Assembly: GCF_012927305.1 (NCBI RefSeq)
Contig: NZ_JABBGH010000003.1
Span: forward strand, 434,001-498,000
DNA: 64,000 bases
Direction: 5' to 3'
DNA from: Hymenobacter polaris
GTDB lineage: Bacteria; Bacteroidota; Bacteroidia; Cytophagales; Hymenobacteraceae
Shown here one piece after another: positions 1-64,000 of this stretch; positions within the stretch are counted from its first letter, which is position 1, and each line of letters begins with the position of its first letter. A program made the position numbers and the translations under genes. The notes under the pieces were generated by a model. It saw only the letters and a program-made list of their open reading frames with translations, made no database searches and had not been told where the DNA came from.

Positions 1-7
1 AATCTTT

Positions 8-15
8 TACCTTTG
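8..15 (+). promoter_or_regulatory. Bacteroidota-type -7 promoter box
   Basis: TACCTTTG matches the Bacteroidota -7 consensus TAnnTTTG exactly. It ends only 5 nt before the ATG at 21, so a transcript from it would be leaderless or the gene would have to start later. No clear -33 element can be judged because the window begins here. Confidence 0.45.
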
Positions 16-20
16 CGGGC

Positions 21-368
21 ATGGCTCGTTCTCGCCCGGCTACCCTTGCCCCCCGCCTGCGCCAGCGCCTGCTGGCCTACCGCTGGCGGCGCGTGGGTGG
101 GCTGGCCGCCATCAGCCTGGCCCTGAGCCTGGGGCTGGTGGCTTACTTATTTGGCTGGAGCGACCATTTTGTAAGTCGTTTACTGACAGCATTCTTGGTG
201 GGCTTCTGCTTGCTAGCTGTTACTTTTCTGGGGGCTTTACCGTTTATTAGTTGGGCGGCGGCCCACTGGTTTGGGCCGGGCTGGGCCAGTGCCGAGTCGG
301 CCCCCGCTCGCCGGCCTGCGGCCGGGCGGTCCCGGCCGGCCGGCCGCCGCCCTATTACTACCACTTAA
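21..368 (+). CDS. Small two-helix membrane protein, unknown
   Basis: I do not recognise this 115-residue protein. A basic N-terminus (about residues 1-25, rich in Arg) is followed by two hydrophobic segments, roughly 27-46 and 52-80, suggesting two membrane helices. The tail, about 88-115, is a low-complexity Ala/Arg/Pro/Gly stretch. The ATG at 21 lies just behind a TAnnTTTG box. The gene ends 16 nt before the proposed GTG start of the HMA-AraC regulator, so the two may be co-transcribed. Base use is typical of the window. It could be a small inner-membrane accessory protein. No function can be read from the sequence. Confidence 0.6.
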   Translation: MARSRPATLAPRLRQRLLAYRWRRVGGLAAISLALSLGLVAYLFGWSDHFVSRLLTAFLVGFCLLAVTFLGALPFISWAAAHWFGPGWASAESAPARRPAAGRSRPAGRRPITTT

Positions 369-384
369 TCGTCTTATTTATCTC

Positions 385-957
385 GTGAAAACCAATCTGC
401 TGCACATCAAAAACATGGTTTGCCCGCGCTGCGTCGAGACGGTAAAAAACCTGCTCACCAAGGCCGGCTACGAGCCCACCCAGGTAACGTTGGGCCAAGC
501 CAAGCTGCCCGCCACCGCGCCCGTAGACCCCCGCGCCGTGGCCCCCATGCTGCGCGAGGCGGGCTTCGATGTGCTGCTCGACCGCGCCGAGCAGCTAACT
601 GAGCAGATTAAAACCGTGCTGCAAGAGTACCTGGAGCACCTGCGCACCGCCCCGGCCCCGCTCACAACCTCGGCTTTCTTGGCCGACCGCTTTGCCACTA
701 CCTATTCGCACCTGAGCAAGGTGTTTTCGCGCACGGCCAACCTCACCATCGAGAAGTACCTCATTCGCATGAAGATAGAGCGCGTAAAGGAGCTGCTGAG
801 CTACGGCGAGATGACGCTGGTGCAAATAGCCGACCAGCTGCGCTACAGCTCGGGCCAGCACCTGAGCAACCAGTTTCGGCAGGTGACGGGCCGCTCGGTG
901 AGCGAGTTTCGCCGCCTGATGCAGCCCGAGCGCCTCTCGCTCGACGCGCTGGGGTAG
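385..957 (+). CDS. AraC-type regulator with N-terminal HMA-like metal domain
   Basis: The C-terminal part (about residues 95-185) is an AraC-family double helix-turn-helix, with the typical IEKYLIRMKIERVKELL and SGQHLSNQFRQVTGRSVSEFR segments. The N-terminal 60-70 residues resemble a heavy-metal-associated fold with the motif MVCPRCVETV, whose CPRC could bind copper or another soft metal. I chose the GTG at 385 because it keeps the first beta strand (KTNLLHIKNMVCPRC). The ATG at 415 is the alternative and would cut that strand. An upstream extension to a TTG at 271 overlaps the previous gene and is unlikely. The convergent copper-storage-like gene and the Met-rich gene downstream suggest metal-responsive control. 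Sensing is inferred, not shown. Confidence 0.85.
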   Translation: MKTNLLHIKNMVCPRCVETVKNLLTKAGYEPTQVTLGQAKLPATAPVDPRAVAPMLREAGFDVLLDRAEQLTEQIKTVLQEYLEHLRTAPAPLTTSAFLADRFATTYSHLSKVFSRTANLTIEKYLIRMKIERVKELLSYGEMTLVQIADQLRYSSGQHLSNQFRQVTGRSVSEFRRLMQPERLSLDALG

Positions 958-979
958 TACCTTATTTTGCGCTAGTTCA

Positions 980-1019
980 GCACAAAGCCGCCGCAACAGC
1001 TGTTGCGGCGGCTTTGTGC
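980..1019. terminator. Perfect 40-nt palindrome, bidirectional terminator
   Basis: A 19-nt arm (GCACAAAGCCGCCGCAACA) is followed by GC and its exact reverse complement. It lies between the convergent AraC-type gene and the Cys-rich gene, 22 nt past the first stop and 20 nt past the second, as expected of a shared terminator. The T-tract on the plus side is weak. Confidence 0.65.
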
Positions 1020-1039
1020 GTTTCATCGAGCAGGTGGGC

Positions 1040-1375
1040 CTAGGCCTGGTAAGCGCGGCAAGCCTCCAGGCACTCCTGGCAGGCCTTGGCGCACTGCTGG
1101 CAGTGGTCGTGCTGGTGCTTGGCGCATTCGTCGTGGCACTTCTGGCAAATCTCGATGCACTCCTTTATGATGTGCTGGGCGTGGGGCGAGTTACGCGAGA
1201 GGTAGCTTGAAAACAGGCGACAGATGTCGGCGCAGTCGCGGTCGAGGCGAATGCAGGGCACCATCATCTTGATGTCGTCCTCGTCGAGGCAGGCATCGGA
1301 GCAGTACTCGCAGTTGGCAATGCAGCGGGCCAGGGCATCGAGCAGGGAGCGGTATTCTACGGGCGTGTTTTTCAT
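1040..1375 (-). CDS. Four-helix bundle copper-binding protein (Csp/DUF326-like)
   Basis: This 111-residue protein contains about 14 cysteines spaced in CxxxC-like patterns along predicted helices, for example CIANCEYCSDAC, CIEICQKCHDEC and CQQCAKACQECLEAC, plus His residues. This is the pattern of the Csp/DUF326 copper-storage family, in which Cys residues line the inside of a four-helix bundle and bind Cu(I). There is no signal peptide, so it is probably cytosolic. The ATG at 1375 (MKNTPVEYRSLLDALARC) was chosen over one 11 codons upstream because family members start just before the first helix. It is convergent with the HMA-AraC regulator and close to a Met/His-rich exported protein, fitting copper handling. 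Confidence 0.88.
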   Translation of the reverse strand: MKNTPVEYRSLLDALARCIANCEYCSDACLDEDDIKMMVPCIRLDRDCADICRLFSSYLSRNSPHAQHIIKECIEICQKCHDECAKHQHDHCQQCAKACQECLEACRAYQA

Positions 1376-1617
1376 GAGAAATGAAGAGGATAACTTAGTC
1401 AAAAGCAAGCATTATGCGCTGCCAATTGGTTGTACGTAGGGCCTGGTGGGATGGTGGTGCACTTTTTGGGCCTAGGCGTACAGAATTGCCGCGCCACACC
1501 TGCGTTGGGCGTTGGCAGCCCGAATTCTGCACACCGGCGGCGCAATAGTGCCGGCCCGGCGCGCTACTATTAGCGCCGCCGGGCCGTTAGAGGGATAGTT
1601 ACTTACCTACGCAATCA

Positions 1618-3105
1618 ATGACAGTTTCTTACGCATTTGCAGCGGCTTGCCTGCTAGCCCTGGCCGCTACCCCGGCCCTGGCCCAGCATCAGATGCCCGG
1701 CATGAAGATGCCCGCCGACACCACCCGCCGGCCCACCCAGCCCCCTAGGGGCCCCGCGCCTGCCGATAGTGCCCACGCCGGGCACCAGCCGGGCATGGGC
1801 GGGATGAATATGGGCAGCATGGATATGGGGGGCATGAACATGAGCCACAGCTACTCGCGCAACCTGCCCATGAGCCGCAACGGTTCGGGCACGGCCTGGC
1901 AGCCCGACCAGACGCCCATGTACATGTGGATGCAGCACAAGGGGCCCTGGATGCTGATGTACCACGGCGCGGCCTTTGGGCGCTACACCAGCCAGAACTT
2001 CAACCACCGCGGCGCCCGCGGCCAGGCCGATGCCGTGGACGGCCCCAACTGGCTGATGACCATGGCCCAGCGCACCGTGGGCGCGCGCGGCCTGCTGAAC
2101 CTGACCCTGATGATGAGCCTGGACCCGCTGACCGAAACGCGCGGCGGCTACCCGCTGCTCTTCCAAACCGGCGAGAGCTACAAAGGCCAGCCGCTCATCG
2201 ACAAGCAGCACCCGCACGACTTGTTTTCGGGCCTGAGCGTGGGCTATACCTACGCCTTCTCGAAGGATGTGGACCTGACGGCCTACCTGGGCTACCCCGG
2301 CGAGCCGGCCATCGGGCCCACGGCCTTTATGCACCGCATCTCGGCCATGCCCAACCCCGACGCGCCCCTCTCGCACCACTGGACCGACGCCACCCACATC
2401 ACCTTCGGCGTGGCCACCCTCGGGCTGCGCTACAAGCAGTTTAAGCTGGAAGGCAGCAACTTCACCGGCCGCGAGCCCGACCAGTACCGCTACGGCTTCG
2501 ACCGCCCCAGGGCCGACTCCTGGGCCGCGCGCCTCAACTGGAACCCCACCAGCGAGCTGGCCTTGCAGGTGAGCCACGCCTACATCAAGAGCCCCGAAGA
2601 CCTGCACCCCGACGAAAACGTGCGCCGCACCACGGCCTCGGTGCTGCACAGCCGCAGCTGGGGCGAGCGCCACTTCATCGCCTCGGCCCTTGTCTGGGGC
2701 ATGAACCAGGGCCACGGCCCCCGCGCCGAGCACGCGGTGCTGGCCGAAACCAACCTCACCCTGGGCCGCCCCACCTTCTACGGTCGCTACGAGTTTGTGC
2801 AGAAAGACAGCGAGGAGCTGAATTTCATTGCCTACGGCGAGCCCAACGCCGCCGACCGCATCTACAACGTGAACGCGCTGACGCTGGGCGCCAGCTACCG
2901 CCTGGCCAGCCTAGGGGGCGCGCGCGGCCCCGAGCTGAGCGTGGGCGGCCAGCTCACGGGCTACTTCATTCCGCAGACGCTGCAAGACGCGCACGCCGGC
3001 GACAGCTACGCCTACCAGCCCGGCTACGGCCAGCTGCCGCTCTCGGCCTCGGTGTACCTGCGCCTGAACGCGCCCTGGATGAGTATGCGGGCCATGAAGA
3101 GATAG
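1618..3105 (+). CDS. Exported Met/His-rich protein, possible metal-related outer-membrane protein
   Basis: The 495-residue product has a clear signal peptide (about 1-22, ending ALAQ). It is followed by a Met/His-rich stretch, about residues 23-80, with several MGGMNM-like units and the segment HQMPGMKMP. Such stretches in periplasmic proteins usually bind Cu(I) or Ag(I). The rest (about 95-495) is rich in aromatic and alternating residues and may form a beta-barrel or porin-like fold, ending in segments such as SASVYLRLNAPW. Location next to the copper-storage-like gene supports a role in copper handling at the envelope. The exact family was not recognised, and transport versus binding cannot be separated. 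Confidence 0.75.
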   Translation: MTVSYAFAAACLLALAATPALAQHQMPGMKMPADTTRRPTQPPRGPAPADSAHAGHQPGMGGMNMGSMDMGGMNMSHSYSRNLPMSRNGSGTAWQPDQTPMYMWMQHKGPWMLMYHGAAFGRYTSQNFNHRGARGQADAVDGPNWLMTMAQRTVGARGLLNLTLMMSLDPLTETRGGYPLLFQTGESYKGQPLIDKQHPHDLFSGLSVGYTYAFSKDVDLTAYLGYPGEPAIGPTAFMHRISAMPNPDAPLSHHWTDATHITFGVATLGLRYKQFKLEGSNFTGREPDQYRYGFDRPRADSWAARLNWNPTSELALQVSHAYIKSPEDLHPDENVRRTTASVLHSRSWGERHFIASALVWGMNQGHGPRAEHAVLAETNLTLGRPTFYGRYEFVQKDSEELNFIAYGEPNAADRIYNVNALTLGASYRLASLGGARGPELSVGGQLTGYFIPQTLQDAHAGDSYAYQPGYGQLPLSASVYLRLNAPWMSMRAMKR

Positions 3106-3195
3106 GCGGGACTTGGGCGAGTGGGGTAGGCAACCTTATCGGGCCGCCGGGCATCTGACTTACTACCTTGCTACCTCCTTTTCCCAAGTCGCCGC

Positions 3196-5454
3196 ATGAA
3201 TTTTCGCTGCCTGCTTGCCATCCCCTTGCTTGTCCTCGCGGCCCTAGGAAGCCACGGCCAACCTGCGCCTACCGCCCTCAACCTGGATTTTGAGCAAGTA
3301 AACCCGCGGACGCACCGCCCCCTGGGGTGGACCGCCCCCACCCAAAACGGCTACCTAATGGCGGCCGACTCGGTGACGCGCCACGGGGGGCGCTACGCGC
3401 TGCGCCTACAATCGCCCAGCGCGGTGCGCAAGGCGGGCGAGTTTGGCGTGGCTACCTGGCAGCTGCCCGCCAATTTTTGGGGTAAGCGCATCACGCTTAC
3501 AGGCTTTCTGAAAACCGACCAGGTGCAGAATGGCTTTGCGAGTATGTGGCTGCGGGTGAATAACGATGAGGGCACCATCGCTTTCGACAACATGGCAAAC
3601 CAGCAGGTGCAGGGTACTACCGACTGGACGGAGTACAGCATTACCCTGCCGCTGGCCGACGAGGCGCGGGTTATTTATTTCGGGCTGATTTTGCCCGCAA
3701 CCGGCACGGCCTGGCTCGACGACCTGAGCTTGACCGTGGATAACAAGCCGCTAACCAAGGCAGCCGCTAAGGCGATACCCTACTACAAGGCCGAGAAGGA
3801 CACCGCGTTTCGGCGTGGCTCGGGCATCGAGTTGGAGAAGCTGAGTGAACTGCAAACCACCAATCTGGCGCTGCTGGGCCGGGTGTGGGGCTTTGCGAAG
3901 TACTACCACCCTGCCGTGGCCCGCGGCGACTACAACTTCGACGCCGAGCTGCTGCGCGTGCTGCCTAAGGTGCTGGCCGCCCCCAGTCCCGCCGAGAATA
4001 GCGCCGTGCTCAGCACCTGGCTGGCGGGCCTGGGGCCGGTGCCGCCCTGCCGCGGCTGCCGCGAGCCCGCCGCCAAAGACGTGCGCCTGCAGCCCGACCT
4101 GGCCTGGCTCACCGATACCCGGCAGCTAAGCCCCGCTTTGAGCCAGCAGCTAGTGCAGCTGCGCCAAAACCGCAACCAGGGACCGCACTACTACATCCGC
4201 CCCGCGCCGTTCGTGAGCAACCCGCTCTTCGCGCACGAAGAAGCCTACGCCAGCCAAACCGCGCCCGACGCCGGCCTGCGCCTGCTGGCCCTATTCCGCT
4301 ACTGGAACATGGTGGAGTACTTCTTTCCCTACCGCTACGCCATTGGCGAAGACTGGCAGCAGGTGCTACCCCAGGTGCTGCCGCAGGTGGTGGCCGCCCG
4401 CAGTGCCGAGCAGTACCGGCTGGCAATGCTGGCGCTCATCGCCCGCATCCACGACACGCACGCCAACATCTACGGCGATAAGGTGCTGGAGCAGTATAAG
4501 GGCCTGTACCAGGCGCCGCTGTGGCTACGCTTCGTGGACGGCCAGGCCACGGTGGCCGGCTACTACGACGCCACCCTAGGGCCTGCCACTACCCTGAAAC
4601 CCGGCGACGTGGTAGTGCAGGTGGAGGGTCAGCCAGTGGCCGACCTAGTGAAAGCCCGCCGACCCATCACCCCCGCCTCCAACGAGCCCACCCAACTGCG
4701 CAACATCGCCCGCGACCTGCTGCGCGGTCCTACCAAACAAGTGAGCCTGGTGGTGCGCCGCGCCGGCCGCGAGTTCCCGGTCACCGTTGACCGCTGGCCA
4801 CTCAGTCAGCTCAACCTGAACTTGGGGGTGCGCTATAACACCCTTGACCCCAAGGCCTCGCCCTGGAAGCTGCTACCTGGCAACGTTGGCTACCTGGCCC
4901 TAGGCACTCTGCACCTGGCTGAATTGCCCGGCATCATGGCCCAGGCCCAGGGCACCAAGGGCCTGGTAATTGACCTGCGCAACTACCCGGCCGAGTTTGT
5001 GCTGCAAACGCTCGGCAAATACCTCGTGAGCAAGCCCACGCCTTTCGGGCGCTTCAGCGGACCCGATGTCACGTATCCCGGCGTGTTTAGGCTGAGTCCG
5101 GTGCAATATCTGGCGGCTGGTCGCGGCCCGGTCTATCCCGGCAAGGTGATAATTCTGGTGGATGAGGTTACGCAAAGCCAAGCCGAGTATACGGCCCTGG
5201 CCCTACGCACCATCCCCAGGGCCACCGTGGTGGGCAGCACCACGGCCGGCGCCGACGGCGACATATCAAGCATCGTGCTGCCCGGCAACGTGCAAACGTA
5301 CATCAGCGGCTTGGGCGTGTACTACGCCGACGGGCGCGAAACCCAGCGCATCGGCATCGTGCCCGGCGTGGAGGTGCCCCCCACTATCAAGGGCCTCAGC
5401 GAGGGGCGCGACGAAGTGCTGGAGCGCGCCGTGCAGCTCATTGAGGCGGCCTAG
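3196..5454 (+). CDS. Secreted S41-family (C-terminal processing-type) peptidase
   Basis: The protein has 752 residues with a signal peptide (about 1-22). Residues about 25-185 look like a carbohydrate-binding or jelly-roll domain (NLDFEQVNPRTHRPLGW near its start). A helical linker is followed by a PDZ-like segment near residues 455-520 (LKPGDVVVQVEGQPV). The S41 catalytic core lies near 560-745, with VIDLRNYP and the serine region VTQSQAEYTALALR followed by GSTTAGADGD. S41 enzymes cut peptide bonds using a Ser-Lys dyad in the periplasm or outside. Substrate is unknown. The next gene, a CPBP protease, begins 18 nt downstream, suggesting co-transcription. Confidence 0.88.
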   Translation: MNFRCLLAIPLLVLAALGSHGQPAPTALNLDFEQVNPRTHRPLGWTAPTQNGYLMAADSVTRHGGRYALRLQSPSAVRKAGEFGVATWQLPANFWGKRITLTGFLKTDQVQNGFASMWLRVNNDEGTIAFDNMANQQVQGTTDWTEYSITLPLADEARVIYFGLILPATGTAWLDDLSLTVDNKPLTKAAAKAIPYYKAEKDTAFRRGSGIELEKLSELQTTNLALLGRVWGFAKYYHPAVARGDYNFDAELLRVLPKVLAAPSPAENSAVLSTWLAGLGPVPPCRGCREPAAKDVRLQPDLAWLTDTRQLSPALSQQLVQLRQNRNQGPHYYIRPAPFVSNPLFAHEEAYASQTAPDAGLRLLALFRYWNMVEYFFPYRYAIGEDWQQVLPQVLPQVVAARSAEQYRLAMLALIARIHDTHANIYGDKVLEQYKGLYQAPLWLRFVDGQATVAGYYDATLGPATTLKPGDVVVQVEGQPVADLVKARRPITPASNEPTQLRNIARDLLRGPTKQVSLVVRRAGREFPVTVDRWPLSQLNLNLGVRYNTLDPKASPWKLLPGNVGYLALGTLHLAELPGIMAQAQGTKGLVIDLRNYPAEFVLQTLGKYLVSKPTPFGRFSGPDVTYPGVFRLSPVQYLAAGRGPVYPGKVIILVDEVTQSQAEYTALALRTIPRATVVGSTTAGADGDISSIVLPGNVQTYISGLGVYYADGRETQRIGIVPGVEVPPTIKGLSEGRDEVLERAVQLIEAA

Positions 5455-5472
5455 GCCCGCGCGCGGCTCGTT

Positions 5473-6297
5473 ATGCCCTACTCGTATCCGCTGGCGCTGC
5501 TGGGTTGGGCGCTGCTGTGGAGCAGCCTGTGCCTGCTGCTGACGGCGAGCAAGCTCTGGGTCGCGCCCCGGCCGCTGGGGCGGGCCGCGCTGGTGTGCGC
5601 GCTGCACATGCTGGTGCTGGTGCTGCCTTGGTCGCAGCTGCTGGGTCTGCCCGCAACACCGACTTCGCTCGGGCACCCGCCCCTGGCCTGGGCGGCCAAG
5701 GTGGTGGCCCTGCTGGTGTCGGGGCTGGTGCTGTACGGGGTGCGGTGGGTGGTACCCGCTGCGGCCGGCCTGCGCCGCCCCGGGCCGGGCACGCTGCGCC
5801 CGGTAGGGCTGGTGGTAGGCGCGGTAGCGGTGGCCGTGTTCGCCAGCGCCTACGCGGCGCGGCGGTCCTTCTTGCCCCTGTGGTGGCCCGAGCGGCTGTA
5901 CTACTCGGTCGTGCCCGGCCTGGAAGAAGAATTATTTTACCGCGGCGCGCTACTGGGGCTGCTCGGGCCGGTTTTTGCGCGCTCCATCCCGTTGCCCGGC
6001 ACCCGCACCAGCTGGGGCGGCCTGGCTACGGTGCTGCTATTTGCCCTAGGGCACAGCCTAAAGCTGTCGTTTATCTACGATGCGGTGAACAACCTCTTGC
6101 TGAGCCAGGCGCACCTGGCGGGCCACGTGACGTGGTGGCAGTCGCTGCTATACTTCGTGCTCACCGATACTGCCTACCCGCTGCTGATGGGGCTGCTTTT
6201 GCTGTGGGTGCGCGAGCGCACGGGTTCGGTATGGGTGGCTGTCGCGGCCCATTGCCTCCTAAACACAGCGCTGACCCTAGGCCGCACGCTGCCGTAG
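5473..6297 (+). CDS. CPBP family intramembrane glutamic protease
   Basis: This 274-residue protein has about seven to eight hydrophobic segments. It shows the three CPBP (Abi) motifs: EEELFYRG near residue 154, an FALGHS motif near 194, and HCLLNTALTL near 260. The Glu and His residues of these motifs form the active site in Rce1-type intramembrane proteases. Such proteins cleave within or beside membranes and some protect against self-made peptides, but no substrate is implied here. The start at 5473 lies 18 nt behind the S41 peptidase. The gene converges with the minus-strand gene ending at 6306, leaving only 8 nt between the two stops. Confidence 0.88.
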   Translation: MPYSYPLALLGWALLWSSLCLLLTASKLWVAPRPLGRAALVCALHMLVLVLPWSQLLGLPATPTSLGHPPLAWAAKVVALLVSGLVLYGVRWVVPAAAGLRRPGPGTLRPVGLVVGAVAVAVFASAYAARRSFLPLWWPERLYYSVVPGLEEELFYRGALLGLLGPVFARSIPLPGTRTSWGGLATVLLFALGHSLKLSFIYDAVNNLLLSQAHLAGHVTWWQSLLYFVLTDTAYPLLMGLLLLWVRERTGSVWVAVAAHCLLNTALTLGRTLP

Positions 6298-6305
6298 CGC
6301 GGGCG

Positions 6306-7451
6306 CTACCGCCGGCCCGCGCCCGGCACGTCGGCCCACAGCAGCAGCGCCTCCGACAGTGGGTTGACATCCAACTTAATAAACCGAACGCCATAGCGCA
6401 GCTCGTTGCCCTCCCGGATTTCGCGGCTGCCCAAGCTGATGACGCGCCGCAGCCGCTGGGCGTTGCGGTAGTCGCCTAGGGCCACCGCGTCGGCAAAGGC
6501 GAAGGTGGTGGCCGGAATGCCGTAGCCCAGCACGAGCGGGCCACTGTCCACGTTGCCCGCGCCGATGGCGTAGCCGTGGGCAAACTCGCGGTACAGCCGC
6601 AGCGCGCCCAGGTTGGTGCTGTGGTGCTGCTGGTATAGCGCGTACTGCTGCCGGGCAAAGGCGCTGTCGACCTGCGCCAGAAACCAGATGCTCCAGCCCA
6701 GGTGCGAGCCCCTAGGCTCCTCGCTGGGTCGGCCTACCGCATCTACCATCGAGGCCAGCAGGCCGGTATCGGCGTCGAGCCACTGGCGGCGGGCCCGCGC
6801 CACCCAGCGCTGGCCCACGGCGGCGTAGGGGCTGCCCGTGAGGCGGCTGTGCAGCGCCAGCGAAGCCAGCGCCACCGCGTTGTCGGGCAGCCAGCGCAGG
6901 TTGGGGTAGGAGGGGAGGTTGCCGGCCGGGTCCTGCCCTAGGCGCCACGCCAGGCGGGCCGACAGCGAGTCGTGCAGCCGAGCGTAGGGCGAGGCCGGGT
7001 CGAGGCGGCGGTGGCAGCCCAGCATCAGGTTGAGGTGGCCCAGGTACAGCACCGACTGCGGCAGCGCGTAGCCCAGGCAGCTATCGGCCGGGCCAGCCAG
7101 AAAAGGCTGCCGCACTGGCGCCGTCAGCGTCACCCCAATGGCCTGCCCAATGATGCGGGCCGCCTCGGGGCGCAGCGCAGGCTGCCGGGCTGCCTCATTG
7201 GCCAATCCGTAGGTGCTGAACGCCAGCGTGAACAGCCCCCACTCGGCGTTGGTGGCGGTGAGCTGCCCTAGGGCGGTGCCGGGCGCCGCCCCCTCGTCTA
7301 TCACCCGCCCCAGGTAGTTGAGGCGCGGGCGCAGCTCGGCCGCGGTGGGCGGCCGGTAGGTGGGCCAGCTGGCGGCCAGCCACGCTAGCGCGGCTGCCAG
7401 CAGGAGCAGCCGGCCCCAGCGCAGGCGGCGCAGCAGGTTCTTCTGGGCCAT
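6306..7451 (-). CDS. Membrane-anchored alpha/alpha-barrel-like protein, unknown
   Basis: The product has 381 residues with a basic start and one N-terminal membrane segment (about 12-30), placing the rest outside the cytoplasm. The body is helix-rich, with sequences such as NAEWGLFTLAFSTYGLANEA, GRPSEEPRGSHLGWSIWFLA and YGIPATTFAFADAVALGD. These recall (alpha/alpha)6-barrel proteins related to the linalool dehydratase/isomerase domain, but I am not certain of the family. No catalytic set could be assigned. The gene stands alone, and its start is separated from asd by a long inverted repeat. A CAAAGATG next to the start is a one-mismatch minus-strand version of the -7 box. Confidence 0.65.
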   Translation of the reverse strand: MAQKNLLRRLRWGRLLLLAAALAWLAASWPTYRPPTAAELRPRLNYLGRVIDEGAAPGTALGQLTATNAEWGLFTLAFSTYGLANEAARQPALRPEAARIIGQAIGVTLTAPVRQPFLAGPADSCLGYALPQSVLYLGHLNLMLGCHRRLDPASPYARLHDSLSARLAWRLGQDPAGNLPSYPNLRWLPDNAVALASLALHSRLTGSPYAAVGQRWVARARRQWLDADTGLLASMVDAVGRPSEEPRGSHLGWSIWFLAQVDSAFARQQYALYQQHHSTNLGALRLYREFAHGYAIGAGNVDSGPLVLGYGIPATTFAFADAVALGDYRNAQRLRRVISLGSREIREGNELRYGVRFIKLDVNPLSEALLLWADVPGAGRR

Positions 7452-7471
7452 TCAAAGATGGAATAAACTAA

Positions 7472-7588
7472 AAAAGAACGTCATGCTCAGCTGGCGTCCG
7501 CTTGCCGAAGCATCTCTACCGAACACCCCCTAGGGGCGCAGTAGAGATACTTCGGCAAGCGGACGCCAGCTGAGCATGACGTTCTTTT
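7472..7588. repeat. Family A inverted repeat (copy 1)
   Basis: Two 48-nt arms match except for one base. They carry the family core GTCATGCTCAGCTGGCGTCC and GAAGCATCTCTACC around a loop containing CCCCTAGGGG. It fills the spacer between two minus-strand genes. Confidence 0.85.
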
Positions 7589-7596
7589 CCCCTAGG

Positions 7597-8598
7597 CTAC
7601 TTGTTCTCCACCAAGCCTTTCGCCACCAGGTACTCGGCAATTTGCACGGCGTTAGTGGCGGCGCCTTTGCGCAGGTTGTCGGCTACTACCCACATATTGA
7701 GGGTATTGGGCTGAGTTTCGTCGCGGCGCAGGCGGCCCACCAGCACGGCGTCGCGGCCGTGGCTGTCCTTAGGCATGGGGTAGTGGTTGTTCTGCACGTC
7801 GTCCACCAGCTCCACGCCGTCCGTTTTCGCCAGGATGTCGCGCACCTCAGCCAGGTCGAAGTCCTGGGCAAACTCCACGTTCACCGACTCGGAGTGGCCG
7901 CCCATCACGGGCACGCGCACGCAAGTGGCCGTCACGCGGATGCTGTCGTCGCCCATTATTTTCTTGGTCTCGTTCACCATCTTCAGCTCCTCTTTGGTGT
8001 AGCCGTTAGGTTGAAACACGTCGATGTGGGGCAGCACATTTAGGTCGATGGGGTAGGGGTAGGCGGGGTTGCTGGCCTGCTGGCCGCCGCGCTCCTCCAT
8101 GAGCTGGTCCACGGCCTTCTTGCCGGTGCCGGTTACGCTCTGGTAAGTGCTGATAACGAGGCGCTTGGCGTGGTAGCGCTTGTGCAAGTCGTTAAGGGCC
8201 ACCACCAGCTGAATGGTCGAGCAGTTGGGGTTGGCGATAATTTTATCTTCCGGGGTCAGCACCTCAGCGTTCACCTCAGGCACTACCAGCTTCTTGCTGG
8301 GGTCCATGCGCCAGGCCGACGAGTTATCCACGACCACCGTGCCCACCTCGGCAAACCGAGGGGCGTTTTCGAGCGACACGCCGCCGCCGGCCGAGAAGAT
8401 GGCGATGGCTGGGCGGGCCGCCACGGCGTCGTCCATGCTCACCACCGGGTAGTCTTTGCCCTGAAAATGAACCAGCTGGCCCACCGATTTGGCCGAAGCC
8501 ACGGGCAGCAGCTCGGTGACGGGAAACTGGCGCTCGGCGAGCACCTTCAGCATCTCGGTGCCTACCAGTCCGGTGGCACCCACTACGGCAACCTTCAT
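7597..8598 (-). CDS. asd: Aspartate-semialdehyde dehydrogenase
   Basis: Asd makes L-aspartate 4-semialdehyde from aspartyl phosphate using NADPH. This is the branch step to lysine/diaminopimelate, threonine and methionine. The 333-residue length is usual. The N-terminal nucleotide-binding motif GATGLVG lies at about residues 7-13, and the catalytic cysteine is Cys126 in ANPNCSTIQL. Further conserved segments are DNSSAWRMD and GTGKKAVDQLMEE. The ATG at 8598 gives the canonical start MKVAVVGATG. The gene is monocistronic, bounded by a family A repeat downstream and a divergent VOC gene upstream. The thrABC genes that use its product lie about 20 kb away on the same strand. Confidence 0.97.
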   Translation of the reverse strand: MKVAVVGATGLVGTEMLKVLAERQFPVTELLPVASAKSVGQLVHFQGKDYPVVSMDDAVAARPAIAIFSAGGGVSLENAPRFAEVGTVVVDNSSAWRMDPSKKLVVPEVNAEVLTPEDKIIANPNCSTIQLVVALNDLHKRYHAKRLVISTYQSVTGTGKKAVDQLMEERGGQQASNPAYPYPIDLNVLPHIDVFQPNGYTKEELKMVNETKKIMGDDSIRVTATCVRVPVMGGHSESVNVEFAQDFDLAEVRDILAKTDGVELVDDVQNNHYPMPKDSHGRDAVLVGRLRRDETQPNTLNMWVVADNLRKGAATNAVQIAEYLVAKGLVENK

Positions 8599-8760
8599 TG
8601 CGAGAGAGTTTTAGGCGGCAGGTTAATTGGGCCTGCCGGTGAAGCGGGCAAAGGTCGGCAGAAACAAGCGAGTTTTGCGCGGGGCGTGGCCGCCGCCCAA
8701 CCCCAGCGCGGGAAAGCCAGTTAGAAGCGCTACACGCTTTCAACCTTCCAAACCAAACCG

Positions 8761-9153
8761 ATGCCGATTAACCCCAAAACCAAGGGCCTAGCCCACGTGG
8801 CCCTGCGCACCACCGATTTTGCCCGCGCCAAGGCGTTTTACCACGACCTGCTGGGCTTCCCGGTGGCTCTCGAAACCCCTGAAATCCTGGGCTTCCAGGT
8901 GGGGCAGCTGTTCCTGGGCTTCAAGAAAGCCGAGCCCACCTATCCCGGTGGCAACGTGTTTACGCCCTTCAACGTGGGCCTCGACCACATCGCCATTGCC
9001 TGCGAAGACGAAGCCGAGCTGCGCCGCGTGGCCGACGCGCTGCAAGCCGCTGGCGTCGAGAACACCGGCGTGAAAACCGATTCTGTGCAACCCAAGCAGT
9101 ACGTGGCCTTCAAGGACCCCGAGCGCATTCAGTGGGAGTTTTACATGGTTTAG
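8761..9153 (+). CDS. VOC-family (glyoxalase-fold) protein
   Basis: This 130-residue protein has the paired beta-alpha-beta-beta-beta modules of the vicinal oxygen chelate superfamily. It begins with GLAHVALRTTDFARAKAFYHDLLG and has a second module from about residue 75 (GLDHIAIACEDEAELRRVADAL), ending in DPERIQWEFYMV. The His near residue 11, Glu/His at the start of module two and the final Glu are the usual metal ligands. Family members include glyoxalase I, dioxygenases and resistance proteins, and the substrate here is unknown. The gene is transcribed away from asd with a 162-nt spacer and is followed by a family A repeat. Confidence 0.85.
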   Translation: MPINPKTKGLAHVALRTTDFARAKAFYHDLLGFPVALETPEILGFQVGQLFLGFKKAEPTYPGGNVFTPFNVGLDHIAIACEDEAELRRVADALQAAGVENTGVKTDSVQPKQYVAFKDPERIQWEFYMV

Positions 9154-9170
9154 GCCTCGCGGCTAAATCA

Positions 9171-9283
9171 AAAAGCCCGTCATGCTGAGCCTGCCACAGC
9201 ATCGCTACCGCACTACTAATCTTAACGAGTGAGTTTAGCAATGCGGTAGCGATGCTGTGGCAGGCTCAGCATGACGGGCTTTT
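9171..9283. repeat. Family A inverted repeat (copy 2)
   Basis: About 42-nt arms run from AAAAGCCCGTCATGCTGAGC to GCTCAGCATGACGGGCTTTT. The core is CTGCCACAGCATCGCTACCGC and the AT-rich loop is about 30 nt. It sits 18 nt after the VOC stop and may also terminate transcription. Confidence 0.85.
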
Positions 9284-9386
9284 AGGAGCGGGCTGCCCCT
9301 AGGGCCCGCCGTGCACCACCAGCGCAGCTATACTTCAGCTTAAACGGACTTAACTTGGGACGGCCGCGCTCAGTGGCTGCTCCTCA

Positions 9387-12002
9387 ATGAAGCCCCCTTA
9401 CTTGCTGCTGCTCTTGTGCCTGCTGTCCCTAGGGGCCCGCGCCCAGCTAAGCGAAACCTTTGCCGACGGCGACTTCACTCGCAACCCAACCTGGACAGGC
9501 GACGCCAGCGGCTTTGTGGTGGCCGGCCAGGTGCTGCAAAGCAACGGCCCCGCCACCACCGGCACCCAGCTGCAACTGGCCACGCCCTGCCAGGCCAGCA
9601 CCGGCACCACCTGGGAGTTTTGGGTGAACCTGAAGCTGGCCACCAGCGCCGGCAACCTGGCCGACGTGTGGCTCATGGCCTCGCAGGCCGACCTGCGCAG
9701 CCCGGCCACCAAGGGCTACTTCGTGCGCCTGGGCGGCACCGACGACGAGGTGAGCCTCTTCCGCAAAGACTCGGCCCGCACCGCCGCGGTAGTAATTGAC
9801 GGTCAGAACGGTACGCTGGCTTCTAGCACTAACAACCTGGTGCGCGTGCGCGTGACCCGCACCCTAGGCGGCCAGTGGAAGCTGGAGCGCGACCTGACCG
9901 GCGGGCGCACCTTCGTGGCCGAGGCCGCGCAGCCCATTGACCAGACCTACCAGCGCAGCGCCTACTTCGGCGTGTCGCTGCTGTACTCGGCAGCCAACAG
10001 CAAGAAGTTTTTCTTCGACGATTTTCTGGTAACCGACGCCACGCCGCCGCTGCTGCTCCGCGCCACCGCCCTGGATGCGCGCACCGTGGACGTAGTATTC
10101 AACGAGGCCTTGGAAGCCGCCGGAGCCGCCCAGCCGGCGCGCTACCAGTTGGCCGCTGGCGCCGTGCCGCTAGCGGCCCAGCCCTCGGCCCTGAATCCGG
10201 CCGTGGTGCGCCTGACGTTCGGGCAGGACCTGGGCGCCCGCAACGTACTGCAAGTAAACGGCGTAGCCGACCTGTTTGGCAACGTGGCGGCCGGGCCCCT
10301 CACGGCCAGCTTTGGCGGGGTGCCGGTGGCCCCTAGGGTGGGCGAGCTGCTCATCACCGAAATACTGGCCGACGAAACGCCAGTAGTGGGCCTGCCCGCC
10401 TCGGAGTTTGTGGAGATTTTCAACAATACCGCCACCAAAACCCTGAGCCTGAAAGGCGTGCGCCTGCTGAAGCCGGGCAGCCCCGCCGCCCAGCTGCCCG
10501 ACACCGCCCGCCTGCTGCCGGGCCAGTACGCCGTGGTGTGCGCCACCACGCGGGCCGCGCAGTTCGCGCCCTATGGTAAAGTGTACGGCGTCAGCAACTT
10601 CCCCGCCCTCAGCAACGGTGGCGACCAGCTGGTGCTACGCGGCCTGGGGGGCACCACCCTGTTTGAGGTGAGCTACAGCGACGACTGGTACGGCGACACG
10701 CGCAAGAAGGCGGGGGGCTGGACGCTGGAGATGGTAGACCCCGCCAACTACTGCGGTGGCGCCAGCAACTGGCGCGCCAGCCAGGACCCGAGCGGCGGCA
10801 CGCCCGGCCGCCGCAACAGCGTGGCCGCCCCCAACCCCGACCGCACCGCGCCGGCTTTGCTGCGCGCGGCAGCCCTAGGGCCCCGCACCATCCGGCTGTA
10901 TTTCGGCGAGAAGCTGGACAGCGCTGCGTCTGCCAACTCGGCACTCTACCAGGTGCAGGCCAGCGTGGCGGGCACCGCCCTGGGGGTGCAGCAGGTGGCA
11001 CCCGTCGGCCCCGACTTCCGGGCCGTGGACCTAGCGCTGAGCGCCGCCCTGCTGCCCAGCCAGCCGGTGGGGGTGGCCGTGGCCCGCGCTACCGACTGCG
11101 CCGGCAACGCCAGCGGTGCGCTGGCCGCCGCCAGCCTGGCCCTGCCCGAAGTCGCCCAGCCCGGCGACCTGGTGGTGAACGAGGTGCTTTACAACCACCG
11201 GCCGGGCGGCGTGTACTTCGTGGAAGTGCTCAACCGCTCGCTGCGCTACGTGAGCCTGCAGGGCTACCAGCTGCGGGCCGAGCGCAGCACCGGGCCGGCG
11301 TCGGCGCTCATCAGCCTGGGGGCGCCCTACGTGCTGGCGCCCGGCCAGCTGGCGGCCCTCACCAGCGACGCGGGCGTGCTGGCAGCGCAGTACCCCAGCA
11401 GCGCCGACGCGGCCAATTTGCTGACCATAAGCGGCTTTCCGGCGCTGGACAATAAAAGCGGCACTATCGTCCTGCTCGACCCCCTAGGGGCTACCATCGA
11501 CCGCTACGCCTATGCCGACGGCCAGCAGCTGGCGCTACTCAGCAGCACGGCAGGCGTGAGTTTGGAACGCATCCGGGCCGCGGGGCCGAGCGCGGCCAGC
11601 AACTTCCACTCGGCGGCCAGCGCCGTGGGCTACGCCACGCCCGGCCGCCCCAACTCGCAGAGCCAGGGTGCCACCGGCGGCGGGCAGGAGTGGACGGTGC
11701 TACCCGAGCTGTTTACGCCCGACGAGGACGGGCACGACGACTTCACGACCCTCAACTACCAGCTCGACCAGCCCGGCTACGTGGCCTCGGTGACGGTGTA
11801 CGACGCCCTGGGGCAGCTCACGCGCCGCCTGCTGCGCAACGAGAGCCTGCCCACCAGCGGCTTCGTGCAGTGGGACGGGTTGGATGAGCGTGGCCACAAG
11901 GCGAACGTGGGGTATTATGTGCTTTACATCGAGCTGTTCCAGCCCAGTAGTGGCGAGCGGCGCGAGTACCGCAAAACGGTAGTGGTAGGTGCCCGGCTAT
12001 AA
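9387..12002 (+). CDS. Secreted lamin-tail-domain protein with gliding-type C-terminal domain
   Basis: The 871-residue product starts with a signal peptide (about 1-20, ending GARAQ). Residues about 20-210 resemble a laminin-G or jelly-roll region. Two SbsA-type Ig-like segments follow, near 215-310 and 490-580. Two lamin-tail domains lie near 318-480 (GELLITEILADE, SEFVEIFNN) and 590-750 (GDLVVNEVLYN, VYFVEVLN). The end (about 785-871) has the FTPDEDGHDD and VYDALGQLTRRLL motifs of gliding-motility-associated, FlgD-like C-terminal domains. This arrangement is typical of Bacteroidota surface proteins, often nuclease- or adhesion-related. A type IX sorting role for the tail is plausible but not proven. 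The TAA stop touches the first base of an inverted repeat. Confidence 0.85.
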   Translation: MKPPYLLLLLCLLSLGARAQLSETFADGDFTRNPTWTGDASGFVVAGQVLQSNGPATTGTQLQLATPCQASTGTTWEFWVNLKLATSAGNLADVWLMASQADLRSPATKGYFVRLGGTDDEVSLFRKDSARTAAVVIDGQNGTLASSTNNLVRVRVTRTLGGQWKLERDLTGGRTFVAEAAQPIDQTYQRSAYFGVSLLYSAANSKKFFFDDFLVTDATPPLLLRATALDARTVDVVFNEALEAAGAAQPARYQLAAGAVPLAAQPSALNPAVVRLTFGQDLGARNVLQVNGVADLFGNVAAGPLTASFGGVPVAPRVGELLITEILADETPVVGLPASEFVEIFNNTATKTLSLKGVRLLKPGSPAAQLPDTARLLPGQYAVVCATTRAAQFAPYGKVYGVSNFPALSNGGDQLVLRGLGGTTLFEVSYSDDWYGDTRKKAGGWTLEMVDPANYCGGASNWRASQDPSGGTPGRRNSVAAPNPDRTAPALLRAAALGPRTIRLYFGEKLDSAASANSALYQVQASVAGTALGVQQVAPVGPDFRAVDLALSAALLPSQPVGVAVARATDCAGNASGALAAASLALPEVAQPGDLVVNEVLYNHRPGGVYFVEVLNRSLRYVSLQGYQLRAERSTGPASALISLGAPYVLAPGQLAALTSDAGVLAAQYPSSADAANLLTISGFPALDNKSGTIVLLDPLGATIDRYAYADGQQLALLSSTAGVSLERIRAAGPSAASNFHSAASAVGYATPGRPNSQSQGATGGGQEWTVLPELFTPDEDGHDDFTTLNYQLDQPGYVASVTVYDALGQLTRRLLRNESLPTSGFVQWDGLDERGHKANVGYYVLYIELFQPSSGERREYRKTVVVGARL

Positions 12003-12126
12003 AGGTGATTTCACCGCAGAAGACGCCGAGGGTGGCGCAGAAGAAGCGCAGAAGCCTTCCCCGGCGCGTACTTTCCCGCTGCGTTTCTTCTGCGCCCCCC
12101 GGCGTCTTCTGCGGTGAAATCACCTT
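12002..12126. repeat. Family C inverted repeat overlapping two genes
   Basis: Arms begin AAGGTGATTTCACCGCAGAA and end with its reverse complement, with a second paired block around CGCAGAAGAAGCGCAG. It begins at the last base of the lamin-tail gene and its right arm contains the likely GTG start of pxpB. Confidence 0.8.
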
Positions 12127-12821
12127 CCATTTATCCCCTGGGCGACACGGCCGCCGTGGTCGAGTTTGGCGGCGGCATCAGCGCAGCCACCATGCGGCGC
12201 ATTGCGGCCCTAGGGCAGCAGCTAGTCCGGCAGCCTCTGCCCGGCCTGCGCGAAACCGTGCCCGCCTACACCACCCTCACCGTGTTTTATGACCCTGCGT
12301 GCGCCTACGAGCAAGTAGCCGCCTGGCTGCGCAATGCCTTGACCGCCAGCGAAGCCGCGCCTAATACCCCGGTGTCCCCGCCCGAAGTCGTGGAGATTCC
12401 AGTGTGCTACGGCGGCGAGTACGGGCCCGACCTGGCGGCGGTGGCGGCGCATACTGGGTTAGAAATGAACGAGGTAATAACTCGCCACGCCGCGCCCACC
12501 TACCTAGTGCACCTGCTAGGGTTTCTGCCAGGCTTCCCCTACCTGGGCGTGCTCGATGCGCAACTGACCACCCCGCGCCGCGCCAGCCCGAGGGCCCGGG
12601 TGCCGGCCGGGGCGGTGGGCATCGCGGGCGCCCAAACGGGTATTTACCCGCTGGCCTCGCCCGGCGGCTGGCAGCTGATTGGGCGCACGCCGCTACGCTT
12701 GTTCGACCCCGCCTGGCCCGAGCCTACGCGGCTGCGCGCCGGCCAGCAGCTGCGCTTCGTGCCCATTAGCGCTACCGAGTTTGAAAAAATGCGGCAAATG
12801 TGCAGATATAAAGATGTGTAG
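12114..12821 (+). CDS. pxpB: 5-oxoprolinase subunit PxpB
   Basis: PxpB is one of three subunits that convert 5-oxoproline to glutamate using ATP. The 235 residues cover the whole KipI/PxpB family: SIYPLGDTAAVVEFG at the start, then a cyclophilin-like domain with THLVHLLGF-type and GFLPGFPYLGVLD motifs near 130-150, and VPAGAVGIAGAQTGIYP near 163-180. The start is a GTG at 12114 inside the right arm of an inverted repeat. No in-frame ATG lies close upstream of the conserved first strand. The last residues (KMRQMCRYKDV) come from an AT-rich repeat-like stretch and may be a recent extension. It heads the pxpB-pxpC-pxpA-transporter operon. Confidence 0.93.
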   Translation: MKSPSIYPLGDTAAVVEFGGGISAATMRRIAALGQQLVRQPLPGLRETVPAYTTLTVFYDPACAYEQVAAWLRNALTASEAAPNTPVSPPEVVEIPVCYGGEYGPDLAAVAAHTGLEMNEVITRHAAPTYLVHLLGFLPGFPYLGVLDAQLTTPRRASPRARVPAGAVGIAGAQTGIYPLASPGGWQLIGRTPLRLFDPAWPEPTRLRAGQQLRFVPISATEFEKMRQMCRYKDV

Positions 12822-12932
12822 ATGTAGAAAAATGGTGAATGCGAAAACGCATAGGCAAATGGCTTTATCATAGCTAATAAAATTCTGGTATTCTGCACAT
12901 TTGCTATATTTCTACTTCTACACATTCACCCC
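12822..12932. other. AT-rich pxpB-pxpC spacer with inverted short motifs
   Basis: This spacer is AT-rich, unlike its surroundings. CAAATGTGCAGA at 12795 reappears inverted at 12892, and GTGTAG/TCTAC and GGTGAATG motifs are likewise inverted, but their order does not allow one nested hairpin. No ORF or clear promoter is seen. Confidence 0.4.
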
Positions 12933-13952
12933 ATGAGTATTAGCCTCATTCGGCCCGGCCTGCTCACGACTGTGCAAGACTTGGGCCGCCCTGGCTACCG
13001 GGCCGCGGGCGTGCCCCTGGGCGGCGCCCTCGATGCGCCCGCCCTGCGCCTGGCCAACTTGCTGGTGGGCAACGCGCCGGGCGAAGCCAGCCTGGAAATC
13101 ACCCTCGCTGGCCCGACGCTGCGCTTCGAGGCGCCGCACCTGCTGGCCCTCGTCGGCGCCGACCTGTCGGCCACGCTCGACGGGAAGCCGCTGCCGCTGG
13201 GCCGGCCAGTGGCGGTGCAGGCGGGCACGGTGCTGGCCTTCGGGGCGGCGCGGGCGGGCTGCCGGGCCTACCTGGCGCTGGCGGGGGGCCTGGGGTTGCC
13301 GCCGGTGCTGGGCAGCTGCAGCACGCTGGTGCGCGCGGCCCTAGGGGGCCTGCACGGCCGCGCCCTGCTGGCGGGCGACGTGCTGCCCGCGCCCGGCCCC
13401 GGCGGCCCAGGGGCGGCGCTGCGGGCCAGGCTGGCGCTTGCCTTCCAAGGCAGCAGCCACGCCGCGGCGCCCTGGCATCCCGCGCCCGCGGAGCGCCCGG
13501 CGCTAGCCGCCGCGCCGGTGCTGCGCGCCCTGCCGGGGCCCGAGTACGCGGAGTTTGCGCCCGAGAGCCAGCGGGCGTTTTGGCAGCAGCCGTTCACCGT
13601 GACGCCCGCCGCCGACCGCATGGGCTACCGGCTGGCCGGGCCGCCGCTGGCGCGGCTGGCCGGCGCCGAGCTGCTCTCGAGCGCCGTGGCGCCGGGTACG
13701 GTGCAGGTGCCGCCCGGCGGCCAGCCCATTGTGCTGCTGGCCGACTGCCAAACCACCGGCGGCTACCCCAGGCTGGCCCACGTCATTGCCCCCGACCTGG
13801 GGCTACTAGCCCAGGCCCGCCCCGGTACGCCGCTGCGCTTCCAGCAGCTGAGCCAGGCCGAAGCGCACGCGCTGTACCTTGCGCAGGAAGCCCAGCTGCG
13901 CACGCTGGCCGCCAACTACTCGGCCTTCCTCACCCAGTGGCTGCGCCAATAG
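12933..13952 (+). CDS. pxpC: 5-oxoprolinase subunit PxpC
   Basis: PxpC (KipA/biotin-dependent carboxyltransferase-like) forms the second subunit of the ATP-dependent 5-oxoprolinase. The protein has 339 residues and is recognisable from the N-terminal signature ISLIRPGLLTTVQDLGRPGY followed by GVPLGGALDAPALRLANLLVGN. A later family block is VTPAADRMGYRLAGPPL, and DCQTTGGYPRLAHVIAPDLG lies near residues 270-289. The ATG at 12933 gives the usual start. It lies 111 nt after pxpB and 61 nt before pxpA. That second gap holds a CTCTGCGCCCTCTGCGAAAA-type repeated motif resembling the family C repeat. Confidence 0.93.
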   Translation: MSISLIRPGLLTTVQDLGRPGYRAAGVPLGGALDAPALRLANLLVGNAPGEASLEITLAGPTLRFEAPHLLALVGADLSATLDGKPLPLGRPVAVQAGTVLAFGAARAGCRAYLALAGGLGLPPVLGSCSTLVRAALGGLHGRALLAGDVLPAPGPGGPGAALRARLALAFQGSSHAAAPWHPAPAERPALAAAPVLRALPGPEYAEFAPESQRAFWQQPFTVTPAADRMGYRLAGPPLARLAGAELLSSAVAPGTVQVPPGGQPIVLLADCQTTGGYPRLAHVIAPDLGLLAQARPGTPLRFQQLSQAEAHALYLAQEAQLRTLAANYSAFLTQWLRQ

Positions 13953-14013
13953 TGCTCTGCGCCCTCTGCGAAAACACTGCGTCCTCTGCGGGAAATAGCA
14001 TCCGCAAAAAACC

Positions 14014-14769
14014 ATGAAAACCATCGACTTAAACTGCGACATGGGCGAGAGCTTCGGCGCCTGGACCCTAGGCGACGACGCGGGCGTGATGCCCCACATC
14101 ACCTCGGCCAACATCGCCTGCGGCTTCCACGGCGGCGACCCCAGCGTGATGCGCCGCACCGTGCGCCTGGCCTTGCAGCACGGCGTGGCCCTAGGCGCCC
14201 ATCCCGGCCTGCCCGACCTCGTAGGCTTTGGCCGGCGCGACCTGGCCATCTCGCCCACCGAGGCATTCGATATGACGGTCTACCAGCTCGGTGCGCTGCA
14301 AGCCGTGGCCCGCAGTGAGGGCGCCACCCTGCGCCACCTCAAGCCCCACGGCGCCTTCTACAACATGGCCGCCACCAGCGCCCCCCTGGCCGAGGCCTTG
14401 GCCGAAGCCGTGTACAAGGTGCAGCCCGAGCTGGTGCTCTTTGGCCTGGCAGGCTCGCAGCTCACCAAAGCCGGCGAGAAGCTGGGCCTACGCACCGCCC
14501 ACGAGGTGTTTGCCGACCGCACCTACCAGCCCGACGGCACCCTCACGCCCCGCCGCCAGCCCGACGCCCTCATCACCGACTCCGCCCAGGCCCGCGCCCA
14601 GGCGCTGCGCATGGTGCAGGGCGGCTACGTGCGCACCCAGGCCGGCCAGGAAATCGCCATCCGCGCCGACACCGTGTGCTTGCACGGCGACGGTGCCCAT
14701 GCCGTGGCCTTTGCGCGCGAGCTGCGAGCGGCGTTTGAGCAAGCGGGCGTTAAGGTGGCCGCCGCATGA
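14014..14769 (+). CDS. pxpA: 5-oxoprolinase subunit PxpA (LamB/YcsF family)
   Basis: PxpA is the LamB/YcsF-family subunit of 5-oxoprolinase. The 251-residue product begins TIDLNCDMGESFGAWTLGDD and has the family blocks NIACGFHGGDPSVMRRTV, GAHPGLPDLVGFGRR, LKPHGAFYNMA, EVFADRTYQPDGTL and CLHGDGAHAVAFAREL. All are present and in order, so the subunit should be active. The acidic and His residues in the first and second blocks are thought to shape the substrate pocket. The stop codon overlaps the transporter start by 4 nt (ATGA), which suggests translational coupling. Confidence 0.95.
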   Translation: MKTIDLNCDMGESFGAWTLGDDAGVMPHITSANIACGFHGGDPSVMRRTVRLALQHGVALGAHPGLPDLVGFGRRDLAISPTEAFDMTVYQLGALQAVARSEGATLRHLKPHGAFYNMAATSAPLAEALAEAVYKVQPELVLFGLAGSQLTKAGEKLGLRTAHEVFADRTYQPDGTLTPRRQPDALITDSAQARAQALRMVQGGYVRTQAGQEIAIRADTVCLHGDGAHAVAFARELRAAFEQAGVKVAAA

Positions 14770-15962
14770 GTGGCACCCTAGGGCCCACCGCGCGGCGCTG
14801 GCGCAGCCTGGGCGGAGCCGGCCTGGGCGCCGCCTTCCTGATGGCCAACTCGTCCATCGGCCCCGGCTTCCTCACCCAAACCACCGTCTTCACTCAGCAG
14901 CTCACCACCAGCTTCGGCTTCGTCATTCTGGTATCGGTGCTGCTCGATGTGGTGGCCCAGCTCAATACCTGGCGGGTGCTGACGATGAGTAACTTGCGCG
15001 CCCAGGACCTGGCCAATTGCCTGCTGCCGGGCCTGGGCTACGCGCTGGCGGCGCTGGTGGTGCTGGGTGGTTTCGCCTTCAACATCGGCAACATCGCCGG
15101 CTGCGGCCTGGGCCTGAACGTGCTGCTGGGCCTGCCCTACTGGCAGGGCGCGGTGCTCACGGGCGGGCTGGCCCTCGGCCTGTTCTGGGTGAAGGAGATG
15201 GGCCGGATGCTCGATGGCTTCACCAAAGCCCTGGGTACCATTAAGATACTGCTGACGCTGGGCATCGCCTTTCTGGCCCGGCCACCCCTAGGGCAGGCGC
15301 TGCACCACACATTGCTGCCCGCGCAGTTCAGCGCCCCGGCCATCGTCACCATCGTGGGGGGCACGGTGGGCGGCTACCTCATGTTTTCGGGCGCCCACCG
15401 CCTGCTCGACGCCGGCGTGCACGGCCCCGCCCGCCTGCCCGAAGTCAACCGCAGTGCCGTGAGCGGCATCCTGATTTCGGCCTTTATGCGCTTCGTGCTG
15501 TTTCTGGCGGTGGTGGGCGTGCTGGCCGGCGGCGCCCGCCTGGGCACCGACAACCCCATGGCCGACGTCTTTCGGAGCGCGGCCGGGGCGGTAGGCTACC
15601 GGCTATTCGGGCTCATCTTGTGGGGCGCGGCGCTGTCGTCGGTGGTAGGGGCGGCCTACACTTCGGTGTCGTTCCTCAAAACCCTGCACCCGGCCCTAGG
15701 GCGCCACGAGCGGCTCACCATTTCGCTGTTTATCGTGCTCTCCACCAGCGTATTCGTGCTGGTGGGCAAGCCCACGCAGCTGCTGGTGCTGGCCGGCGCC
15801 CTCAACGGCCTCATCCTGCCGCTGGCCCTCGGGGTGGTGCTGGTGGCCGCCCGCCGCCCGGCCCTGCTCGGCGGCTACCGCCACCCGCTGTGGCTGCAAG
15901 CCGCCGGCTGGGCAGTAGTGGCCCTCATGGGCGGCCTGAGCGTGGCGGCACTGATGGGGTAA
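14766..15962 (+). CDS. NRAMP-family transporter linked to 5-oxoprolinase
   Basis: The 398-residue protein has about eleven membrane segments and fits the NRAMP superfamily. The TM1 region reads ANSSIGPGFLTQTTVFTQQL, in place of the DPGN motif of divalent metal transporters. A second unwound-helix-like region is near FSGAHRLLDAGVHGPARLP. Because the DPGN metal-binding motif is missing, it may carry something other than Mn or Fe. NRAMP homologues adjoin pxp genes in other bacteria (YcsG in Bacillus). Its tight coupling to pxpA suggests uptake of 5-oxoproline or a related amino acid, which is an inference. The TAA stop overlaps the first two bases of a family B repeat. Confidence 0.82.
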   Translation: MSGTLGPTARRWRSLGGAGLGAAFLMANSSIGPGFLTQTTVFTQQLTTSFGFVILVSVLLDVVAQLNTWRVLTMSNLRAQDLANCLLPGLGYALAALVVLGGFAFNIGNIAGCGLGLNVLLGLPYWQGAVLTGGLALGLFWVKEMGRMLDGFTKALGTIKILLTLGIAFLARPPLGQALHHTLLPAQFSAPAIVTIVGGTVGGYLMFSGAHRLLDAGVHGPARLPEVNRSAVSGILISAFMRFVLFLAVVGVLAGGARLGTDNPMADVFRSAAGAVGYRLFGLILWGAALSSVVGAAYTSVSFLKTLHPALGRHERLTISLFIVLSTSVFVLVGKPTQLLVLAGALNGLILPLALGVVLVAARRPALLGGYRHPLWLQAAGWAVVALMGGLSVAALMG

Positions 15963-16078
15963 CCTCACCCCCGGCCCCTCTCCTTGGGGAGAGGGGAGCC
16001 ACGGCGGTGCTGCCGTCTGCTCACGTGGATAATCGTCAGGCTCCCCTCTCCCCAAGGAGAGGGGCCGGGGGTGAGGTT
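15961..16078. repeat. Family B inverted repeat (copy 1)
   Basis: Arms of about 40 nt read AACCTCACCCCCGGCCCCTC through GGGGAGAGGGGAGCC and pair with their complement. The loop of about 40 nt contains CGTCAG next to the right arm. It follows the transporter stop immediately and could act as a strong hairpin. Confidence 0.85.
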
Positions 16079-16122
16079 TCGCCGCTTATTAAACCCTAGG
16101 CTCCTTTTGCCCTCCAAAGGGC

Positions 16123-17721
16123 ATGGATGCACAAAAGCTTCAGCATTTGTACTGGCGGGCGGGCTTTGGGCCGCGGCCGCAGGAGGTGGCGGCCGGCCTG
16201 AGCCCCGCCAAGGCGATACGCCAGCTGCTGCGCGAGGCGCAGGACTGCGCCCCCATCGCGCCGTTCGTGTACGCCGACCCGCAGGGCGAGGTGATAGCCG
16301 TGACCAGCGAATCGACCATGCGCGGGCGGCAGGTGCCTGCCTCGCCCGGCCCGGCCGCCGCGCCGCCCGCGCCCGCCACCTCGGCCCAGCCGGGCACCAA
16401 CCGGCCCGCTGGCCTCGATACCGAGGCCCTAGAGGCCCTGGCCGCGCGCCGGGCCGCGCTGGCCCTGCGCCGCCAGGGCTTGCCCCAGCTGCGCCGCCGC
16501 GACCTGACGCCCGAGCAGCGCAAAGCTCAGAATGCGGGCATCCGCGACGCCTTTATTGATATGAGTGCCAAGTGGATGACGCTCATGAGCGATTCGCCCG
16601 GCCAGCTGCGCGAGAAGGTGGCGTTGTTCTGGCACGGGCACTTCGCCTGCCGCACGCGCCGGCCCGACGACAGCTTAAGCCTGCTCAATACCATCCGGAC
16701 GCACGCGCTGGGCAAGTTCCCCGATTTGCTGTTGGCCGTGAGCCGCGAGCCGGCCATGCTGCAATTCCTCAACAACCAGCAAAATCGCAAGGCGCACCCC
16801 AACGAGAACTTCGCCCGCGAGGTGATGGAGCTGTTCACCCTGGGGCGCGGCAACTACACTGAAACCGACGTGAAGGAGGCCGCCCGCGCCTTCACCGGTT
16901 GGGGCTACGATGGGCAAAGCAATTTTAAATTCCGGGCCAAGGAGCACGACGACGGCCCCAAAACCCTGCTGGGTGAAACCGGCAACTGGGGCGGCGAAGA
17001 TGCCCTGCGCATCATGCTAGAGCAGCCCGCCGCCGCTACCTTCTTGGTTACCAAGCTCTACCGCTACTACGTAAACGACCAGCCCGACCCCCAGCGCATT
17101 GCGCCGCTGGCCGAGGCTTTCCGCCGCAGCGGCTACGACGTGGCCGATTTGCTGGAGCGCATGTTCTCGGCCGACTGGTTTTACGACCCGGCCAACGCGG
17201 GCGCCCTCATCAAGTCGCCGGTGCAGCTGGTGGCGGGCCTGCGCCGCACCCTCAACTTGCAGGTAGACAACGACAAGGCGCTGCTGGGCTACCAGAAGGC
17301 CCTAGGGCAAACCCTATTTATGCCGCCCAACGTGGCCGGCTGGCCCGGCGGCCGCGCCTGGATAGACTCGTCGTCGCTGCTGCTGCGCCTGCAGCTGCCC
17401 AACATCCTGTTCAAGAACGCCGATTTCGCCGTGCGCCTCAAGGACGATGAGAACGACATCAACCCCCAATCGACCGGCAAGGAGCGGCTGGTGAAGGCCG
17501 ACGCCACCCACCTGCCCCTAGGCCCCTTGCAGCTGCTGCTGGGCGGCGTACCGGCCGAGCGGCAGCCCCAGGCCCTAGGGGCCTTCCTGCTGCAAGCCCC
17601 CCTGCGGGCGGAGAATTTGAGTTTGGTGCAGGGCGTGGCTGCTAAAGCCACCACCCCCGAAGAGCAGCTGCGCAACACGCTGGTGGCGCTGCTGAGTTTG
17701 CCGGAATATCAATTGGCGTAA
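16123..17721 (+). CDS. DUF1800 domain protein
   Basis: This 532-residue protein matches the DUF1800 family. The start is HLYWRAGFGP; then come KVALFWHGHFAC (about residue 165), the block NFAREVMELFTLGRGNYTE (about 228-247), AARAFTGWGYDG, and near the end IKSPVQLVAGLRR and MPPNVAGWPGG. Residues about 70-110 are a Pro/Ala-rich insertion. No signal peptide is obvious. DUF1800 genes regularly sit beside DUF1501 genes, as here, separated by a family A repeat. The pair is suspected to act together, possibly in export of surface material, but the biochemistry is unknown. The start at 16123 lies 44 nt behind a family B repeat. Confidence 0.9.
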   Translation: MDAQKLQHLYWRAGFGPRPQEVAAGLSPAKAIRQLLREAQDCAPIAPFVYADPQGEVIAVTSESTMRGRQVPASPGPAAAPPAPATSAQPGTNRPAGLDTEALEALAARRAALALRRQGLPQLRRRDLTPEQRKAQNAGIRDAFIDMSAKWMTLMSDSPGQLREKVALFWHGHFACRTRRPDDSLSLLNTIRTHALGKFPDLLLAVSREPAMLQFLNNQQNRKAHPNENFAREVMELFTLGRGNYTETDVKEAARAFTGWGYDGQSNFKFRAKEHDDGPKTLLGETGNWGGEDALRIMLEQPAAATFLVTKLYRYYVNDQPDPQRIAPLAEAFRRSGYDVADLLERMFSADWFYDPANAGALIKSPVQLVAGLRRTLNLQVDNDKALLGYQKALGQTLFMPPNVAGWPGGRAWIDSSSLLLRLQLPNILFKNADFAVRLKDDENDINPQSTGKERLVKADATHLPLGPLQLLLGGVPAERQPQALGAFLLQAPLRAENLSLVQGVAAKATTPEEQLRNTLVALLSLPEYQLA

Positions 17722-17727
17722 TACCCC

Positions 17728-17854
17728 AGGCGGTCATGCTCATCTGGCGTCCGCTTGTCGAAGCATCTCTACCGCATAAGTAATCTCAACGTCAGGAGCT
17801 AGTTACGCGGTAGAGATGCTTCGACAAGCGGACGCCAGATGAGCATGACCGCCT
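17728..17854. repeat. Family A inverted repeat (copy 3)
   Basis: Perfect 48-nt arms run from AGGCGGTCATGCTCATCTGG to the matching CCAGATGAGCATGACCGCCT, around a 31-nt AT-rich loop. It occupies almost all of the DUF1800-DUF1501 spacer and ends 24 nt before the DUF1501 ATG. Confidence 0.88.
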
Positions 17855-17878
17855 TTTTTATTCCTTAACAGCCACAAC

Positions 17879-19105
17879 ATGCAACGCCGCCAATTTCTGC
17901 ACGCCTCTGCGCTGGCCAGCACCCTGCTGCTGGTGCCCAAGTTTCTGCACGCCCTCGACCGGCCCAAAAACCAACTGGCCGCCCGCCTGCGCGACGCGCC
18001 CGGCGACAAGGCGCGCCGCCTAATCGTGGTGCAGCTGGGTGGCGGCAACGACGGGCTGAATACCATCATCCCGTACCGCAACGACTTGTATTACAAAGCT
18101 CGGCCCACGCTGGCGCTGCGCGAAGCCGACGGCCTGCTGCCGTTGAGCGACGAGCTGGCCCTGCACCCGGCCATGCGGGGCCTCAAGGGCTTGTTCGACC
18201 AGGGCCAGCTGGCCGTGTGCAACGCCGTGGGCTACCCCAACCCCGACCGCTCGCACTTCCGCTCGATGGACATCTGGCAGAGCGGTTCGGGCTCGGGCCA
18301 GACGCTGAGCACCGGTTGGCTGGGTCGCTACCTCGACACCACCTGCCAGGGCGGCGCCCCCGCCTACCAGGCCCTCGAAATCGACGACACCCTGAGCCTA
18401 GCCCTGAAAGGCGCTCAGCGCAACGGCTTGGCCCTCAAGAACCCCGGCAAGTTTCACCAGCTCACCCAAAACCGCTTCCTGAGCCAGGTGAGCCAGGAGC
18501 AGCACGTAGCCCCGGCCGGCTCAGCGCTCGACTACCTCTACAAAACGATGGCCGAAACGGCCTCGGCCGCCGACTACCTCTACGACAAGTCGAAGATTCA
18601 CCAAAGCACGGCCACTTATCCCAACACCGACTTCGGCAAGAACCTAAAAACCACCGCCGAGTTGATTAATTCGGGCGTCGAGTCGCGGGTGTACTACCTG
18701 GCCCTGAGCGGCTTCGATACCCACGTGGGCCAGCACGGCCGCCAGGCGCAGCTGCTGGGTCAGCTCTCGGACGGCCTGGCCGCCCTGGCCGCCGATTTGC
18801 AGCAAAGCCACGAGTGGGAGAATACGCTGGTGCTGGTATTCAGTGAGTTCGGCCGCCGCGTGAGCCAAAACGCCAGCAACGGTACCGACCACGGCACCGC
18901 CAACAACGTGCTGCTGCTGAGCGGCGCCCTGCGCAAGCCCGGCCTGCTCAACCAGCCCGCCAGCCTCGCCGACCTCGACCAGGGCGACTTGCGCTACCAG
19001 CTCGACTTCCGCAGCCTCTACGCCAGCATCCTCACCGACTGGCTCGGCGCCGACGACCAGTTGGTGCTAGGCCCTGGCATTGAAAAATTGGCGGGGCTGG
19101 TGTAA
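17879..19105 (+). CDS. DUF1501 domain protein with Tat-like signal
   Basis: The 408-residue protein belongs to the DUF1501 family, distantly related to alkaline-phosphatase-like and sulfatase folds. The N-terminus MQRRQFLHASALASTLLLVP has a twin-arginine motif (RRQFL) and a hydrophobic core, so export by the Tat route is likely. Conserved blocks are RLIVVQLGGGNDGLNTIIPY (about 42-61), HPAMRGLKGLFDQGQLAVCN, NPDRSHFRSMDIWQS, ALSGFDTHVGQHGRQAQLL and FSEFGRRVSQNASNGTDHGT. The Asp and His residues in these blocks could bind metal. Together with the DUF1800 gene just upstream it forms a conserved two-gene module of unknown activity. Confidence 0.9.
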   Translation: MQRRQFLHASALASTLLLVPKFLHALDRPKNQLAARLRDAPGDKARRLIVVQLGGGNDGLNTIIPYRNDLYYKARPTLALREADGLLPLSDELALHPAMRGLKGLFDQGQLAVCNAVGYPNPDRSHFRSMDIWQSGSGSGQTLSTGWLGRYLDTTCQGGAPAYQALEIDDTLSLALKGAQRNGLALKNPGKFHQLTQNRFLSQVSQEQHVAPAGSALDYLYKTMAETASAADYLYDKSKIHQSTATYPNTDFGKNLKTTAELINSGVESRVYYLALSGFDTHVGQHGRQAQLLGQLSDGLAALAADLQQSHEWENTLVLVFSEFGRRVSQNASNGTDHGTANNVLLLSGALRKPGLLNQPASLADLDQGDLRYQLDFRSLYASILTDWLGADDQLVLGPGIEKLAGLV

Positions 19106-19140
19106 AGGGAGTTAAGAGTTAAAAGGTAGGAGTTAGGAGT

Positions 19141-19187
19141 TAGAAAGGCGGTCATGCTTCGCGGGGCTCAGCATGACCGCCTTTCTA
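19141..19187. repeat. Family A inverted repeat, short form (copy 4)
   Basis: Only the outer 18-nt arms (TAGAAAGGCGGTCATGCT and complement) remain around an 11-nt loop TCGCGGGGCTC. It lies between two convergent genes and could serve as a terminator for both. Confidence 0.75.
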
Positions 19188-19201
19188 ACTTCTTACTCTC
19201 T

Positions 19202-20044
19202 TCAAATCGGCACGTTGAAGCCGAAGCCGTAGATGAGCTGGGCCGAGCCGAAGTGGTGGGTGACGCGCCCCAGGCGGTCGGCGCCGATGTAGCTGTTGGT
19301 GTAGTTGGCGAAAGCGCCTTGGAAATCGGTGTTCAGGAAAAAGTAGCGGTAGAACTCCAGGCGCAGGCCGCCGCTGGTGCCCGCCACCCAGCCCTCGTAG
19401 TGGAAGGGCCCCTCGGCGTGGCTGGTGAAGATGCTGGAGATGGTGTAGGAAATCATGGGTCCGCCGCCCACCTTGCCCACGGCACTCAGCACCACGTGCC
19501 GGCCGGCGGCCAGCTGCCAACGTTTCACCAGGTTCACCATCAGGTAGTTGTTGCCGTTGGTGTGCTGCAAGTGCACGAAGTTGGGCGTCACCAGCGTATC
19601 GCGGTCGAAGCGGAAGCCGCGGATTTCGCCGGCGACGCGCATCGTCTGATAGTCGTCCACCACATACTTGAGGTGGTTCCAGCTCACTTCGATGCCCAGG
19701 TCGTGCTTGTCGTGAAACATGTAGCCCACCGTGAGGTCGTATTGCGGCACCGTCAGGTTGCTGAGCTTCCAGAAGTCGCTCATGCTGGGGTGGTCGTGGG
19801 CCTTGGCGTCGTAAAACGTGAAGTCGTAGTCGTCCGACTTATCGTTGCGAAACCGGATGTTGGAGCGCGTGTACCAGTCGCGGTTGTAGCTCCAGTTCAA
19901 ATACACGCTGCCGTGGTCTTTGGGGTGCGGCCCAGTAGTGGCGGCTGGCGAGGGGGCGGCCGCTGCCACTAGGGGCATCAGCTGGGCGCGGCTGGCGCTA
20001 GCGCAGCCCAGCAGGCCAGCCAGCAGCAGTACATACTTCTTCAT
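19202..20044 (-). CDS. Probable outer-membrane beta-barrel protein
   Basis: This 280-residue protein starts with a signal peptide (MKKYVLLLAGLLGCASASRAQ). The mature part is full of alternating aromatic and polar strands, such as VYLNWSYNRDWYTRSNIRFR, YDLTVGYMFHDKHDLGIEVS and GGLRLEFYRYFFLNTDF, ending in LIYGFGFNVPI. That pattern points to an outer-membrane beta-barrel of about ten to twelve strands, as in OmpW-like or outer-membrane-beta-barrel families, but the exact family is not assigned. A longer ORF extends upstream to 20377. The ATG at 20044 was chosen because the signal peptide starts there and a -7 box lies between the two. Confidence 0.78.
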   Translation of the reverse strand: MKKYVLLLAGLLGCASASRAQLMPLVAAAAPSPAATTGPHPKDHGSVYLNWSYNRDWYTRSNIRFRNDKSDDYDFTFYDAKAHDHPSMSDFWKLSNLTVPQYDLTVGYMFHDKHDLGIEVSWNHLKYVVDDYQTMRVAGEIRGFRFDRDTLVTPNFVHLQHTNGNNYLMVNLVKRWQLAAGRHVVLSAVGKVGGGPMISYTISSIFTSHAEGPFHYEGWVAGTSGGLRLEFYRYFFLNTDFQGAFANYTNSYIGADRLGRVTHHFGSAQLIYGFGFNVPI

Positions 20045-20086
20045 GCAAGGCAAATAGCAAAACCTTGCACGGGGCGCAAGGCTACT

Positions 20087-20094
20087 CAAAGTTA
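20087..20094 (-). promoter_or_regulatory. -7 promoter box for the beta-barrel gene
   Basis: On the minus strand this reads TAACTTTG, an exact TAnnTTTG. It lies 42 nt before the ATG at 20044, a normal leader length. No TTG is seen at the usual -33 spacing, so it is a candidate only. Confidence 0.5.
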
Positions 20095-20213
20095 CGGCCA
20101 AGGGTGCGAGCAGCCGGTGTCCTAGGGCCTTTCTTACCTGAAGAATAGGTGTAGGCGCCCGAGGCTTTTTGCCCGGCACTGGCCCTAGGGCTCTCGTTAC
20201 GGCCCTTAGCTTC

Positions 20214-20975
20214 TCACTCGCCAAACACGCCGGCGGCCAGCGCCAGCACGGCGCGCCGGGTGGCTTCGGGTTGCTCCAGGTACGCCTGGTGGCCGCTGCC
20301 TTCCAGAAACAGGGTGCTGGCAGTGGGAGCCAGGGCCGCCTGGGCGATGGAGTCGGCCAGGGGCACGGCCACGTCATGCTTGCCCGCTACCAGCAGCACC
20401 GGGTAGGCGGCCTCGCGCAGCACGGCGGTGCGGTCGGGGCGGGCAGCCATGGCGCGCAGGGCCCCCGCGATGGTAGCTTCGGGCGTGGCCTTGGCAATAT
20501 CTTCGAGCAGGCCTAGGGCCTCGGGCAGCCGGTCGCGGTTGGCCGGCGCAAACAGCGGGCGCACGAAGCTTTCCATAAACTTGGCCAAGCCGTGGCGCTC
20601 CACGAAGGCGATATTTTTCTCGCGGTTGTGGCGCTTCTCGTCGGTGTCGGCGTAGGCTGTGGAGTTGAGCAGGGCCAGGCCCGCCACGCGCTCGGGGTAG
20701 CGCTCGGCCAGCGCCAGGGCCACGTAGCCGCCCATGCTGTGGCCCACCACCAGCACCGGCTCGGCGGCGTGCTGGCGGCCCAGGTACTGCACCACGTAGC
20801 GCGCCTGGGCCTCCATCGAGAAGTCGGGCACCAGCTCGCGGTGGGTGCCGTGGCCCAGCAGGTTGGGGGCCAGCAGGCGGTAGTGGGCGGGAAAGGGCCG
20901 GGTGAAATCGTTCCAGACTTCGCGGCTTTCGGCAAAGCCGTGCAGCAGCAGGATGGTGGGCGAGGCAGTAGGCAT
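20214..20975 (-). CDS. Alpha/beta-hydrolase
   Basis: This is a 253-residue alpha/beta-hydrolase fold enzyme. The oxyanion-hole motif LLLHGF lies near residues 9-14. The nucleophile elbow is GHSMGG (Ser about 80), the acid is in GKHDVAVPLAD near residue 205, and the catalytic His is in GSGHQAYLEQPE near 232. The triad is complete, so hydrolase activity on an ester, lactone or similar is likely; the substrate is unknown. The ATG at 20975 was chosen over one at 21020 because a -7 box at 20999-21006 lies between them. It faces away from the PQQ-type dehydrogenase gene. Confidence 0.88.
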   Translation of the reverse strand: MPTASPTILLLHGFAESREVWNDFTRPFPAHYRLLAPNLLGHGTHRELVPDFSMEAQARYVVQYLGRQHAAEPVLVVGHSMGGYVALALAERYPERVAGLALLNSTAYADTDEKRHNREKNIAFVERHGLAKFMESFVRPLFAPANRDRLPEALGLLEDIAKATPEATIAGALRAMAARPDRTAVLREAAYPVLLVAGKHDVAVPLADSIAQAALAPTASTLFLEGSGHQAYLEQPEATRRAVLALAAGVFGE

Positions 20976-20998
20976 AGGCAGCAAGCGGGCGCGAACTG

Positions 20999-21006
20999 CA
21001 AAAGTA
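20999..21006 (-). promoter_or_regulatory. -7 promoter box for the hydrolase gene
   Basis: The minus-strand sequence TACTTTTG fits TAnnTTTG exactly. It is 23 nt before the hydrolase ATG at 20975. A TTG about 15 nt further upstream is a weak -33 candidate. Confidence 0.5.
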
Positions 21007-21079
21007 GCCGCCTGGCCCATGCAACCTTGCTCGCCCTAGGGTAGTTAGTGGCAGGAACGCCATTCCTATATTCCTCCCT

Positions 21080-22363
21080 ATGAACTCCTTTTCCCTGCGC
21101 CTGCCCCTAGGGGCCGCGGCCATTGCGGGTAGCCTGCTGCTATATGCCAGCCGCCCCACCGCCCCGCGCCTGGCCCCCGACCCCGACAACGCCGGCCTGA
21201 AGCTGCCCGCTGGCTTCGGAGCCCTCAAGGTGGCCGAAACCGGCGGCAAGGCCCGCCACCTGGTGGTCATGCCCAACGGCCTTATCTATGTGAAGCTCAA
21301 TAGCGCCAAGGATGGCAAAGGCATCGTGGTGCTGAAGCCGGGCGCCGACGGCCGCGCCACCGTGGCGGGCGGCTTCGGCAGCTACGGCGGCACGGGCATT
21401 GCCACCCAGGGCGGCTACCTCTACGCCAGCAGCGACGTGGCCGTGTACCGCTACAAGCTCGATGGCCAAGACCAGGTAACCAACCAAAGCCAGCCCGAGC
21501 TGGTGGTGCACGGCCTCAAAAAAGAAAACGAGCACGAAAGCAAGTCCATCGCCCTCGACCCCACCGGCAACCTCTACGTGAACGTAGGCGCGTACTCCAA
21601 CGCCTGCCAGGAAAAAGACCGCGAGCGCGGCTCGAAGGGCATGCCCAACTGCCCCATTCTGGACTCGGCGGGCGGCATCTGGCAGTTTAAGACCGACCGC
21701 CTGGGACAGCGCGAGCAAGACGGCACCCGCTACGCCACCGGCCTGCGCAACGTGGTGGGCCTCGACTGGAACAAGCAGGATAACAAGCTGTTTGTGATGC
21801 AGCATGGCCGCGACCAGTTGCACGACAACTGGCCCGCCCTCTACGGCGATAAGGAGTCGGCCCTGCTGCCCGCCGAGTGCCTGTACGAGCTAAGCGCGGG
21901 CGCCAACGCCGGCTGGCCCTACGTGTACTACGACCAGCAGAAGAAGCAGCTGATGCAGGGCCCCGAGTACGGCGGCGACGGCAAAACGCCCGCCAAGGGC
22001 AACTACCTGAAGCCCGCCGCCGCCTACCCCGGCCACATGGCCCCCAACGGCCTGCTGTTCTACACTGGCTCCATGTTCCCGGCTAAGTACCGCAACGGCG
22101 CCTTCATCGCCTTCCACGGCTCCTGGAACCGGGCGCCCGAGCCCCAGGCGGGCTACTTCGTAGTGTTTCAGCCCTTTAAGGACGGCCAGCCCAGCGGCCA
22201 GTGGGAAGTATTTGCCGACAATTTTGCCGGCTCGGCCGCCAAGGCTGCTTCGGGCCGCGCCGACCACCGCCCCTGCGGCCTGGCCCAGGGCCCCGATGGC
22301 TCGCTCTACGTGAGCGACGACTCAAAGGGCACCATCTACCGCATCATGTACAACGCTAAGTAA
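21080..22363 (+). CDS. PQQ-dependent sugar dehydrogenase-like protein (sorbosone dehydrogenase type)
   Basis: The 427-residue protein has an N-terminal membrane or signal segment (about 8-25). A six-bladed beta-propeller of the soluble glucose/L-sorbosone dehydrogenase type follows. Recognisable blocks are HLVVMPNGLIYVKL, KSIALDPTGNLYVNVG, GTRYATGLRNVVGLDW, MQHGRDQLHDNWP and FIAFHGSWNRAPEPQ. It ends with HRPCGLAQGPDGSLYVSDDS. Members oxidise aldoses or related compounds in the periplasm with PQQ and pass electrons to cytochromes. Its stop codon is directly followed by the ATG of a cytochrome c gene, supporting that role. No PQQ synthesis genes are in the window. Confidence 0.87.
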   Translation: MNSFSLRLPLGAAAIAGSLLLYASRPTAPRLAPDPDNAGLKLPAGFGALKVAETGGKARHLVVMPNGLIYVKLNSAKDGKGIVVLKPGADGRATVAGGFGSYGGTGIATQGGYLYASSDVAVYRYKLDGQDQVTNQSQPELVVHGLKKENEHESKSIALDPTGNLYVNVGAYSNACQEKDRERGSKGMPNCPILDSAGGIWQFKTDRLGQREQDGTRYATGLRNVVGLDWNKQDNKLFVMQHGRDQLHDNWPALYGDKESALLPAECLYELSAGANAGWPYVYYDQQKKQLMQGPEYGGDGKTPAKGNYLKPAAAYPGHMAPNGLLFYTGSMFPAKYRNGAFIAFHGSWNRAPEPQAGYFVVFQPFKDGQPSGQWEVFADNFAGSAAKAASGRADHRPCGLAQGPDGSLYVSDDSKGTIYRIMYNAK

Positions 22364-22843
22364 ATGAGAGGCTTCCGCTACATCGCCCTGGCCGGGTTGC
22401 TGGCCACGGGCATTTACTCGCTGCCGGCCCAGCAGGCGCCCGTTAAGCTGCCTGGCACGGTTCGCCCCAAGCCGCACCCCACGCCCAGCAGCCCCCTGGC
22501 GGCCTCTATGGCCCGCGGGCAGCGCGTGTACAAGAACGTGTGCCTGACCTGCCACCAGGCCGACGGGGGCGGCGTGCCCAACATGAACCCGCCGCTCATT
22601 AAAACCGACTATGTGCTCGGCGATAAAAAGCGTCTGGTTGGCATTGTGCTGCGCGGCCTCAAGGGCCCCAATGAGATTGAGGGAGAAACCTACACCCAGA
22701 ACATGCCCGCCCAGGCCTACCTCACCGACCTCAACATTGCCGACGTACTCACCTACGTGCGCAATAGCTTCGGCAACAAGGCCAGCGCCGTTACGCCCGC
22801 CGAGGTGCACGCCCTGCGCGACGCGCCGGCCGCCGGGCAGTAA
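22364..22843 (+). CDS. Exported c-type cytochrome
   Basis: The protein has 159 residues with a signal or anchor segment at the N-terminus (about 5-24). There is one heme c site, CLTCHQADGGG, near residues 61-71, with a likely axial Met in QNMPAQAYLTD (about 112). The block LTDLNIADVLTYVRNSFG is typical of class I cytochrome c domains. It begins at the base after the stop of the sugar dehydrogenase (TAAATG), so translation is probably coupled. It is likely the direct electron acceptor of that enzyme. The C-terminal 15 residues are Ala/Pro-rich. Confidence 0.9.
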   Translation: MRGFRYIALAGLLATGIYSLPAQQAPVKLPGTVRPKPHPTPSSPLAASMARGQRVYKNVCLTCHQADGGGVPNMNPPLIKTDYVLGDKKRLVGIVLRGLKGPNEIEGETYTQNMPAQAYLTDLNIADVLTYVRNSFGNKASAVTPAEVHALRDAPAAGQ

Positions 22844-22854
22844 ACCGCGAAACG

Positions 22855-22889
22855 GGGCGGCGCCAGGCCCTAGGCCCCTGGCGCCGCCC
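22855..22889. terminator. Strong GC hairpin after cytochrome gene
   Basis: A perfect 13-bp stem (GGGCGGCGCCAGG and complement) surrounds a 9-nt loop CCCTAGGCC, 11 nt after the cytochrome stop. It lacks a T-tract, so termination is likely but not certain. Confidence 0.55.
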
Positions 22890-22909
22890 AACTGACTGCC
22901 CATTCCCTA

Positions 22910-22943
22910 CGCCGCCCCTGGATTTTTAGGTCTGGGGGCGGCG
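22910..22943. other. Second hairpin upstream of MFS gene
   Basis: CGCCGCCCC pairs with GGGGCGGCG around an AT-rich loop containing GGATTTTTAGG. It may be a second terminator or a 5-prime leader structure for the transporter gene starting at 23091. Its role is uncertain. Confidence 0.35.
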
Positions 22944-23090
22944 TCTGTGCGTTGCGCACTATTTTTGGCCGCCGTCGGCCGCTGGGTTCAGGTTGGGCCG
23001 GGCAGCTTGCTGCCTTGGCCGGGGCCGCACCCCTAGGGGGACCGGCCCAGCTTCCCGCGCTTTTTCATCATCCCACCCCTCGTCTTTACT

Positions 23091-24410
23091 ATGGCCGCGT
23101 CCGCGTACATCCCCTCCCCTTCGCCCACCGATGAGGCTACCGGCCCCCAGCCCAGCTACACCTCGGCGCTGGCCTCGCTCACGGTGCTGTTTTTCGTGTT
23201 TGGTTTCATCACCTGCCTGAACGACATCCTGATACCGTTCATGAAGGCCATTTTTGGGCTCAGCTACACCCAGGCCAACCTCATTAACCTGTGCTTTTTC
23301 GGGGCTTATTTTATCATGGGCATTCCGGCGGGCATCTTGGTGAAGCGCCTGGGCTACAAGCAGGGCATGCTGGCCGGCTTCCTGATTGGGGCCGGCGGCT
23401 GCTTTTTGTTTTACCCAGCGGCGGCCAGCCGCAGCTACCCCATTTTCCTAGGGGCCCTGTTCGTGCTAGCTACGGGCGTGGTGCTGCTGCAAGTATCGGG
23501 CAATCCCTACGTGGCCGTGCTAGGGCCGCCGCGCACCGCTTCGGCCCGCCTCACGCTCACCCAGGCCTTCAACTCGCTGGGCACCACGGTAGCGCCGCTG
23601 CTGGGGTCGGCCCTTATTCTCTCGCACCTGCCCGATTTGAGCACGGCCGCTGCCAATGCGGCGGCGCACATCGACGTGCGGGCTGTGCAGGTGCCTTACC
23701 TGGCCATCGGGGGCATCCTACTGGTACTAAGCGGCCTGTTGGCCCTCCTGAAACTGCCCCGTATGCAGTCGGCTAGTACGCAGGTACCCGAGCCCGGCCG
23801 CCACGCCTGGCACTACCAAAACCTGGTGCTGGGCATGATAGGCATTTTTGCCTACGTAGGGGCCGAGGTGGCCATTGGCTCGCACCTAGTAAGCTACCTG
23901 GGCCTGCCCGAAGTAGCAGGCCTCTCGCCCAAGCTGGCGGGCGATAAGGTGGCGTACTATTGGGGCGGGGCCATGGTGGGCCGCTTCGTGGGCGCCTATC
24001 TGCTGAGCCGCTTCCGGCCCACCCGGCTGCTGGTGCTGGCGGCGGCCGGTGCCATCGTGCTCATCCTCATTTCCATCAGTACCCACCACGCGGTATCTAT
24101 GTACAGCCTGCTGGCGGTGGGGCTGATGAACTCCATCATGTTTGCCACCATCTTCACGCTGGCCGTGGCCGGGCTGGGCTGGCACACCGAGGAGGCGTCG
24201 GGCCTGCTCAACGTGGCCATTGTGGGCGGGGCGCTGGTGCCGCTGCTGTTTGGCAAGGTGGCCGACCTTAGCTCGCTGCACTGGGCGCTGCTGCTGCCGG
24301 TGGTGTGCTACGCCTACATCATCTGGTACGGTATGCGGGGCTACGAGCCGCGCATGGCCAGCTACTACCAGCCCGAGGTGCCGGTGCAGGTGCCCATCAC
24401 CGGGCTCTAG
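23091..24410 (+). CDS. Sugar MFS transporter (FucP/GluP type)
   Basis: This 439-residue protein has about twelve membrane helices and the features of the FucP/GluP sugar-proton symporter group. These include FFVFGFITCLNDILIPFMK near residues 35-53, a loop with GIPAGILVKRLGYKQGM, GNPYVAVLGPP, and YVGAEVAIGSHLVSYL near 250-265. Its substrate is a monosaccharide such as fucose, glucose, galactose or mannose; which one cannot be told. The start at 23091 follows two hairpins. No sugar-kinase gene is adjacent, and the next gene downstream is a nucleotide-sugar epimerase in a separate unit. Confidence 0.92.
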   Translation: MAASAYIPSPSPTDEATGPQPSYTSALASLTVLFFVFGFITCLNDILIPFMKAIFGLSYTQANLINLCFFGAYFIMGIPAGILVKRLGYKQGMLAGFLIGAGGCFLFYPAAASRSYPIFLGALFVLATGVVLLQVSGNPYVAVLGPPRTASARLTLTQAFNSLGTTVAPLLGSALILSHLPDLSTAAANAAAHIDVRAVQVPYLAIGGILLVLSGLLALLKLPRMQSASTQVPEPGRHAWHYQNLVLGMIGIFAYVGAEVAIGSHLVSYLGLPEVAGLSPKLAGDKVAYYWGGAMVGRFVGAYLLSRFRPTRLLVLAAAGAIVLILISISTHHAVSMYSLLAVGLMNSIMFATIFTLAVAGLGWHTEEASGLLNVAIVGGALVPLLFGKVADLSSLHWALLLPVVCYAYIIWYGMRGYEPRMASYYQPEVPVQVPITGL

Positions 24411-24610
24411 CCTGGCCAAGGTAGGGCCTTGGCCGTTTGCTGGCCGGGCCCTAGGGTATGCCAGGCCAGAAAAAGCCGCGCGGGCGCCCGGCTACGGCCG
24501 GTAGCGCGAAACTTATCCATGGCGCCGGGCCATTTGCCGGGTGGGTTTGTTGCTGCCCTGATGGGGGCCAGCCGCGCTATCCCGCGCCTCTTTGCCCGCC
24601 TATCTTCGAC

Positions 24611-25669
24611 ATGAGAAAAATCCTGGTTACCGGCTCAAGCGGCCTCATTGGCAGTGAGGTGGTGCGCCACTACTGCCAGCGCAACTGGCAGGTATACGGC
24701 ATCGACAATAACATGCGCGCCGATTTTTTTGGGCCCAGCGGCGACACGCGCTGGAACCAGCGGCGCCTGCTGGCGGACTACCCGAATTTCAACCACTTGG
24801 AGCTGGATATTCGCGACCGCCCGGCGGTGCTGGCCACGCTGGCCGAGCTGCAGCCCGATGCCATTGTGCACGCGGCGGCGCAGCCCAGCCACGACCTGGC
24901 CGCCAGCCGCCCCTTCGACGACTTCGACGTGAATGCCGGCGGCACCCTCAACCTGCTGGAAGCCGCCCGGCGCCACTGCCCCGAGGCGCCGTTCGTGCAT
25001 ATGTCGACCAACAAAGTGTACGGCGACGCGCCCAACCGCCTGAACCTGGTAGAAAAGGCCACGCGCTGGGACTTTGCCGATGCCGAGTACTACCACGGCA
25101 TCAACGAGTCGTTCAGCATCGACCAGTCCAAGCACTCCATTTTCGGCGCCTCCAAGGTGGCGGCCGACGTGATGGTGCAGGAGTACGGCCGCTACTTCAA
25201 CCTGCCCACCTGCTGCCTGCGCGGCGGTTGCCTCACCGGGCCCAACCACGCGGGCGTCGAGCTGCACGGCTTCCTCAGCTACCTCATCAAGTGCAACCTG
25301 GAGGAGCGTACCTACACGGTGTTTGGCTACCAGGGCAAGCAAGTGCGCGACAATATCCACTCGCACGACGTGGTGCGCTTCATGGAGGAGTTTATCGAGA
25401 GCCCACGCGTGGGCGAGGTGTATAACCTTGGCGGCGGGCGCGCCAACTCCATCTCCATCCTGGAAGCTTTTCAGCTGATTAGCGACATCTCGGGCAAGCC
25501 GATGCGCTACGACTACGTAAACCAAAACCGCATCGGCGACCACATCTGCTACCTCTCGGACCTGAGTAAGATGCAGGCGCATTACCCCAACTGGGGCATT
25601 ACCAAAGACCTGCGCACCACCTTTGAGGAAATCTACGCGTCGTGGCAGGCACGTACTAGCGTAGCTTGA
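24611..25669 (+). CDS. NAD-dependent sugar epimerase (CDP-tyvelose/paratose epimerase-like)
   Basis: This 352-residue extended SDR starts [15 protein letters not shown] (Rossmann GxxGxxG at about 8-14). It contains [15 protein letters not shown] and [13 protein letters not shown]. The segment normally YxxxK reads FGASK, with Phe178 and Lys182, so the catalytic Tyr is absent from the usual place. The blocks [20 protein letters not shown] and [16 protein letters not shown] resemble CDP-paratose/tyvelose 2-epimerase relatives. It probably acts on a nucleotide sugar for surface polysaccharide. The ATG at 24611 was chosen over an upstream one at 24458 because the Rossmann strand starts there. A family B repeat follows. 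Confidence 0.85.
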
Positions 25670-25678
25670 CGCGGGGCA

Positions 25679-25826
25679 GGTAGCCGCCCTCCGCGTGGGG
25701 ACCCCACCCCCGGCCCCTCCCCTCCGGGAGAGGGGAGCCTGACGTTTGTGGTACCGCGCCGCCGTGGCTCCCCTCTCCCGGAGGGGAGGGGCCGGGGGTG
25801 GGGTCCCCACGCGGAGGGCGACTACC
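25679..25826. repeat. Family B inverted repeat (copy 2)
   Basis: Arms of about 60 nt with one mismatch start GGTAGCCGCCCTCCGCGTGG and contain CCCCACCCCCGGCCCCTCCC. They lie between convergent genes, 9 nt after the epimerase stop and 20 nt before the oxidoreductase stop. Confidence 0.85.
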
Positions 25827-25846
25827 TATCTACCCGCAAAGCTGTG

Positions 25847-27139
25847 CTAGTCGGTCAGCTCTGCCAGCAGCCTTTGCGCTACTTGCCGCCCGGTGCCCAG
25901 CGCGGCGTTGAGTGAGGGGTAGGCTACCCAATCGCCGCAGCGCCACAGCGTGTTGCCCAGGCGTAGCTCTTGCTGCACGGGCTGATTGGGGGCATACGCA
26001 GGCAGCGCCTGGTCAATCTGATAGGTACGCAGGTGCCGCCAGGTGCTGGCCACCGGGCCAAACCAGGCGGCCAGCTCCCGTTGCAAGCGGGCGGTTAGCT
26101 CGGCCTCGGCCAGCCCATGCGCGCCGTGGGTGCTCACCGATACCAGGTGCTGGCCCGGAGGCGCCGCGGCGGGGCTTACCTCGGCCGGAAACGCCACGTT
26201 GTGGGCCAGCGCGCCCGGCTGGGCATTGAGGTGCAGCAGCCGGTGGCCGTGGCCAGGGGCCGGGCCGCCGGTGGCGAAGTAGGTGCAGGTGGTGGCGTGG
26301 GCCACCGGGTGCGCGGGGGTGGGCAGGGCCAGGCTGCCTAGGCCTCCCAGGCGGGCGGCGGCCGGCCCATCGGTGGCCAGCACAGTGGCAGCAGCGGTCA
26401 GGGTTTCACCGCTGGCTAGCTGCACCGTGCGGCCCGCGTCGAGCACGGCGGCCACGGCCGTGTTTAGGCGCACGGTGCCCGTGGGCAGGCGGGCGGCCAG
26501 CTGCTCAGGCAGTTGCTGTATGCCTAGGGCCGGCACGGCCGCCTCGCCTTTGGTAAACTGCTGGAACACGAACCGGAAAAAATTGCTGGCCGTGCGCAGG
26601 TCGCGGTCCAGGTACACGCCGCCAAAGAAGGGCCGGAAAAAGCTGGTGATTATCTGCTCGCTCCAGCCGTAGCGGCGCAAAAACTGCAGGGTCGTTTCGG
26701 GGTGAGGCAGGGCTAGGAGCGCCTCGGGCGACTGGGCCAGCTGCTCGAGCGCCAGCCGGGCCAGCAGCAGCTTGTCTGGCAGCGTGCCAATGGGCGAGGC
26801 CAGCGCCGCCGGTGCCGCCAGCGGGGCGCGCAGCGGGTTTTCGAGGGTGGTTTCGCGCCCATTGGGCAGGCGCACCACGGCGCCCGAGCGGTAGGTTTTG
26901 AGTTGCAGCGCGCCGTAGTCGAACACGCGTCGGGCCTCGGGGTAGTCGGTCAGCAAAATCTGGAAGCCCCGGTCGAGCCGGAAGCCCTCGCTGGTCAGGT
27001 CGGTGCGCACCCGGCCCCCCACGCCGTCGGCCGCTTCGAGCACCAGCACGGGGCGGCCCGCGCGGTGCAGCCAGTTGGCGCACGCTAGGCCGGCCATGCC
27101 CGCGCCGATAATGATAATGGGGGGTTGTTCGGAGTTCAT
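25847..27139 (-). CDS. FAD-dependent amine-oxidase/desaturase-type oxidoreductase
   Basis: The 430-residue protein has an N-terminal FAD-binding motif, IIIGAGMAGLACANWLHRAG at about residues 8-27. The GG motif EAADGVGGRVRTD follows at about 36-48. Further blocks are FRLDRGFQILLTDYPEARR and a C-terminal GDWVAYPSLNAALGTGRQVA near 405-424, typical of flavin amine oxidases, protoporphyrinogen oxidases and carotenoid or squalene desaturases. The substrate is uncertain; homologues are often called NAD(P)/FAD-dependent oxidoreductases. The upstream gene on the same strand (Tll0287-like heme protein) ends 10 nt before its start, so the two may be co-transcribed. Confidence 0.87.
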   Translation of the reverse strand: MNSEQPPIIIIGAGMAGLACANWLHRAGRPVLVLEAADGVGGRVRTDLTSEGFRLDRGFQILLTDYPEARRVFDYGALQLKTYRSGAVVRLPNGRETTLENPLRAPLAAPAALASPIGTLPDKLLLARLALEQLAQSPEALLALPHPETTLQFLRRYGWSEQIITSFFRPFFGGVYLDRDLRTASNFFRFVFQQFTKGEAAVPALGIQQLPEQLAARLPTGTVRLNTAVAAVLDAGRTVQLASGETLTAAATVLATDGPAAARLGGLGSLALPTPAHPVAHATTCTYFATGGPAPGHGHRLLHLNAQPGALAHNVAFPAEVSPAAAPPGQHLVSVSTHGAHGLAEAELTARLQRELAAWFGPVASTWRHLRTYQIDQALPAYAPNQPVQQELRLGNTLWRCGDWVAYPSLNAALGTGRQVAQRLLAELTD

Positions 27140-27149
27140 AAAGTCAAGT

Positions 27150-27827
27150 TCAAAACAGCTTGGGCATTTTGTGGGGCTTCCATTTCTTGCGGGTTTTCAT
27201 GGTGTAAAACTCCGCCGCCCCACCTTGGGCCAGGGTCAGCTGCCAGGCCCCGAGCACCTGGCCCACCTGCCGGCCGGTGGCGCGCAAGTTTGGGAAGCGC
27301 TCGTGGAGCAGCCCAGCTTCGGCGGCGGTGAGGTCGCGGCCGGGCTGGCCGTGGCAGCGCAGGCACAGGTTGTGGCGCAGCACGATGGGGCGCTGGTAAA
27401 AAAACGTGTCGGCGGCCGGGCGGCCAATCAGGCGCAAGGTGTCGGGCCGCAAGCCGGCGGCTTGGGCGGCCTCGGTGGCCCTGGGGCTGGCGGCGGGCTG
27501 CCACCCCACGCGGCGCGGGGTGGCCCGCCACTTACGGGCCATCGAGTCGACCCTAGGGTAAATTTCGGGGCGGCAGAAAGCGGCGGCGCCAGCCACGCCG
27601 CCGGCGGCCAGCTCGCGGGCCAGGGTGCGGCGCAGCAGCGAATCGGCGTAGCCCGTGAGTGAGTCGCCCGCCCAGCGGGTGGCGTGCAGCAGGTCGGCGG
27701 GCAAGATGCGCTTGACCTCCCAGTTGGCGGTTTCCTCGGCTATCTGCTTGGTGCCGGGCAGGTGCTGCACCTGGTCGGGCTGGCAGGCGGCCAGCAGCAA
27801 CACTAGCAGTAGAAAAGGGTACTTCAT
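27150..27827 (-). CDS. Tll0287-like heme-binding lipoprotein (DUF3365)
   Basis: This 225-residue protein begins with a lipoprotein signal, MKYPFLLLVLLLAACQPDQ (lipobox LLAAC). A DUF3365/Tll0287-like domain follows, with a single heme c motif NLCLRCHGQPG near residues 170-180. The region before it (YQRPIVLRHN) is typical of the family, which has a PAS-like fold and may sense redox state or carry electrons. The ATG at 27827 was chosen over one six codons upstream because the signal peptide begins there. It is the first gene of a short minus-strand unit with the FAD oxidoreductase. Its role is not known. Confidence 0.82.
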   Translation of the reverse strand: MKYPFLLLVLLLAACQPDQVQHLPGTKQIAEETANWEVKRILPADLLHATRWAGDSLTGYADSLLRRTLARELAAGGVAGAAAFCRPEIYPRVDSMARKWRATPRRVGWQPAASPRATEAAQAAGLRPDTLRLIGRPAADTFFYQRPIVLRHNLCLRCHGQPGRDLTAAEAGLLHERFPNLRATGRQVGQVLGAWQLTLAQGGAAEFYTMKTRKKWKPHKMPKLF

Positions 27828-27934
27828 GGAAAGGTGCTTGGCCATGGCGGGCGGCGGGGTGTACGTAGAAAGCCTCGCCTACGGACGTGCCCACCCGGCA
27901 CCGGCGGCGCCACCTACCGCACCCGCAGTAGGGC

Positions 27935-29239
27935 CTAGGCCCCCAGCAGCCAGGCGCGCAGCGCCGCGTAGGTGGGCGCCAGTGGCACGCTCTGCTTGGG
28001 TTTTTCTAGCAGGTAGTGCAGGGCGGCCGGCAGCGCTACCGGGTGGCCCACCAGCGGCTCTACCACCTCTGGAAACTTCACCGGGTGGGCTGTCGCTAAA
28101 AAGAAGCCGGCCGCGCCGGGGTGCTCGGCTTGGTATTGCCCTAGGGCGAAATACGCCACCGCGCCGTGCGGGTCCAGCAGGTAGCCGTGCGCGGCGGCCA
28201 CGCGCCGGATGGTGGCGCGGGTGTCGGCGTCGCTCACGGTGTAGCCGCTCAGCAGCTGGCGGATGGCGGCGTGCTGGTGCTCGAAAAGCTCCAGAATGCG
28301 CACGAAGTTGCTGGGATGCCCCACGTCCATGGCGTTGGAGATGGTGGCTACGGCCGGCTTGGGCTCGAAAAGGCCCGAGCGCAGGTAGGCGGCACCCGCG
28401 TCGTTGGCATTGCAGGCCGCCACGAAGTGCCCCACCGGCAGCCCCGAGGCGTGCGCCAGCAGCCCCGCGCACAAGTTGCCGAAGTTGCCGCTCGGCACCG
28501 CCACCACCGGCGGCGCGGCGTGGCCCGCCGCCTGCCACTGCTGCCAGGCAAAGAGGTAGTAGAGCTGCTGCGGCAGCCAGCGCGCCACGTTGATGCTATT
28601 GGCCGAAGTGAGCGTGCGCTTAGCCGTAAGCGTCTCGTCCTTAAAAGCTTGCTTCACCAGCGCCTGGCAGTCGTCGAAGTTGCCTTGCACCTCCAGGGCC
28701 GTAATATTCTGCCCTAGGGTCGTGAGCTGCAGCTCTTGCAGCGGGCTCACCTTGCCCGTGGGGTAGAGGATGACCACCTCCACGCCCGGCACCCCCAGAA
28801 AGCCGTGCGCCACCGCCCCGCCCGTATCGCCCGAGGTAGCCACCAGCACCGTCACGGGCGCCGCCTTTTCGCTGGAGAAGTACCCTAGGCAGCGGCTCAT
28901 AAACCGCGCGCCCACGTCCTTAAATGCCAGCGTGGGTCCGTGAAACAGCTCCAGCGCCGCGATGCCCGGCGCCACCGGCACCAGCGGAAACTCAAAGTCT
29001 ACCGTTTCGGCGCAAATGCGGCGCAACTCAGCCTCTGGTATGGTATCACCCACGTAGGGCGCCATCACCTCGTAGGCCACCTCGGCCCGCGACAGGGTAG
29101 GCAGCGCGTTCAGAAACTCGGGCGAGAACTGCGGAATACTTGCGGGGAAATACAGGCCCCCATCGGGCGCCTGCCCGGCAATGGTAGCGGCCCGAAAATC
29201 GACTGGGGGCGACTGACGGTTGAGGCTGTAGTAGTGCAT
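27935..29239 (-). CDS. thrC: Threonine synthase
   Basis: ThrC converts O-phosphohomoserine to L-threonine with pyridoxal phosphate. The 434 residues include MHYYSLNRQSPPVDFRAATI at the start, the cofactor Lys107 in GPTLAFKDVG, VLVATSGDTGGAVAHGFLG, VVAVPSGNFGNLCAGLLA and NAMDVGHPSNFVRILELF. This is the enterobacterial-type length and layout. It is the last gene of the minus-strand order thrA-thrB-thrC; a family A repeat separates it from thrB, so it may have its own promoter or be read through. The stop codon TAG sits in a CCTAGG site. Confidence 0.96.
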   Translation of the reverse strand: MHYYSLNRQSPPVDFRAATIAGQAPDGGLYFPASIPQFSPEFLNALPTLSRAEVAYEVMAPYVGDTIPEAELRRICAETVDFEFPLVPVAPGIAALELFHGPTLAFKDVGARFMSRCLGYFSSEKAAPVTVLVATSGDTGGAVAHGFLGVPGVEVVILYPTGKVSPLQELQLTTLGQNITALEVQGNFDDCQALVKQAFKDETLTAKRTLTSANSINVARWLPQQLYYLFAWQQWQAAGHAAPPVVAVPSGNFGNLCAGLLAHASGLPVGHFVAACNANDAGAAYLRSGLFEPKPAVATISNAMDVGHPSNFVRILELFEHQHAAIRQLLSGYTVSDADTRATIRRVAAAHGYLLDPHGAVAYFALGQYQAEHPGAAGFFLATAHPVKFPEVVEPLVGHPVALPAALHYLLEKPKQSVPLAPTYAALRAWLLGA

Positions 29240-29263
29240 CAGCGTAATAAGTTATGATGGAAC

Positions 29264-29352
29264 GTCATGCTGAGCTTGTCGAAGCATCTCTACCGCGTCG
29301 TTGAACGAAGCCAGGCGACGCGGTAGAGATGCTTCGACAAGCTCAGCATGAC
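29264..29352. repeat. Family A inverted repeat (copy 5)
   Basis: 37-nt arms start GTCATGCTGAGCTTGTCGAA and continue GCATCTCTACCGCG, around a loop of about 15 nt (TTGAACGAAGCCAGG). It occupies the thrB-thrC spacer. Confidence 0.88.
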
Positions 29353-29371
29353 CGCCCTGTTTTTGTAAAGT

Positions 29372-30295
29372 TTATATCACCCGCGCTCCCTCGGCCGCAA
29401 TGGGCCCCACGTGCAGGTGGTAGGCTATGCCCATTTTCTCGTACACCGACCCTAGGGCCTCGGCGGCGGCGCGGGCGGTGGCTTCGTCCTTATTGAGCAT
29501 AAAGATGGATGGCCCCGAGCCCGAGATGCCGCCGCCCAGCGCCCCGGCTTCCAGCGCCCGGCGCTTGGCATCGGTTAGGCCGGGGAGGAGGGCGGCGCGG
29601 GCCGGCTCCACGATGTAGTCGTCGAGGGCGCGGCTAATTAGCTCATAATCATGGGTGAGGAAGCCGGCTACCAGGCCCCCCACGTTGGCCCACTGGCGCA
29701 CGGCTAGCCCCAGGGGCACCGATACGGGCAGCACGGCGCGGGCGTCCTTGGTGCGCACCTCAAACTGCGGGTGCACCAGCGCCACCCACAGCGGCGGGGC
29801 GGGCAGGGCCACTACATCCAGCACCGGCGCCACGGCCCGCACTAGCGTGAAGCCCCCGCAAATAGCCGGCGCAATGTTGTCGGCGTGGCGCACGCCCGAG
29901 GCCACCGCCTCGCCGTACATCGCCAAATCAATCAGCTCCTTGGGCGAAAAACGGTTGCCCAGCAGCGCGTTGGCCGCCACCACGGCGCCGGCCGCGCTGG
30001 CCGCACTGCTGCCAATGCCGCTGCCCGGCCGGATGCCCTTGGTTATCTCTACTTCAAACCCTAGGGGCTCGGGCACGGCCCGCAGCAAAGCCAGCAGCGC
30101 CGCGCCGGCCACGTTGCGGTTGGGGTCGGTGGGCAGGTCGTAGTCGTCGAGGTGCCGAATGTGCAGGCCCGGCCGGTCGGTGCGGGTCAGGCGCACGGTG
30201 TCGTAGGGCTCGGTGAGGCACAAACCCAGCACGTCGAAGCCGCAACCGACGTTGGCAATGGTGGCGGGGGCGTGCACCGTAACGGTAGTTTGCAT
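29372..30295 (-). CDS. thrB: Homoserine kinase
   Basis: ThrB phosphorylates L-homoserine with ATP. This 307-residue GHMP kinase starts VTVHAPATIANVGCGFDVLG. It has the ATP-binding loop PGSGIGSSAASAAGAVVA near residues 90-107, HADNIAPAICGGFTLV near 147-162, and the C-terminal GHMP motif GALGGGISGSGPSIFML near 247-263. All family motifs are intact. It is placed between thrA and thrC on the minus strand, with a family B repeat in the thrA-thrB spacer and a family A repeat in the thrB-thrC spacer. Confidence 0.96.
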   Translation of the reverse strand: MQTTVTVHAPATIANVGCGFDVLGLCLTEPYDTVRLTRTDRPGLHIRHLDDYDLPTDPNRNVAGAALLALLRAVPEPLGFEVEITKGIRPGSGIGSSAASAAGAVVAANALLGNRFSPKELIDLAMYGEAVASGVRHADNIAPAICGGFTLVRAVAPVLDVVALPAPPLWVALVHPQFEVRTKDARAVLPVSVPLGLAVRQWANVGGLVAGFLTHDYELISRALDDYIVEPARAALLPGLTDAKRRALEAGALGGGISGSGPSIFMLNKDEATARAAAEALGSVYEKMGIAYHLHVGPIAAEGARVI

Positions 30296-30298
30296 AAG

Positions 30299-30447
30299 TT
30301 CTGGCGGGTGGCCTCACCCCTCGGCCCCCTCTCCGAAAAAAGAGAGGGGGAGCCGAGGCGGCGTAGCAGTACACTTGCGTTAAAAAATTGTCAGGCTCCC
30401 CCTCTTCTTTTCGGAGAGGGGCCGGGGGGTGAGGCCACCCGCCAGAA
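30299..30447. repeat. Family B inverted repeat (copy 3)
   Basis: Arms of about 56 nt start TTCTGGCGGGTGGCCTCACC with core CGGCCCCCTCTCC and differ by a few bases. They fill the whole thrA-thrB spacer, leaving 3 nt on each side. Confidence 0.85.
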
Positions 30448-30450
30448 CGA

Positions 30451-32901
30451 CTACAGCCGCGCCGCCCGAATAATATCCGCAAATACCCCGCTGGCCGTGA
30501 CCTCGGCGCCAGCGCCGGCGCCCTTCACCACCAGCGGCTGCTCGGGATAGCGGTCGGTGTAGAAGAGCACCACGTTGTCCTTGCCGCGCAGCTCGTAGAG
30601 GTCGTGGCCGGGCGCTATCTGCTGCAAGCCCACCGACGCCTTCCCATCCGCATATTGGGCCACGAACTTGAGGCGCTTACCCTTGCCGGCCGCGGCATCG
30701 TAAAGGGCCCGGAAGTGTGGCTCGTGCACGGCTAGTTGCTCGTAGAAGGCGGTCACGTCGCCCTCCAGGCAGCTGGCGGGCAGGAAGCTCTCGTTGGCTA
30801 CGTCGCTCATTTCCAGCGCCTGGCCGGCCTCGCGGGCCAGAATCAGGATTTTGCGGGCCACGTCCGAGCCGTTGAGGTCGAGGCGCGGGTCGGGCTCGGT
30901 GTAGCCCTCGGCCTGGGCCTGGGCCACCACCTCGGCGAAGGGCCGCGAGCCGTCGTAGTTGTTGAACACGAAGTTGAGCGTGCCCGAGAGCACCGCCTGC
31001 ATCCGGCGCACCACGTCGCCGCTGCGCGTGAGGTCGCCTAGGGTGCCAATGACGGGCAGGGCCGCGCCCACGTTGGTTTCGAACAGGTACTTGGTGTTGA
31101 AGTCGCGGGCCAGCTGCTTGAGGTGGCGGTAGCTGGCGTAGGCGCTGCTGGCGGCCACCTTGTTGCAGGCCACCACGGCTACGCTCTTGGCCAGCAGCGG
31201 CGCGTACTGCCCGGCCGCGGCGGGGTTGGCCGTCACGTCCACAAAAATCGAGTTGCGCAGGTTCTTGCTGATTATCAAGTCCGTGAACTCATCCAGTGAC
31301 AGCCGGGGGGCCTCGTTCAGCTCCGCGGGCCAGGAGGCGAGGTCGAGGCCACCTTCGTCGCTCACCAGGCAGTGGCGGCTGTTGGCAATGGCCACCACGC
31401 GCAGGTCGAGGCCCAGCTTGTCGCGCAGGTAGGGCTGCTGCTGGTGCAGCTGGCCCAGCAGCTTGCCGCCCACGTTGCCCGGCCCCAGCACAAACAAATT
31501 CACCTGCTTGTAAGTGGCCTCAAAAAACTCTTCGTGCAGCACGTTGATGGCCTTGCGCACGTCGGCGGCCCGAATCACAGTCGAGATATTGCGCTCGGAG
31601 GCGCCCTGCGCAATGGCCCGGATATTGACCCCGTTATGCCCTAGGGCCCCAAACAGGCGCCCGCTGATGCCGGGGTGGTTGCGCATGTTTTCGCCCACCA
31701 GCGCCACGATGGCCAGCCCCGTTTCGGGCCGCAGCGGGTCGAGGCGGCCGGTGGCAATTTCGCCGGCAAACTCCTCATCCACTACGCGTTGCGCGGCCGC
31801 CACGTCGCCCTCGCTCACGCCCACGCAAATGCTGTGCTCGCTGGAGCTCTGGGTGATGAGCACCACGTTGATGCGGGCCCGCGCCAGCGCCGCAAACAGC
31901 CGCGCCGCAAAGCCCGGCACGCCCACCATGCCGCCGCCCTCCAGGTTGAGCAAGGCCAGGCTGCCGATGCTCGACAGGCCGCGCACTGCGCCGGGGCTGG
32001 GCGGCGGGGCCACCTCCACCAGCGTGCCGTAGTCGTGGGGGGCAAAGGTATTTTTAATCCACATCGGAATGCCCGCCTGCCGCACCGGCTGCACCGTGGG
32101 CGCGTACAGCACCTTGGCCCCAAAGTGCGACAGCTCCATCGCTTCCTCGTAGCTGATGCGCGCGATGGGCCGCGCCGAGCGCACTAGGCGCGGGTCGGCC
32201 GTCAGCATGCCGCTCACGTCGGTCCAGATTTCCAGCTTCGCAGCCCCTAGGGCCGCCGCCAGAATGGCCGCCGTGTAGTCAGAGCCGCCGCGCCCTAGGG
32301 TGGTGGTGTGCCCCTCGGTATCGGCCGCGATAAAGCCCGGCGCTACCCACAGGCTTGCAGGGGTTTGCAGCTGAAAGGCGGTGACGAGTGCTTCGGTCGT
32401 GGCCTCGTCTACCTGCGCCATGCCGAAGCGCGAGTTAGTGCGAATCAGCTGCCGGCTATCAGCCCAGGCGGCCGCCGTGCCGCGCGCGGCAAAGGCCGCC
32501 GCCACCAGCCGGCTGCTCAGCAGCTCGCCGTAGCTCATCAGCCGGTCGAGGGTGCGCGGCGACAGCTCGCCCAGGGCAAAGATGCCATCGGCCAGCAGCG
32601 CCAGCTCGGTGAACTGGGCCGTCAGCCAGGGCTGAATGTCAGCTTGTTGCGCGGCCTGGGGCAGCAGGGCCTCGGCGGCGGTGAGGTGGCGCGCCTCCAG
32701 CTGGCGCAGGGTGGCGCGGAAGCTTTCGTTGCCCGCGGCAGCGGCCTGGCCGGCGCCAATGAGCGCGTCGGTGGTGCCGCCCAGCGCCGACACTACCAGC
32801 ACCACCGGCCCCAGGGTTGACGCCTGCTGCACAATGGCGAGCACCCGCTCGATATTCTCGGCGGAAGCAACCGACGTGCCTCCGAATTTCAAAACTTGCA
32901 T
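30451..32901 (-). CDS. thrA: Bifunctional aspartokinase/homoserine dehydrogenase
   Basis: ThrA carries out the first and third steps from aspartate to threonine. The 816 residues show an aspartokinase domain (about 1-290) starting MQVLKFGGTSVASAENIERV with TLGRGGSDYTAAILAAALGA near 203-222. Two ACT domains follow (about 305-460), with SIGSLALLNLEGGGMVGVPG and IRAIAQGASERNISTVI. The homoserine dehydrogenase part (about 465-816) includes NLFVLGPGNVGGKLLGQLHQ and VLSGTLNFVFNNYDGSRPF. The ACT domains suggest feedback control by threonine, as in Escherichia coli. It is divergent from prfA across a family A repeat. Confidence 0.97.
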   Translation of the reverse strand: MQVLKFGGTSVASAENIERVLAIVQQASTLGPVVLVVSALGGTTDALIGAGQAAAAGNESFRATLRQLEARHLTAAEALLPQAAQQADIQPWLTAQFTELALLADGIFALGELSPRTLDRLMSYGELLSSRLVAAAFAARGTAAAWADSRQLIRTNSRFGMAQVDEATTEALVTAFQLQTPASLWVAPGFIAADTEGHTTTLGRGGSDYTAAILAAALGAAKLEIWTDVSGMLTADPRLVRSARPIARISYEEAMELSHFGAKVLYAPTVQPVRQAGIPMWIKNTFAPHDYGTLVEVAPPPSPGAVRGLSSIGSLALLNLEGGGMVGVPGFAARLFAALARARINVVLITQSSSEHSICVGVSEGDVAAAQRVVDEEFAGEIATGRLDPLRPETGLAIVALVGENMRNHPGISGRLFGALGHNGVNIRAIAQGASERNISTVIRAADVRKAINVLHEEFFEATYKQVNLFVLGPGNVGGKLLGQLHQQQPYLRDKLGLDLRVVAIANSRHCLVSDEGGLDLASWPAELNEAPRLSLDEFTDLIISKNLRNSIFVDVTANPAAAGQYAPLLAKSVAVVACNKVAASSAYASYRHLKQLARDFNTKYLFETNVGAALPVIGTLGDLTRSGDVVRRMQAVLSGTLNFVFNNYDGSRPFAEVVAQAQAEGYTEPDPRLDLNGSDVARKILILAREAGQALEMSDVANESFLPASCLEGDVTAFYEQLAVHEPHFRALYDAAAGKGKRLKFVAQYADGKASVGLQQIAPGHDLYELRGKDNVVLFYTDRYPEQPLVVKGAGAGAEVTASGVFADIIRAARL

Positions 32902-32942
32902 GCTGCTTTTCTTGCTACTTGATAACCAGACTACTAAAAAAC

Positions 32943-33030
32943 TAGAACGTCATGCTGAGCTTGTCGAAGCATCTCTGTCGCGCCGCATTGTGCGGTAGAG
33001 ATGCTTCGACAAGCTCAGCATGACGTTCTA
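32943..33030. repeat. Family A inverted repeat (copy 6)
   Basis: 34-nt arms begin TAGAACGTCATGCTGAGCTT with GAAGCATCTCT, around a 20-nt loop. It lies between the divergent thrA and prfA genes, so it cannot be only a terminator. Confidence 0.85.
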
Positions 33031-33149
33031 ATTCGCTCGCCGGCCGAGAGGCGGCGCTGCGGGGCGCAGTGCTGGCAAGCAGTGGCACTTCCTTCGGGCT
33101 GAAGCAAGCAATAGGAAACAAGCAACATAGTCAGCGGTGTTAGCCCTAG

Positions 33150-33157
33150 TATCTTTG
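33150..33157 (+). promoter_or_regulatory. -7 promoter box for prfA
   Basis: TATCTTTG fits TAnnTTTG exactly and ends 32 nt before the prfA ATG. No TTG at the usual -33 distance is visible. Confidence 0.55.
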
Positions 33158-33189
33158 CAAACTACTGACTATTTTTCTCGACTACCAAA

Positions 33190-34260
33190 ATGCTGGATAA
33201 GTTAGAAGCCATCCGCGAGCGCTACGAAACCGTGAACGAGGAGCTGATGCAGCCCGACGTGATGAGCGACATGAAGCGCTTTAAGACCTTGAATAAAGAA
33301 AACAAGGACCTGGGCAAAATCATGGTTGAGTACCGCGCCTACCAGCAGGTGCTCAGCAACATAGAGAACGCCCGCCAGGTTATCGCCACCGAAAAGGATG
33401 AGGATTTCCGCGAAATGGCCAAGGCCGAGCTGGACGAGCTGCTGCCCGAAAGCGAGCGCCTGGAAGTCGCCCTCAAAGATTTATTAATTCCCAAGGACCC
33501 CAACGACTCCAAGGACGTCATTATGGAGATTCGGGCTGGGGCCGGCGGCGACGAGGCCTCGCTGTTTGCCGGCGACTTGCAGCGCATGTACCTGCGCTAC
33601 GCCGAAAAGCAGGGCTGGAAAATGGAGCTGGTGGACGCGATGGAGGGCACTTCGGGCGGCTACAAGGAAATTATTCTGGCCGTGAAGGGCGAGGACGTGT
33701 ACGCCAAGCTCAAGTTTGAGAGCGGCGTGCACCGCGTGCAGCGCGTGCCGGCCACCGAAACCCAGGGCCGCATCCACACCTCGGTGGCCAGCATCGTGGT
33801 GATGCCGGAGGCCGAGGAATTTGATATTGAACTGGATATGAATGACATCCGCAAGGACCTGTTCATGTCGAGCGGCCCCGGCGGGCAGTCGGTAAACACG
33901 ACGTACTCGGCCGTGCGCCTCACCCACCTCCCCACCGGCATCGTGGCTCAGTGCCAGGACCAGAAGTCGCAGCTCAAGAACTTCGACAAGGCGCTGCAGG
34001 TGCTGCGCTCGCGCATTTTTGAGATTGAGCTGGCCAAAAAGAACGAAGCCGAGGGCGCGCTGCGCAAAGGCATGATTGGTGGCGGCGACCGCTCGGATAA
34101 AATCCGCACCTACAACTACCCCCAGGGCCGCGTGACGGACCACCGCATCGGCTACACGGTGTACAACCTGCCCAGCGTGATGGACGGCAACATCGACGAC
34201 TTCGTAGAACAGCTGCGCCTGGCCGAAAGCGCCGAGAAGCTGCGCGAGGGCGTCGCCTAA
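33190..34260 (+). CDS. prfA: Peptide chain release factor 1
   Basis: RF1 recognises UAA and UAG stop codons and triggers release of the finished protein on the ribosome. The 356-residue length is normal. The catalytic GGQ is at residues 231-233 in [20 protein letters not shown]; its Gln is normally methylated. The stop-recognition domain contains the segment [14 protein letters not shown], where a PxT-type tripeptide (PAT) marks RF1 rather than RF2. The start [15 protein letters not shown] is canonical. It is transcribed alone from a -7 box at 33150, and two repeats follow its stop. Confidence 0.97.
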
Positions 34261-34261
34261 T

Positions 34262-34287
34262 CGCAGATTTAACGGATTTAACGGATT
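34262..34287. repeat. 26-nt dispersed repeat, copy 1
   Basis: This sequence with two AACGGATT units, starting CGCAGATTTAACGG, begins at the base after the prfA stop. The same 26 bases occur in opposite orientation at 40524-40549. Confidence 0.75.
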
Positions 34288-34338
34288 CCACCGATACGCT
34301 TGGCTGCGCCAAGCTGACTACGCGGCTGCTAACTATAA

Positions 34339-34460
34339 AAGAACAGCCAATAAGCACGTCATGCTGAGCTTGTCGAAGCATCTCTACCGCGCCGCCTAGG
34401 CCTATTATTCGGGAGAGATGCTTCGCGGGGCTCAGCATGACGTGCTTATTGGCTGTTCTT
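34339..34460. repeat. Family A inverted repeat (copy 7), hybrid arms
   Basis: The outer 31-nt arms (AAGAACAGCCAATAAGCACG and onward) pair perfectly. The inner right arm reads TTCGCGGGGCTCA where the left arm predicts TTCGACAAGCTCA, the same change as the loop of copy 4. Confidence 0.82.
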
Positions 34461-34526
34461 ACAGGACCTAACACCAAACCGGCCCTAGGGCTCGTTTTAG
34501 CGCTATTCTACTCTAAGCTATTGGTA

Positions 34527-36062
34527 ATGCGTTATCGTTACGTACTGATTTTCTTGATGCTAAGCACGGCCCTGGGGGGGCTGTGGCTACCCGGCTGCAA
34601 GCCGCGCGAGGAGCAGCTGCAAACCAGCGGCGGGCTGGAATTTTCGGCCGATACGGTGAAGTTCGACACGGTTTTCACCACCCTGCGCACCGTTACGAAG
34701 CGGCTGTGGGTCTACAACCGCAACCCCAAGGCGGTGAGCATCGACCTCATCAGCCTCGACAACCCCAGCACCTCGCCTTACACGCTGCTCATCAACGGCG
34801 ACTTAAAGCAAACCGCCACCAGCGTGCAGGTGCGCGGCCAGGACAGCTTGCTGATACTGGTGCGGGCCCAGCTGAAAGACAACGGCCAGAATGGCCTGGC
34901 CAAAGCCTACGTGCAGCAGGATTACCTGAATTTCAGCACCAACGGCCAGCAGCAGCGCGTGCTGCTGCGCTCGTTTGGCCAGAATATCTACCTGCACCAG
35001 CACACGCGCCTGCCCTGCAACGCGGTATGGACCAACGACCGGCCCCACGTGCTCTACGATACCGTGGTGGTGCCCGCCGGCTGCACGCTGCGCCTCAAGC
35101 CCGGCACGCGGGTGTATGCCCACGCCGGGGCGGTGCTCATCGTGCAGGGCACGCTGCTGGTGAACAGCCCAGCCGACTTCACGCCCGGCAGCGGCGCCAC
35201 TGACACTATCAGCGCCAAGAATGCCAGCGTGGTGCGCTTTGCCGGCGACCGCAGCAACGAGGCGCAGTACGCTACCGCGCCGGGGCAGTGGACGGGCATC
35301 CAGTTTTACCCTGGCAGCCGCGGCAACCTAGTGCGCTACGCCACGGTGCAAAACGCCGCCCAGGGCCTGCTAGTGCTGAGCGTGAGCGGCCCGGCCATCG
35401 ACCTGGCGGTGCAAAACTCGGTGGTGCGCTACATCTCGGGGGGCAGCGTCAGCTTTGCGGGGCTCAAAAGCAACGGGTTGGGGTTGCAGGGCGCGGGCAT
35501 TCTGAACGTGTTTGGCAAAGTGACGGTCGAGAACACGCTGTTTAGTGACTGCTACGAGTTTGCTATGTACGGCCTAGGGGGTAGCAACAGCCTGAACTTC
35601 TGCACCGTAGCCAACTACCCGGCTACCAATGGCGTGCGCCAAACGGCCTCGCTCACGTTCTCCAACGACACCACCAAAAACTACCCCACGGCGGTGAGCG
35701 TGCGCAACTCGGTGGTGTGGGGTAGCATCGACGACGAGTTGTATTTGGAGGGCTACAAGGACTACAAAGCCACCGCCAGCGTGCAGAATACGCTGCTCAA
35801 AACCAAGCTCTACGCTGGCACCACCGACGCGCTGCGCCGGCCCGGCCTGGCGGCCACGGCGCTCAATAATATCGTCAACCAAGACCCCAAGTTCCTGAAG
35901 CTGTACGCTGGCAGCCTCAGCGACTACCGCCTTAGTAGTACCTCGCCGGCCTACCAGTGCCCTAGCCCCGCCGGTGGCCTGCTCAGCCCCAACCGCGACT
36001 TGCTGAACCTGCCGCGCAGCGCCACGCCCACCCTAGGGGCCTATGAGAGTACGAAGAAATAG
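34527..36062 (+). CDS. Lipoprotein with beta-helix/choice-of-anchor-Q-like domain
   Basis: The 511-residue product starts with a signal (MRYRYVLIFLMLSTALGGLW) and a lipobox LPGC, so it is probably a lipoprotein. The N-terminal part (about 30-165) resembles an Ig-like cell-surface domain, with DTVFTTLRTVTKRLWVYNRN. From about residue 190 to 420 the protein has repeats typical of right-handed beta-helices (LVRYATVQNAAQGLLVLS, AVQNSVVRYIS, NTLFSDCYEFAMY). No polysaccharide lyase or hydrolase residues could be assigned. The start at 34527 was preferred over 34437 because the signal peptide begins there. The role is unknown, perhaps binding surface glycans. Confidence 0.78.
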   Translation: MRYRYVLIFLMLSTALGGLWLPGCKPREEQLQTSGGLEFSADTVKFDTVFTTLRTVTKRLWVYNRNPKAVSIDLISLDNPSTSPYTLLINGDLKQTATSVQVRGQDSLLILVRAQLKDNGQNGLAKAYVQQDYLNFSTNGQQQRVLLRSFGQNIYLHQHTRLPCNAVWTNDRPHVLYDTVVVPAGCTLRLKPGTRVYAHAGAVLIVQGTLLVNSPADFTPGSGATDTISAKNASVVRFAGDRSNEAQYATAPGQWTGIQFYPGSRGNLVRYATVQNAAQGLLVLSVSGPAIDLAVQNSVVRYISGGSVSFAGLKSNGLGLQGAGILNVFGKVTVENTLFSDCYEFAMYGLGGSNSLNFCTVANYPATNGVRQTASLTFSNDTTKNYPTAVSVRNSVVWGSIDDELYLEGYKDYKATASVQNTLLKTKLYAGTTDALRRPGLAATALNNIVNQDPKFLKLYAGSLSDYRLSSTSPAYQCPSPAGGLLSPNRDLLNLPRSATPTLGAYESTKK

Positions 36063-36065
36063 TGA

Positions 36066-36150
36066 CTAGTTACCAGTGACTAACGACTAATGATAAGCTA
36101 TGCATTCTCCTTTTTATTTTACGGCTGGCCACTAGTAATTAGTCACTAAC
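36066..36150. repeat. AT-rich spacer with inverted AGTGACTAA motifs
   Basis: AGTGACTAA-type motifs occur near 36072 and inverted near 36140 in an AT-rich spacer between the lipoprotein and YjbQ genes. A larger hairpin cannot be drawn. No ORF is seen. Confidence 0.35.
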
Positions 36151-36153
36151 ACC

Positions 36154-36576
36154 ATGCGTTTTATTCAGAAGCGGCTGCGGCTGCCGGCCGTGGCCGAGGG
36201 CTTCCACCTAATTACCGACCTGCTGCTGGCCGAGCTGCCCGAGCTAGAAACCCTGCGCGTGGGCACGGTCAATTTTTGCCTGCAGCACACCTCGGCCAGC
36301 CTCTTTATCACCGAAAACGCCGACCCCACCGTGCGGCGCGACTTCCAGGAGTACTTCCGGCGCCTGGCGCCTGATAATGCGCCCTATTTTCAGCACACTC
36401 TGGAAGGCCCCGACGATATGACGGCTCACCTCAAGGCGGCCATGCTGGGCTGCACCGTCACGGTGCCCATCGCCAATGGCCAGCTGGCGCTGGGCACCTG
36501 GCAGGGCCTGTGCCTGGGCGAGCACCGCCGCCACGGTGGCCGCCGCTGGGTGGTAGCTACCCTCATGGGCGAGTAG
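36154..36576 (+). CDS. YjbQ family protein (UPF0047)
   Basis: This 140-residue protein has the complete YjbQ/UPF0047 signature. It includes CLQHTSASLFITENADPTVRRDF near residues 46-68, FQHTLEGPDDMTAHLKAAML near 90-109, and near the end NGQLALGTWQGLCLGEHR. Some relatives are described as secondary thiamine-phosphate synthases, but the true cellular role is debated; the His and Asp residues of the first block may bind metal. The start MRFIQKRLRLPAV is usual. It is convergent with the next gene across a small hairpin. Confidence 0.92.
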   Translation: MRFIQKRLRLPAVAEGFHLITDLLLAELPELETLRVGTVNFCLQHTSASLFITENADPTVRRDFQEYFRRLAPDNAPYFQHTLEGPDDMTAHLKAAMLGCTVTVPIANGQLALGTWQGLCLGEHRRHGGRRWVVATLMGE

Positions 36577-36588
36577 GTCATTAGCAAT

Positions 36589-36619
36589 AAAACGCCAGCT
36601 TAGCATGATGGGCGTTTTT
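36589..36619. terminator. Terminator between convergent genes
   Basis: AAAACGCC pairs with GGCGTTTT around a loop containing TTAGCATGATG and is followed by a T-run. It lies 12 nt after the YjbQ stop and just before the stop of the convergent lipoprotein. The loop recalls the core of the family A repeats. Confidence 0.6.
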
Positions 36620-36622
36620 AAG

Positions 36623-37222
36623 CTATAGCACTCTTGCCAACGTGCGGTAGCGCAGCGAGTCGAACAGTACCAGCTTCTGCACGCCGCTGGCGCCGTAGGT
36701 GCGCAGTTGGCCGTGGTCGAAGCTCATCGTCAGGCTTTTGGCGCCGTAGAAAAGCGCATTGTCTTGCCGTAGCCGCGCCTCGATGCGCGCGGGCTGGCCG
36801 GCCGGGCCCGTAACGGCAAGCTGCAGCACGGCCGCCTTGGGGAAACCAGGACGCAGGGTGTAGGTACGGCGCACCCCTAGGCCGGGCACCGTGGCCGAGT
36901 CGAGGGCGTAGGCACCGCGCAGGGCGGCTTTGTTGATGTCGGCCTGGTAAAAAAGCTGCAGCTCGTCCGTCCACTTCACGGCGGGTACGCGCGTGGTTTC
37001 GGGCGCTTCCCGGCGCAGCTGCACCTGCTTCTCCACGGCGGCGTGGCGGGCGTCGAGCTGCCGGGCCTGGGTGTCGAGCAGGCCGCGCAAGTCGAAGTAG
37101 GGGCCCGCCGGGGCCGGGCTGCCGGGTGCCGCCGGGTCGGGGCCGGTGGTAGGCTTTTGGCAGCTGCCGAGGCCTAGGGCCAGCAGCGCGGCCAGGATGT
37201 AACGGCTAGTTCTACAGCTCAT
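36623..37222 (-). CDS. Lipoprotein, unknown
   Basis: I do not recognise this 199-residue protein. It begins with a signal and lipobox (MSCRTSRYILAALLALGLGS then C), so it is probably attached to a membrane by lipid. The mature part has a Pro/Ala/Gly-rich linker (about 22-45), a helical section with LDTQARQLDARHAAVEKQVQ (about 55-75), then a strand-rich section (DELQLFYQADINKAALRGAY, PGLGVRRTYTLRPG). The ATG at 37222 was chosen over 37258 because the signal starts there. It lies downstream of a family A repeat and is convergent with YjbQ. Confidence 0.7.
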   Translation of the reverse strand: MSCRTSRYILAALLALGLGSCQKPTTGPDPAAPGSPAPAGPYFDLRGLLDTQARQLDARHAAVEKQVQLRREAPETTRVPAVKWTDELQLFYQADINKAALRGAYALDSATVPGLGVRRTYTLRPGFPKAAVLQLAVTGPAGQPARIEARLRQDNALFYGAKSLTMSFDHGQLRTYGASGVQKLVLFDSLRYRTLARVL

Positions 37223-37248
37223 TAGAAAGGAGTGACGCAAACCTAAAG

Positions 37249-37334
37249 AGAACGTCATGCTGAGCCTGCCGAAGCATCTCTACCACGCCGCATTGTTCGG
37301 TAGAGATGCTTCGGCAGGCTCAGCATGACGTTCT
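37249..37334. repeat. Family A inverted repeat (copy 8)
   Basis: Arms of about 35 nt start AGAACGTCATGCTGAGCCTG with CCGAAGCATCTCTACC, around a 19-nt loop. It lies between two minus-strand genes. Confidence 0.85.
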
Positions 37335-37372
37335 GGGGATGCTAACTTATTTCAGCACACTAAGTTCAAAGT

Positions 37373-38911
37373 CTACGCTGGGCGCAGCAGGCTCTGGCCG
37401 GTCATTTCGGCCGGCTGGGGCACGCCCATCAGCGCCAGCACCGTGGGGGCAATGTCGCCGAGCTTGCCGTTGGCCAGGGTGCCGCGGTAGCCGTGGTCGG
37501 CCAAAATGCAGGGCACCAAGTTGGTGGTGTGGGCGGTGTTGGGCGAGCCGTCGGCGTTGCGCATGAACTCGGCGTTGCCGTGGTCGGCGATGATGATAGC
37601 GGCGTAGCCGGCCCCTAGGGCCGCTTCTACCACGGCCTGGGCGCAGGCGTCGGCGGTTTCCACGGCCTTTATCACGGCCTCAAACACGCCGGTGTGGCCC
37701 ACCATATCGGGGTTGGCGAAGTTGAGCACCACAAAATCGGCGGCGTTGGCTTGCAGCTCGGGTACCAGCGCGTCGCGCAGCTCGGCGGCGCTCATCTCGG
37801 GCGCCAGGTCGTAGGTGGCCACCTTGGGCGAATTGCGCAAAATGCGCTTTTCGCCTTCAAACTCCAGCTCGCGCCCGCCCGAGAAGAAGAACGTGACGTG
37901 CGGATACTTCTCGGTTTCGGCAATGCGAATCTGGGTTTTGCCGTGGGCCGCCAGCACCTGCCCTAGGGTATTATCCAGGTTGTCTTTCTCAAAAATCGGC
38001 GTCACCCCCACAAACGTCGCGTCGTAGTTGGTCATGGTGAGGTAACGCAAGTGGTTGAGCTTGTGCATCTGGTAGGCGTGGAAGTCCTGCTGCGTAAGCG
38101 CCTCCGTAATCTCGCGGCCGCGGTCGGTGCGGAAGTTGAAGCACAGCACCACGTCGCCTTCCTGAATGGTGGCCAGCGGCTGCCCGTCGGGCCCGAGCTT
38201 CACCAGCGGCTTCATGAACTCGTCGGTAATGCCTTCCTGATATTCTGCCTCAATGCCTTGCACGAAGTCTTCCACTGGCGTGCCTACGCCGTTCACCAGC
38301 AGGTCGTAGGCCACTTTCACGCGCTCCCAGCGCTGGTCGCGGTCCATGGCGTAGTAGCGGCCCACCACCGAGGCTAGCTGCGCGCCCGTCTGGTGCTCCT
38401 CATTATAGGCTAGTAGCTCGCGCACGTACTGGGCGCCGCCCTTGGGGTCGGTGTCGCGCCCGTCGGTAAAGGCGTGCACAAAAATTTGCTGCACTCCCGC
38501 CTCGTGGGCAATGCGGCACAGGCCCTCGGCGTGCCGGATGTGGGCGTGCACGCCGCCGTCGCTCAGCAAGCCCATCAGGTGCAGCGGCTTGTGGTGCTCG
38601 CGGGCGTAGTCTAGGGCCTCCTTGAGGGCCGGAATCTCGGCAATCGTATTCTCCCGGATGGCGCGCGTCACGCGCACCAGTTCCTGGTCCACGATGCGGC
38701 CGGCGCCAATGTTCATGTGGCCCACTTCCGAGTTGCCCATCTGGCCCTCGGGCAGCCCCACGGCCTCGCCCGAAGCCTCGAGGGTGCTGTGCGGAAAGCG
38801 CTGCAGCAGCGAGTGGAAGTAGGGCGTGCGGGCCGCGTCGACGGCCGAAACGCTGGCGTCGAGCGGAATGCCCCAGCCATCCAGAATTACCAATAACACC
38901 TGCTTATTCAT
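37373..38911 (-). CDS. gpmI: 2,3-bisphosphoglycerate-independent phosphoglycerate mutase
   Basis: GpmI interconverts 3- and 2-phosphoglycerate in glycolysis using two metal ions. The 512-residue length matches the family. The N-terminal metal site is VILDGWGIP (Asp11), the catalytic Ser is Ser61 in GQMGNSEVGHMNIGAGR, and further blocks are VHAFTDGRDTDPKGG, FFFSGGRELEFEGE, VVLNFANPDMVGHTG and AIIIADHGNAEFM, which supply the other metal ligands. The ATG at 38911 (MNKQVLLVILDG) was chosen over one 50 codons upstream. On the minus strand TACTTTCG lies just before it, one mismatch from the -7 consensus. Confidence 0.97.
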   Translation of the reverse strand: MNKQVLLVILDGWGIPLDASVSAVDAARTPYFHSLLQRFPHSTLEASGEAVGLPEGQMGNSEVGHMNIGAGRIVDQELVRVTRAIRENTIAEIPALKEALDYAREHHKPLHLMGLLSDGGVHAHIRHAEGLCRIAHEAGVQQIFVHAFTDGRDTDPKGGAQYVRELLAYNEEHQTGAQLASVVGRYYAMDRDQRWERVKVAYDLLVNGVGTPVEDFVQGIEAEYQEGITDEFMKPLVKLGPDGQPLATIQEGDVVLCFNFRTDRGREITEALTQQDFHAYQMHKLNHLRYLTMTNYDATFVGVTPIFEKDNLDNTLGQVLAAHGKTQIRIAETEKYPHVTFFFSGGRELEFEGEKRILRNSPKVATYDLAPEMSAAELRDALVPELQANAADFVVLNFANPDMVGHTGVFEAVIKAVETADACAQAVVEAALGAGYAAIIIADHGNAEFMRNADGSPNTAHTTNLVPCILADHGYRGTLANGKLGDIAPTVLALMGVPQPAEMTGQSLLRPA

Positions 38912-39078
38912 GGCGCGAAAGTACGGCCCGCATCCTAATCGAGTTTTCGGGCGTACTAGGCCGAGTTTGTTCGGCAGCCTCAGTTTTTCTTCACAATTTG
39001 CCGACCCGCGTAGTTGCTGGCATAGTTTTCGCTCCCCACTCTGCAGTAGCATCCGAATCATTCGCGAAGCTCATTTAT

Positions 39079-39480
39079 ATGAGATTATTAATTACTCGCC
39101 TCTTCCTACTAAGCACCTTGCTTTTATCGCTGGCTAGCTGGGCCTCGGCCCAGGCCGACCAAATAGGGGCCGTGCGCGCGGCCTTCGCCAACGCCTCCTC
39201 GCACGACTTGGCCCAGTACCTGGCCCCTACCGTGGAAGTAGGCTTCGACGGCGACAAGCAAACCTATAACGCTACCCAAACCGAGTTGGTGGTCAAGAAT
39301 TTCTTCGCCAAAAATCCCCCCGTCTCCTTCGACGTGGTGCACCAGGGGGCCAGCAACGAAGGCATTCCGTATGCCATGTGCCACTACGCGGGCCGCAGCG
39401 GCAACTACCGGGTGTTTATCCGCCTCAAGCCCAAGCAGGCTACGCCCACCATCGACACGCTCGACTTCACCAAGGAGTAA
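39079..39480 (+). CDS. Exported DUF4783-like protein
   Basis: This 133-residue protein has a signal peptide (MRLLITRLFLLSTLLLSLAS, cleavage likely after ASAQA). The mature part has the features of a DUF4783 or NTF2-like fold: AFANASSHDLAQYLAPTVEV near 35-54, QTELVVKNFFAKNPPVSFDV near 68-87, and a closing strand YRVFIRLKPKQ. The pocket residues of NTF2-like proteins could not be assigned. DUF4783 genes are found beside nadC in related Bacteroidota, as here, which may reflect co-transcription or chance. The ATG at 39079 was chosen because the signal peptide starts there. Confidence 0.85.
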   Translation: MRLLITRLFLLSTLLLSLASWASAQADQIGAVRAAFANASSHDLAQYLAPTVEVGFDGDKQTYNATQTELVVKNFFAKNPPVSFDVVHQGASNEGIPYAMCHYAGRSGNYRVFIRLKPKQATPTIDTLDFTKE

Positions 39481-39579
39481 GTTCTCAGCCTTTCCAACCC
39501 CAGCACCTTGCCCGGCGGCCCCTTGCGGACGCCGGGCTTTGCTTTGGGCGGGGCGGCGGGCCTAGGGCCTACCAGCGCG

Positions 39580-39587
39580 TACCTTTG
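39580..39587 (+). promoter_or_regulatory. -7 promoter box next to the nadC start
   Basis: TACCTTTG is an exact TAnnTTTG and ends 4 nt before the GTG at 39592. A transcript from here would start at or after the GTG, implying a leaderless message or a later start codon. Confidence 0.5.
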
Positions 39588-39591
39588 CGGC

Positions 39592-40461
39592 GTGTTAGCC
39601 TACCCCTCAGCCCCCTACCTTACTACCGAGGCCCTCACGGCCTTCATTCGCGCTGCCCTGGCCGAGGACGTGGGCGACGGCGACCATTCGACGCTGGCTT
39701 CCATTCCGGCCGAGGCGCGCAACCGCGCCCGCCTACTGGTGAAGGATGAGGGCGTGCTGGCCGGCGTGGCCCTGACCCGCCTCATCCTGCAAGAGGTGGA
39801 TAAAGAGCTGGAAATGACCGAGCTGCTGCCTGATGGCAGCCGCGTGCGCCACGGCGACGTAGCCTTCACGGTGGCCGGCCCCGCGCGCAGCATCCTCACT
39901 GCCGAGCGCCTGCTGCTCAACTGCATGCAGCGCATGAGCGGCATTGCCACCTACACGGCGCAGCTCACGGCGTACCTGGCCGGCACCAAGGCCCGCCTCC
40001 TCGACACGCGCAAGACTACGCCTGGCTTTCGGCTGTGCGAGAAGTGGGCCGTGCTCATCGGTGGCGGCGTCAACCACCGCTACGGGCTGTTCGACATGAT
40101 AATGCTGAAGGACAACCACGTAGACTATGCTGGCGGCATTACAGCGGCCGTGCAAGCCACCCACGCCTACCTGGCGCGCACCGGCCGCCAGCTGGCCATC
40201 GAGGTTGAAACCCGCACCCTAGGCGAAGTGCAGGAAGCCCTGACGGTGGGCGGCATCGACCGCATTCTGCTTGATAATATGAGCCCCGCCCAGCTGCGCG
40301 AGGCCGTGGCCCTGGTGGCCGGCCGCGTGCCCACCGAGGCCAGCGGCGGCATCACCGAAGCAGCGCTGCCCGAAATTGCCGCCACCGGCGTCGATTTCAT
40401 CTCGGTGGGCGCCCTCACGCATTCCGCACCCATCCTTGACCTAAGCTTAAAGGCATACTAG
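39592..40461 (+). CDS. nadC: Nicotinate-nucleotide diphosphorylase (carboxylating)
   Basis: NadC makes nicotinate mononucleotide from quinolinate and PRPP in NAD synthesis. The 289-residue protein has FIRAALAEDVGDGDHSTLAS at the start. ERLLLNCMQRMSGIATYTAQ lies near 105-124, LLDTRKTTPGFRLCEKWAVL near 137-156, GGGVNHRYGLFDMIMLKDNH near 158-177, and EVETRTLGEVQEAL near 203. The Arg, His and Lys residues that bind quinolinate are all present. The GTG at 39592 was chosen because it is the nearest start before the first conserved helix; the longer ORF to 39508 has no family match in its extra part. No nadA or nadB lies nearby. Confidence 0.95.
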   Translation: MLAYPSAPYLTTEALTAFIRAALAEDVGDGDHSTLASIPAEARNRARLLVKDEGVLAGVALTRLILQEVDKELEMTELLPDGSRVRHGDVAFTVAGPARSILTAERLLLNCMQRMSGIATYTAQLTAYLAGTKARLLDTRKTTPGFRLCEKWAVLIGGGVNHRYGLFDMIMLKDNHVDYAGGITAAVQATHAYLARTGRQLAIEVETRTLGEVQEALTVGGIDRILLDNMSPAQLREAVALVAGRVPTEASGGITEAALPEIAATGVDFISVGALTHSAPILDLSLKAY

Positions 40462-40523
40462 GCCCTAGGGCCCGGCCACGCACCCCACAGCGCGTAGCCA
40501 GCTGCGCAGCAGCGTATCCGCGA

Positions 40524-40549
40524 AATCCGTTAAATCCGTTAAATCTGCG
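40524..40549. repeat. 26-nt dispersed repeat, copy 2 (inverted)
   Basis: AATCCGTTAAATCCGTTAAA with the following CTGCG is the exact reverse complement of 34262-34287. It ends 5 nt before the ATG of the next gene, inside its 5-prime leader. Confidence 0.75.
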
Positions 40550-40554
40550 ATAGA

Positions 40555-41169
40555 ATGAACCAACCGAATATGCGGGGCGGAGGCGGGGGCTTCCGCCAGG
40601 CGCAGCAGCCCTCGCCGCTCGCCATTCGCACCAAAAAGTACCAGTTCGACCCCAATACCTACACCCGCATCGCCATGGCCGAGGTGTGGAAAAAGGAGTG
40701 GTGGCGGGCACTAATTCCATTTGCGGTAGGGCTGCTGCCGGCCATCATCTGGCCCTCGTGGTGGTGGCTGCTGCTGGCCGTGCTGCTGGCGGCGCTGTTT
40801 GTGCTGGTGCGCTCGTCGCTCGTCACGGGTGTCACTCAAATGGAGCAAAGCAAGCCCCTGTTTGAGCGCATGAGCTACGAGGCCGACCAGCGCCAGCTGG
40901 TGCTGCGCCAGAGCGAGCAAAAAGCCATGGCCCTGCCCTGGGAGCAAATCGGCCGCGTGCGCCGCGACCCCGACGCCTACCTGCTCTACTTCAAGCAAGT
41001 GGAGCCGCCGGCCGAGCTGGCGCCCTGGCGCCGCTGGGTGGCGCGCACGTTCGACGTGCCGGTGTTTCTACATTTGCCCATCCGCTTGTTTAACAACGAG
41101 AACGACCGCAAGCTGTTTGAGGCGCTGCTGCGCCGCAAAGGGCTGCTGGCCGACGCGCCCGCCGCGTAG
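40555..41169 (+). CDS. YcxB-like membrane protein
   Basis: The 204-residue protein has a Gly-rich N-terminus (about 5-20), then a basic segment and two adjoining membrane segments, about residues 55-90 (WWRALIPFAVGLLPAIIWPS and onward). A soluble C-terminal domain follows, with strands such as LVLRQSEQKAMALPWEQIGR and YLLYFKQVE, and a helical end (NENDRKLFEALLRRKGLL). This layout resembles YcxB-like proteins, but the match is by eye and the role of that family is unknown. The start codon follows the 26-nt dispersed repeat by 5 nt. Codon use is normal for the window. Confidence 0.68.
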   Translation: MNQPNMRGGGGGFRQAQQPSPLAIRTKKYQFDPNTYTRIAMAEVWKKEWWRALIPFAVGLLPAIIWPSWWWLLLAVLLAALFVLVRSSLVTGVTQMEQSKPLFERMSYEADQRQLVLRQSEQKAMALPWEQIGRVRRDPDAYLLYFKQVEPPAELAPWRRWVARTFDVPVFLHLPIRLFNNENDRKLFEALLRRKGLLADAPAA

Positions 41170-41281
41170 CTTTTCGAGCGGCCAGCTGGCAATTGTCCGT
41201 ACCTGCTGCTAGGTGCTGATAGCTGCCGCAACCGGCTGCTGACCACGGATAACCAACATTTGATAACCCATTTTGCAACCC

Positions 41282-41695
41282 ATGAAAAAGCTTCTTCCCC
41301 TGCTGCTGCCGGCCGCCGTGCTGGCCTTGGCTTCGTGCAGCAGCGAGCCGTCGGACTGGCGGCCCGATAAAAAAGTGTCGATTGATTTAATTCCGCCCGG
41401 CACCCGCCCCAGCGACAACTTCGACCAGGGCACCGACCAGGCCCCCAGCCCCGACAAGGGCGGCGCCATTCCGCGCCCCCTGAACTCGGGCGTGCGGCCC
41501 GACCACGTGGAAAACCCGACGCCTGCCCAAGTGATGTCGGCCGACACGCAGGAAGGCACCGCCGAAACGAAAGTAGAGCAAGACGCCAGCAAGCGCCAGC
41601 GCGGCCAGGACATGGCGCCCAGCGAGCAGGCCGGCGCCACCCGCAACAACCGGGAGGAAACCCAGGGCGGTGCCTCTTCCAGCCAGAAAAACTAG
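41282..41695 (+). CDS. Small low-complexity lipoprotein
   Basis: This 137-residue protein starts MKKLLPLLLPAAVLALASCS, a signal peptide with lipobox ALASC. The rest is polar and low in structure, rich in Asp, Gln, Ala, Pro and Thr, with stretches such as SIDLIPPGTRPSDNFDQGTD and QDMAPSEQAGATRNNREETQ, so it is probably disordered. I do not recognise a family. The ATG at 41282 was chosen because the signal starts there. It is followed by a perfect hairpin and then a ZIP metal transporter gene; whether the two are linked is not known. Confidence 0.72.
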   Translation: MKKLLPLLLPAAVLALASCSSEPSDWRPDKKVSIDLIPPGTRPSDNFDQGTDQAPSPDKGGAIPRPLNSGVRPDHVENPTPAQVMSADTQEGTAETKVEQDASKRQRGQDMAPSEQAGATRNNREETQGGASSSQKN

Positions 41696-41716
41696 CAACA
41701 GTCGGAAGATAACTAG

Positions 41717-41762
41717 AATCTGCACCAATGTTGCAAACATATTTGCAACATTGGTGCAGATT
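41717..41762. promoter_or_regulatory. Perfect 46-nt hairpin/operator upstream of ZIP gene
   Basis: A 21-nt arm, AATCTGCACCAATGTTGCAA plus A, pairs without mismatch with its complement around the loop CATA. It lies 21 nt after the lipoprotein stop and ends 16 nt before the ZIP transporter ATG. The inner TGTTGCAAACATATTTGCAACA looks like a binding site for a Fur/Zur-type dimer. It could equally be a terminator for the upstream gene. Confidence 0.6.
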
Positions 41763-41778
41763 TGGTGTTTAAGAGGCT

Positions 41779-42519
41779 ATGCTGCTTGCCATTCTACTTT
41801 TGCTGGGGGCGGTGCTGGGGGCCGGGCTGCTGGTGCGAGCCGTGCCCGAAACGCGCAGTGGCCAGTGGCTCAAGCCGTTGCTGGCTTTTAGCGGGGCCTA
41901 CCTCTTCACCCTCACCATTACCCACCTGCTGCCTGAAGCCGTAGCACTACGGCCCGGCGCACCGCACCAAATCGGCTACTGGGTGCTGGGGGGCTTCTTT
42001 GTGCAGCTGCTGCTGGAGGCTCTTTCGCAAGGTATTGAGCACGGCCACGTGCACGTAGGGCCTGCCGAGGCTGGCCGGGGGCGGGTGCCGCTGTCGCTGC
42101 TGCTGGCTCTGGTGCTGCACGCCCTGCTCGAAGGCAGCATTCTGATTGGGGGCGAGCACGCTGGCGCAACTGGGCACAATTTCTACGCCGTGGTGCTGGG
42201 GGTAGCGTTGCACCATGTGCCGGCGGCCGTGGCGCTGGCCACCTTGCTGCGGGTGCGCCTAGGGTCGTTTGGGCGGGTGTGGCCCTGGCTGAGCTTATTT
42301 GCGCTGGCCTCGCCGGCTGGCTTAGTTTTCAGCAACTACGTGGTGCTACCGCAGCTGCTAGGTGGCTACTACGCGCCGCTGCTGGGCTTCGTAGCCGGTA
42401 CCTTCCTGCACGTCTCCACCACCATCCTGTTCGAAACCAGCCCCGAGCACCGCCTCAACTGGCCCAAGCTGGGCGCTACCGTGGGCGGGGCCCTGCTGGC
42501 CCTAGGAATAAGCGGGTAG
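41779..42519 (+). CDS. ZIP family metal transporter
   Basis: This 246-residue protein has about eight membrane segments and the ZIP-family layout. A His-rich loop follows TM3 (EHGHVHVGPAE, about residues 88-98). In TM4 the metal-binding motif is HALLEGSILIGGEHA (about 113-127), and in TM5 it is ALHHVPAAVALATLL (about 142-156). ZIP proteins bring Zn, Fe or other divalent metals into the cytoplasm. The His and Glu residues of the two helices are present. The perfect hairpin ahead of the gene may be a zinc-responsive operator. A diverged inverted repeat follows the stop. Confidence 0.9.
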   Translation: MLLAILLLLGAVLGAGLLVRAVPETRSGQWLKPLLAFSGAYLFTLTITHLLPEAVALRPGAPHQIGYWVLGGFFVQLLLEALSQGIEHGHVHVGPAEAGRGRVPLSLLLALVLHALLEGSILIGGEHAGATGHNFYAVVLGVALHHVPAAVALATLLRVRLGSFGRVWPWLSLFALASPAGLVFSNYVVLPQLLGGYYAPLLGFVAGTFLHVSTTILFETSPEHRLNWPKLGATVGGALLALGISG

Positions 42520-42543
42520 GGAAATTAACGTATAAAGCGCGTA

Positions 42544-42647
42544 AACGTCGTGCCGAGCCAGCGAGGAATATCGTTCGTGTCGCATAGCTAGCCCTAGGGG
42601 TATTCAACGACGCGAACGAGATGCCTCGCAGGCTCGGCATCTCGTTC
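42544..42647. repeat. Diverged inverted repeat between convergent genes
   Basis: Arms around AACGTCGTGCCGAGCCAGCG and its near-complement on the right (GCAGGCTCGGCATCTCGTT) have several mismatches, with CCCTAGGGG in the loop. Sequence differs from family A, though the layout is alike. It may work as a terminator for both sides. Confidence 0.6.
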
Positions 42648-42677
42648 TTATTAATTCACCACCTCACCACTTTGCGG

Positions 42678-42995
42678 CTACTCACCCAGTAGCGGGCCGC
42701 CGTGCAAGAAGGCTTCGAGCTGGCGGGCGCGCGACGTTTCACGGCTAAGGGCGGCCTGGAGGCTCAGCAGGCGCTGGCGCATGAGCAGCACCAGGTCGAT
42801 GGCTTCGGGGGCCAGGCCCAGGCCGTGGTGCAGGCGCGCCAGGCGGGGCAGCAACTCATCGGGGTCTTCTATTTCTAGGGTATCGGGGGCGGGGGCGGGG
42901 CGCAGCAGGCCGAGTTCCACAAACTCGCGCAGTTCGGCGCGGCCCAGGCCGTAGCGGGTATCAACTTCCTGGTAGGTTAGCAGCAGCACTTGCAT
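42678..42995 (-). CDS. CbpM-like chaperone modulator
   Basis: This 105-residue protein has a MerR-like N-terminal part: LLTYQEVDTRYGLGRAELRE, then FVELGLLRP near residues 26-34, as in the CbpM family. A helical C-terminal half follows (ELLPRLARLHHGLGLAPEAI, LLMRQRLLSLQAAL). CbpM binds the J domain of CbpA and blocks its co-chaperone and DNA-binding activities. Its gene lies directly downstream of a CbpA/DnaJ-like gene on the same strand with 57 nt between them, as expected for the pair. Confidence 0.88.
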   Translation of the reverse strand: MQVLLLTYQEVDTRYGLGRAELREFVELGLLRPAPAPDTLEIEDPDELLPRLARLHHGLGLAPEAIDLVLLMRQRLLSLQAALSRETSRARQLEAFLHGGPLLGE

Positions 42996-43052
42996 AAGCT
43001 AGCGTAGGTAAAGGTTGGGGAGAAAAAGGGGGCTAGGGGAGAGACTGGACAC

Positions 43053-44006
43053 CTACTCCTCGGGGCGCAGCTGAGCCAGCTGATGCAGCAGGTCCTTTTC
43101 CTGGGTAGTTAAGTTACTAGGCAGCTGCACGTTGAGGCGCAGGTAAAGGTCGCCGTGCTTGTCGGCCTCGCGGTACACGGGGAAGCCTTTGCCGCGCAGG
43201 CGCACCCGGCTGCCGTTCACGGTTTCGGGCTTGATTTTGATTTTGACTGGTCCGCCTAGGGTGTCCACGGTTTGCTCGCCACCGAGCAGCATCCGGTACA
43301 GCGGCACCGGTACGTCCTGAGTCAGGTCATCGCCCGTGCGCACGTAGCGCGCATCGGGCAAGATGTGGAACGTGATGTAGAGCGAGCCGTTGGGGCCGCC
43401 GTTGCGGCCGGGCCCGCCCTGGTCGCGCAGCCGAATAGTCTGGCCGTCGGCAATGCCCGGCTGAATGGTGATGCGCAGGTTTTTACCGTTCACCGTAATC
43501 GTGCGGGGCCCGCCGTGGTAGGCTTCGTCCAAGCTCAGCTCCAGCTCGGCCTGGTAGTCGGAGCCCGCGCCGGGGCGGCTGGCTCGGCCGCCACCACCAC
43601 TCGCGCCCCCCATGCCGCCGAAGATGGAGCTAAAGAAATCGGAGAAGTCCTCGCCGCCTTCGCCCCCGAATGAGCCGCCAAAGCTGCCCCCGCCGCCGAA
43701 GGGGTTGCCCCCGCCCTGCGCGTATTGGCTCCAGTCGAAGCCGCCGGCCTGGCTGGCGCGGCCTCCGCCACCCTGCTGGTAGCGCGCGTAGTCGGCACCC
43801 AGCTGGTCGTACTTCTGGCGCTTCTCGGGGTCCGAAAGTACCTCGTTGGCCTCGTTGGCCTCCTTAAATTTCTGCTCAGCCGCCGCGTCGTTGGGGTTCA
43901 CGTCGGGGTGGTACTGGCGGGCCAGCTTGCGGTACGCCTTCTTAATCTGGTCGGTGGTAGCGTTTTTTTCGACGCCCAGAATTTTATAATAATCCTTGTA
44001 ATCCAT
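43053..44006 (-). CDS. cbpA: CbpA-type DnaJ co-chaperone (curved-DNA-binding)
   Basis: The 317-residue protein has a J domain at residues 1-70 ([20 protein letters not shown]) with the HPD motif in [15 protein letters not shown] Gly/Phe/Ser-rich linker runs from about 80 to 140. Two C-terminal substrate-binding domains end in [20 protein letters not shown]. No zinc-finger cysteines occur, so it is a class B J protein of the CbpA type rather than DnaJ. It would stimulate DnaK and may bind DNA. The ATG at 44006 ([11 protein letters not shown]) was chosen over one 10 codons upstream. The partner CbpM gene follows. Confidence 0.92.
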
Positions 44007-44064
44007 TAGGAATAATCTAAGAAAGCAAAATTGCAAAAAGCAGTTAAGCCAAGTGCCAAAGCCG

Positions 44065-44403
44065 CTACTTTTTCAGCGGGTCGTGTCCCCAGTTCATCAG
44101 CGAGTAGCGCCAGGGCGTGTGGCTTACGTCGCCGTGGGGCCGCTGGGCCAGGTGGCGGCTGATGTAGGAGTGCACCCGGTGCAGCTGGTGCTCGTCGTCG
44201 GGCGTGAGGTCGGCTTTTTTCTTGTGCAAAATGCGCACAATGTGCTCGCCCGACTGATGGCCGATGCTAGGGCCATCGCCCTCGTGCTGGCCCACCGACT
44301 TCGACTCGTCGGTTTTTAGCCATTTTTCCAGCTCGCTGGCCGTCATATTCACCTCCTTTTTAAAGGTGGCGTAAAGGTCTTTGTCGTCGGCAGTAGTGCT
44401 CAT
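44065..44403 (-). CDS. DUF3140-like small protein
   Basis: This 112-residue protein fits the DUF3140 family. It contains [20 protein letters not shown] near residues 13-32, [40 protein letters not shown] and [16 protein letters not shown], ending in [17 protein letters not shown]. It is a short, highly charged, helix-rich cytosolic protein of unknown function that may bind DNA. The ATG at 44403 was chosen because the family start lies there; the upstream extension to 44532 is not conserved-looking. It lies 58 nt upstream of cbpA on the same strand, so it may be the first gene of the cbpA-cbpM unit. Confidence 0.85.
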
Positions 44404-44654
44404 GGCAGGCAGGATTAGGGTGGATTTATTGAACGTAGCCCGCGGCGGCGGCGTTGGCCTGCGAAGATTGCGCGCTTGGTAGTAATATTGTATTCTAGCC
44501 GGAATGGCAAAGCTTAGCTGGCCGCTTGTCAAGGGCTGCTCACCGCTGGTCTAGGAGGGCTACGAAAGACCCGAATTAGTTAGGCACGATTTTTTAAAAC
44601 TAATGCGTTAAACCCTTACCCGATTACTATCCACTCATTCCATTTTTAGCTACC

Positions 44655-45266
44655 ATGAAATTATTAGCTCAAACTCTGCTGCTGGGCGGGGCCCTGCTAG
44701 CCGCCCGCGCTAGCTATGCCCAGACTACAGCCAGTACTACCACGCCGGCCGCTCCTGGCGCGGCGGCGCCCGCCACTACTGCGGCGGCGCCAGCGGCCAC
44801 GCCGGCTCGCCCCGGTATGCGCCCGCCCCTGGCCCCGCGCCGAGTGGTGGCCCCGCCCCGCCGCGGCGGGGTAGCGCCCGTGCGGGCCAAAACCAGCGGC
44901 GTAATGGCCAAGGATGGGGTGACCCTGACGGGCGGCCGCGTGTACTACACGGAGCTGGGCCTGACCGCGCCCATCACCGAGGACAAGAAGTTTATTAACG
45001 GCACCACCGTATCGCCTACCGGGCTCATTACCAGCGCTAGCGGCGCCACCACCCAACTGGGCGAGGGCGACTACGCCTCCCTATCGGGCCGCATCACCAC
45101 CAAGCGGGAGATGATAGAGGCCGACAGCGTGCGCAAGCTAGACGACTACGACCGCAAGCATCCCGGCAAGCGCAAGGAGCTGGAGAAAGCCCGCGAAAAA
45201 GCGGAAAAGGAAAAAGAGAAGGCCGATAAAGAAAAGGCCAAAATGGAAGCTAAGCGCAAGAAGTAA
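44655..45266 (+). CDS. Exported Ala/Pro-rich protein with DUF6799-like domain and charged helix
   Basis: The 203-residue protein has a signal peptide (MKLLAQTLLLGGALLAARAS). A Thr/Ala/Pro-rich linker (about 25-75) follows. A strand-rich section (about 85-155) contains VMAKDGVTLTGGRVYYTELG and ITEDKKFINGTTVSPTGLIT, which resembles DUF6799 repeats seen in Hymenobacter. The last 45 residues form a strongly charged Lys/Glu helix (EKAREKAEKEKEKADKEKAK), likely a coiled coil or single alpha-helix. No function can be named. It is divergent from the DUF3140 gene with a spacer of about 250 nt. Confidence 0.68.
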   Translation: MKLLAQTLLLGGALLAARASYAQTTASTTTPAAPGAAAPATTAAAPAATPARPGMRPPLAPRRVVAPPRRGGVAPVRAKTSGVMAKDGVTLTGGRVYYTELGLTAPITEDKKFINGTTVSPTGLITSASGATTQLGEGDYASLSGRITTKREMIEADSVRKLDDYDRKHPGKRKELEKAREKAEKEKEKADKEKAKMEAKRKK

Positions 45267-45284
45267 GCCCCCAGCCCTAGGCCC

Positions 45285-45494
45285 TTAGCTGCGGGCGAAG
45301 CCCACCGCGTACTCGACCAGAATGGCCCGGCCGGCGTCGTCGCTGGGCGCGGCCACTACCTCGTCGATGATAAACTGGATTTCGGGGTCGGCCCAGCCCT
45401 GCTGCTCGGCCGCCCGCACAAAGCCCGCCAGCGCTACGAAACGGCTACCATCGACGGGCACGGTCCAACTGCTGAGGCGCTTGCGAATATTCAT
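45285..45494 (-). CDS. Small protein, unknown
   Basis: This 69-residue protein has no signal or membrane segment. It reads RKRLSSWTVPVDGSRFVALA near the start and then a helix-rich part with DPEIQFIIDEVVAAPSDDAG, and could form a small helix bundle. I do not recognise a family. Evidence that it is real: it is the only open frame in this gap, it starts with ATG, its codon use fits the window, and a strong hairpin lies 20 nt upstream. It is convergent with the preceding gene, ending 18 nt after that gene's stop. Confidence 0.5.
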   Translation of the reverse strand: MNIRKRLSSWTVPVDGSRFVALAGFVRAAEQQGWADPEIQFIIDEVVAAPSDDAGRAILVEYAVGFARS

Positions 45495-45513
45495 ACTACG
45501 AAGATGGCACCAA

Positions 45514-45547
45514 GCGGCCCCCGCACCAAGCGGGGGCCGCCTTTTTT
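45514..45547 (+). terminator. GC hairpin with T-run, plus-strand orientation
   Basis: GCGGCCCCCGC pairs with GCGGGGGCCGC around a 5-nt loop, followed by CTTTTTT. Its shape is a textbook intrinsic terminator for the plus strand, but both flanking genes are on the minus strand, so it may serve read-through from 44655 or have another role. Confidence 0.5.
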
Positions 45548-45620
45548 GTGGGGCCAGGCCCTAGGGCCCGCCCCGCGCCAAAGGCCGCTTGCCCCGGCCG
45601 CCACCCCCTAGGACCGCGCG

Positions 45621-46037
45621 CTAGCGGCGGCCGGGGGCGGCCCGCACCACGCGCAAACGCACCGGTGCCACGCCCGCATCGAGCAGCCCGATTTTGGCGG
45701 CGGCGCGCTTCGACACGTCCACTATGCGGCCTTTTACGTGGGGGCCGCGGTCGTTCACCACCACCTTCACCGAGCGGCCGGTGCGCACGTTGGTCACCTT
45801 GATGCGGGTGCCGAAGGGCAGCGAATTGTGGGCTGCCGTGAGCCGGCCCGGCCGGTAGGGCACGCCGCTGGCCGTAGCCCGGCCCGCAAACTTATCGGCG
45901 TAGTACGAGCCCTGGCCGCTTTCGGTGAAGGCCGGGCGGCTGGTGCCGCAGGCCGCCAGCAGCAGGCTGGCCGCCGCGCCGGCCGCCAGGCGGCACCAAC
46001 GCGCCGCCGGCCAAGGTGGCCAAAATTTCGTATTCAT
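45621..46037 (-). CDS. RlpA-like septal-ring/lytic-transglycosylase-type lipoprotein
   Basis: This 138-residue protein has a signal (about 8-30) with the lipobox LLAAC. A double-psi beta-barrel typical of RlpA follows: GQGSYYADKFAGRATASGVP near 42-61, TAAHNSLPFGTRIKVTNVRT near 67-86, KVVVNDRGPHVKGRIVDVSK near 90-109. The catalytic Asp of RlpA-like barrels lies in VVNDRGP. RlpA proteins sit at the division septum and some cut naked peptidoglycan glycan strands. No SPOR domain is present. The start at 46037 was chosen over one 5 codons upstream to match the signal peptide. Confidence 0.88.
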   Translation of the reverse strand: MNTKFWPPWPAARWCRLAAGAAASLLLAACGTSRPAFTESGQGSYYADKFAGRATASGVPYRPGRLTAAHNSLPFGTRIKVTNVRTGRSVKVVVNDRGPHVKGRIVDVSKRAAAKIGLLDAGVAPVRLRVVRAAPGRR

Positions 46038-46117
46038 AGGCGTTGCTGGCATCCTTTTTGAAAAAAAACTTGCGGCTGACGACTTGCTACTTCCTCGCTT
46101 TTTTCACCTGTTAATCC

Positions 46118-46342
46118 ATGAAAAACTATCTTTCCCTCGTGGCCGCGCTGGTCTTGTGCGGCGCTACCGTCGGCGCCCACGCCGCCCCAACTCAAACCCT
46201 ACCCGACGTCGAGAAAGTCAAAGTAGGTAATGCCAAACTCAAGAACCTGGAGAAACGCGATGGCAAGCTGAAAGACGGCAAGCTGAAAACTCCGTTTGGC
46301 AAAGCCAAGGTGAAAAATGGTAAAGTAAGGCTCAAGCTCTAG
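46118..46342 (+). CDS. Small exported Lys-rich protein
   Basis: The 74-residue protein has a signal peptide (MKNYLSLVAALVLCGATVGA with cleavage after AHA). The mature part of about 50 residues is very basic, with repeated GK and KxK units, for example AKLKNLEKRDGKLKDGKLKT and AKVKNGKVRLKL. There are no Cys residues. I do not recognise a family. The repeats and charge could suit binding to DNA, peptidoglycan or an acidic surface polymer, but this is a guess. It starts 80 nt from the divergent RlpA-like gene. Confidence 0.62.
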   Translation: MKNYLSLVAALVLCGATVGAHAAPTQTLPDVEKVKVGNAKLKNLEKRDGKLKDGKLKTPFGKAKVKNGKVRLKL

Positions 46343-46417
46343 CTGGCGCGGCGCCGGGCCCTAGGGCTACCGGCGCCCCCTAGGCCGCCCCTCGTGGCGC
46401 AAACCCCGGCCGGGCTG

Positions 46418-47287
46418 CTAGTGGCGGCTGGGCTGGGGTTCTTTTTGGGCCAGGGGCGCGGGCAGGCGCAGCTCCAGCAGCTCGTCGTAGCTGCCCTGAA
46501 ACACGTTGAAATCGACCGTGCCGCGAATGCCGGGCACGTAGGCCTCGTCGGAATGCTGCCAGATAATCCAGCGCTCGGCGGGCAGCGTGGGCTGCGCCAC
46601 CTCGTAGTGGGCCAGCCACAGCGGGTACTCGTCGAAGTGCCCGGCTAGGTAGCGGCGGTAAAAAGCGTAGTTGGTGTAGAGGATGGGGCTGACGCCGTAG
46701 TGCGCCCGCACGGCCTGCAGCCACTGCTGCACCTGGCGGCGCAGCGCGGCCACGTCATGAAAGCGGGGCGCCTCCACGTCGAGCACCGGCGGCAGGTCGC
46801 CGGGCCGCAGCGGCACGGTTTTGATGAACAGCGCCGCCTGCTGCGCGCCGTCGCGGTTGGGCTGGAAGTAATGGTAGGCCCCGCAGAGCACGCCGGCGGC
46901 GCGGGCCTCGCGCCAGTTGCGGGCAAAGCGGGCGTCGCGCAGGCTGCCCCCCTCGCTGGCTTTGATGAAGGCAAACCGCACCTGCTGGCGCGCCACCTGC
47001 GGCCAGTCGATGCGCCCCTGGTAGGCCGAAACGTCGATGCCGTGCACCGAGTAGCCGGCCAGCAGCGGCGTGCTTTCGCGGCCCGTGAGGTAGCGCCAGG
47101 TGAGCGTGGCCCAGGTGCGCCGGGCGTAGCGGTTGAGCTGGCGCTGGTGGCGCAGGTAGTAGGCGCCGCCGCCCAGCAGCCCTAGCAGCAGGGCCGCCAG
47201 CACCCACTGCCGCCAGGGCCGGCGCGGGGCCGGCGGGCGGGCCGGGGCCCCGCGCAAAGCAGGAGTAGAAACGGGTAGCTCGGGCAT
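46418..47287 (-). CDS. GH25 family lysozyme (peptidoglycan hydrolase)
   Basis: This 289-residue protein begins with a Pro/Arg-rich cytoplasmic part and one membrane anchor (VLAALLLGLLGGGAYYL, about 29-45). The GH25 muramidase domain occupies about 80-275, with YSVHGIDVSAYQGRIDWPQV, VRFAFIKASEGGSLRD, CGAYHYFQPNRDGAQQA, LPPVLDVEAPRFHD and WIIWQHSDEAYVPG. The catalytic Asp and Glu (DVE in LPPVLDVEAP) are present. GH25 enzymes cut the MurNAc-GlcNAc bond of peptidoglycan. The ATG at 47287 was chosen over an upstream one at 47491 because the anchor follows it closely. Confidence 0.92.
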   Translation of the reverse strand: MPELPVSTPALRGAPARPPAPRRPWRQWVLAALLLGLLGGGAYYLRHQRQLNRYARRTWATLTWRYLTGRESTPLLAGYSVHGIDVSAYQGRIDWPQVARQQVRFAFIKASEGGSLRDARFARNWREARAAGVLCGAYHYFQPNRDGAQQAALFIKTVPLRPGDLPPVLDVEAPRFHDVAALRRQVQQWLQAVRAHYGVSPILYTNYAFYRRYLAGHFDEYPLWLAHYEVAQPTLPAERWIIWQHSDEAYVPGIRGTVDFNVFQGSYDELLELRLPAPLAQKEPQPSRH

Positions 47288-47392
47288 ACAACCAGCGGGG
47301 CGAGTGGTCAAAAGTAACGCCCGCCGCGCCCGCCGCCGTATGCGGGGCCGGCCGTAGCTTGCGCCTTTCTTGCCTAGCCCCCTCGCTGCCCC

Positions 47393-47662
47393 ATGCCCCC
47401 GCCCGCCGACGCCCGCGATGCCAGCGGCTACCTCATCCGCGAGCTGCACGGCGTCACGCTGGCCGCGCTGCTCGAGTACCTGGTGGCGCACTACGGCTTC
47501 GAGGAGCTGGATAAGCGTCTGCGCCTCAACTGCTTCGCCGTCAACCCCAGCCTCAAGTCGAGCCTCACTTTTTTGCGCCGCACGCCCTGGGCCCGCGCCA
47601 AGGTGGAGGAGCTGTACATTGCCCTGCGCACGGCCGAGGTGTTGGGCCGGCGGCTGCCCTAG
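47393..47662 (+). CDS. VF530-type small DNA-binding protein (DUF2132)
   Basis: This 89-residue protein matches the VF530/DUF2132 family across its length. The start is LIRELHGVTLAALLEYLVAH, then YGFEELDKRLRLNCF near 36-50 and the family end SLKSSLTFLRRTPWARAKVE at about 55-74, followed by LYIALRTAEVL. The solved family member forms a small helical bundle and was proposed to bind DNA; its cellular job is not known. It is transcribed divergently from the GH25 gene with a spacer of about 100 nt. The TAG stop falls in a CCCTAGGG site. Confidence 0.9.
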   Translation: MPPPADARDASGYLIRELHGVTLAALLEYLVAHYGFEELDKRLRLNCFAVNPSLKSSLTFLRRTPWARAKVEELYIALRTAEVLGRRLP

Positions 47663-47741
47663 GGCCTTTGGGGGGCGCCAAGGGCCCTAGGGCGCTGCCC
47701 GCGCCGTCATTCCTATTTGCCCCAGTAGTCTCTCTAATAGT

Positions 47742-48068
47742 ATGGCTGACGTTCGCCCCCGCTCTGGCCCCCTGGCTCTGCTGCTCGGCTTCGGCTGCTT
47801 CGTCGCGTTCGAGGGGCTGGCGTATGAGCTGCTGCGCTGGCTGACGTCGGGCCTGGGCGAGGCCAACCAGATGCAGCCCGAGAATACCATCGTGAGCAAC
47901 TGGGTGAAAACCATTGCCTTTCTGCTGCTGCACCTGGCCCTGGTGCTCACGGCTACGCTGCTGCTTAACAACCGCCTGCCGCGCCGCTACCGCGGGCAGG
48001 TGATGGGCTGGTTTTACCTGAGCTTGCTGGTGGGCTTTGGGCTGCTTATCCCTCTTTTCTACAGCTAA
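47742..48068 (+). CDS. Small three-helix membrane protein
   Basis: The 108-residue protein has three hydrophobic segments: about 10-30 (GPLALLLGFGCFVAFEGLAY), 53-75 (TIAFLLLHLALVLTATLLLN) and 86-106 (VMGWFYLSLLVGFGLLIPLF). Basic residues cluster between segments two and three (NRLPRRYRG). I do not recognise a family. It lies 79 nt after the VF530 gene and ends before a stem-loop, so it could be the second gene of a two-gene unit. Codon use is like its neighbours. Confidence 0.65.
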   Translation: MADVRPRSGPLALLLGFGCFVAFEGLAYELLRWLTSGLGEANQMQPENTIVSNWVKTIAFLLLHLALVLTATLLLNNRLPRRYRGQVMGWFYLSLLVGFGLLIPLFYS

Positions 48069-48093
48069 GGCCCTAGGGGACCGGGCATAACAA

Positions 48094-48117
48094 AGCCACT
48101 GCTGGGGGGCAGTGGCT
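48094..48117. terminator. Stem-loop between convergent genes
   Basis: AGCCACTGC pairs with GCAGTGGCT around a GGGG-containing loop, 25 nt after the membrane-protein stop. There is no T-run, so it is a moderate terminator candidate. Confidence 0.5.
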
Positions 48118-48142
48118 CTCAAGAGGGTGAAGAACAGGTTTC

Positions 48143-48200
48143 GGGCCGGTCGGTCCCGGCGTTATGAACAGCGTAGGCAGTGGCCGGTCGGTCCCGGCCG
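48143..48200. repeat. Direct repeat of a GC-rich 17-mer
   Basis: GGCCGGTCGGTCCCGGC occurs twice, at 48144 and 48182, 38 nt apart, in the spacer beyond the Hsp20 stop. Each unit is itself nearly self-complementary (GGCCGG, CCGGCC). Confidence 0.6.
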
Positions 48201-48219
48201 TATCGAAGGGCCGGGCAAC

Positions 48220-48612
48220 TTAGTTGCTGCCCGGTTGAATGTCGATTTCGCGCGGCTGGCTGGCGGCGGGGTCCTTGAAGGGAATAGCCACGCGCAGCTC
48301 ACCGGCCTCGTGCGTGGCGTTAATGGCCAGCAGGTCGAGGTTTTGGGGCAGCTTCAGGGTTTGCACGAACAGCGGGGCGGCCAGCTGGTCGTCGGGCTGG
48401 TGGCGAAACTCGCCGTACACCGTCAGCTGGTTGTCTTTCAGCACCACGTGGAAGCTCTCGGCCGCCACGCCCGGCATCGACACGTGCAGCACTACGCCCT
48501 TGGGGCGCTGGTTGATGCGCAGCTGGGGCTGCGCCACCCCACCACCGATGGTATTCAACAGGTCAAGCTGAGGGGCGATATTGCGGATAAACTCGCGGCT
48601 GATAAGTTTCAT
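48220..48612 (-). CDS. Hsp20/alpha-crystallin small heat-shock protein
   Basis: This 130-residue protein shows the alpha-crystallin domain between about residues 30 and 125: KGVVLHVSMPGVAAESFHVV, LKDNQLTVYGEFRHQ and the family motif ELRVAIPFKDPAASQ (usual form GxLxIxxP). Small heat-shock proteins hold unfolded proteins for the DnaK system. A short N-terminal arm (about 1-30) fits the family. It lies alone and is convergent with a small membrane-protein gene. Together with cbpA/cbpM nearby it forms a protein-quality neighbourhood. Confidence 0.92.
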   Translation of the reverse strand: MKLISREFIRNIAPQLDLLNTIGGGVAQPQLRINQRPKGVVLHVSMPGVAAESFHVVLKDNQLTVYGEFRHQPDDQLAAPLFVQTLKLPQNLDLLAINATHEAGELRVAIPFKDPAASQPREIDIQPGSN

Positions 48613-48928
48613 AACACAGAGCCGTTATAGTGGCTTCGCTAACGTATTTCCAACTACCGTACCAATCTGGTTAGCCAAGCCGGGAGGCTGGAAATCAGCT
48701 AAATTGGCAGTTGGAGCGACTTTTTGAGCGCGTTTTTTTGCCAACCTGGCGGACTACCCGCCATAGTGGCCGGTGCGCCAGGGCGGGGCTGCTGGCTGCT
48801 GCGCCGTCCTAGGGGCCGCCGCCTGCCCCAGGGGGTGGTGCAACCAAGCTGGGGCGGCGCTTGTCTGTGTGCTACTACCCCCTCCGAAAGCCCGACCTTT
48901 GCGCCCCCTCCCAGCCTAGTACCTGCCT
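48613..48928. other. Hsp20-sigma factor divergent spacer
   Basis: This 316-nt spacer separates divergent hsp20 and ECF sigma genes. A GACCTTTG at 48894 is one mismatch from the -7 box and lies 28 nt before the sigma ATG. The rest holds GC-rich stretches and one CCTAGG site; I see no ORF or hairpin of note. Confidence 0.5.
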
Positions 48929-49507
48929 ATGGAAGCTGCCGCTTATATCGACATCAACGCGCCGCTGGTAGAGCGCTGCCGCCTCAACGACCGCCTGGCC
49001 CAGGCCGAGCTGTACCGGCGCTATTCCAAGGCCATGTTCAACGCCGCCCTGCGCATTACGGGCGACTACGCCGAGGCCGAAGACGTGCTGCAAGAGTCGT
49101 TTCTGAGCGCGTTTCGCGAGCTGAGCGGCTACAAAGGCGACTCGTCATTCGGGGCCTGGCTCAAGCGCATCGTCGTCAACAAGAGCATCAACTGCCTGCG
49201 GCAGCGGCGCCTGCAACTGGTGCCGCTCGAGGATTTTCACCACGACGCGGCCCCCGCCGCCGAGGCCGTAACGCCCCACGCCCGCGAGGAAGCCGAGGAG
49301 CAGCAGTACCGCGCCGACGTGCTGCGGCGCTGCATTCAGGAGCTGCCCGACGGCTACCGCGTGGTGCTGACGCTGTACCTGCTCGAAGGCTACGACCACC
49401 TCGAAATAGCTGGTATCCTGGGTATTACCGAATCTACTTCCAAGTCGCAGTACAGCCGGGCGCGGCAGCGGCTGCGCGAGCTGGCCGCCGAGCGTGGCCT
49501 CAGCTAG
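48929..49507 (+). CDS. ECF-type RNA polymerase sigma factor
   Basis: The 192-residue protein has sigma region 2 (about 20-90), with ELYRRYSKAMFNAALRITGD, YAEAEDVLQESFLSAFRELS and AWLKRIVVNKSINCLRQRRL. Region 4 lies at about 125-185, with IQELPDGYRVVLTLYLLEGY and GITESTSKSQYSRARQRLRE. Regions 1 and 3 are missing, as in ECF factors. These direct RNA polymerase to stress or surface-related promoters. The two following genes on the same strand are probably its regulator and target: a one-helix membrane protein and an exported adhesin-like protein. Confidence 0.93.
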   Translation: MEAAAYIDINAPLVERCRLNDRLAQAELYRRYSKAMFNAALRITGDYAEAEDVLQESFLSAFRELSGYKGDSSFGAWLKRIVVNKSINCLRQRRLQLVPLEDFHHDAAPAAEAVTPHAREEAEEQQYRADVLRRCIQELPDGYRVVLTLYLLEGYDHLEIAGILGITESTSKSQYSRARQRLRELAAERGLS

Positions 49508-49634
49508 CCCTAGGGCCTGCCGTCTACGTAAGCTCATCACTTCCTCTCTCCTTTCCGATACTGCATTTTACCGCCGCCCGGCGCTGGCCCGGCCCGTTAG
49601 CTAACCCCGAACAGCGCTGCGCGGCTTATTTATT

Positions 49635-50459
49635 ATGGAACCTATTAAGCCTTATTCACTAGAAGACTTTGCGGAGCGGCACCGCGCCGACTTCGACCTG
49701 CACGAGCCCCGGCCCGAGCTGTGGGACGTGCTGCTGAGCCGCCTGGATGCCGACCAGCAGCCCAGCCCGGCCAGCCAGCCCCGCCTAAGCGTGCTGGCTA
49801 CCGATGCGCCTAGCCCGGTTCCGGCCGCCGCTCAGCTAGCGCCGCCGGCCTTGCCCCAGCTGGCCCTGCGCACCCAGCGCCGCCGCTGGCAGTACGCTGG
49901 CCTAGCCCTGGCGCTGGCCGCGCTGGTAGTGGCGGCCGGCCTGGGCGAGCTGTGGAAAACCCAGCACCCGCCCTTAATAATGGCGCGCGCCGCGCGCCTA
50001 AAGGCCGCCGACTCGCGCCGCGACGCTGCCGACGCAGCCCTTTACCTGGGGGCCGACGCCAGCGTGATGGCGGCCAGCCAGGGCGGCTCAAACGGCAACG
50101 CCCGCCTCGATACGGCCGTGCACGGCATGGAGCGCTACTACGCCGCCCAGCTGCAAGACCGCCAGGACCAGCTGCGCCAGCTGGCGCCCGACACGGAAGC
50201 CGAGTGGGTACCCGCGCTGGTGAGCCTCGACTCGAGCTACCAGCAGCTGAAGCGCGACCTGCCCAGCCACCCCCAGCCCGAAGTAGTGCTCACGGCCATG
50301 AACCGCAACCTGCAATTCCGCCTCGACATCTTGGACCGGCAGCTGGAGCTGCGCGGCGCCGACCAGTTGGCCCAGAACCCCAGCACCCTAGGGGGCGACT
50401 ACACGCTGGCCGACAGCCGCAGCGTGGCCGACAACGTGGGGCACCACCATGCGCGCTAG
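49635..50459 (+). CDS. One-helix membrane protein, probable anti-sigma-like
   Basis: This 274-residue protein has a short acidic N-terminal cytoplasmic part (KPYSLEDFAERHRADFDLHE), a Pro/Ala-rich stretch and a single membrane helix (about 79-97, YAGLALALAALVVAAGLGEL). A helical outer domain has MERYYAAQLQDRQDQLRQLA and YQQLKRDLPSHPQPEVVLTA. A cytoplasmic segment plus one helix right after an ECF sigma gene suggests an anti-sigma factor, although no standard zinc-binding anti-sigma motif (HxxxCxxC) is seen. The last 11 nt overlap the start of the next gene, so translation may be coupled. Confidence 0.7.
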   Translation: MEPIKPYSLEDFAERHRADFDLHEPRPELWDVLLSRLDADQQPSPASQPRLSVLATDAPSPVPAAAQLAPPALPQLALRTQRRRWQYAGLALALAALVVAAGLGELWKTQHPPLIMARAARLKAADSRRDAADAALYLGADASVMAASQGGSNGNARLDTAVHGMERYYAAQLQDRQDQLRQLAPDTEAEWVPALVSLDSSYQQLKRDLPSHPQPEVVLTAMNRNLQFRLDILDRQLELRGADQLAQNPSTLGGDYTLADSRSVADNVGHHHAR

Positions 50460-51726
50460 CTTTCGCTACTCGCTGGCCCTGGCCTTGAGTGGAGCCCTAG
50501 GGCTACCGGGCCGGGCTGCCTGGGCGCAAGCGGGCGCCGACAATGCGGGCGAGCACGGCGTTGCTACCTACTACCTGGCCCCGGCCTCGGCGGGCGGCGC
50601 CGGGCAGCCGGCCACGCAGGAGGCGCCAGTTGCCCCGGCGGCCCCGGCTCAAACCGAGCCGGCCGCGCAGTATCAATCGGATGCGCAGCCCGCCACCCTG
50701 CCGCCCATCGAGCAGCGGCGGCGCTTTGCCCGGCGGCTGCGCGTGCGCCAGCCTGGCCAAGCATTCTCGCTCGACACGCGCTACGGCAAGGTGCGCGTGA
50801 ACGCCTGGAGCCGGCCCGAGATAAAAGTGGAAGCCGAGCTGATTGCGCGGGCCGAAACGCCCGCTACGGCCGCTGCCCTGCTCGACGGCCTAGGGGTGCA
50901 GTGGCTCGACTACGACGCCCACACGGGCGGGCCCGCGGTGGCCACCCAGTTTGGGCCGGGCCTGAAGGGCAAGTGCAGCGGCGGCTGCCGCTACGAGGTA
51001 AACTACACCGTGTGGCTGCCCGCCACCACCGCTCTGCGTATTAGCACCTCCTTCGCGGCCGTGACGCTGGCCGGCGACTGGCAGGGCCCCGTGCAGCTGG
51101 CCGTGAACTACGGCAGCCTGCGCACCGACCGCCTGCTGGGCGCCGGCAGCACCGTGCGCATTGCTAACGGCGACGCCACGCTGCCCTTCGTGCGCCAGGC
51201 GGCCCTGGAGGCCGACTACGCCCGCCTGCGCGTGGACGAGGGCGAGCAGCTGACGCTGCGCACCAACTACGCCGACGTGGACCTGCGCACGGTGCAAGAC
51301 CTGGTGGTGCACAGCAAATACGGCGACGTGGCCCTCGGGTCGGTGCGCAACCTGCGGGGCTCGTCGGGCTACTCGCGCTTTAGCGTGGCCAAGCTGAGCG
51401 AGGGCCTAGACATGGCCGTGCGCTACTGCCCCGACTTTGAGGTGCGCGATATGGGCGCCAACTTCAAGCGCGTGACTCTGGACGGCGACAACAGCACCAT
51501 CCGGCTGGGCTTTGCCGAAGCCACGCCCGGCTTCCGCTTCGACGTGAGCACCGAGCAGGGCCAGCTGCTGGTTGATAAGAAGCTGGTACATATTCTGCAG
51601 CAGGGCGAAAACCAGCCCGGCATCGCCGACGTGCTGGGCGTGTACGGCGGCGGCCGGGTGCCGGGCCCCCGCGCCGGCAACGTCAACATCCGGGTGCGCA
51701 ACGGCACGGTGCGCTTCAGCAAGTAG
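50449..51726 (+). CDS. Exported DUF4097-like adhesin-type beta protein
   Basis: The 425-residue protein has a signal peptide (about 1-25, ending AWAQA) and an Ala/Pro/Gln-rich linker (about 30-85). A long strand-repeat region (about 100-420) follows, with segments such as LDTRYGKVRVNAWSRPEIKV, LAVNYGSLRTDRLLGAGSTV, LRTNYADVDLRTVQDLVVHS and VNIRVRNGTVRFSK. This resembles the DUF4097/putative adhesin beta-helix family. Its start overlaps the preceding membrane-protein gene by 11 nt. It may sit in the periplasm or outer membrane and be the signal sensed or controlled by the upstream sigma pair. The function is not known. Confidence 0.72.
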   Translation: MRASFRYSLALALSGALGLPGRAAWAQAGADNAGEHGVATYYLAPASAGGAGQPATQEAPVAPAAPAQTEPAAQYQSDAQPATLPPIEQRRRFARRLRVRQPGQAFSLDTRYGKVRVNAWSRPEIKVEAELIARAETPATAAALLDGLGVQWLDYDAHTGGPAVATQFGPGLKGKCSGGCRYEVNYTVWLPATTALRISTSFAAVTLAGDWQGPVQLAVNYGSLRTDRLLGAGSTVRIANGDATLPFVRQAALEADYARLRVDEGEQLTLRTNYADVDLRTVQDLVVHSKYGDVALGSVRNLRGSSGYSRFSVAKLSEGLDMAVRYCPDFEVRDMGANFKRVTLDGDNSTIRLGFAEATPGFRFDVSTEQGQLLVDKKLVHILQQGENQPGIADVLGVYGGGRVPGPRAGNVNIRVRNGTVRFSK

Positions 51727-51745
51727 GCCGTTTTCCTTTTTGGGT

Positions 51746-52189
51746 ATGTTTGCTGCCCCTTCCTCTGGCCTGCGGGCCTACGCCCTGCGCCTGCAACCGG
51801 GCGACGACTTGCGCGAGGCCCTAGGGGCTTTTGTGGCGGCGCAGGGCCTAGGGGCTAGCGCGGTGCTCACCTGCGTGGGCAGCCTCGCCGAGGTGGTATT
51901 GCGGCTGGCCAATCAGGAGGCGGCTACGTACTACCAGGGGCATTTCGAGATTGTGTCGCTGGTGGGCACGCTCTCGGCTACTGGCGGCGCGCACCTGCAC
52001 CTGAGCGTGGCCGACGGTACCGGGCGCACCCTAGGGGGGCACCTACTGGCCGGCTGCCGCATCTACACCACCGCCGAAATTGTGCTAGCCGCCCTGCCCG
52101 AACTGGAGTTTACGCGCGAAATTGACCCCACCTTCGGCTACTACGAGCTGGTGGTGAAGCCGGCCGCTGCCCCGCCGCGGCAGCCCTAG
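51746..52189 (+). CDS. PPC-domain (DUF296) DNA-binding-like protein
   Basis: This 147-residue protein has the plant-and-prokaryote conserved (PPC/DUF296) fold. It contains RAYALRLQPGDDLREALGAF near residues 10-29, SAVLTCVGSLAEVVLRLANQ near 38-57, EIVSLVGTLSATGGAHLHLS near 68-87 and RTLGGHLLAGCRIYTTAEIV near 94-113. The His residues in GAHLHLS and GGHL are the conserved set that may bind metal. PPC domains occur in plant AT-hook proteins and in single-domain bacterial proteins of unclear role. The ATG at 51746 was chosen because family members begin near it. It starts 19 nt after the adhesin-like gene and may be co-transcribed. Confidence 0.88.
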   Translation: MFAAPSSGLRAYALRLQPGDDLREALGAFVAAQGLGASAVLTCVGSLAEVVLRLANQEAATYYQGHFEIVSLVGTLSATGGAHLHLSVADGTGRTLGGHLLAGCRIYTTAEIVLAALPELEFTREIDPTFGYYELVVKPAAAPPRQP

Positions 52190-52236
52190 GCCAATTCTGG
52201 GGGCAGTAGCTTCGCGCTTTTCCTACTTGCCCCGCG

Positions 52237-52734
52237 ATGCCCGAACCTCTGCTTTCCGCCGCCCAGCAAGCCTACCGGCGGCAGGTACTCAGCCCCGCCA
52301 AGCTGCGACTGTTTTTCTTGCGCAAGCTGCCCATGGCGTGGCTGGCGGGTTTGCGCCTGCGCACCCTCACGGCCACCGAAGCCAGCGTCGCTATCCGCTA
52401 CAAGTACCTCACCCAAAACCCGTTTGGCAGCCTCTATTTTGCCTGCCTGGCCATGGCGGCCGAGCTGGCGTCGGGCATTCAGGGGCAGCTGCACTTGCAA
52501 GGGGCGGGGCGGGCTTCCATGCTGGTGGTGAGCCTGCAGGCCGAGTTTAGCAAGAAAGCCGTGGGTACTATCGTCTTCACCTGCGCCGACGGGGCCACCA
52601 TTGCCGCCGCCCTGGCCGAGAGCCGCGCCACCGGCGAGGGCCGCACCGCCGTGTGCACTAGCACCGGCCGCGACGAAGCCGGCGCCGTGGTGGCCGTGTT
52701 CCGCGTCACGTGGTCGTTCAAGGCGAAGAAATAA
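52237..52734 (+). CDS. DUF4442 hotdog-fold protein
   Basis: The 165-residue protein fits DUF4442, a hotdog-fold family related to thioesterases and acyl-CoA-binding proteins. It contains FLRKLPMAWLAGLRLRTLTA near 28-47, YLTQNPFGSLYFACLAMAAE near 63-82, a central helix, and strands VGTIVFTCADGATIAAALAE and VFRVTWSFKAKK at the end. The catalytic acid of thioesterases cannot be placed with confidence. The start MPEPLLSAAQQAYRR is preceded by a 47-nt gap after the PPC gene. It is convergent with the DisA_N-domain gene across a long repeat. Confidence 0.85.
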   Translation: MPEPLLSAAQQAYRRQVLSPAKLRLFFLRKLPMAWLAGLRLRTLTATEASVAIRYKYLTQNPFGSLYFACLAMAAELASGIQGQLHLQGAGRASMLVVSLQAEFSKKAVGTIVFTCADGATIAAALAESRATGEGRTAVCTSTGRDEAGAVVAVFRVTWSFKAKK

Positions 52735-52752
52735 GGAAAATGTAGAAAATGT

Positions 52753-52903
52753 GGAAAATGTAAGGAATGAAAAAAGGCGGTCATGCTGAGCTTGTCGAAG
52801 CATCTCTACCGCGCCACTAACTCTAAACGCCAGGATTACTTACGCGGTAGAGATGCTTCGACAAGCTCAGCATGACCGCCTTTTTTCATTCCTTACATTT
52901 TCC
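52753..52903. repeat. Family A inverted repeat with longest arms (copy 9)
   Basis: The arms are 61 nt and match perfectly, from GGAAAATGTAAGGAATGAAA through GGCGGTCATGCTGAGC to TACCGCG, around a 29-nt loop. It lies between convergent genes, where transcription from each side would form the stem. Confidence 0.9.
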
Positions 52904-52921
52904 GCATTCCCCCCATTTTCC

Positions 52922-54505
52922 CTACTTCGCCCGCTCTTCTTCTAGGCTTTCCTTGGTCATCACGTCCACCATGCCGTCTTCGCTCACTACCACTACCAGG
53001 GTCGGGAAGTCGGAGCTTTCGACGTAGCGGATAGCCGAGTTGTAGCGGGCGCCGCGGGTGCTGTTGCCGTGGCCGCTGCTGGCCTTGCCGTCCAGAATGA
53101 CGCCAATGGAGTAGCAGTAGCCCTGCGGGTCGAGCATAACGGCGCCGTCGATAGCCGTGACGAGCTGGGTGATGGTGGGCGTGAGCACCACCGGCTCGAT
53201 GAGCGTGCACTGCAGCTTGAGGCGGTCGGCTTCGGCCAGCGCCTCGGTGGTGATGACCAGCAGCGTGCCCTTGGGCTGGCGACTGGCTTCGAGCACCACT
53301 TGCCAGAGGCGCTCCAGCTGCTCGGCCTTCGGAATGCCGAACGTGCGCTTGTACTCGCGCTTGAAGCTGAGGCGGTTGAGGCGGGGGCGGGCCAGGCCGG
53401 GCAGGCCGTAGCGGCAGCGCAGCAGCGTGTGGCCGGCGTGGGCCAGCTCCCAGGTGTAGTAGGTCAGGAAGTGGAAGGCGAAGAGGTCCTCGCGCTCGGC
53501 GTCGTAGGTGCCCACCTCGCGGCCTAGGGCGTACACCTTGTCGGCATCGGCTAGCAGGTGAATGCCGGGGGTGGTCATTTCCAATAGCTTGCGCACGGCC
53601 CGGTAGTCGGTCAGGTCCACGGGGCAGGTCAGGGCGAATACCTCTTCCAGGTTGGGGTGGCCGCGGCGGGCCAGCAGCAGGCAGCCCACGCCCTCGGCGC
53701 CCTCGTAGCGCAAACTCGAAATGGTATTGATGATATAAAAGAGCCGCTCGGCGCCGGGGGCGGTGCTGCTGCCCCGCGCCAGGCGCTCGCCGGAATTCCA
53801 GTCGGCCGAGCCCACGGCCAGGGCGGGCGCGTCGAGCAGGCCGCGGCCGGCGGCGCGCAGCAGTTCCTCGGTGTCGCGGGGGCGGTAGAGCAGGCCGGCG
53901 CCCGGCTCGGGCTCGGTCAGGGCCTTCACGGTTTCCTCGTTGAAGCGCGTCATGGCGGCGTTCAGCAGCGAGTGGGGCAGCGGGCGGCCGTCGGTGTAGG
54001 CGCGGCCTGGCTTCAGGGCCGGGTAGGCGCGCAGCGGCTTGCGCTGCACGCGCAGGATGGTGCACACGTAGTAGCCGTTGAGCAGCAGGGGCCAGGTACT
54101 GAAATACTCGTGGTCGGCACCCTCGGCCAGCTCCTGCAGCACCGGCACCAAAACCATGCGGATACCTTTGCCAATGAGACGGTTGCGCAGGTCTTCGGGG
54201 TTGATGGTGTCGTCGAGGGGCGTGGTAGGCAGGGGAATCTGACCGAGTAGCACCAGCATGCGGCCGCGCTCGGCCACGTCGGCGAGCGGCTCGGTTGGCA
54301 GCTCGGTGCCGTCGGGGCCCACCTCCTGCACAATGGGCAGGCTGGGGTCAACCGGCAAGCCCAGCACCTGCACGTAGGGTTGCAGCTCGTCGTCGAGCGC
54401 GTCGAACAGCGCCTGCGCAATGGCCTGCGCGGCGTTGCGGTAGCGCCGCTCGTGCGGCCAGATGCGGTGGGTAACGGGAACGGTGGCGACTTCGACGTAC
54501 GACAT
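52922..54505 (-). CDS. DisA_N/diadenylate-cyclase-like domain protein
   Basis: This 527-residue protein has a large N-terminal region of unknown fold (about 1-385; ALFDALDDELQPYVQVLGLP, SSLRYEGAEGVGCLLLARRG). A C-terminal domain resembles DisA_N/DAC (about 400-510), with GTLLVITTEALAEADRL and IDGAVMLDPQGYCYSIGVIL, where DGA at 453-455 is the usual catalytic motif. The second motif, normally RHR, reads GARYNSAIRYV with Arg-Tyr-Asn at 487-489. DAC enzymes join two ATP into c-di-AMP. The changed second motif leaves activity open. The ATG at 54505 (MSYVEVATV) was chosen over one 56 codons upstream. Confidence 0.78.
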   Translation of the reverse strand: MSYVEVATVPVTHRIWPHERRYRNAAQAIAQALFDALDDELQPYVQVLGLPVDPSLPIVQEVGPDGTELPTEPLADVAERGRMLVLLGQIPLPTTPLDDTINPEDLRNRLIGKGIRMVLVPVLQELAEGADHEYFSTWPLLLNGYYVCTILRVQRKPLRAYPALKPGRAYTDGRPLPHSLLNAAMTRFNEETVKALTEPEPGAGLLYRPRDTEELLRAAGRGLLDAPALAVGSADWNSGERLARGSSTAPGAERLFYIINTISSLRYEGAEGVGCLLLARRGHPNLEEVFALTCPVDLTDYRAVRKLLEMTTPGIHLLADADKVYALGREVGTYDAEREDLFAFHFLTYYTWELAHAGHTLLRCRYGLPGLARPRLNRLSFKREYKRTFGIPKAEQLERLWQVVLEASRQPKGTLLVITTEALAEADRLKLQCTLIEPVVLTPTITQLVTAIDGAVMLDPQGYCYSIGVILDGKASSGHGNSTRGARYNSAIRYVESSDFPTLVVVVSEDGMVDVMTKESLEEERAK

Positions 54506-54600
54506 AGGGCAGCAGGAAAAGGACCGTAGACTAAGTAGACGGATAAACCCAACCCTTACTTGACGCGCCAGCTCGAAAAAAGACTCCCGCCCAGCGCGGC

Positions 54601-55449
54601 CTACAGCTGGAATATAACCGGCAAGGTCATCTTTTGCTTTATCGGCTGGCCCTGAAATTGGGCCGGCTCCCATTTGGGCGCCGCCTTAATGAGGCGCACG
54701 GCCTCCTCATCGAGCCCCGAGCCCTTTTTTTGCAGCACCCGCGCGTCGGTCAGCGAGCCATCGGGCTGCACCGTAAATTCCACCATCACGCGGCCCTGAA
54801 TGTGGCGCTGCCGGGCCAGGGCAGGGTATTTCTGGTTGGTTTGCAGGTACTGAAAAAAGGCCGCGTTGCCGCCCACTGGCTGGGCCGACTTATCGGGCCG
54901 GATGATGCCCGCCCCGTTGGCGGTCGTGCCTACCGTCGATACCGTGCCGGGCGCGGCCGCCACGGCGCCGGGCGGCAGCGGCTTCGCGTCGGCCAGTTTG
55001 CCGGCCACCTGCACTACGTCGCCCGAGCCGGGGGCCAGCACGAAGCTCACCGGCACTGCCACGCGCTGGCGCACCACTTGGCCGTGCGAGTGCGCGGGCG
55101 TCCAGCGCGGCCCGGCCTTGATGAGGCGGATGGCCTCGGCATCGAGCAGCGGCGCCACGGGCTGGGTTACGGCTACCTCATCCACGGTGCCGTTTTTTTC
55201 TACTACAAAGCTCACGTTGACGGTGCCCTCCTGCTTGGCTTGCAGCGCGGCGGCTGGGTATTTCTGGTGCGTGCTCAGGTAGTCGGCGTAGGCCTGGGGG
55301 CCGCCCTTGGGCACGGCCGGCTGCTCCACGGCGTCGTAAATGCGCTTGGGGTCGTTGGGGTCTTTGTACTTGAGCTTGACCTTGTCGGTGGTTTGGGCCA
55401 GGGCGGGCGCGGCGGCCAGCAGGCCTAGGGCCAGGAAATAGGGCTTCAT
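54601..55449 (-). CDS. TonB-like protein with two C-terminal domains
   Basis: The 282-residue protein has a signal (about 1-18, ending ALAQT). A first TonB C-terminal domain lies at about 50-140, with YPAAALQAKQEGTVNVSFVV and LDAEAIRLIKAGPRWTPA. A second lies at about 195-282, with YPALARQRHIQGRVMVEFTV and LDEEAVRLIKAAPKWEPAQF. The doubling is complete, with no decay. With a cleavable-looking signal and no clear proline-rich periplasmic spanner it may not span from inner to outer membrane as classical TonB does, so its partner is uncertain. A -7 box lies 31 nt upstream of the start. Confidence 0.87.
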   Translation of the reverse strand: MKPYFLALGLLAAAPALAQTTDKVKLKYKDPNDPKRIYDAVEQPAVPKGGPQAYADYLSTHQKYPAAALQAKQEGTVNVSFVVEKNGTVDEVAVTQPVAPLLDAEAIRLIKAGPRWTPAHSHGQVVRQRVAVPVSFVLAPGSGDVVQVAGKLADAKPLPPGAVAAAPGTVSTVGTTANGAGIIRPDKSAQPVGGNAAFFQYLQTNQKYPALARQRHIQGRVMVEFTVQPDGSLTDARVLQKKGSGLDEEAVRLIKAAPKWEPAQFQGQPIKQKMTLPVIFQL

Positions 55450-55480
55450 AAAAGCGAGGATAAGTGGACGGTTATCCCCG

Positions 55481-55488
55481 CAAAATTA
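55481..55488 (-). promoter_or_regulatory. -7 promoter box for the TonB-like gene
   Basis: The minus-strand sequence TAATTTTG is an exact TAnnTTTG, 31 nt before the ATG at 55449. The -33 element is not obvious. Confidence 0.5.
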
Positions 55489-55580
55489 CGGCCAGCCGTT
55501 CGGCTTATAGTTGGGCTGCTGCTAGCCGGTAGGAGGCCCTAGGGCCAAGCACAAACCCTACGGCTCCTTGGCCCTAGGGC

Positions 55581-56768
55581 CTAAATGCTGAGCTGAAACG
55601 ACTGGCCCTGCCCCTGGCCCTTGAGCGACGACTGCCGGATAATTAAATCGCCCGAAATGACGGTGGTGTGGGGCTGGAAGCGCTCGCGCTGCCGCACCTG
55701 CTCCAGAAACAGCATCGCCGCCTGCTGCCCAATGCGGTAGGGATGCAGGTTGACGGTGGTGAGGCTGGGCTCAATCATGGCCGAGAGAAACTCGTCGCCG
55801 AAACCCACAATGGCGATATCCTCGGGCACGCGCCGGCCGCGGCTGCGCAGGGCCAGCAGCAAATCGAAGGCGTTGGTGTAGTTGATGGCAAAAATGGCAT
55901 CGGGGGGCTCGGGCAGGGCCAGCCAGGCATCGAGCGCAGCCACCGCCGAAGCCGGCCGGAAGTCGATGTGGGCGCACAACTCCTCGCGCACCGGCAGCCG
56001 GTACTTGTGCAGGGCGGCCTCGTAGCCCGCCTGCCGCTGCTGGCTGATGAGCAGCGAGGCCGGCCCGGCCAGGATGGCAATGCGCTGGCAGCCCTGCTCA
56101 ATGAGGTGCTCGGTGATGGCGAACGCGCCCCGGTGGTCGTCCAGAATCACCTTGGCGCTGTTCACCTCGTTGCACACCCTATCGAAGTGCACCACCGGAA
56201 TACCGCGCAGCGCCGGTTCCTTCACGTGGTCGAAGTTCTCGGTTTCGCGCGAGTGGCAGATGAGCAGGCCGTCTACCTGGCTGGCAATCAAGGCTTGCAC
56301 GCTGCTCACCTCGGTGGCGTACGACTCCTTCGACTGGCAAATCATGACCCGGTAGCCTGCCTCGGTAGCCACCTGCTGGATGCCGCTGACGGCGGTAGCG
56401 AAGAACGGCCGCTCCAGGTCGGGTATCAGCACGCCGATGGTGTAGGTGGCCTGGTTTTTCAGGCTTTGGGCCAGCAGGTTGGGCTGGTAGCTGAGCTGGC
56501 GGGCCGCGTCGAGAATGGCCTGGCGCGTGACGGGGCTGATGTCGGAATGCCCATTAATGGCCCGCGACACGGTGGACGGCGCCACGCCCACGGCCCGCGC
56601 CACGTCGCCTAGGGTGGCTTGGTGGCGGCGGCGCCCCAGGGTTTCGCCGGCCGGCCGCGCCTCCGTAAAATGGTATTCGCAGGCCCGGCAGAAATAGCGC
56701 TGTCGGCCCCGCACGAAGCCGGCTTTCATGACGCCGTCGGCGCTGTGGCACTTTACGCACTTAACCAT
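55581..56768 (-). CDS. LacI-family regulator with N-terminal zinc ribbon
   Basis: This 395-residue protein starts with a zinc-ribbon-like segment: CVKCHSADGVMKAGFVRGRQ then RYFCRACEYHF (about 4-35), with four Cys in CxxC pairs. That pattern is like the N-terminal zinc ribbon of IS1-type transposase partners. A LacI helix-turn-helix follows (about 50-100): TLGDVARAVGVAPSTVSRAI then NGHSDISP. The rest (about 110-390) is the periplasmic-binding-like effector domain, ending in TTVISGDLIIRQSSLKG. It is divergent from uxuA and probably controls the hexuronate/SusC-SusD genes in response to a sugar. The ATG at 56768 was chosen because the zinc ribbon begins there. Confidence 0.9.
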   Translation of the reverse strand: MVKCVKCHSADGVMKAGFVRGRQRYFCRACEYHFTEARPAGETLGRRRHQATLGDVARAVGVAPSTVSRAINGHSDISPVTRQAILDAARQLSYQPNLLAQSLKNQATYTIGVLIPDLERPFFATAVSGIQQVATEAGYRVMICQSKESYATEVSSVQALIASQVDGLLICHSRETENFDHVKEPALRGIPVVHFDRVCNEVNSAKVILDDHRGAFAITEHLIEQGCQRIAILAGPASLLISQQRQAGYEAALHKYRLPVREELCAHIDFRPASAVAALDAWLALPEPPDAIFAINYTNAFDLLLALRSRGRRVPEDIAIVGFGDEFLSAMIEPSLTTVNLHPYRIGQQAAMLFLEQVRQRERFQPHTTVISGDLIIRQSSLKGQGQGQSFQLSI

Positions 56769-56877
56769 TGGTGGGGTGGGATGGAAGATGGATAATGTAA
56801 AGATAAGTTCTAAGGCGCAAGTTGGTAGCGAGAAAAAAATACTTAAAAATAATTTAGTAATAAACAAGGAAAATCAG

Positions 56878-56911
56878 CTATCGGTAGCGATTGCGAAAAC
56901 GTTGCCGATAG
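56878..56911. promoter_or_regulatory. Candidate LacI-type operator
   Basis: CTATCGG and CCGATAG flank the core GCGAAAACGTTGC, a near-palindrome of 34 nt with AACGTT inside, as in many LacI-family sites. It lies about 110 nt before the regulator start and just upstream of the uxuA promoter, in a 314-nt AT-rich spacer that has no gene. Confidence 0.5.
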
Positions 56912-56951
56912 ATTTTCTATGAAAATGGCTTGTTTTTTAGGTTTTTAGCCT

Positions 56952-56982
56952 ATTGCGAGCCTAATACCTGCCGTTACATTTG
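56952..56982 (+). promoter_or_regulatory. uxuA promoter: -33 ATTG and -7 TACATTTG
   Basis: TACATTTG at 56975-56982 is an exact TAnnTTTG. ATTG at 56952-56955 lies 19 nt upstream, the right distance for the Bacteroidota -33 element. The predicted leader to the uxuA start is about 90 nt. This is the best-formed promoter in the window. Confidence 0.65.
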
Positions 56983-57082
56983 GGTAAAAAATGAGCAAGC
57001 ACTCACTCATCAGCGGAGTGGTTTTTAAGCTGCTTATTCGATTGCCATAAATTAACAATTGTATTTTTTAAATAAGCTAGAC

Positions 57083-58288
57083 GTGCTGCACACCATGCGC
57101 TGGTTCGGGCCCAACGACCCGGTTTCATTGTTCGACATTCGGCAGGCCGGCTGCGCGGGCATCGTCACGGCCCTGCACCAGTTGCCGGTGGGTGCAGTGT
57201 GGAGCGAGGCCGCCATTCGGGAGCGCCAGCAGTTGATTGAGGCCGACAACGCCACGCACGCGCCCCTGCACTGGGCGGTGGTCGAGAGCCTGCCCGTACA
57301 CGAGGACATCAAGAAGGGCCGCCCCGCCCGCGAGCAGCTCATTGCCAATTACCAGCAGAGCCTGCGCAACCTGGCCGCCTGCGGCGTGCGCACCGTGTGC
57401 TACAACTTCATGCCCGTGCTCGATTGGTCGCGCACCGACCTGAGCTACGAGCTGCCCAGCGGCGCGCGCGCCCTGCGCTTCGTGTGGCAGGACTTCGCCT
57501 TGTTCGACCTCTGCATTTTGCAGCGCCCCGGCGCCGCGGCCGACTATGAGCCCGCCGTGCAAGCGGCCGCCCGCGCGCAGTTTGCCGCTATGAGCCCGGC
57601 CGAGATTACGCAGCTTACCAACACGGTGCTACTGGGCCTGCCCGGCTCGGAAGAGACGTTTGAGCTGAGTAGCTTTCAAGCGTACCTAAACGAGTACCGC
57701 GATATTGACGCGGCGGCACTGACCGAGAACCTGCACTACTTTTTGCGGGCGGTGGCGCCGGTGGCCGAGGAAGTGGGCATCGGGCTCTGCATTCACCCCG
57801 ACGACCCGCCCTTTCCGCTGCTGGGCCTGCCTAGGGTGGTGAGCACCGAAAACGACCTGGCCGCCCTGCTGGCCGCCTGCGACGTGCCCGCCAACGGCCT
57901 CACCTTTTGCACGGGCTCGCTGGGCGTGCGCCCCGACAACGACCTGGCTGGCATGATAGCGCGCTTTGGGCCGCGCATCCACTTTGCGCACCTGCGCACC
58001 ACCAAGCGCGAAGACAACCCGCGCAACTTCCACGAGGCCGACCACCTGGCCGGCGACGTGGACATGTACGCCGTGGTGGGCGCGCTGGTGGCCGAGGAAC
58101 GCCGCCGCGAGGCTGCCGGCGAAACCCAGCGCCCGCCCCTGCCCATGCGCCCCGACCACGGCCACCAGCTGCTCGACGACCTAAGCACCGCCAAGCGCAC
58201 CTACCCCGGCTACTCGGCCATTGGCCGCCTCAAGGGCCTGGCCGAGCTGCGCGGCCTGGAGTATGCTCTGCGCCGCGCCCAGCCCTAG
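57083..58288 (+). CDS. uxuA: Mannonate dehydratase
   Basis: UxuA removes water from D-mannonate to give 2-keto-3-deoxygluconate in hexuronate breakdown, using Mn or Fe. The protein of about 401 residues has [101 protein letters not shown] and [13 protein letters not shown], all family motifs with metal ligands. The GTG at 57083 lines up with the usual start ([12 protein letters not shown]); a TTG at 57059 and an ATG at 57095 are alternatives. The SDR gene follows 59 nt later, and the LacI gene is divergent. Confidence 0.95.
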
Positions 58289-58347
58289 GAGCCTTTAAGG
58301 AGTTTGGCTGCTAGTTTTCAACTTGTTACTTATTATGTTTCACGTAT

Positions 58348-59199
58348 ATGTCTGCACTGTCTACTGTTCCTTACCCGGCTAATGGTCACGCTACCAACGG
58401 CCACGCGGCCAATGGCCACGCCGCCGCGCCTACGCCCGCGGGCCTAGGGGTATTTTCGCTCGAAGGCCGGGTGGCCCTCATCACGGGCGGCGGCAGCGGC
58501 ATTGGGCTAGCCATTGCCAGCTGCATGGCCGAGGCTGGGGCTACCGTCATCATCACGGGCCGGCGCGAGGCGGTGCTGGCCGAGGCTTGCACCAGCTTGG
58601 GCGAGCGCGCTCACTACCTGGTAAATGACATCTGCGACCTGGCTGGCCTCGATGGGCTGGTGGAGGAGGTAGAAAATACCTACGGTCCGCTCGACGTGGT
58701 GGTAAACAACGCGGGCATCAACCTGAAAAAGCCCGCCCTGGAAGTAACGGACGAGGATTTTAGCCGCATTATCCACACCAACCTCAACGCCGTGTTTGCC
58801 CTGACGCGGGCTGCCGCGCGGCGCATGGTGGCGCGGGGCAGTGGCTGCATCATCATGATTTCGTCGATGGCCGCCTACTACGGCATCGACCGGGTGGTGG
58901 CCTACGCGGCGTCCAAGTCGGCCGTGGAAGGCATGGTGAAGGTGCTGGCGTCGGAGTTTTCGGCCCACGGCGTGCGCGTCAATGCCATTGCTCCTGGCTT
59001 CATTGACACCGAGATGAGCCGCACGGCCATGAACTCGGACCCCGACCGGCGCGACCGGGCCATGCGCCGCACGCCCATGGGCAAATTTGGCCAGCCCGCT
59101 GACATCGGCCACGCTGCCGTGTTTCTGGCCTCCGACGCCGCGCGCTACGTCACTGGGGTTTCGCTACCCGTGGATGGGGGCAACTCCATTGGTTTCTAG
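58348..59199 (+). CDS. SDR oxidoreductase, probable fructuronate reductase (D-mannonate oxidoreductase)
   Basis: This 283-residue short-chain dehydrogenase has an odd N-terminus with three NGHA units (PANGHATNGHAANGHAAAPT, about 10-29). The Rossmann motif GGGSGIG lies near 47-53. NNAGI is near residue 124, and the catalytic site has Ser in MISSMAA and YAASK near residues 187-191. It ends in PVDGGNSIGF. Placed right after uxuA, it most likely reduces fructuronate to mannonate, as the SDR-type enzyme of Bacillus does; gluconate 5-dehydrogenase-like activity is another option. The start at 58348 keeps the NGHA tail; a later start near the Rossmann fold cannot be excluded. Confidence 0.86.
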   Translation: MSALSTVPYPANGHATNGHAANGHAAAPTPAGLGVFSLEGRVALITGGGSGIGLAIASCMAEAGATVIITGRREAVLAEACTSLGERAHYLVNDICDLAGLDGLVEEVENTYGPLDVVVNNAGINLKKPALEVTDEDFSRIIHTNLNAVFALTRAAARRMVARGSGCIIMISSMAAYYGIDRVVAYAASKSAVEGMVKVLASEFSAHGVRVNAIAPGFIDTEMSRTAMNSDPDRRDRAMRRTPMGKFGQPADIGHAAVFLASDAARYVTGVSLPVDGGNSIGF

Positions 59200-59275
59200 G
59201 CCCTAGGGCCTGCTTGCGCCCCAAGGTTCGGCGCTTCCTATCTGCTTCACTTCATTTCAATCAAGCTTCCCACCC

Positions 59276-62200
59276 ATGAATACACGCATACCCGCGCCCC
59301 AGGGGCCGCAAAGCTGGAAGTGGTCGCGCCTAGTGGCGCTCTTGCTCCTCACGGGCAGCCTGGCCCCGGCCGCCGTGCGCGCCCAGCAGGCCCCCGTAAC
59401 TACTAGCGGCCCCCACGCCGTAACCGGTAAGGTAACCTCCGACGATGGCGAGGCCCTGCCCGGCGTAACGGTAGTGGTGAAGGGCACCACCAACGGTGCC
59501 ACCACCAACGCCGACGGTACCTACACCCTGACGGTGCCCGACAACAGTTCCGTGCTGATTTTCAGCTCGGTAGGCTTTACGCGTAAGGAAGTAGCGGTGG
59601 GCCGCGCCGCCAACCTGAGCCCTACGCTGACGCCCGAAACCCAGGCCTTGAATGAAGTGCAGGTAGTAGGCTACGGCACCCAGAAGAAAAGCCAGGTGAC
59701 GGGCGCTATCTCAAGCGTGAGCGACGAGCAGCTGCGCGATGTGCCGGTAGCCAACGTGGGCCAGGCCTTGCAGGGCCGCGCGGCCGGCATCACGGTTTCC
59801 AGTTCGTCTACGGCGCCCGGCCAGGCGCCGGTTATCCGCATCCGGGGCAACCGCTCGTTTTCGGGCAGCAACGACCCGTTGCTGGTGGTGGATGGCGTGC
59901 CCTACGACGGCAGCCTCAACGACTTGAACCCCGACGACATTACTTCGCTGGAAGTACTGAAGGATGCCTCCTCGACGGCTATCTACGGCGCCCGCGGGGC
60001 TAACGGCGTTATCCTGATTACGACCCGCCGCGGTAAGAGCGGCGCCCCCCGCGCTACGTACAGCGGCTACTACGGCGCGAAAAAGCTGTACGGCCGCTAC
60101 GACCTGCAAAATGGCGAGCAGTACTACAACTACAAGCTCGAAGCCTACCGGGCCCTCAACCCGAGCTTCGACCCCTCGAACCCCACCTTCCTGACGGCCG
60201 ACGAGCGGGCCAACTACGCCGCCGGCCGCACCACCGACTACCAGAGCCTGCTCTTCCAGAACGGCCACATCCAGAACCACGCGCTAGGCGTGAGCGGCGG
60301 CAACGAGCAGACGCAGTACTCGGCCTCGATGGGCTACTACGACGAAACGGGTATCGTGCCGGTGCAGCGCTTCCGGCGCTACTCGCTGCGCGCCACCCTC
60401 GACCAACAGATTGGCAAGCGTATTAAAGTGGGTATCAACTCGCTTAATACCTACAACGTGGCCGATGACCCGGATATTAACATCCTGTACCAGATTCTGA
60501 CCACCAGCCCGCTAGCTTCGCCCTACGATGCCAACGGCATTCCCATCCTGTACCCCAACACGGATACGGCCGGCTCTAACCCGCTGACGCTCTACACCCA
60601 GGATGCCCACAAGGACCAGACCAAGCGCCTGCGCACCTTCAACAGCCTCTACGGCCAGATTAACATCATCAAGGGCCTCGACTACCGCCTGAACCTGGGT
60701 TTGGACGGGCGCTCGGAAAACAACGGGCAGTTCTACGCCTCCAACACACCGCAGAACGGCGGCGGCCAGAACACGGCTTCGCGCTCGCAGAACCTGGCCT
60801 TCAACCTGCTGGCCGAAAACCTGCTGCTCTACAACAACACGTTTGGCAAGCACACGGTAGGCTTTACGGGTCTCTACAGCGCGCAGCAGTACAACTACGA
60901 TGCCTTTAGCGTAGGGGTGCGCAACTTCCCCACCAACTACCAGCTCGACAACAATTTGGGTGCCGGCACGCCTAGCTCGGCCAGCAGCACCTCGCAGCAG
61001 TGGGACATTATCTCCTACATGGCCCGCCTGAACTACTCCTACGACAACCGCTACTCGGCCACCCTGACGGCGCGCGTTGACGGTTCGTCGCGCCTGGCGC
61101 CTGGCAATAAGTACAAGGCCTTCCCCTCGGCCGCCTTGGCCTGGAACATTGCCAACGAGAGCTTTATGCAGGGCCGCGACTGGGTAAGCACCCTGAAGCT
61201 GCGCGCCAGCCTGGGCCGCGTGGGTAGCACCGCCGTTAACCCCTACCAGACCCTAGGGCAGCTGGGCGCTGGCATCGGCAACGGTTACTACAACTACGGC
61301 AGCACCGGCGCCATCGGCACGGTACCCAACAGCATTCCGAACCCCAACCTGGGCTGGGAGTACACTACCACCACCAACTTCGGCCTCGACTTCGGCTTCT
61401 TCCAGAACCGCATCACGGGTAGCGTAGAAGTATACCAGCAGCGCACCAGCGACCTGCTACTGCCCGATGCCCTGCCCACGGCCAGCGGCTACAGCTCGTT
61501 TACCCGCAACGCGGGCCAGACCCAGAACCGCGGCTTCGAGCTATCGCTGACGACGGTGAACATCCGGCCCAAGAACAACGACGGCTTTGAGTGGCAGACG
61601 GACTGGAACCTGACCGTAAACCGCGAGAAGGTGCTGTCGCTGGCCCTAGGCACCGATGCCAACGGCAACCAGCTGAGCGACGTGGGCAACCAGCGCTTTA
61701 TCGGCCAGCCGCTGTACGTGTTCTACGACTACCACAATATCGGTATTTGGCAGACCTCGGAGGCCGACCTAGCTAAGAAGTACAACTCGAAGCCGGGCCA
61801 GATTAAGGTAGAGGACGTGAACGGCGACGGCGTAATCAACGCCAACGACCGCGTCATCATCGGCTCGCGCCAGCCCAAGTACGAGGCCGGTATCACCAAC
61901 CGTTTCCGCTTCAAAGGCATCGACCTGACGGTAGTGGCCCTCACCCGCGTGGGCGCCACGGTAGTAGACCCCACCATCTTCGGGCCGGCTTACTTCTACA
62001 CCAATACGGGCCGCCGCAACCAAGTAAACCTGGATTACTGGACGCCCACCAATCCCAGCAACATGTACCCCGAGCCCGACCAGACCACTCGCGCCAACGA
62101 GTGGCCCACCTACGGCTCGACCCTGGGCTACCACGATGGCACGTTCATCAAGGTGCGTAGCATCGACCTGGGCTACACCCTGCCGGCCGCCTGGGCCAAA

Positions 62201-62467
62201 GCAGCCTTCATGAGCAGCACCCGCATCTACATTCAGGTGCAGAACCCGCTCATCTGGGCCAAGGACCCCTTCTTCCAGCGCAACAAGGCCATTGACCCCG
62301 ACGCCCTCTCGTACTCGACGCGCTTCAGCGCGGCCAACGTGGGCACGGCGGGCGGCGTCGATTTCACGGGCGGCAACCCCAACAACGCGACGTCGGGTCT
62401 GGCGGGCCTAGGGGGCAACTACCCCGTGACGCGCGCCTTCATCGTGGGTGTCAACCTCGGCTTCTAA
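59276..62467 (+). CDS. SusC/RagA-type TonB-linked outer-membrane transporter
   Basis: The 1063-residue protein has an N-terminal signal segment (about 14-37). A carboxypeptidase-D-like beta domain lies near 45-125 (GKVTSDDGEALPGVTVVVKG, GTYTLTVPDNSSVLIFSSVG). The SusC junction is EVQVVGYGTQKKSQVTGAIS near 128-147. The plug has LQGRAAGITVSSSS, and VLKDASSTAIYGARGANGVI lies near 228-247. The beta-barrel ends in YPVTRAFIVGVNLGF. SusC proteins import oligosaccharides or other nutrients with SusD and TonB energy. With uxuA and the SDR just upstream, uronic-acid-containing glycans are a likely cargo. The SusD partner follows 106 nt later. Confidence 0.95.
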   Translation: MNTRIPAPQGPQSWKWSRLVALLLLTGSLAPAAVRAQQAPVTTSGPHAVTGKVTSDDGEALPGVTVVVKGTTNGATTNADGTYTLTVPDNSSVLIFSSVGFTRKEVAVGRAANLSPTLTPETQALNEVQVVGYGTQKKSQVTGAISSVSDEQLRDVPVANVGQALQGRAAGITVSSSSTAPGQAPVIRIRGNRSFSGSNDPLLVVDGVPYDGSLNDLNPDDITSLEVLKDASSTAIYGARGANGVILITTRRGKSGAPRATYSGYYGAKKLYGRYDLQNGEQYYNYKLEAYRALNPSFDPSNPTFLTADERANYAAGRTTDYQSLLFQNGHIQNHALGVSGGNEQTQYSASMGYYDETGIVPVQRFRRYSLRATLDQQIGKRIKVGINSLNTYNVADDPDINILYQILTTSPLASPYDANGIPILYPNTDTAGSNPLTLYTQDAHKDQTKRLRTFNSLYGQINIIKGLDYRLNLGLDGRSENNGQFYASNTPQNGGGQNTASRSQNLAFNLLAENLLLYNNTFGKHTVGFTGLYSAQQYNYDAFSVGVRNFPTNYQLDNNLGAGTPSSASSTSQQWDIISYMARLNYSYDNRYSATLTARVDGSSRLAPGNKYKAFPSAALAWNIANESFMQGRDWVSTLKLRASLGRVGSTAVNPYQTLGQLGAGIGNGYYNYGSTGAIGTVPNSIPNPNLGWEYTTTTNFGLDFGFFQNRITGSVEVYQQRTSDLLLPDALPTASGYSSFTRNAGQTQNRGFELSLTTVNIRPKNNDGFEWQTDWNLTVNREKVLSLALGTDANGNQLSDVGNQRFIGQPLYVFYDYHNIGIWQTSEADLAKKYNSKPGQIKVEDVNGDGVINANDRVIIGSRQPKYEAGITNRFRFKGIDLTVVALTRVGATVVDPTIFGPAYFYTNTGRRNQVNLDYWTPTNPSNMYPEPDQTTRANEWPTYGSTLGYHDGTFIKVRSIDLGYTLPAAWAKAAFMSSTRIYIQVQNPLIWAKDPFFQRNKAIDPDALSYSTRFSAANVGTAGGVDFTGGNPNNATSGLAGLGGNYPVTRAFIVGVNLGF

Positions 62468-62573
62468 CCTATTATCTGCCTTCAGCAGGCTGCGCTCCCC
62501 GGCGCAGCTTGCCTAGGCCCTACTCTACTTTACTCACCCAGTTGATTTTCGGGCGCCTCGCGCCATTCCTAAT

Positions 62574-64000
62574 ATGAAAAAACTAGCACTAGTCACTTTA
62601 GGAACCTCTTTGCTGCTGGCCTCGGGCGGCTGCAACAAAGACATCCTAGATGAGAATCCCACGTCCATTCTGACGCCCGCCTTCCTGAGCACCGCGCAGG
62701 GTGTGGAAGCTGGGGTAACGGGGGTGTACTCGGGCCTACGCCAGATTTACGGCAACGACTCGGGCACCTTCACCACCGAAGCCGGCACCGACCAGTGGAC
62801 CAACGGCATCTCGGCCAGCAGCGGCCTGAGCGACTATAACCCCAACGACCTGACGCCCGTCAACGACCAGTCGCACTCGTTCATCTGGACCGTCTGCTAC
62901 ACGCAGATTAACAATGCCAACGGGGTACTGCAGTACTCGACCGGGGTGCAGGGCCTCACGCCGGCTCGCATTGCCCAGCTGGTAGCCGAAACCAAGCTGC
63001 TGCGCGCCAACTACTACTTCATCCTGGTGCAGGACTTCGGCGACGTGCCCCTGATGCTCAACTTCGTGGACTCGCCCACCAAGGAAATCACCCGTGCTCC
63101 CCTGGCCGATGTCTACACCCAGATTATCAAGGACCTGACTGACGCCCTAGGGGCCATTGCCGACAAGCCCGCCCAGCCCGGCCGCGTCACCCGCGCCACG
63201 GCTTTGCACCTGCTGGCTAAGGTGTACCTGACCCGCGCTACCTCGTCGGCTAAGCAAGCCACCGACTACCAACTGGCCGCCCAGTACGCCAAGGAGCTGA
63301 TTGACAACCAGAGCCGCTACGGCCTGGGCCTGGAAACCGACCCGGCCACCGTATTTGTGGAGGGCAACGAGAACGGCAAGGAGGTTATCATGAACGCCCA
63401 GTTCAGCGGCGACGCGACCTTCAACCGCATCGACGGCTTCACCTTCGGCGGCGAAAACGTGCTGGGCTTCCAGTACCGCAGCCGCTACGACCTGCTGCCC
63501 AACATGGCGCGCGACATCAACTACGGGCGCCCCTTCGCCCGCCACTGCGTGACGCACTACCTGGAGGACAGCTACATCCTGCGCGACGCCAGCGGCAACG
63601 CCCTGGAATCGGGCGCGACGCTGCGCACTACCGACACGCGCTACAACAAGTGGTTCACGACGGTGTACCTGGTGAACTCGGTTGGCGGTAACAGCGGCGC
63701 TACCTTCAACGCCAAGGCAGTGCTAGGCGATACCGCCGCCTGGTATCCCGGCCGCGAGCTGACGGCCGCGCAGCTGACGCGCATCAACAGCCGCCCCAAC
63801 GGACCCTACGTGGTCATCTCGCCCAGCCAGTACACCACCCAGTTCTTCCCCACGCTCAACAAGTTCGACTCGCGCAACCGCACGTCGGTCAACGGCTTCT
63901 CGACCCGCCCCAACATCGTCTACCGCCTGGCCGATACCTACCTGATGGCTGCCGAGGCCTACTTCTACATGGGCAACTCAACCCAGGCTGCTACCTACCT
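62574..64000 (+). CDS. SusD/RagB-type lipoprotein, 3-prime end cut by the window
   Basis: I found this gene by translating the plus strand from ATG 62574; no stop occurs before the window ends, giving at least 475 residues. It starts MKKLALVTLGTSLLLASGGC, a lipoprotein signal (lipobox ASGGC), followed by NKDILDENPTSILTPAFLST. SusD features are the helical repeats with LRANYYFILVQDFGDVPLML near 143-162, RATALHLLAKVYLTRATSSA, and YRLADTYLMAAEAYFYMGN near the cut end. SusD binds glycans at the surface and caps the SusC channel. The missing part should be roughly 50-100 residues. Confidence 0.93.
   Translation, partial: MKKLALVTLGTSLLLASGGCNKDILDENPTSILTPAFLSTAQGVEAGVTGVYSGLRQIYGNDSGTFTTEAGTDQWTNGISASSGLSDYNPNDLTPVNDQSHSFIWTVCYTQINNANGVLQYSTGVQGLTPARIAQLVAETKLLRANYYFILVQDFGDVPLMLNFVDSPTKEITRAPLADVYTQIIKDLTDALGAIADKPAQPGRVTRATALHLLAKVYLTRATSSAKQATDYQLAAQYAKELIDNQSRYGLGLETDPATVFVEGNENGKEVIMNAQFSGDATFNRIDGFTFGGENVLGFQYRSRYDLLPNMARDINYGRPFARHCVTHYLEDSYILRDASGNALESGATLRTTDTRYNKWFTTVYLVNSVGGNSGATFNAKAVLGDTAAWYPGRELTAAQLTRINSRPNGPYVVISPSQYTTQFFPTLNKFDSRNRTSVNGFSTRPNIVYRLADTYLMAAEAYFYMGNSTQAATY

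Follow-up and report, generated by a model that had tools for sequence, protein, structure and literature searches.

Diadenylate cyclases (DACs) are commonly recognised by two motifs, DGA and RHR, and the question raised by a gene in the Hymenobacter polaris window analysed here (a stretch of 64,000 nucleotides) is what a DAC-like protein may be, and do, when the second motif is missing. The product, hereafter referred to as paralogue A, has DGA but not the RHR of canonical c-di-AMP synthases (CdaA, DisA or CdaS type), with IDGAVMLD around the first motif and GARYNSAIRYV around the RYN that stands in the place of the second. The original prediction gave these residues correctly (DGA at 453–455 and RYN at 487–489 in 527 aa), as the translation confirms, but described the N-terminal region as unassigned, which is not so: it is made up of the Pfam domains DACNG and DACNH, both of them named "probable sensor domain". 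The features of the gene are as follows.

52922..54505, minus strand: paralogue A, DACNG-DACNH-DAC protein of 527 aa (ORF with translation, Pfam)
53837..54463, minus strand: DACNG probable sensor domain, residues 15–223 (Pfam, 160.2 bits)
53435..53746, minus strand: DACNH probable sensor domain, residues 254–357 (Pfam, 92.8 bits)
52949..53290, minus strand: DAC domain, residues 406–519 (Pfam, 40.5 bits)
53141..53149, minus strand: DGA motif, residues 453–455 (translation)
53087..53092, minus strand: Asp472-Gly473, within ILDG and fixed throughout the branch (alignments)
53039..53047, minus strand: RYN motif, residues 487–489, where RHR would stand (translation, alignments)

Domain architecture

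With a Pfam cut-off of 27 bits for each of DACNG, DACNH and DAC (for DAC the gathering score of PF02457), paralogue A exceeds the cut-off for all three domains in the order DACNG-DACNH-DAC, and beyond the sensor-named domains and DAC no output domain was found by Pfam. Its closest named relatives are 86% identical. No match was found in PHROGs or the phage collection, PADLOC gave a single chance-level row (E 0.042), a sequence search of the PDB gave insignificant rows only, and a promoter and terminator scan at the locus found nothing.

Arg-x-Asn in the DACNG-DACNH-DAC branch

Since loci found via motif patterns would carry a recruitment bias into any count of the motif, those obtained with an ILDG-containing pattern (L049–L128) or with ILD and R-x-N patterns (L129–L133) were left out, and ORFs were recruited by the N-terminal 345–375 residues of four queries. 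This motif-free recruitment gave 96 ORFs and 66 distinct relatives, with 10 outside Hymenobacteraceae (L008, L012–L017, L134, L190 and L192). D453, G454, D472, G473, R487, N489, R493, Y494, S508 and D510 are present in 65 of the 66, the sole exception being L041, whose ORF is frame-split before the DAC domain, and position 488 is Tyr in 56 relatives, Phe in 8 and Leu in 1. All nine sequences of an earlier alignment, which spanned six genera and included two proteins of the source genome, have R-[Y/F/L]-N, and a Priestia relative (L018) that was not picked up by the N-terminal queries has RFN. Branch members occur in Bacteroidota, Pseudomonadota, Bacillota and Planctomycetota. On these alignments Arg-x-Asn is the fixed, normal motif of the DACNG-DACNH-DAC branch.

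Two of the viral contigs with relatives outside the 66-ORF count stand out. The first (L133, 5565–6518) is a distant relative with RHN, which lies between RHR and RYN and may bear on the motif change; the other (L132, 5133–7737) has a frame of 868 aa that combines an R-x-N DAC with an extended N-terminal part.

In the alignment to CdaA, Asp453 of paralogue A coincides with the DGA Asp and Arg487 with the leading Arg of RHR. Three residues are lost: the His that precedes DGA (Ile in paralogue A) and, within RHR, the His and the second Arg. The ILDG of paralogue A stands opposite ILPV or YLPL of the aligned CdaA sequences, and Ser508 lies one column off Ser222 of CdaA (SEETG), with which it coincides only if one gap is moved. 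Paralogue A and the CdaA of its own genome (L001) have the DAC fold, the DGA Asp and the first RHR Arg in common, but paralogue A has no CdaA_N membrane domain and no His before DGA, and it carries RYN and ILDG.

Mutants described in two published studies bear on these residues. In Leptospira CdaA, D172A and R203A (the first Arg of RHR) abolish activity and S222A lowers it, and the His before DGA is said there to separate CdaA from DisA types (PMC12974146); D172 and R203 correspond in our alignment to D453 and R487 of paralogue A. In mycobacterial DisA the replacement of RHR by AAA abolished both ATP binding and activity (PMC3328451). The residues that are singly lethal are therefore kept in paralogue A, and the other two were changed only jointly with the third in the published test, so that activity is favoured.

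Against its two nearest relatives, the only pairs likely to be free of saturation effects, paralogue A has dN/dS of 0.17 and 0.15 over the whole gene, and of 0.05 and 0.02 when the DAC domain is taken alone. For three pairs at greater distance the values are 0.28, 0.50 and 0.55 for the whole gene and 0.11–0.36 for the DAC domain. All five pairs lie below 1, with the DAC domain most constrained and DACNG least, and judged by this pattern of substitution paralogue A is a real gene. A private mutation or decay of paralogue A is ruled out by the R-x-N of 65/66 relatives together with dN/dS below 1. The original prediction was right in proposing a divergent DAC branch that has an N-terminal region of its own, but not in treating RYN, the branch's normal motif, as an alteration.

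Predicted structure

The DAC relationship was examined by both profile and structure comparison, as the original prediction had proposed, and it is upheld by the Pfam score (40.5 against 27 bits) and by the predicted model of the whole protein (mean pLDDT 83.3, pTM 0.78). In this model residues 379–521 match DisA (9y9y_D) with Z 12.9 at 3.0 Å over 127 aligned residues, and residues 391–522 match CdaA with AMP (8c4n_B) with Z 12.5, so the C-terminal part of paralogue A is predicted to have a DAC fold. This predicted fold and the lack of a His before DGA are shared with DisA; unlike DisA, paralogue A has RYN rather than RHR, and its DAC domain is C-terminal behind DACNG-DACNH.

The helix and strand order of DACNH hinted at a repeat of the DAC fold, and this domain was therefore folded alone (residues 246–378, pLDDT 88.6). 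The first 13 Foldseek rows are all DACs, with E from 0.0047 to 0.19 (none at or below 0.001) and TM of 0.36–0.51 by query length, after which E jumps to 1.1. All 39 of 39 VIA rows are likewise DACs, with Z 7.0–8.8 over 108–122 residues at 3.5–4.8 Å, values to be read with the VIA warning that a best Z of 7 to 8 is often reached where no true match exists and that Z under 8 may mean little. DACNH has neither DGA nor R-x-N. On these models DACNH likely has a DAC-like fold. Its descent from a DAC, as a degenerate second DAC, is plausible from the models, but sequence comparison gives no support: hhalign assigned the DACNH-DAC pair a probability of 0.7%, and shuffled alignments gave a mean z of 0.06 over 13 proteins against −0.22 for the control, neither of which is a signal. 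DACNG is perhaps GAF-like, with weak fold matches of its predicted model whose highest Z, 5.9, falls short of an informative value.

Two copies in Hymenobacter

The 5.59 Mb source genome has four DAC matches above the cut-off, namely a normal CdaA (DGA and RHR, with CdaA_N), whose presence the original prediction had suggested checking, paralogue A, a second DACNG-DACNH-DAC protein with RYN that is 39% identical to it (paralogue B), and a DACNV-DAC protein with DGA and RHR. A search for a PgpH-type hydrolase found none in this genome. Across the genus, CdaA_N occurs once in each of 120/120 genomes, and DACNH occurs in 119/120 with exactly two matches each, the missing genome being 81% complete. 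DACNH is matched by 126/200 genomes and 3/6 genera of the family and by 43/321 genomes of the order, where 37 belong to the genus itself, 3 to a sister genus (two copies) and 3 to a genus of another family (one copy). The class sample gave 3/345 genomes, all of the same genus, and in the phylum 4/296 genomes matched the DS2_3 model, three of them from the genus. By these counts one lineage has the A/B pair as a fixed feature, and beyond it the wider samples show only sporadic occurrences.

A maximum-likelihood tree of 40 rows places the A sequences (13 rows) in one clade with support 100/99 and the B sequences (11 rows) in another with 100/100, and the single-copy genus g140 groups with B (100/99). 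No sister relation of A and B, and no order in which they join the CBASS-linked clade, is supported in this tree; ten outside rows have long branches or unlike letter composition. The A and B genes may have been domesticated from defence.

The surroundings of the two copies were compared over the best 80 named A loci (L049–L128; 79 Hymenobacter and 1 Solirubrum) and over 16 B loci of the genus. The relevant neighbours in the window and the B locus of the source genome are listed here.

54601..55449, minus strand: TonB_C-domain gene, upstream of A on the same strand with a 95 bp gap; neighbour in 78/80 named loci
52237..52734, plus strand: DUF4442 gene, convergent to A; neighbour in 73/80 named loci
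55581–56867, minus strand: LacI-family repressor; beside the DAC gene in only 2/80 named loci
L144, 8774–14903: paralogue B locus of the source genome, with a Na/H exchanger and a CBS-domain ClC channel nearby

Paralogue B lies near an HI0933-like flavoprotein in 16/16 loci, a Na/H exchanger in 14/16 and a ClC channel with CBS domains in 15/16, and a link of this neighbourhood to ion balance is only a thought. No CD-NTase neighbour was found by tblastn in the 80 named A loci and the 16 genus B loci with the DS-2 NTase, the Priestia NTase, DncV and the CD-NTase-like protein of the source genome as queries, a set that does not cover every CD-NTase kind, and the DS-2 patatin had no tblastn match in the 80 named A loci. 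The LacI-family repressor has an N-terminal CxxC stretch with a weak zinc-ribbon match below the cut-off.

Relation to DS-2 and other CBASS-linked relatives

The only NCBIfam row for paralogue A is DS2_3_antiphage (NF053872, an equivalog), which we infer from its name and matches to be the DAC of the defence system DS-2. The score is 382.9 bits against a cut-off of 630, with residues 14–516 matching model positions 4–487 of 576 and the last 89 positions without a match; paralogue B reaches 429.9 bits, also below 630. As described in the DefensePredictor paper (2026, PMC13092281), E. coli DS-2 consists of a phospholipase, a cGAS-like enzyme and a DAC, and 15/30 DS-2 DAC homologues adjoin CBASS genes. 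In this CHARACTERISED relative, the DS-2 DAC, mutating two predicted catalytic residues eliminated phage defence (PMC13092281); the terms RHR, c-di-AMP and DACNG are absent from that text.

A relative of the DAC gene is held by 18/5,426 E. coli genomes (DNA similarity to the Citrobacter gene). The E. coli locus L134 has patatin, CD-NTase and DAC genes, with the DAC scoring 818.8 bits to DS2_3.

L134, 6001–7746: E. coli DS2_3 gene, with DGT and RYN

This E. coli protein has DACNG and DACNH above the Pfam cut-offs, and the Pfam DAC model gave no match to it at E 0.01. The original prediction had taken an established active DAC subfamily with RYN as its normal motif as evidence against an altered protein, and the E. 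coli DS-2 gene supplies one by genetics only. Plasmids of Citrobacter and Gluconobacter carry the same three genes, the Gluconobacter DAC on the other strand. L134 (4069–13746) is also a dense defence cluster, in which DS-2 sits beside a DncV/E2/Cap3 CBASS and a Cap15-type/mCpol pair.

Among 15 relatives from outside Hymenobacteraceae whose surroundings were read, a CD-NTase gene adjoins the DAC gene in at least 5 (L012, L015, L017, L130 and L134). The set consists of seven plasmids, five viral contigs (some of them truncated by a contig end), an E. coli locus, G023 and a genome from a Dyadobacter-like genus; L191 duplicates the Dyadobacter plasmid, and L190 is nearly identical to it. The five viral relatives came from an alignment query of viral_contigs, in which a single-protein query found no relative. 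In the viral contig L130 (741–4073) three frames follow one another: a CD-NTase-like gene, a frame of about 248 aa that opens with a hydrophobic stretch, and an R-x-N DAC. This is possibly a DS-2 variant in which another effector replaces the phospholipase.

Filing paralogue A itself as DS-2 was rejected, as it scores below the cut-off and has no patatin or CD-NTase partner genes. With the DS-2 third gene it shares DACNG, DACNH and the RYN in its DAC region; it differs in having no patatin or CD-NTase neighbours, in DGA versus DGT, and in being a two-copy chromosomal gene across the genus. With the architecture in Pfam and a relative in NCBIfam and in the 2026 paper, the kind is already known, and paralogue A represents a variant that lacks the DS-2 partner genes and is fixed as a pair of copies.

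In the genus, the DS-2 CD-NTase model matches 0/120 genomes at its cut-off, with six weak matches, and SMODS occurs in 27/120. The notion of a source genome without CBASS, which the SMODS search had suggested, was rejected because of a pair of TIR-STING and CD-NTase-like genes on another contig. At this locus (L172, 5046–7160, contig C4) the TIR-STING gene (prok_STING 106.1 and CAP12-PCTIR_TIR 81.3 bits) is adjoined by the CD-NTase-like gene, with a sigma-54/RtcR-like gene beside them, and these genes are probably a CBASS unlinked to the DAC genes.

Proposed function and alternatives

We consider it fairly probable that paralogue A is an active, sensor-controlled cyclase of the R-x-N DAC branch, related to DS-2 and kept as a core gene. 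We infer its catalysis, product, sensing and physiological role, and this cyclase reading draws on the Pfam domains, the predicted DAC fold, the invariant motif, the two-copy distribution, the synteny and dN/dS. It draws as well on the single mutants of Leptospira CdaA, on the RYN of E. coli DS2_3 and the mutated residues of the DS-2 DAC, on the CdaA found in every genus genome, and on the tree, where A and B each make up one clade. Against it count the absence of the RHR His and second Arg from nearly the whole branch (one viral relative has RHN), the AAA mutant of mycobacterial DisA, the Ile that replaces the CdaA His before DGA, the one-column offset of Ser508, the missing match of the Pfam DAC model to E. 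coli DS2_3, and the negative search for a PgpH-type hydrolase. DACNG and DACNH would sense a signal and control the C-terminal DAC domain, which would join two nucleotides, most likely two ATP to c-di-AMP, with catalysis by head-to-head pairing of two chains. In CBASS-linked relatives the cyclase output would serve phage defence, and in Hymenobacter, where there are two chromosomal core genes beside CdaA without an adjacent CD-NTase, it would probably be a cell-autonomous signal.

Paralogue A could instead be a receptor, in which catalysis went with the loss of the His and the second Arg, and the R-x-N domain would signal a bound nucleotide, such as c-di-AMP made by CdaA, to a partner. Two of the three RHR residues are changed across the branch, synthesis is already covered by the CdaA of every genus genome (120/120), and the AAA mutant of mycobacterial DisA lost ATP binding along with activity (PMC3328451). 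Against a receptor, the branch keeps invariant both the DGA Asp and the first Arg, either of which Leptospira CdaA requires for catalysis (PMC12974146), DS-2 defence was lost when the two predicted catalytic residues were mutated (PMC13092281), and in paralogue A no output domain was found beyond its sensor-named domains and DAC. The DS-2 result could itself reflect lost binding. A receptor nonetheless seems unlikely to us, and the suggestion of the original prediction that the protein may only bind nucleotides is disfavoured by the same invariant residues and DS-2 mutants.

A role in defence in Hymenobacter too, in which paralogue A would cooperate in trans with CBASS genes at other loci, either regulating them or giving a second signal, would fit the relatives in DS-2-like groups beside patatin and CD-NTase, the CD-NTase adjoining at least 5/15 relatives outside the family, and the TIR-STING and CD-NTase-like pair of the source genome. 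Such a role is very improbable in our judgement, given two copies in 119/120 genus genomes against SMODS in 27/120 and the DS-2 CD-NTase in 0/120 at cut-off, and given the stable synteny with the TonB and DUF4442 genes, which is unlike a mobile defence island. A more elaborate form of the cyclase, which we hold to be rather doubtful, is a tandem DAC in which the dead, DAC-fold DACNH would pair with the R-x-N DAC, either within one chain or between two, and in which the branch-fixed Asp472-Gly473 by the base pocket and Asn489 might alter base or linkage to give a product other than 3',3'-c-di-AMP; the same machine would then act in mobile DS-2 defence and, twice over, in Hymenobacter core signalling.

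If the branch is active as a cyclase, the RHR rule fails there and the product becomes a direct question, and should DACNH prove to be a dead DAC, the "sensor" would in fact be a partner of pseudo-enzyme type. A clean setting for a test would be Hymenobacter, with two fixed copies, no adjacent CD-NTase among the loci examined, and a parallel CdaA. Galperin, in 2023, reportedly treats DAC architectures of the DACNG/DACNH type. Our literature searches, which covered work other than Galperin 2023, did not find R-x-N as a branch signature, a DAC-like fold of DACNH or the two copies in Hymenobacter; they found no enzyme assay of an R-x-N protein, and no paper with both "Hymenobacter" and "c-di-AMP".

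The DACNV-DAC protein of the source genome

The remaining DAC of the source genome (L004, 1453–2688) resembles paralogue A in having a sensor-named domain and a C-terminal DAC, and differs in that DACNV replaces DACNG-DACNH and that DGA and RHR are intact. Weak DAC matches of similar length occur in only some of 41 genus genomes.
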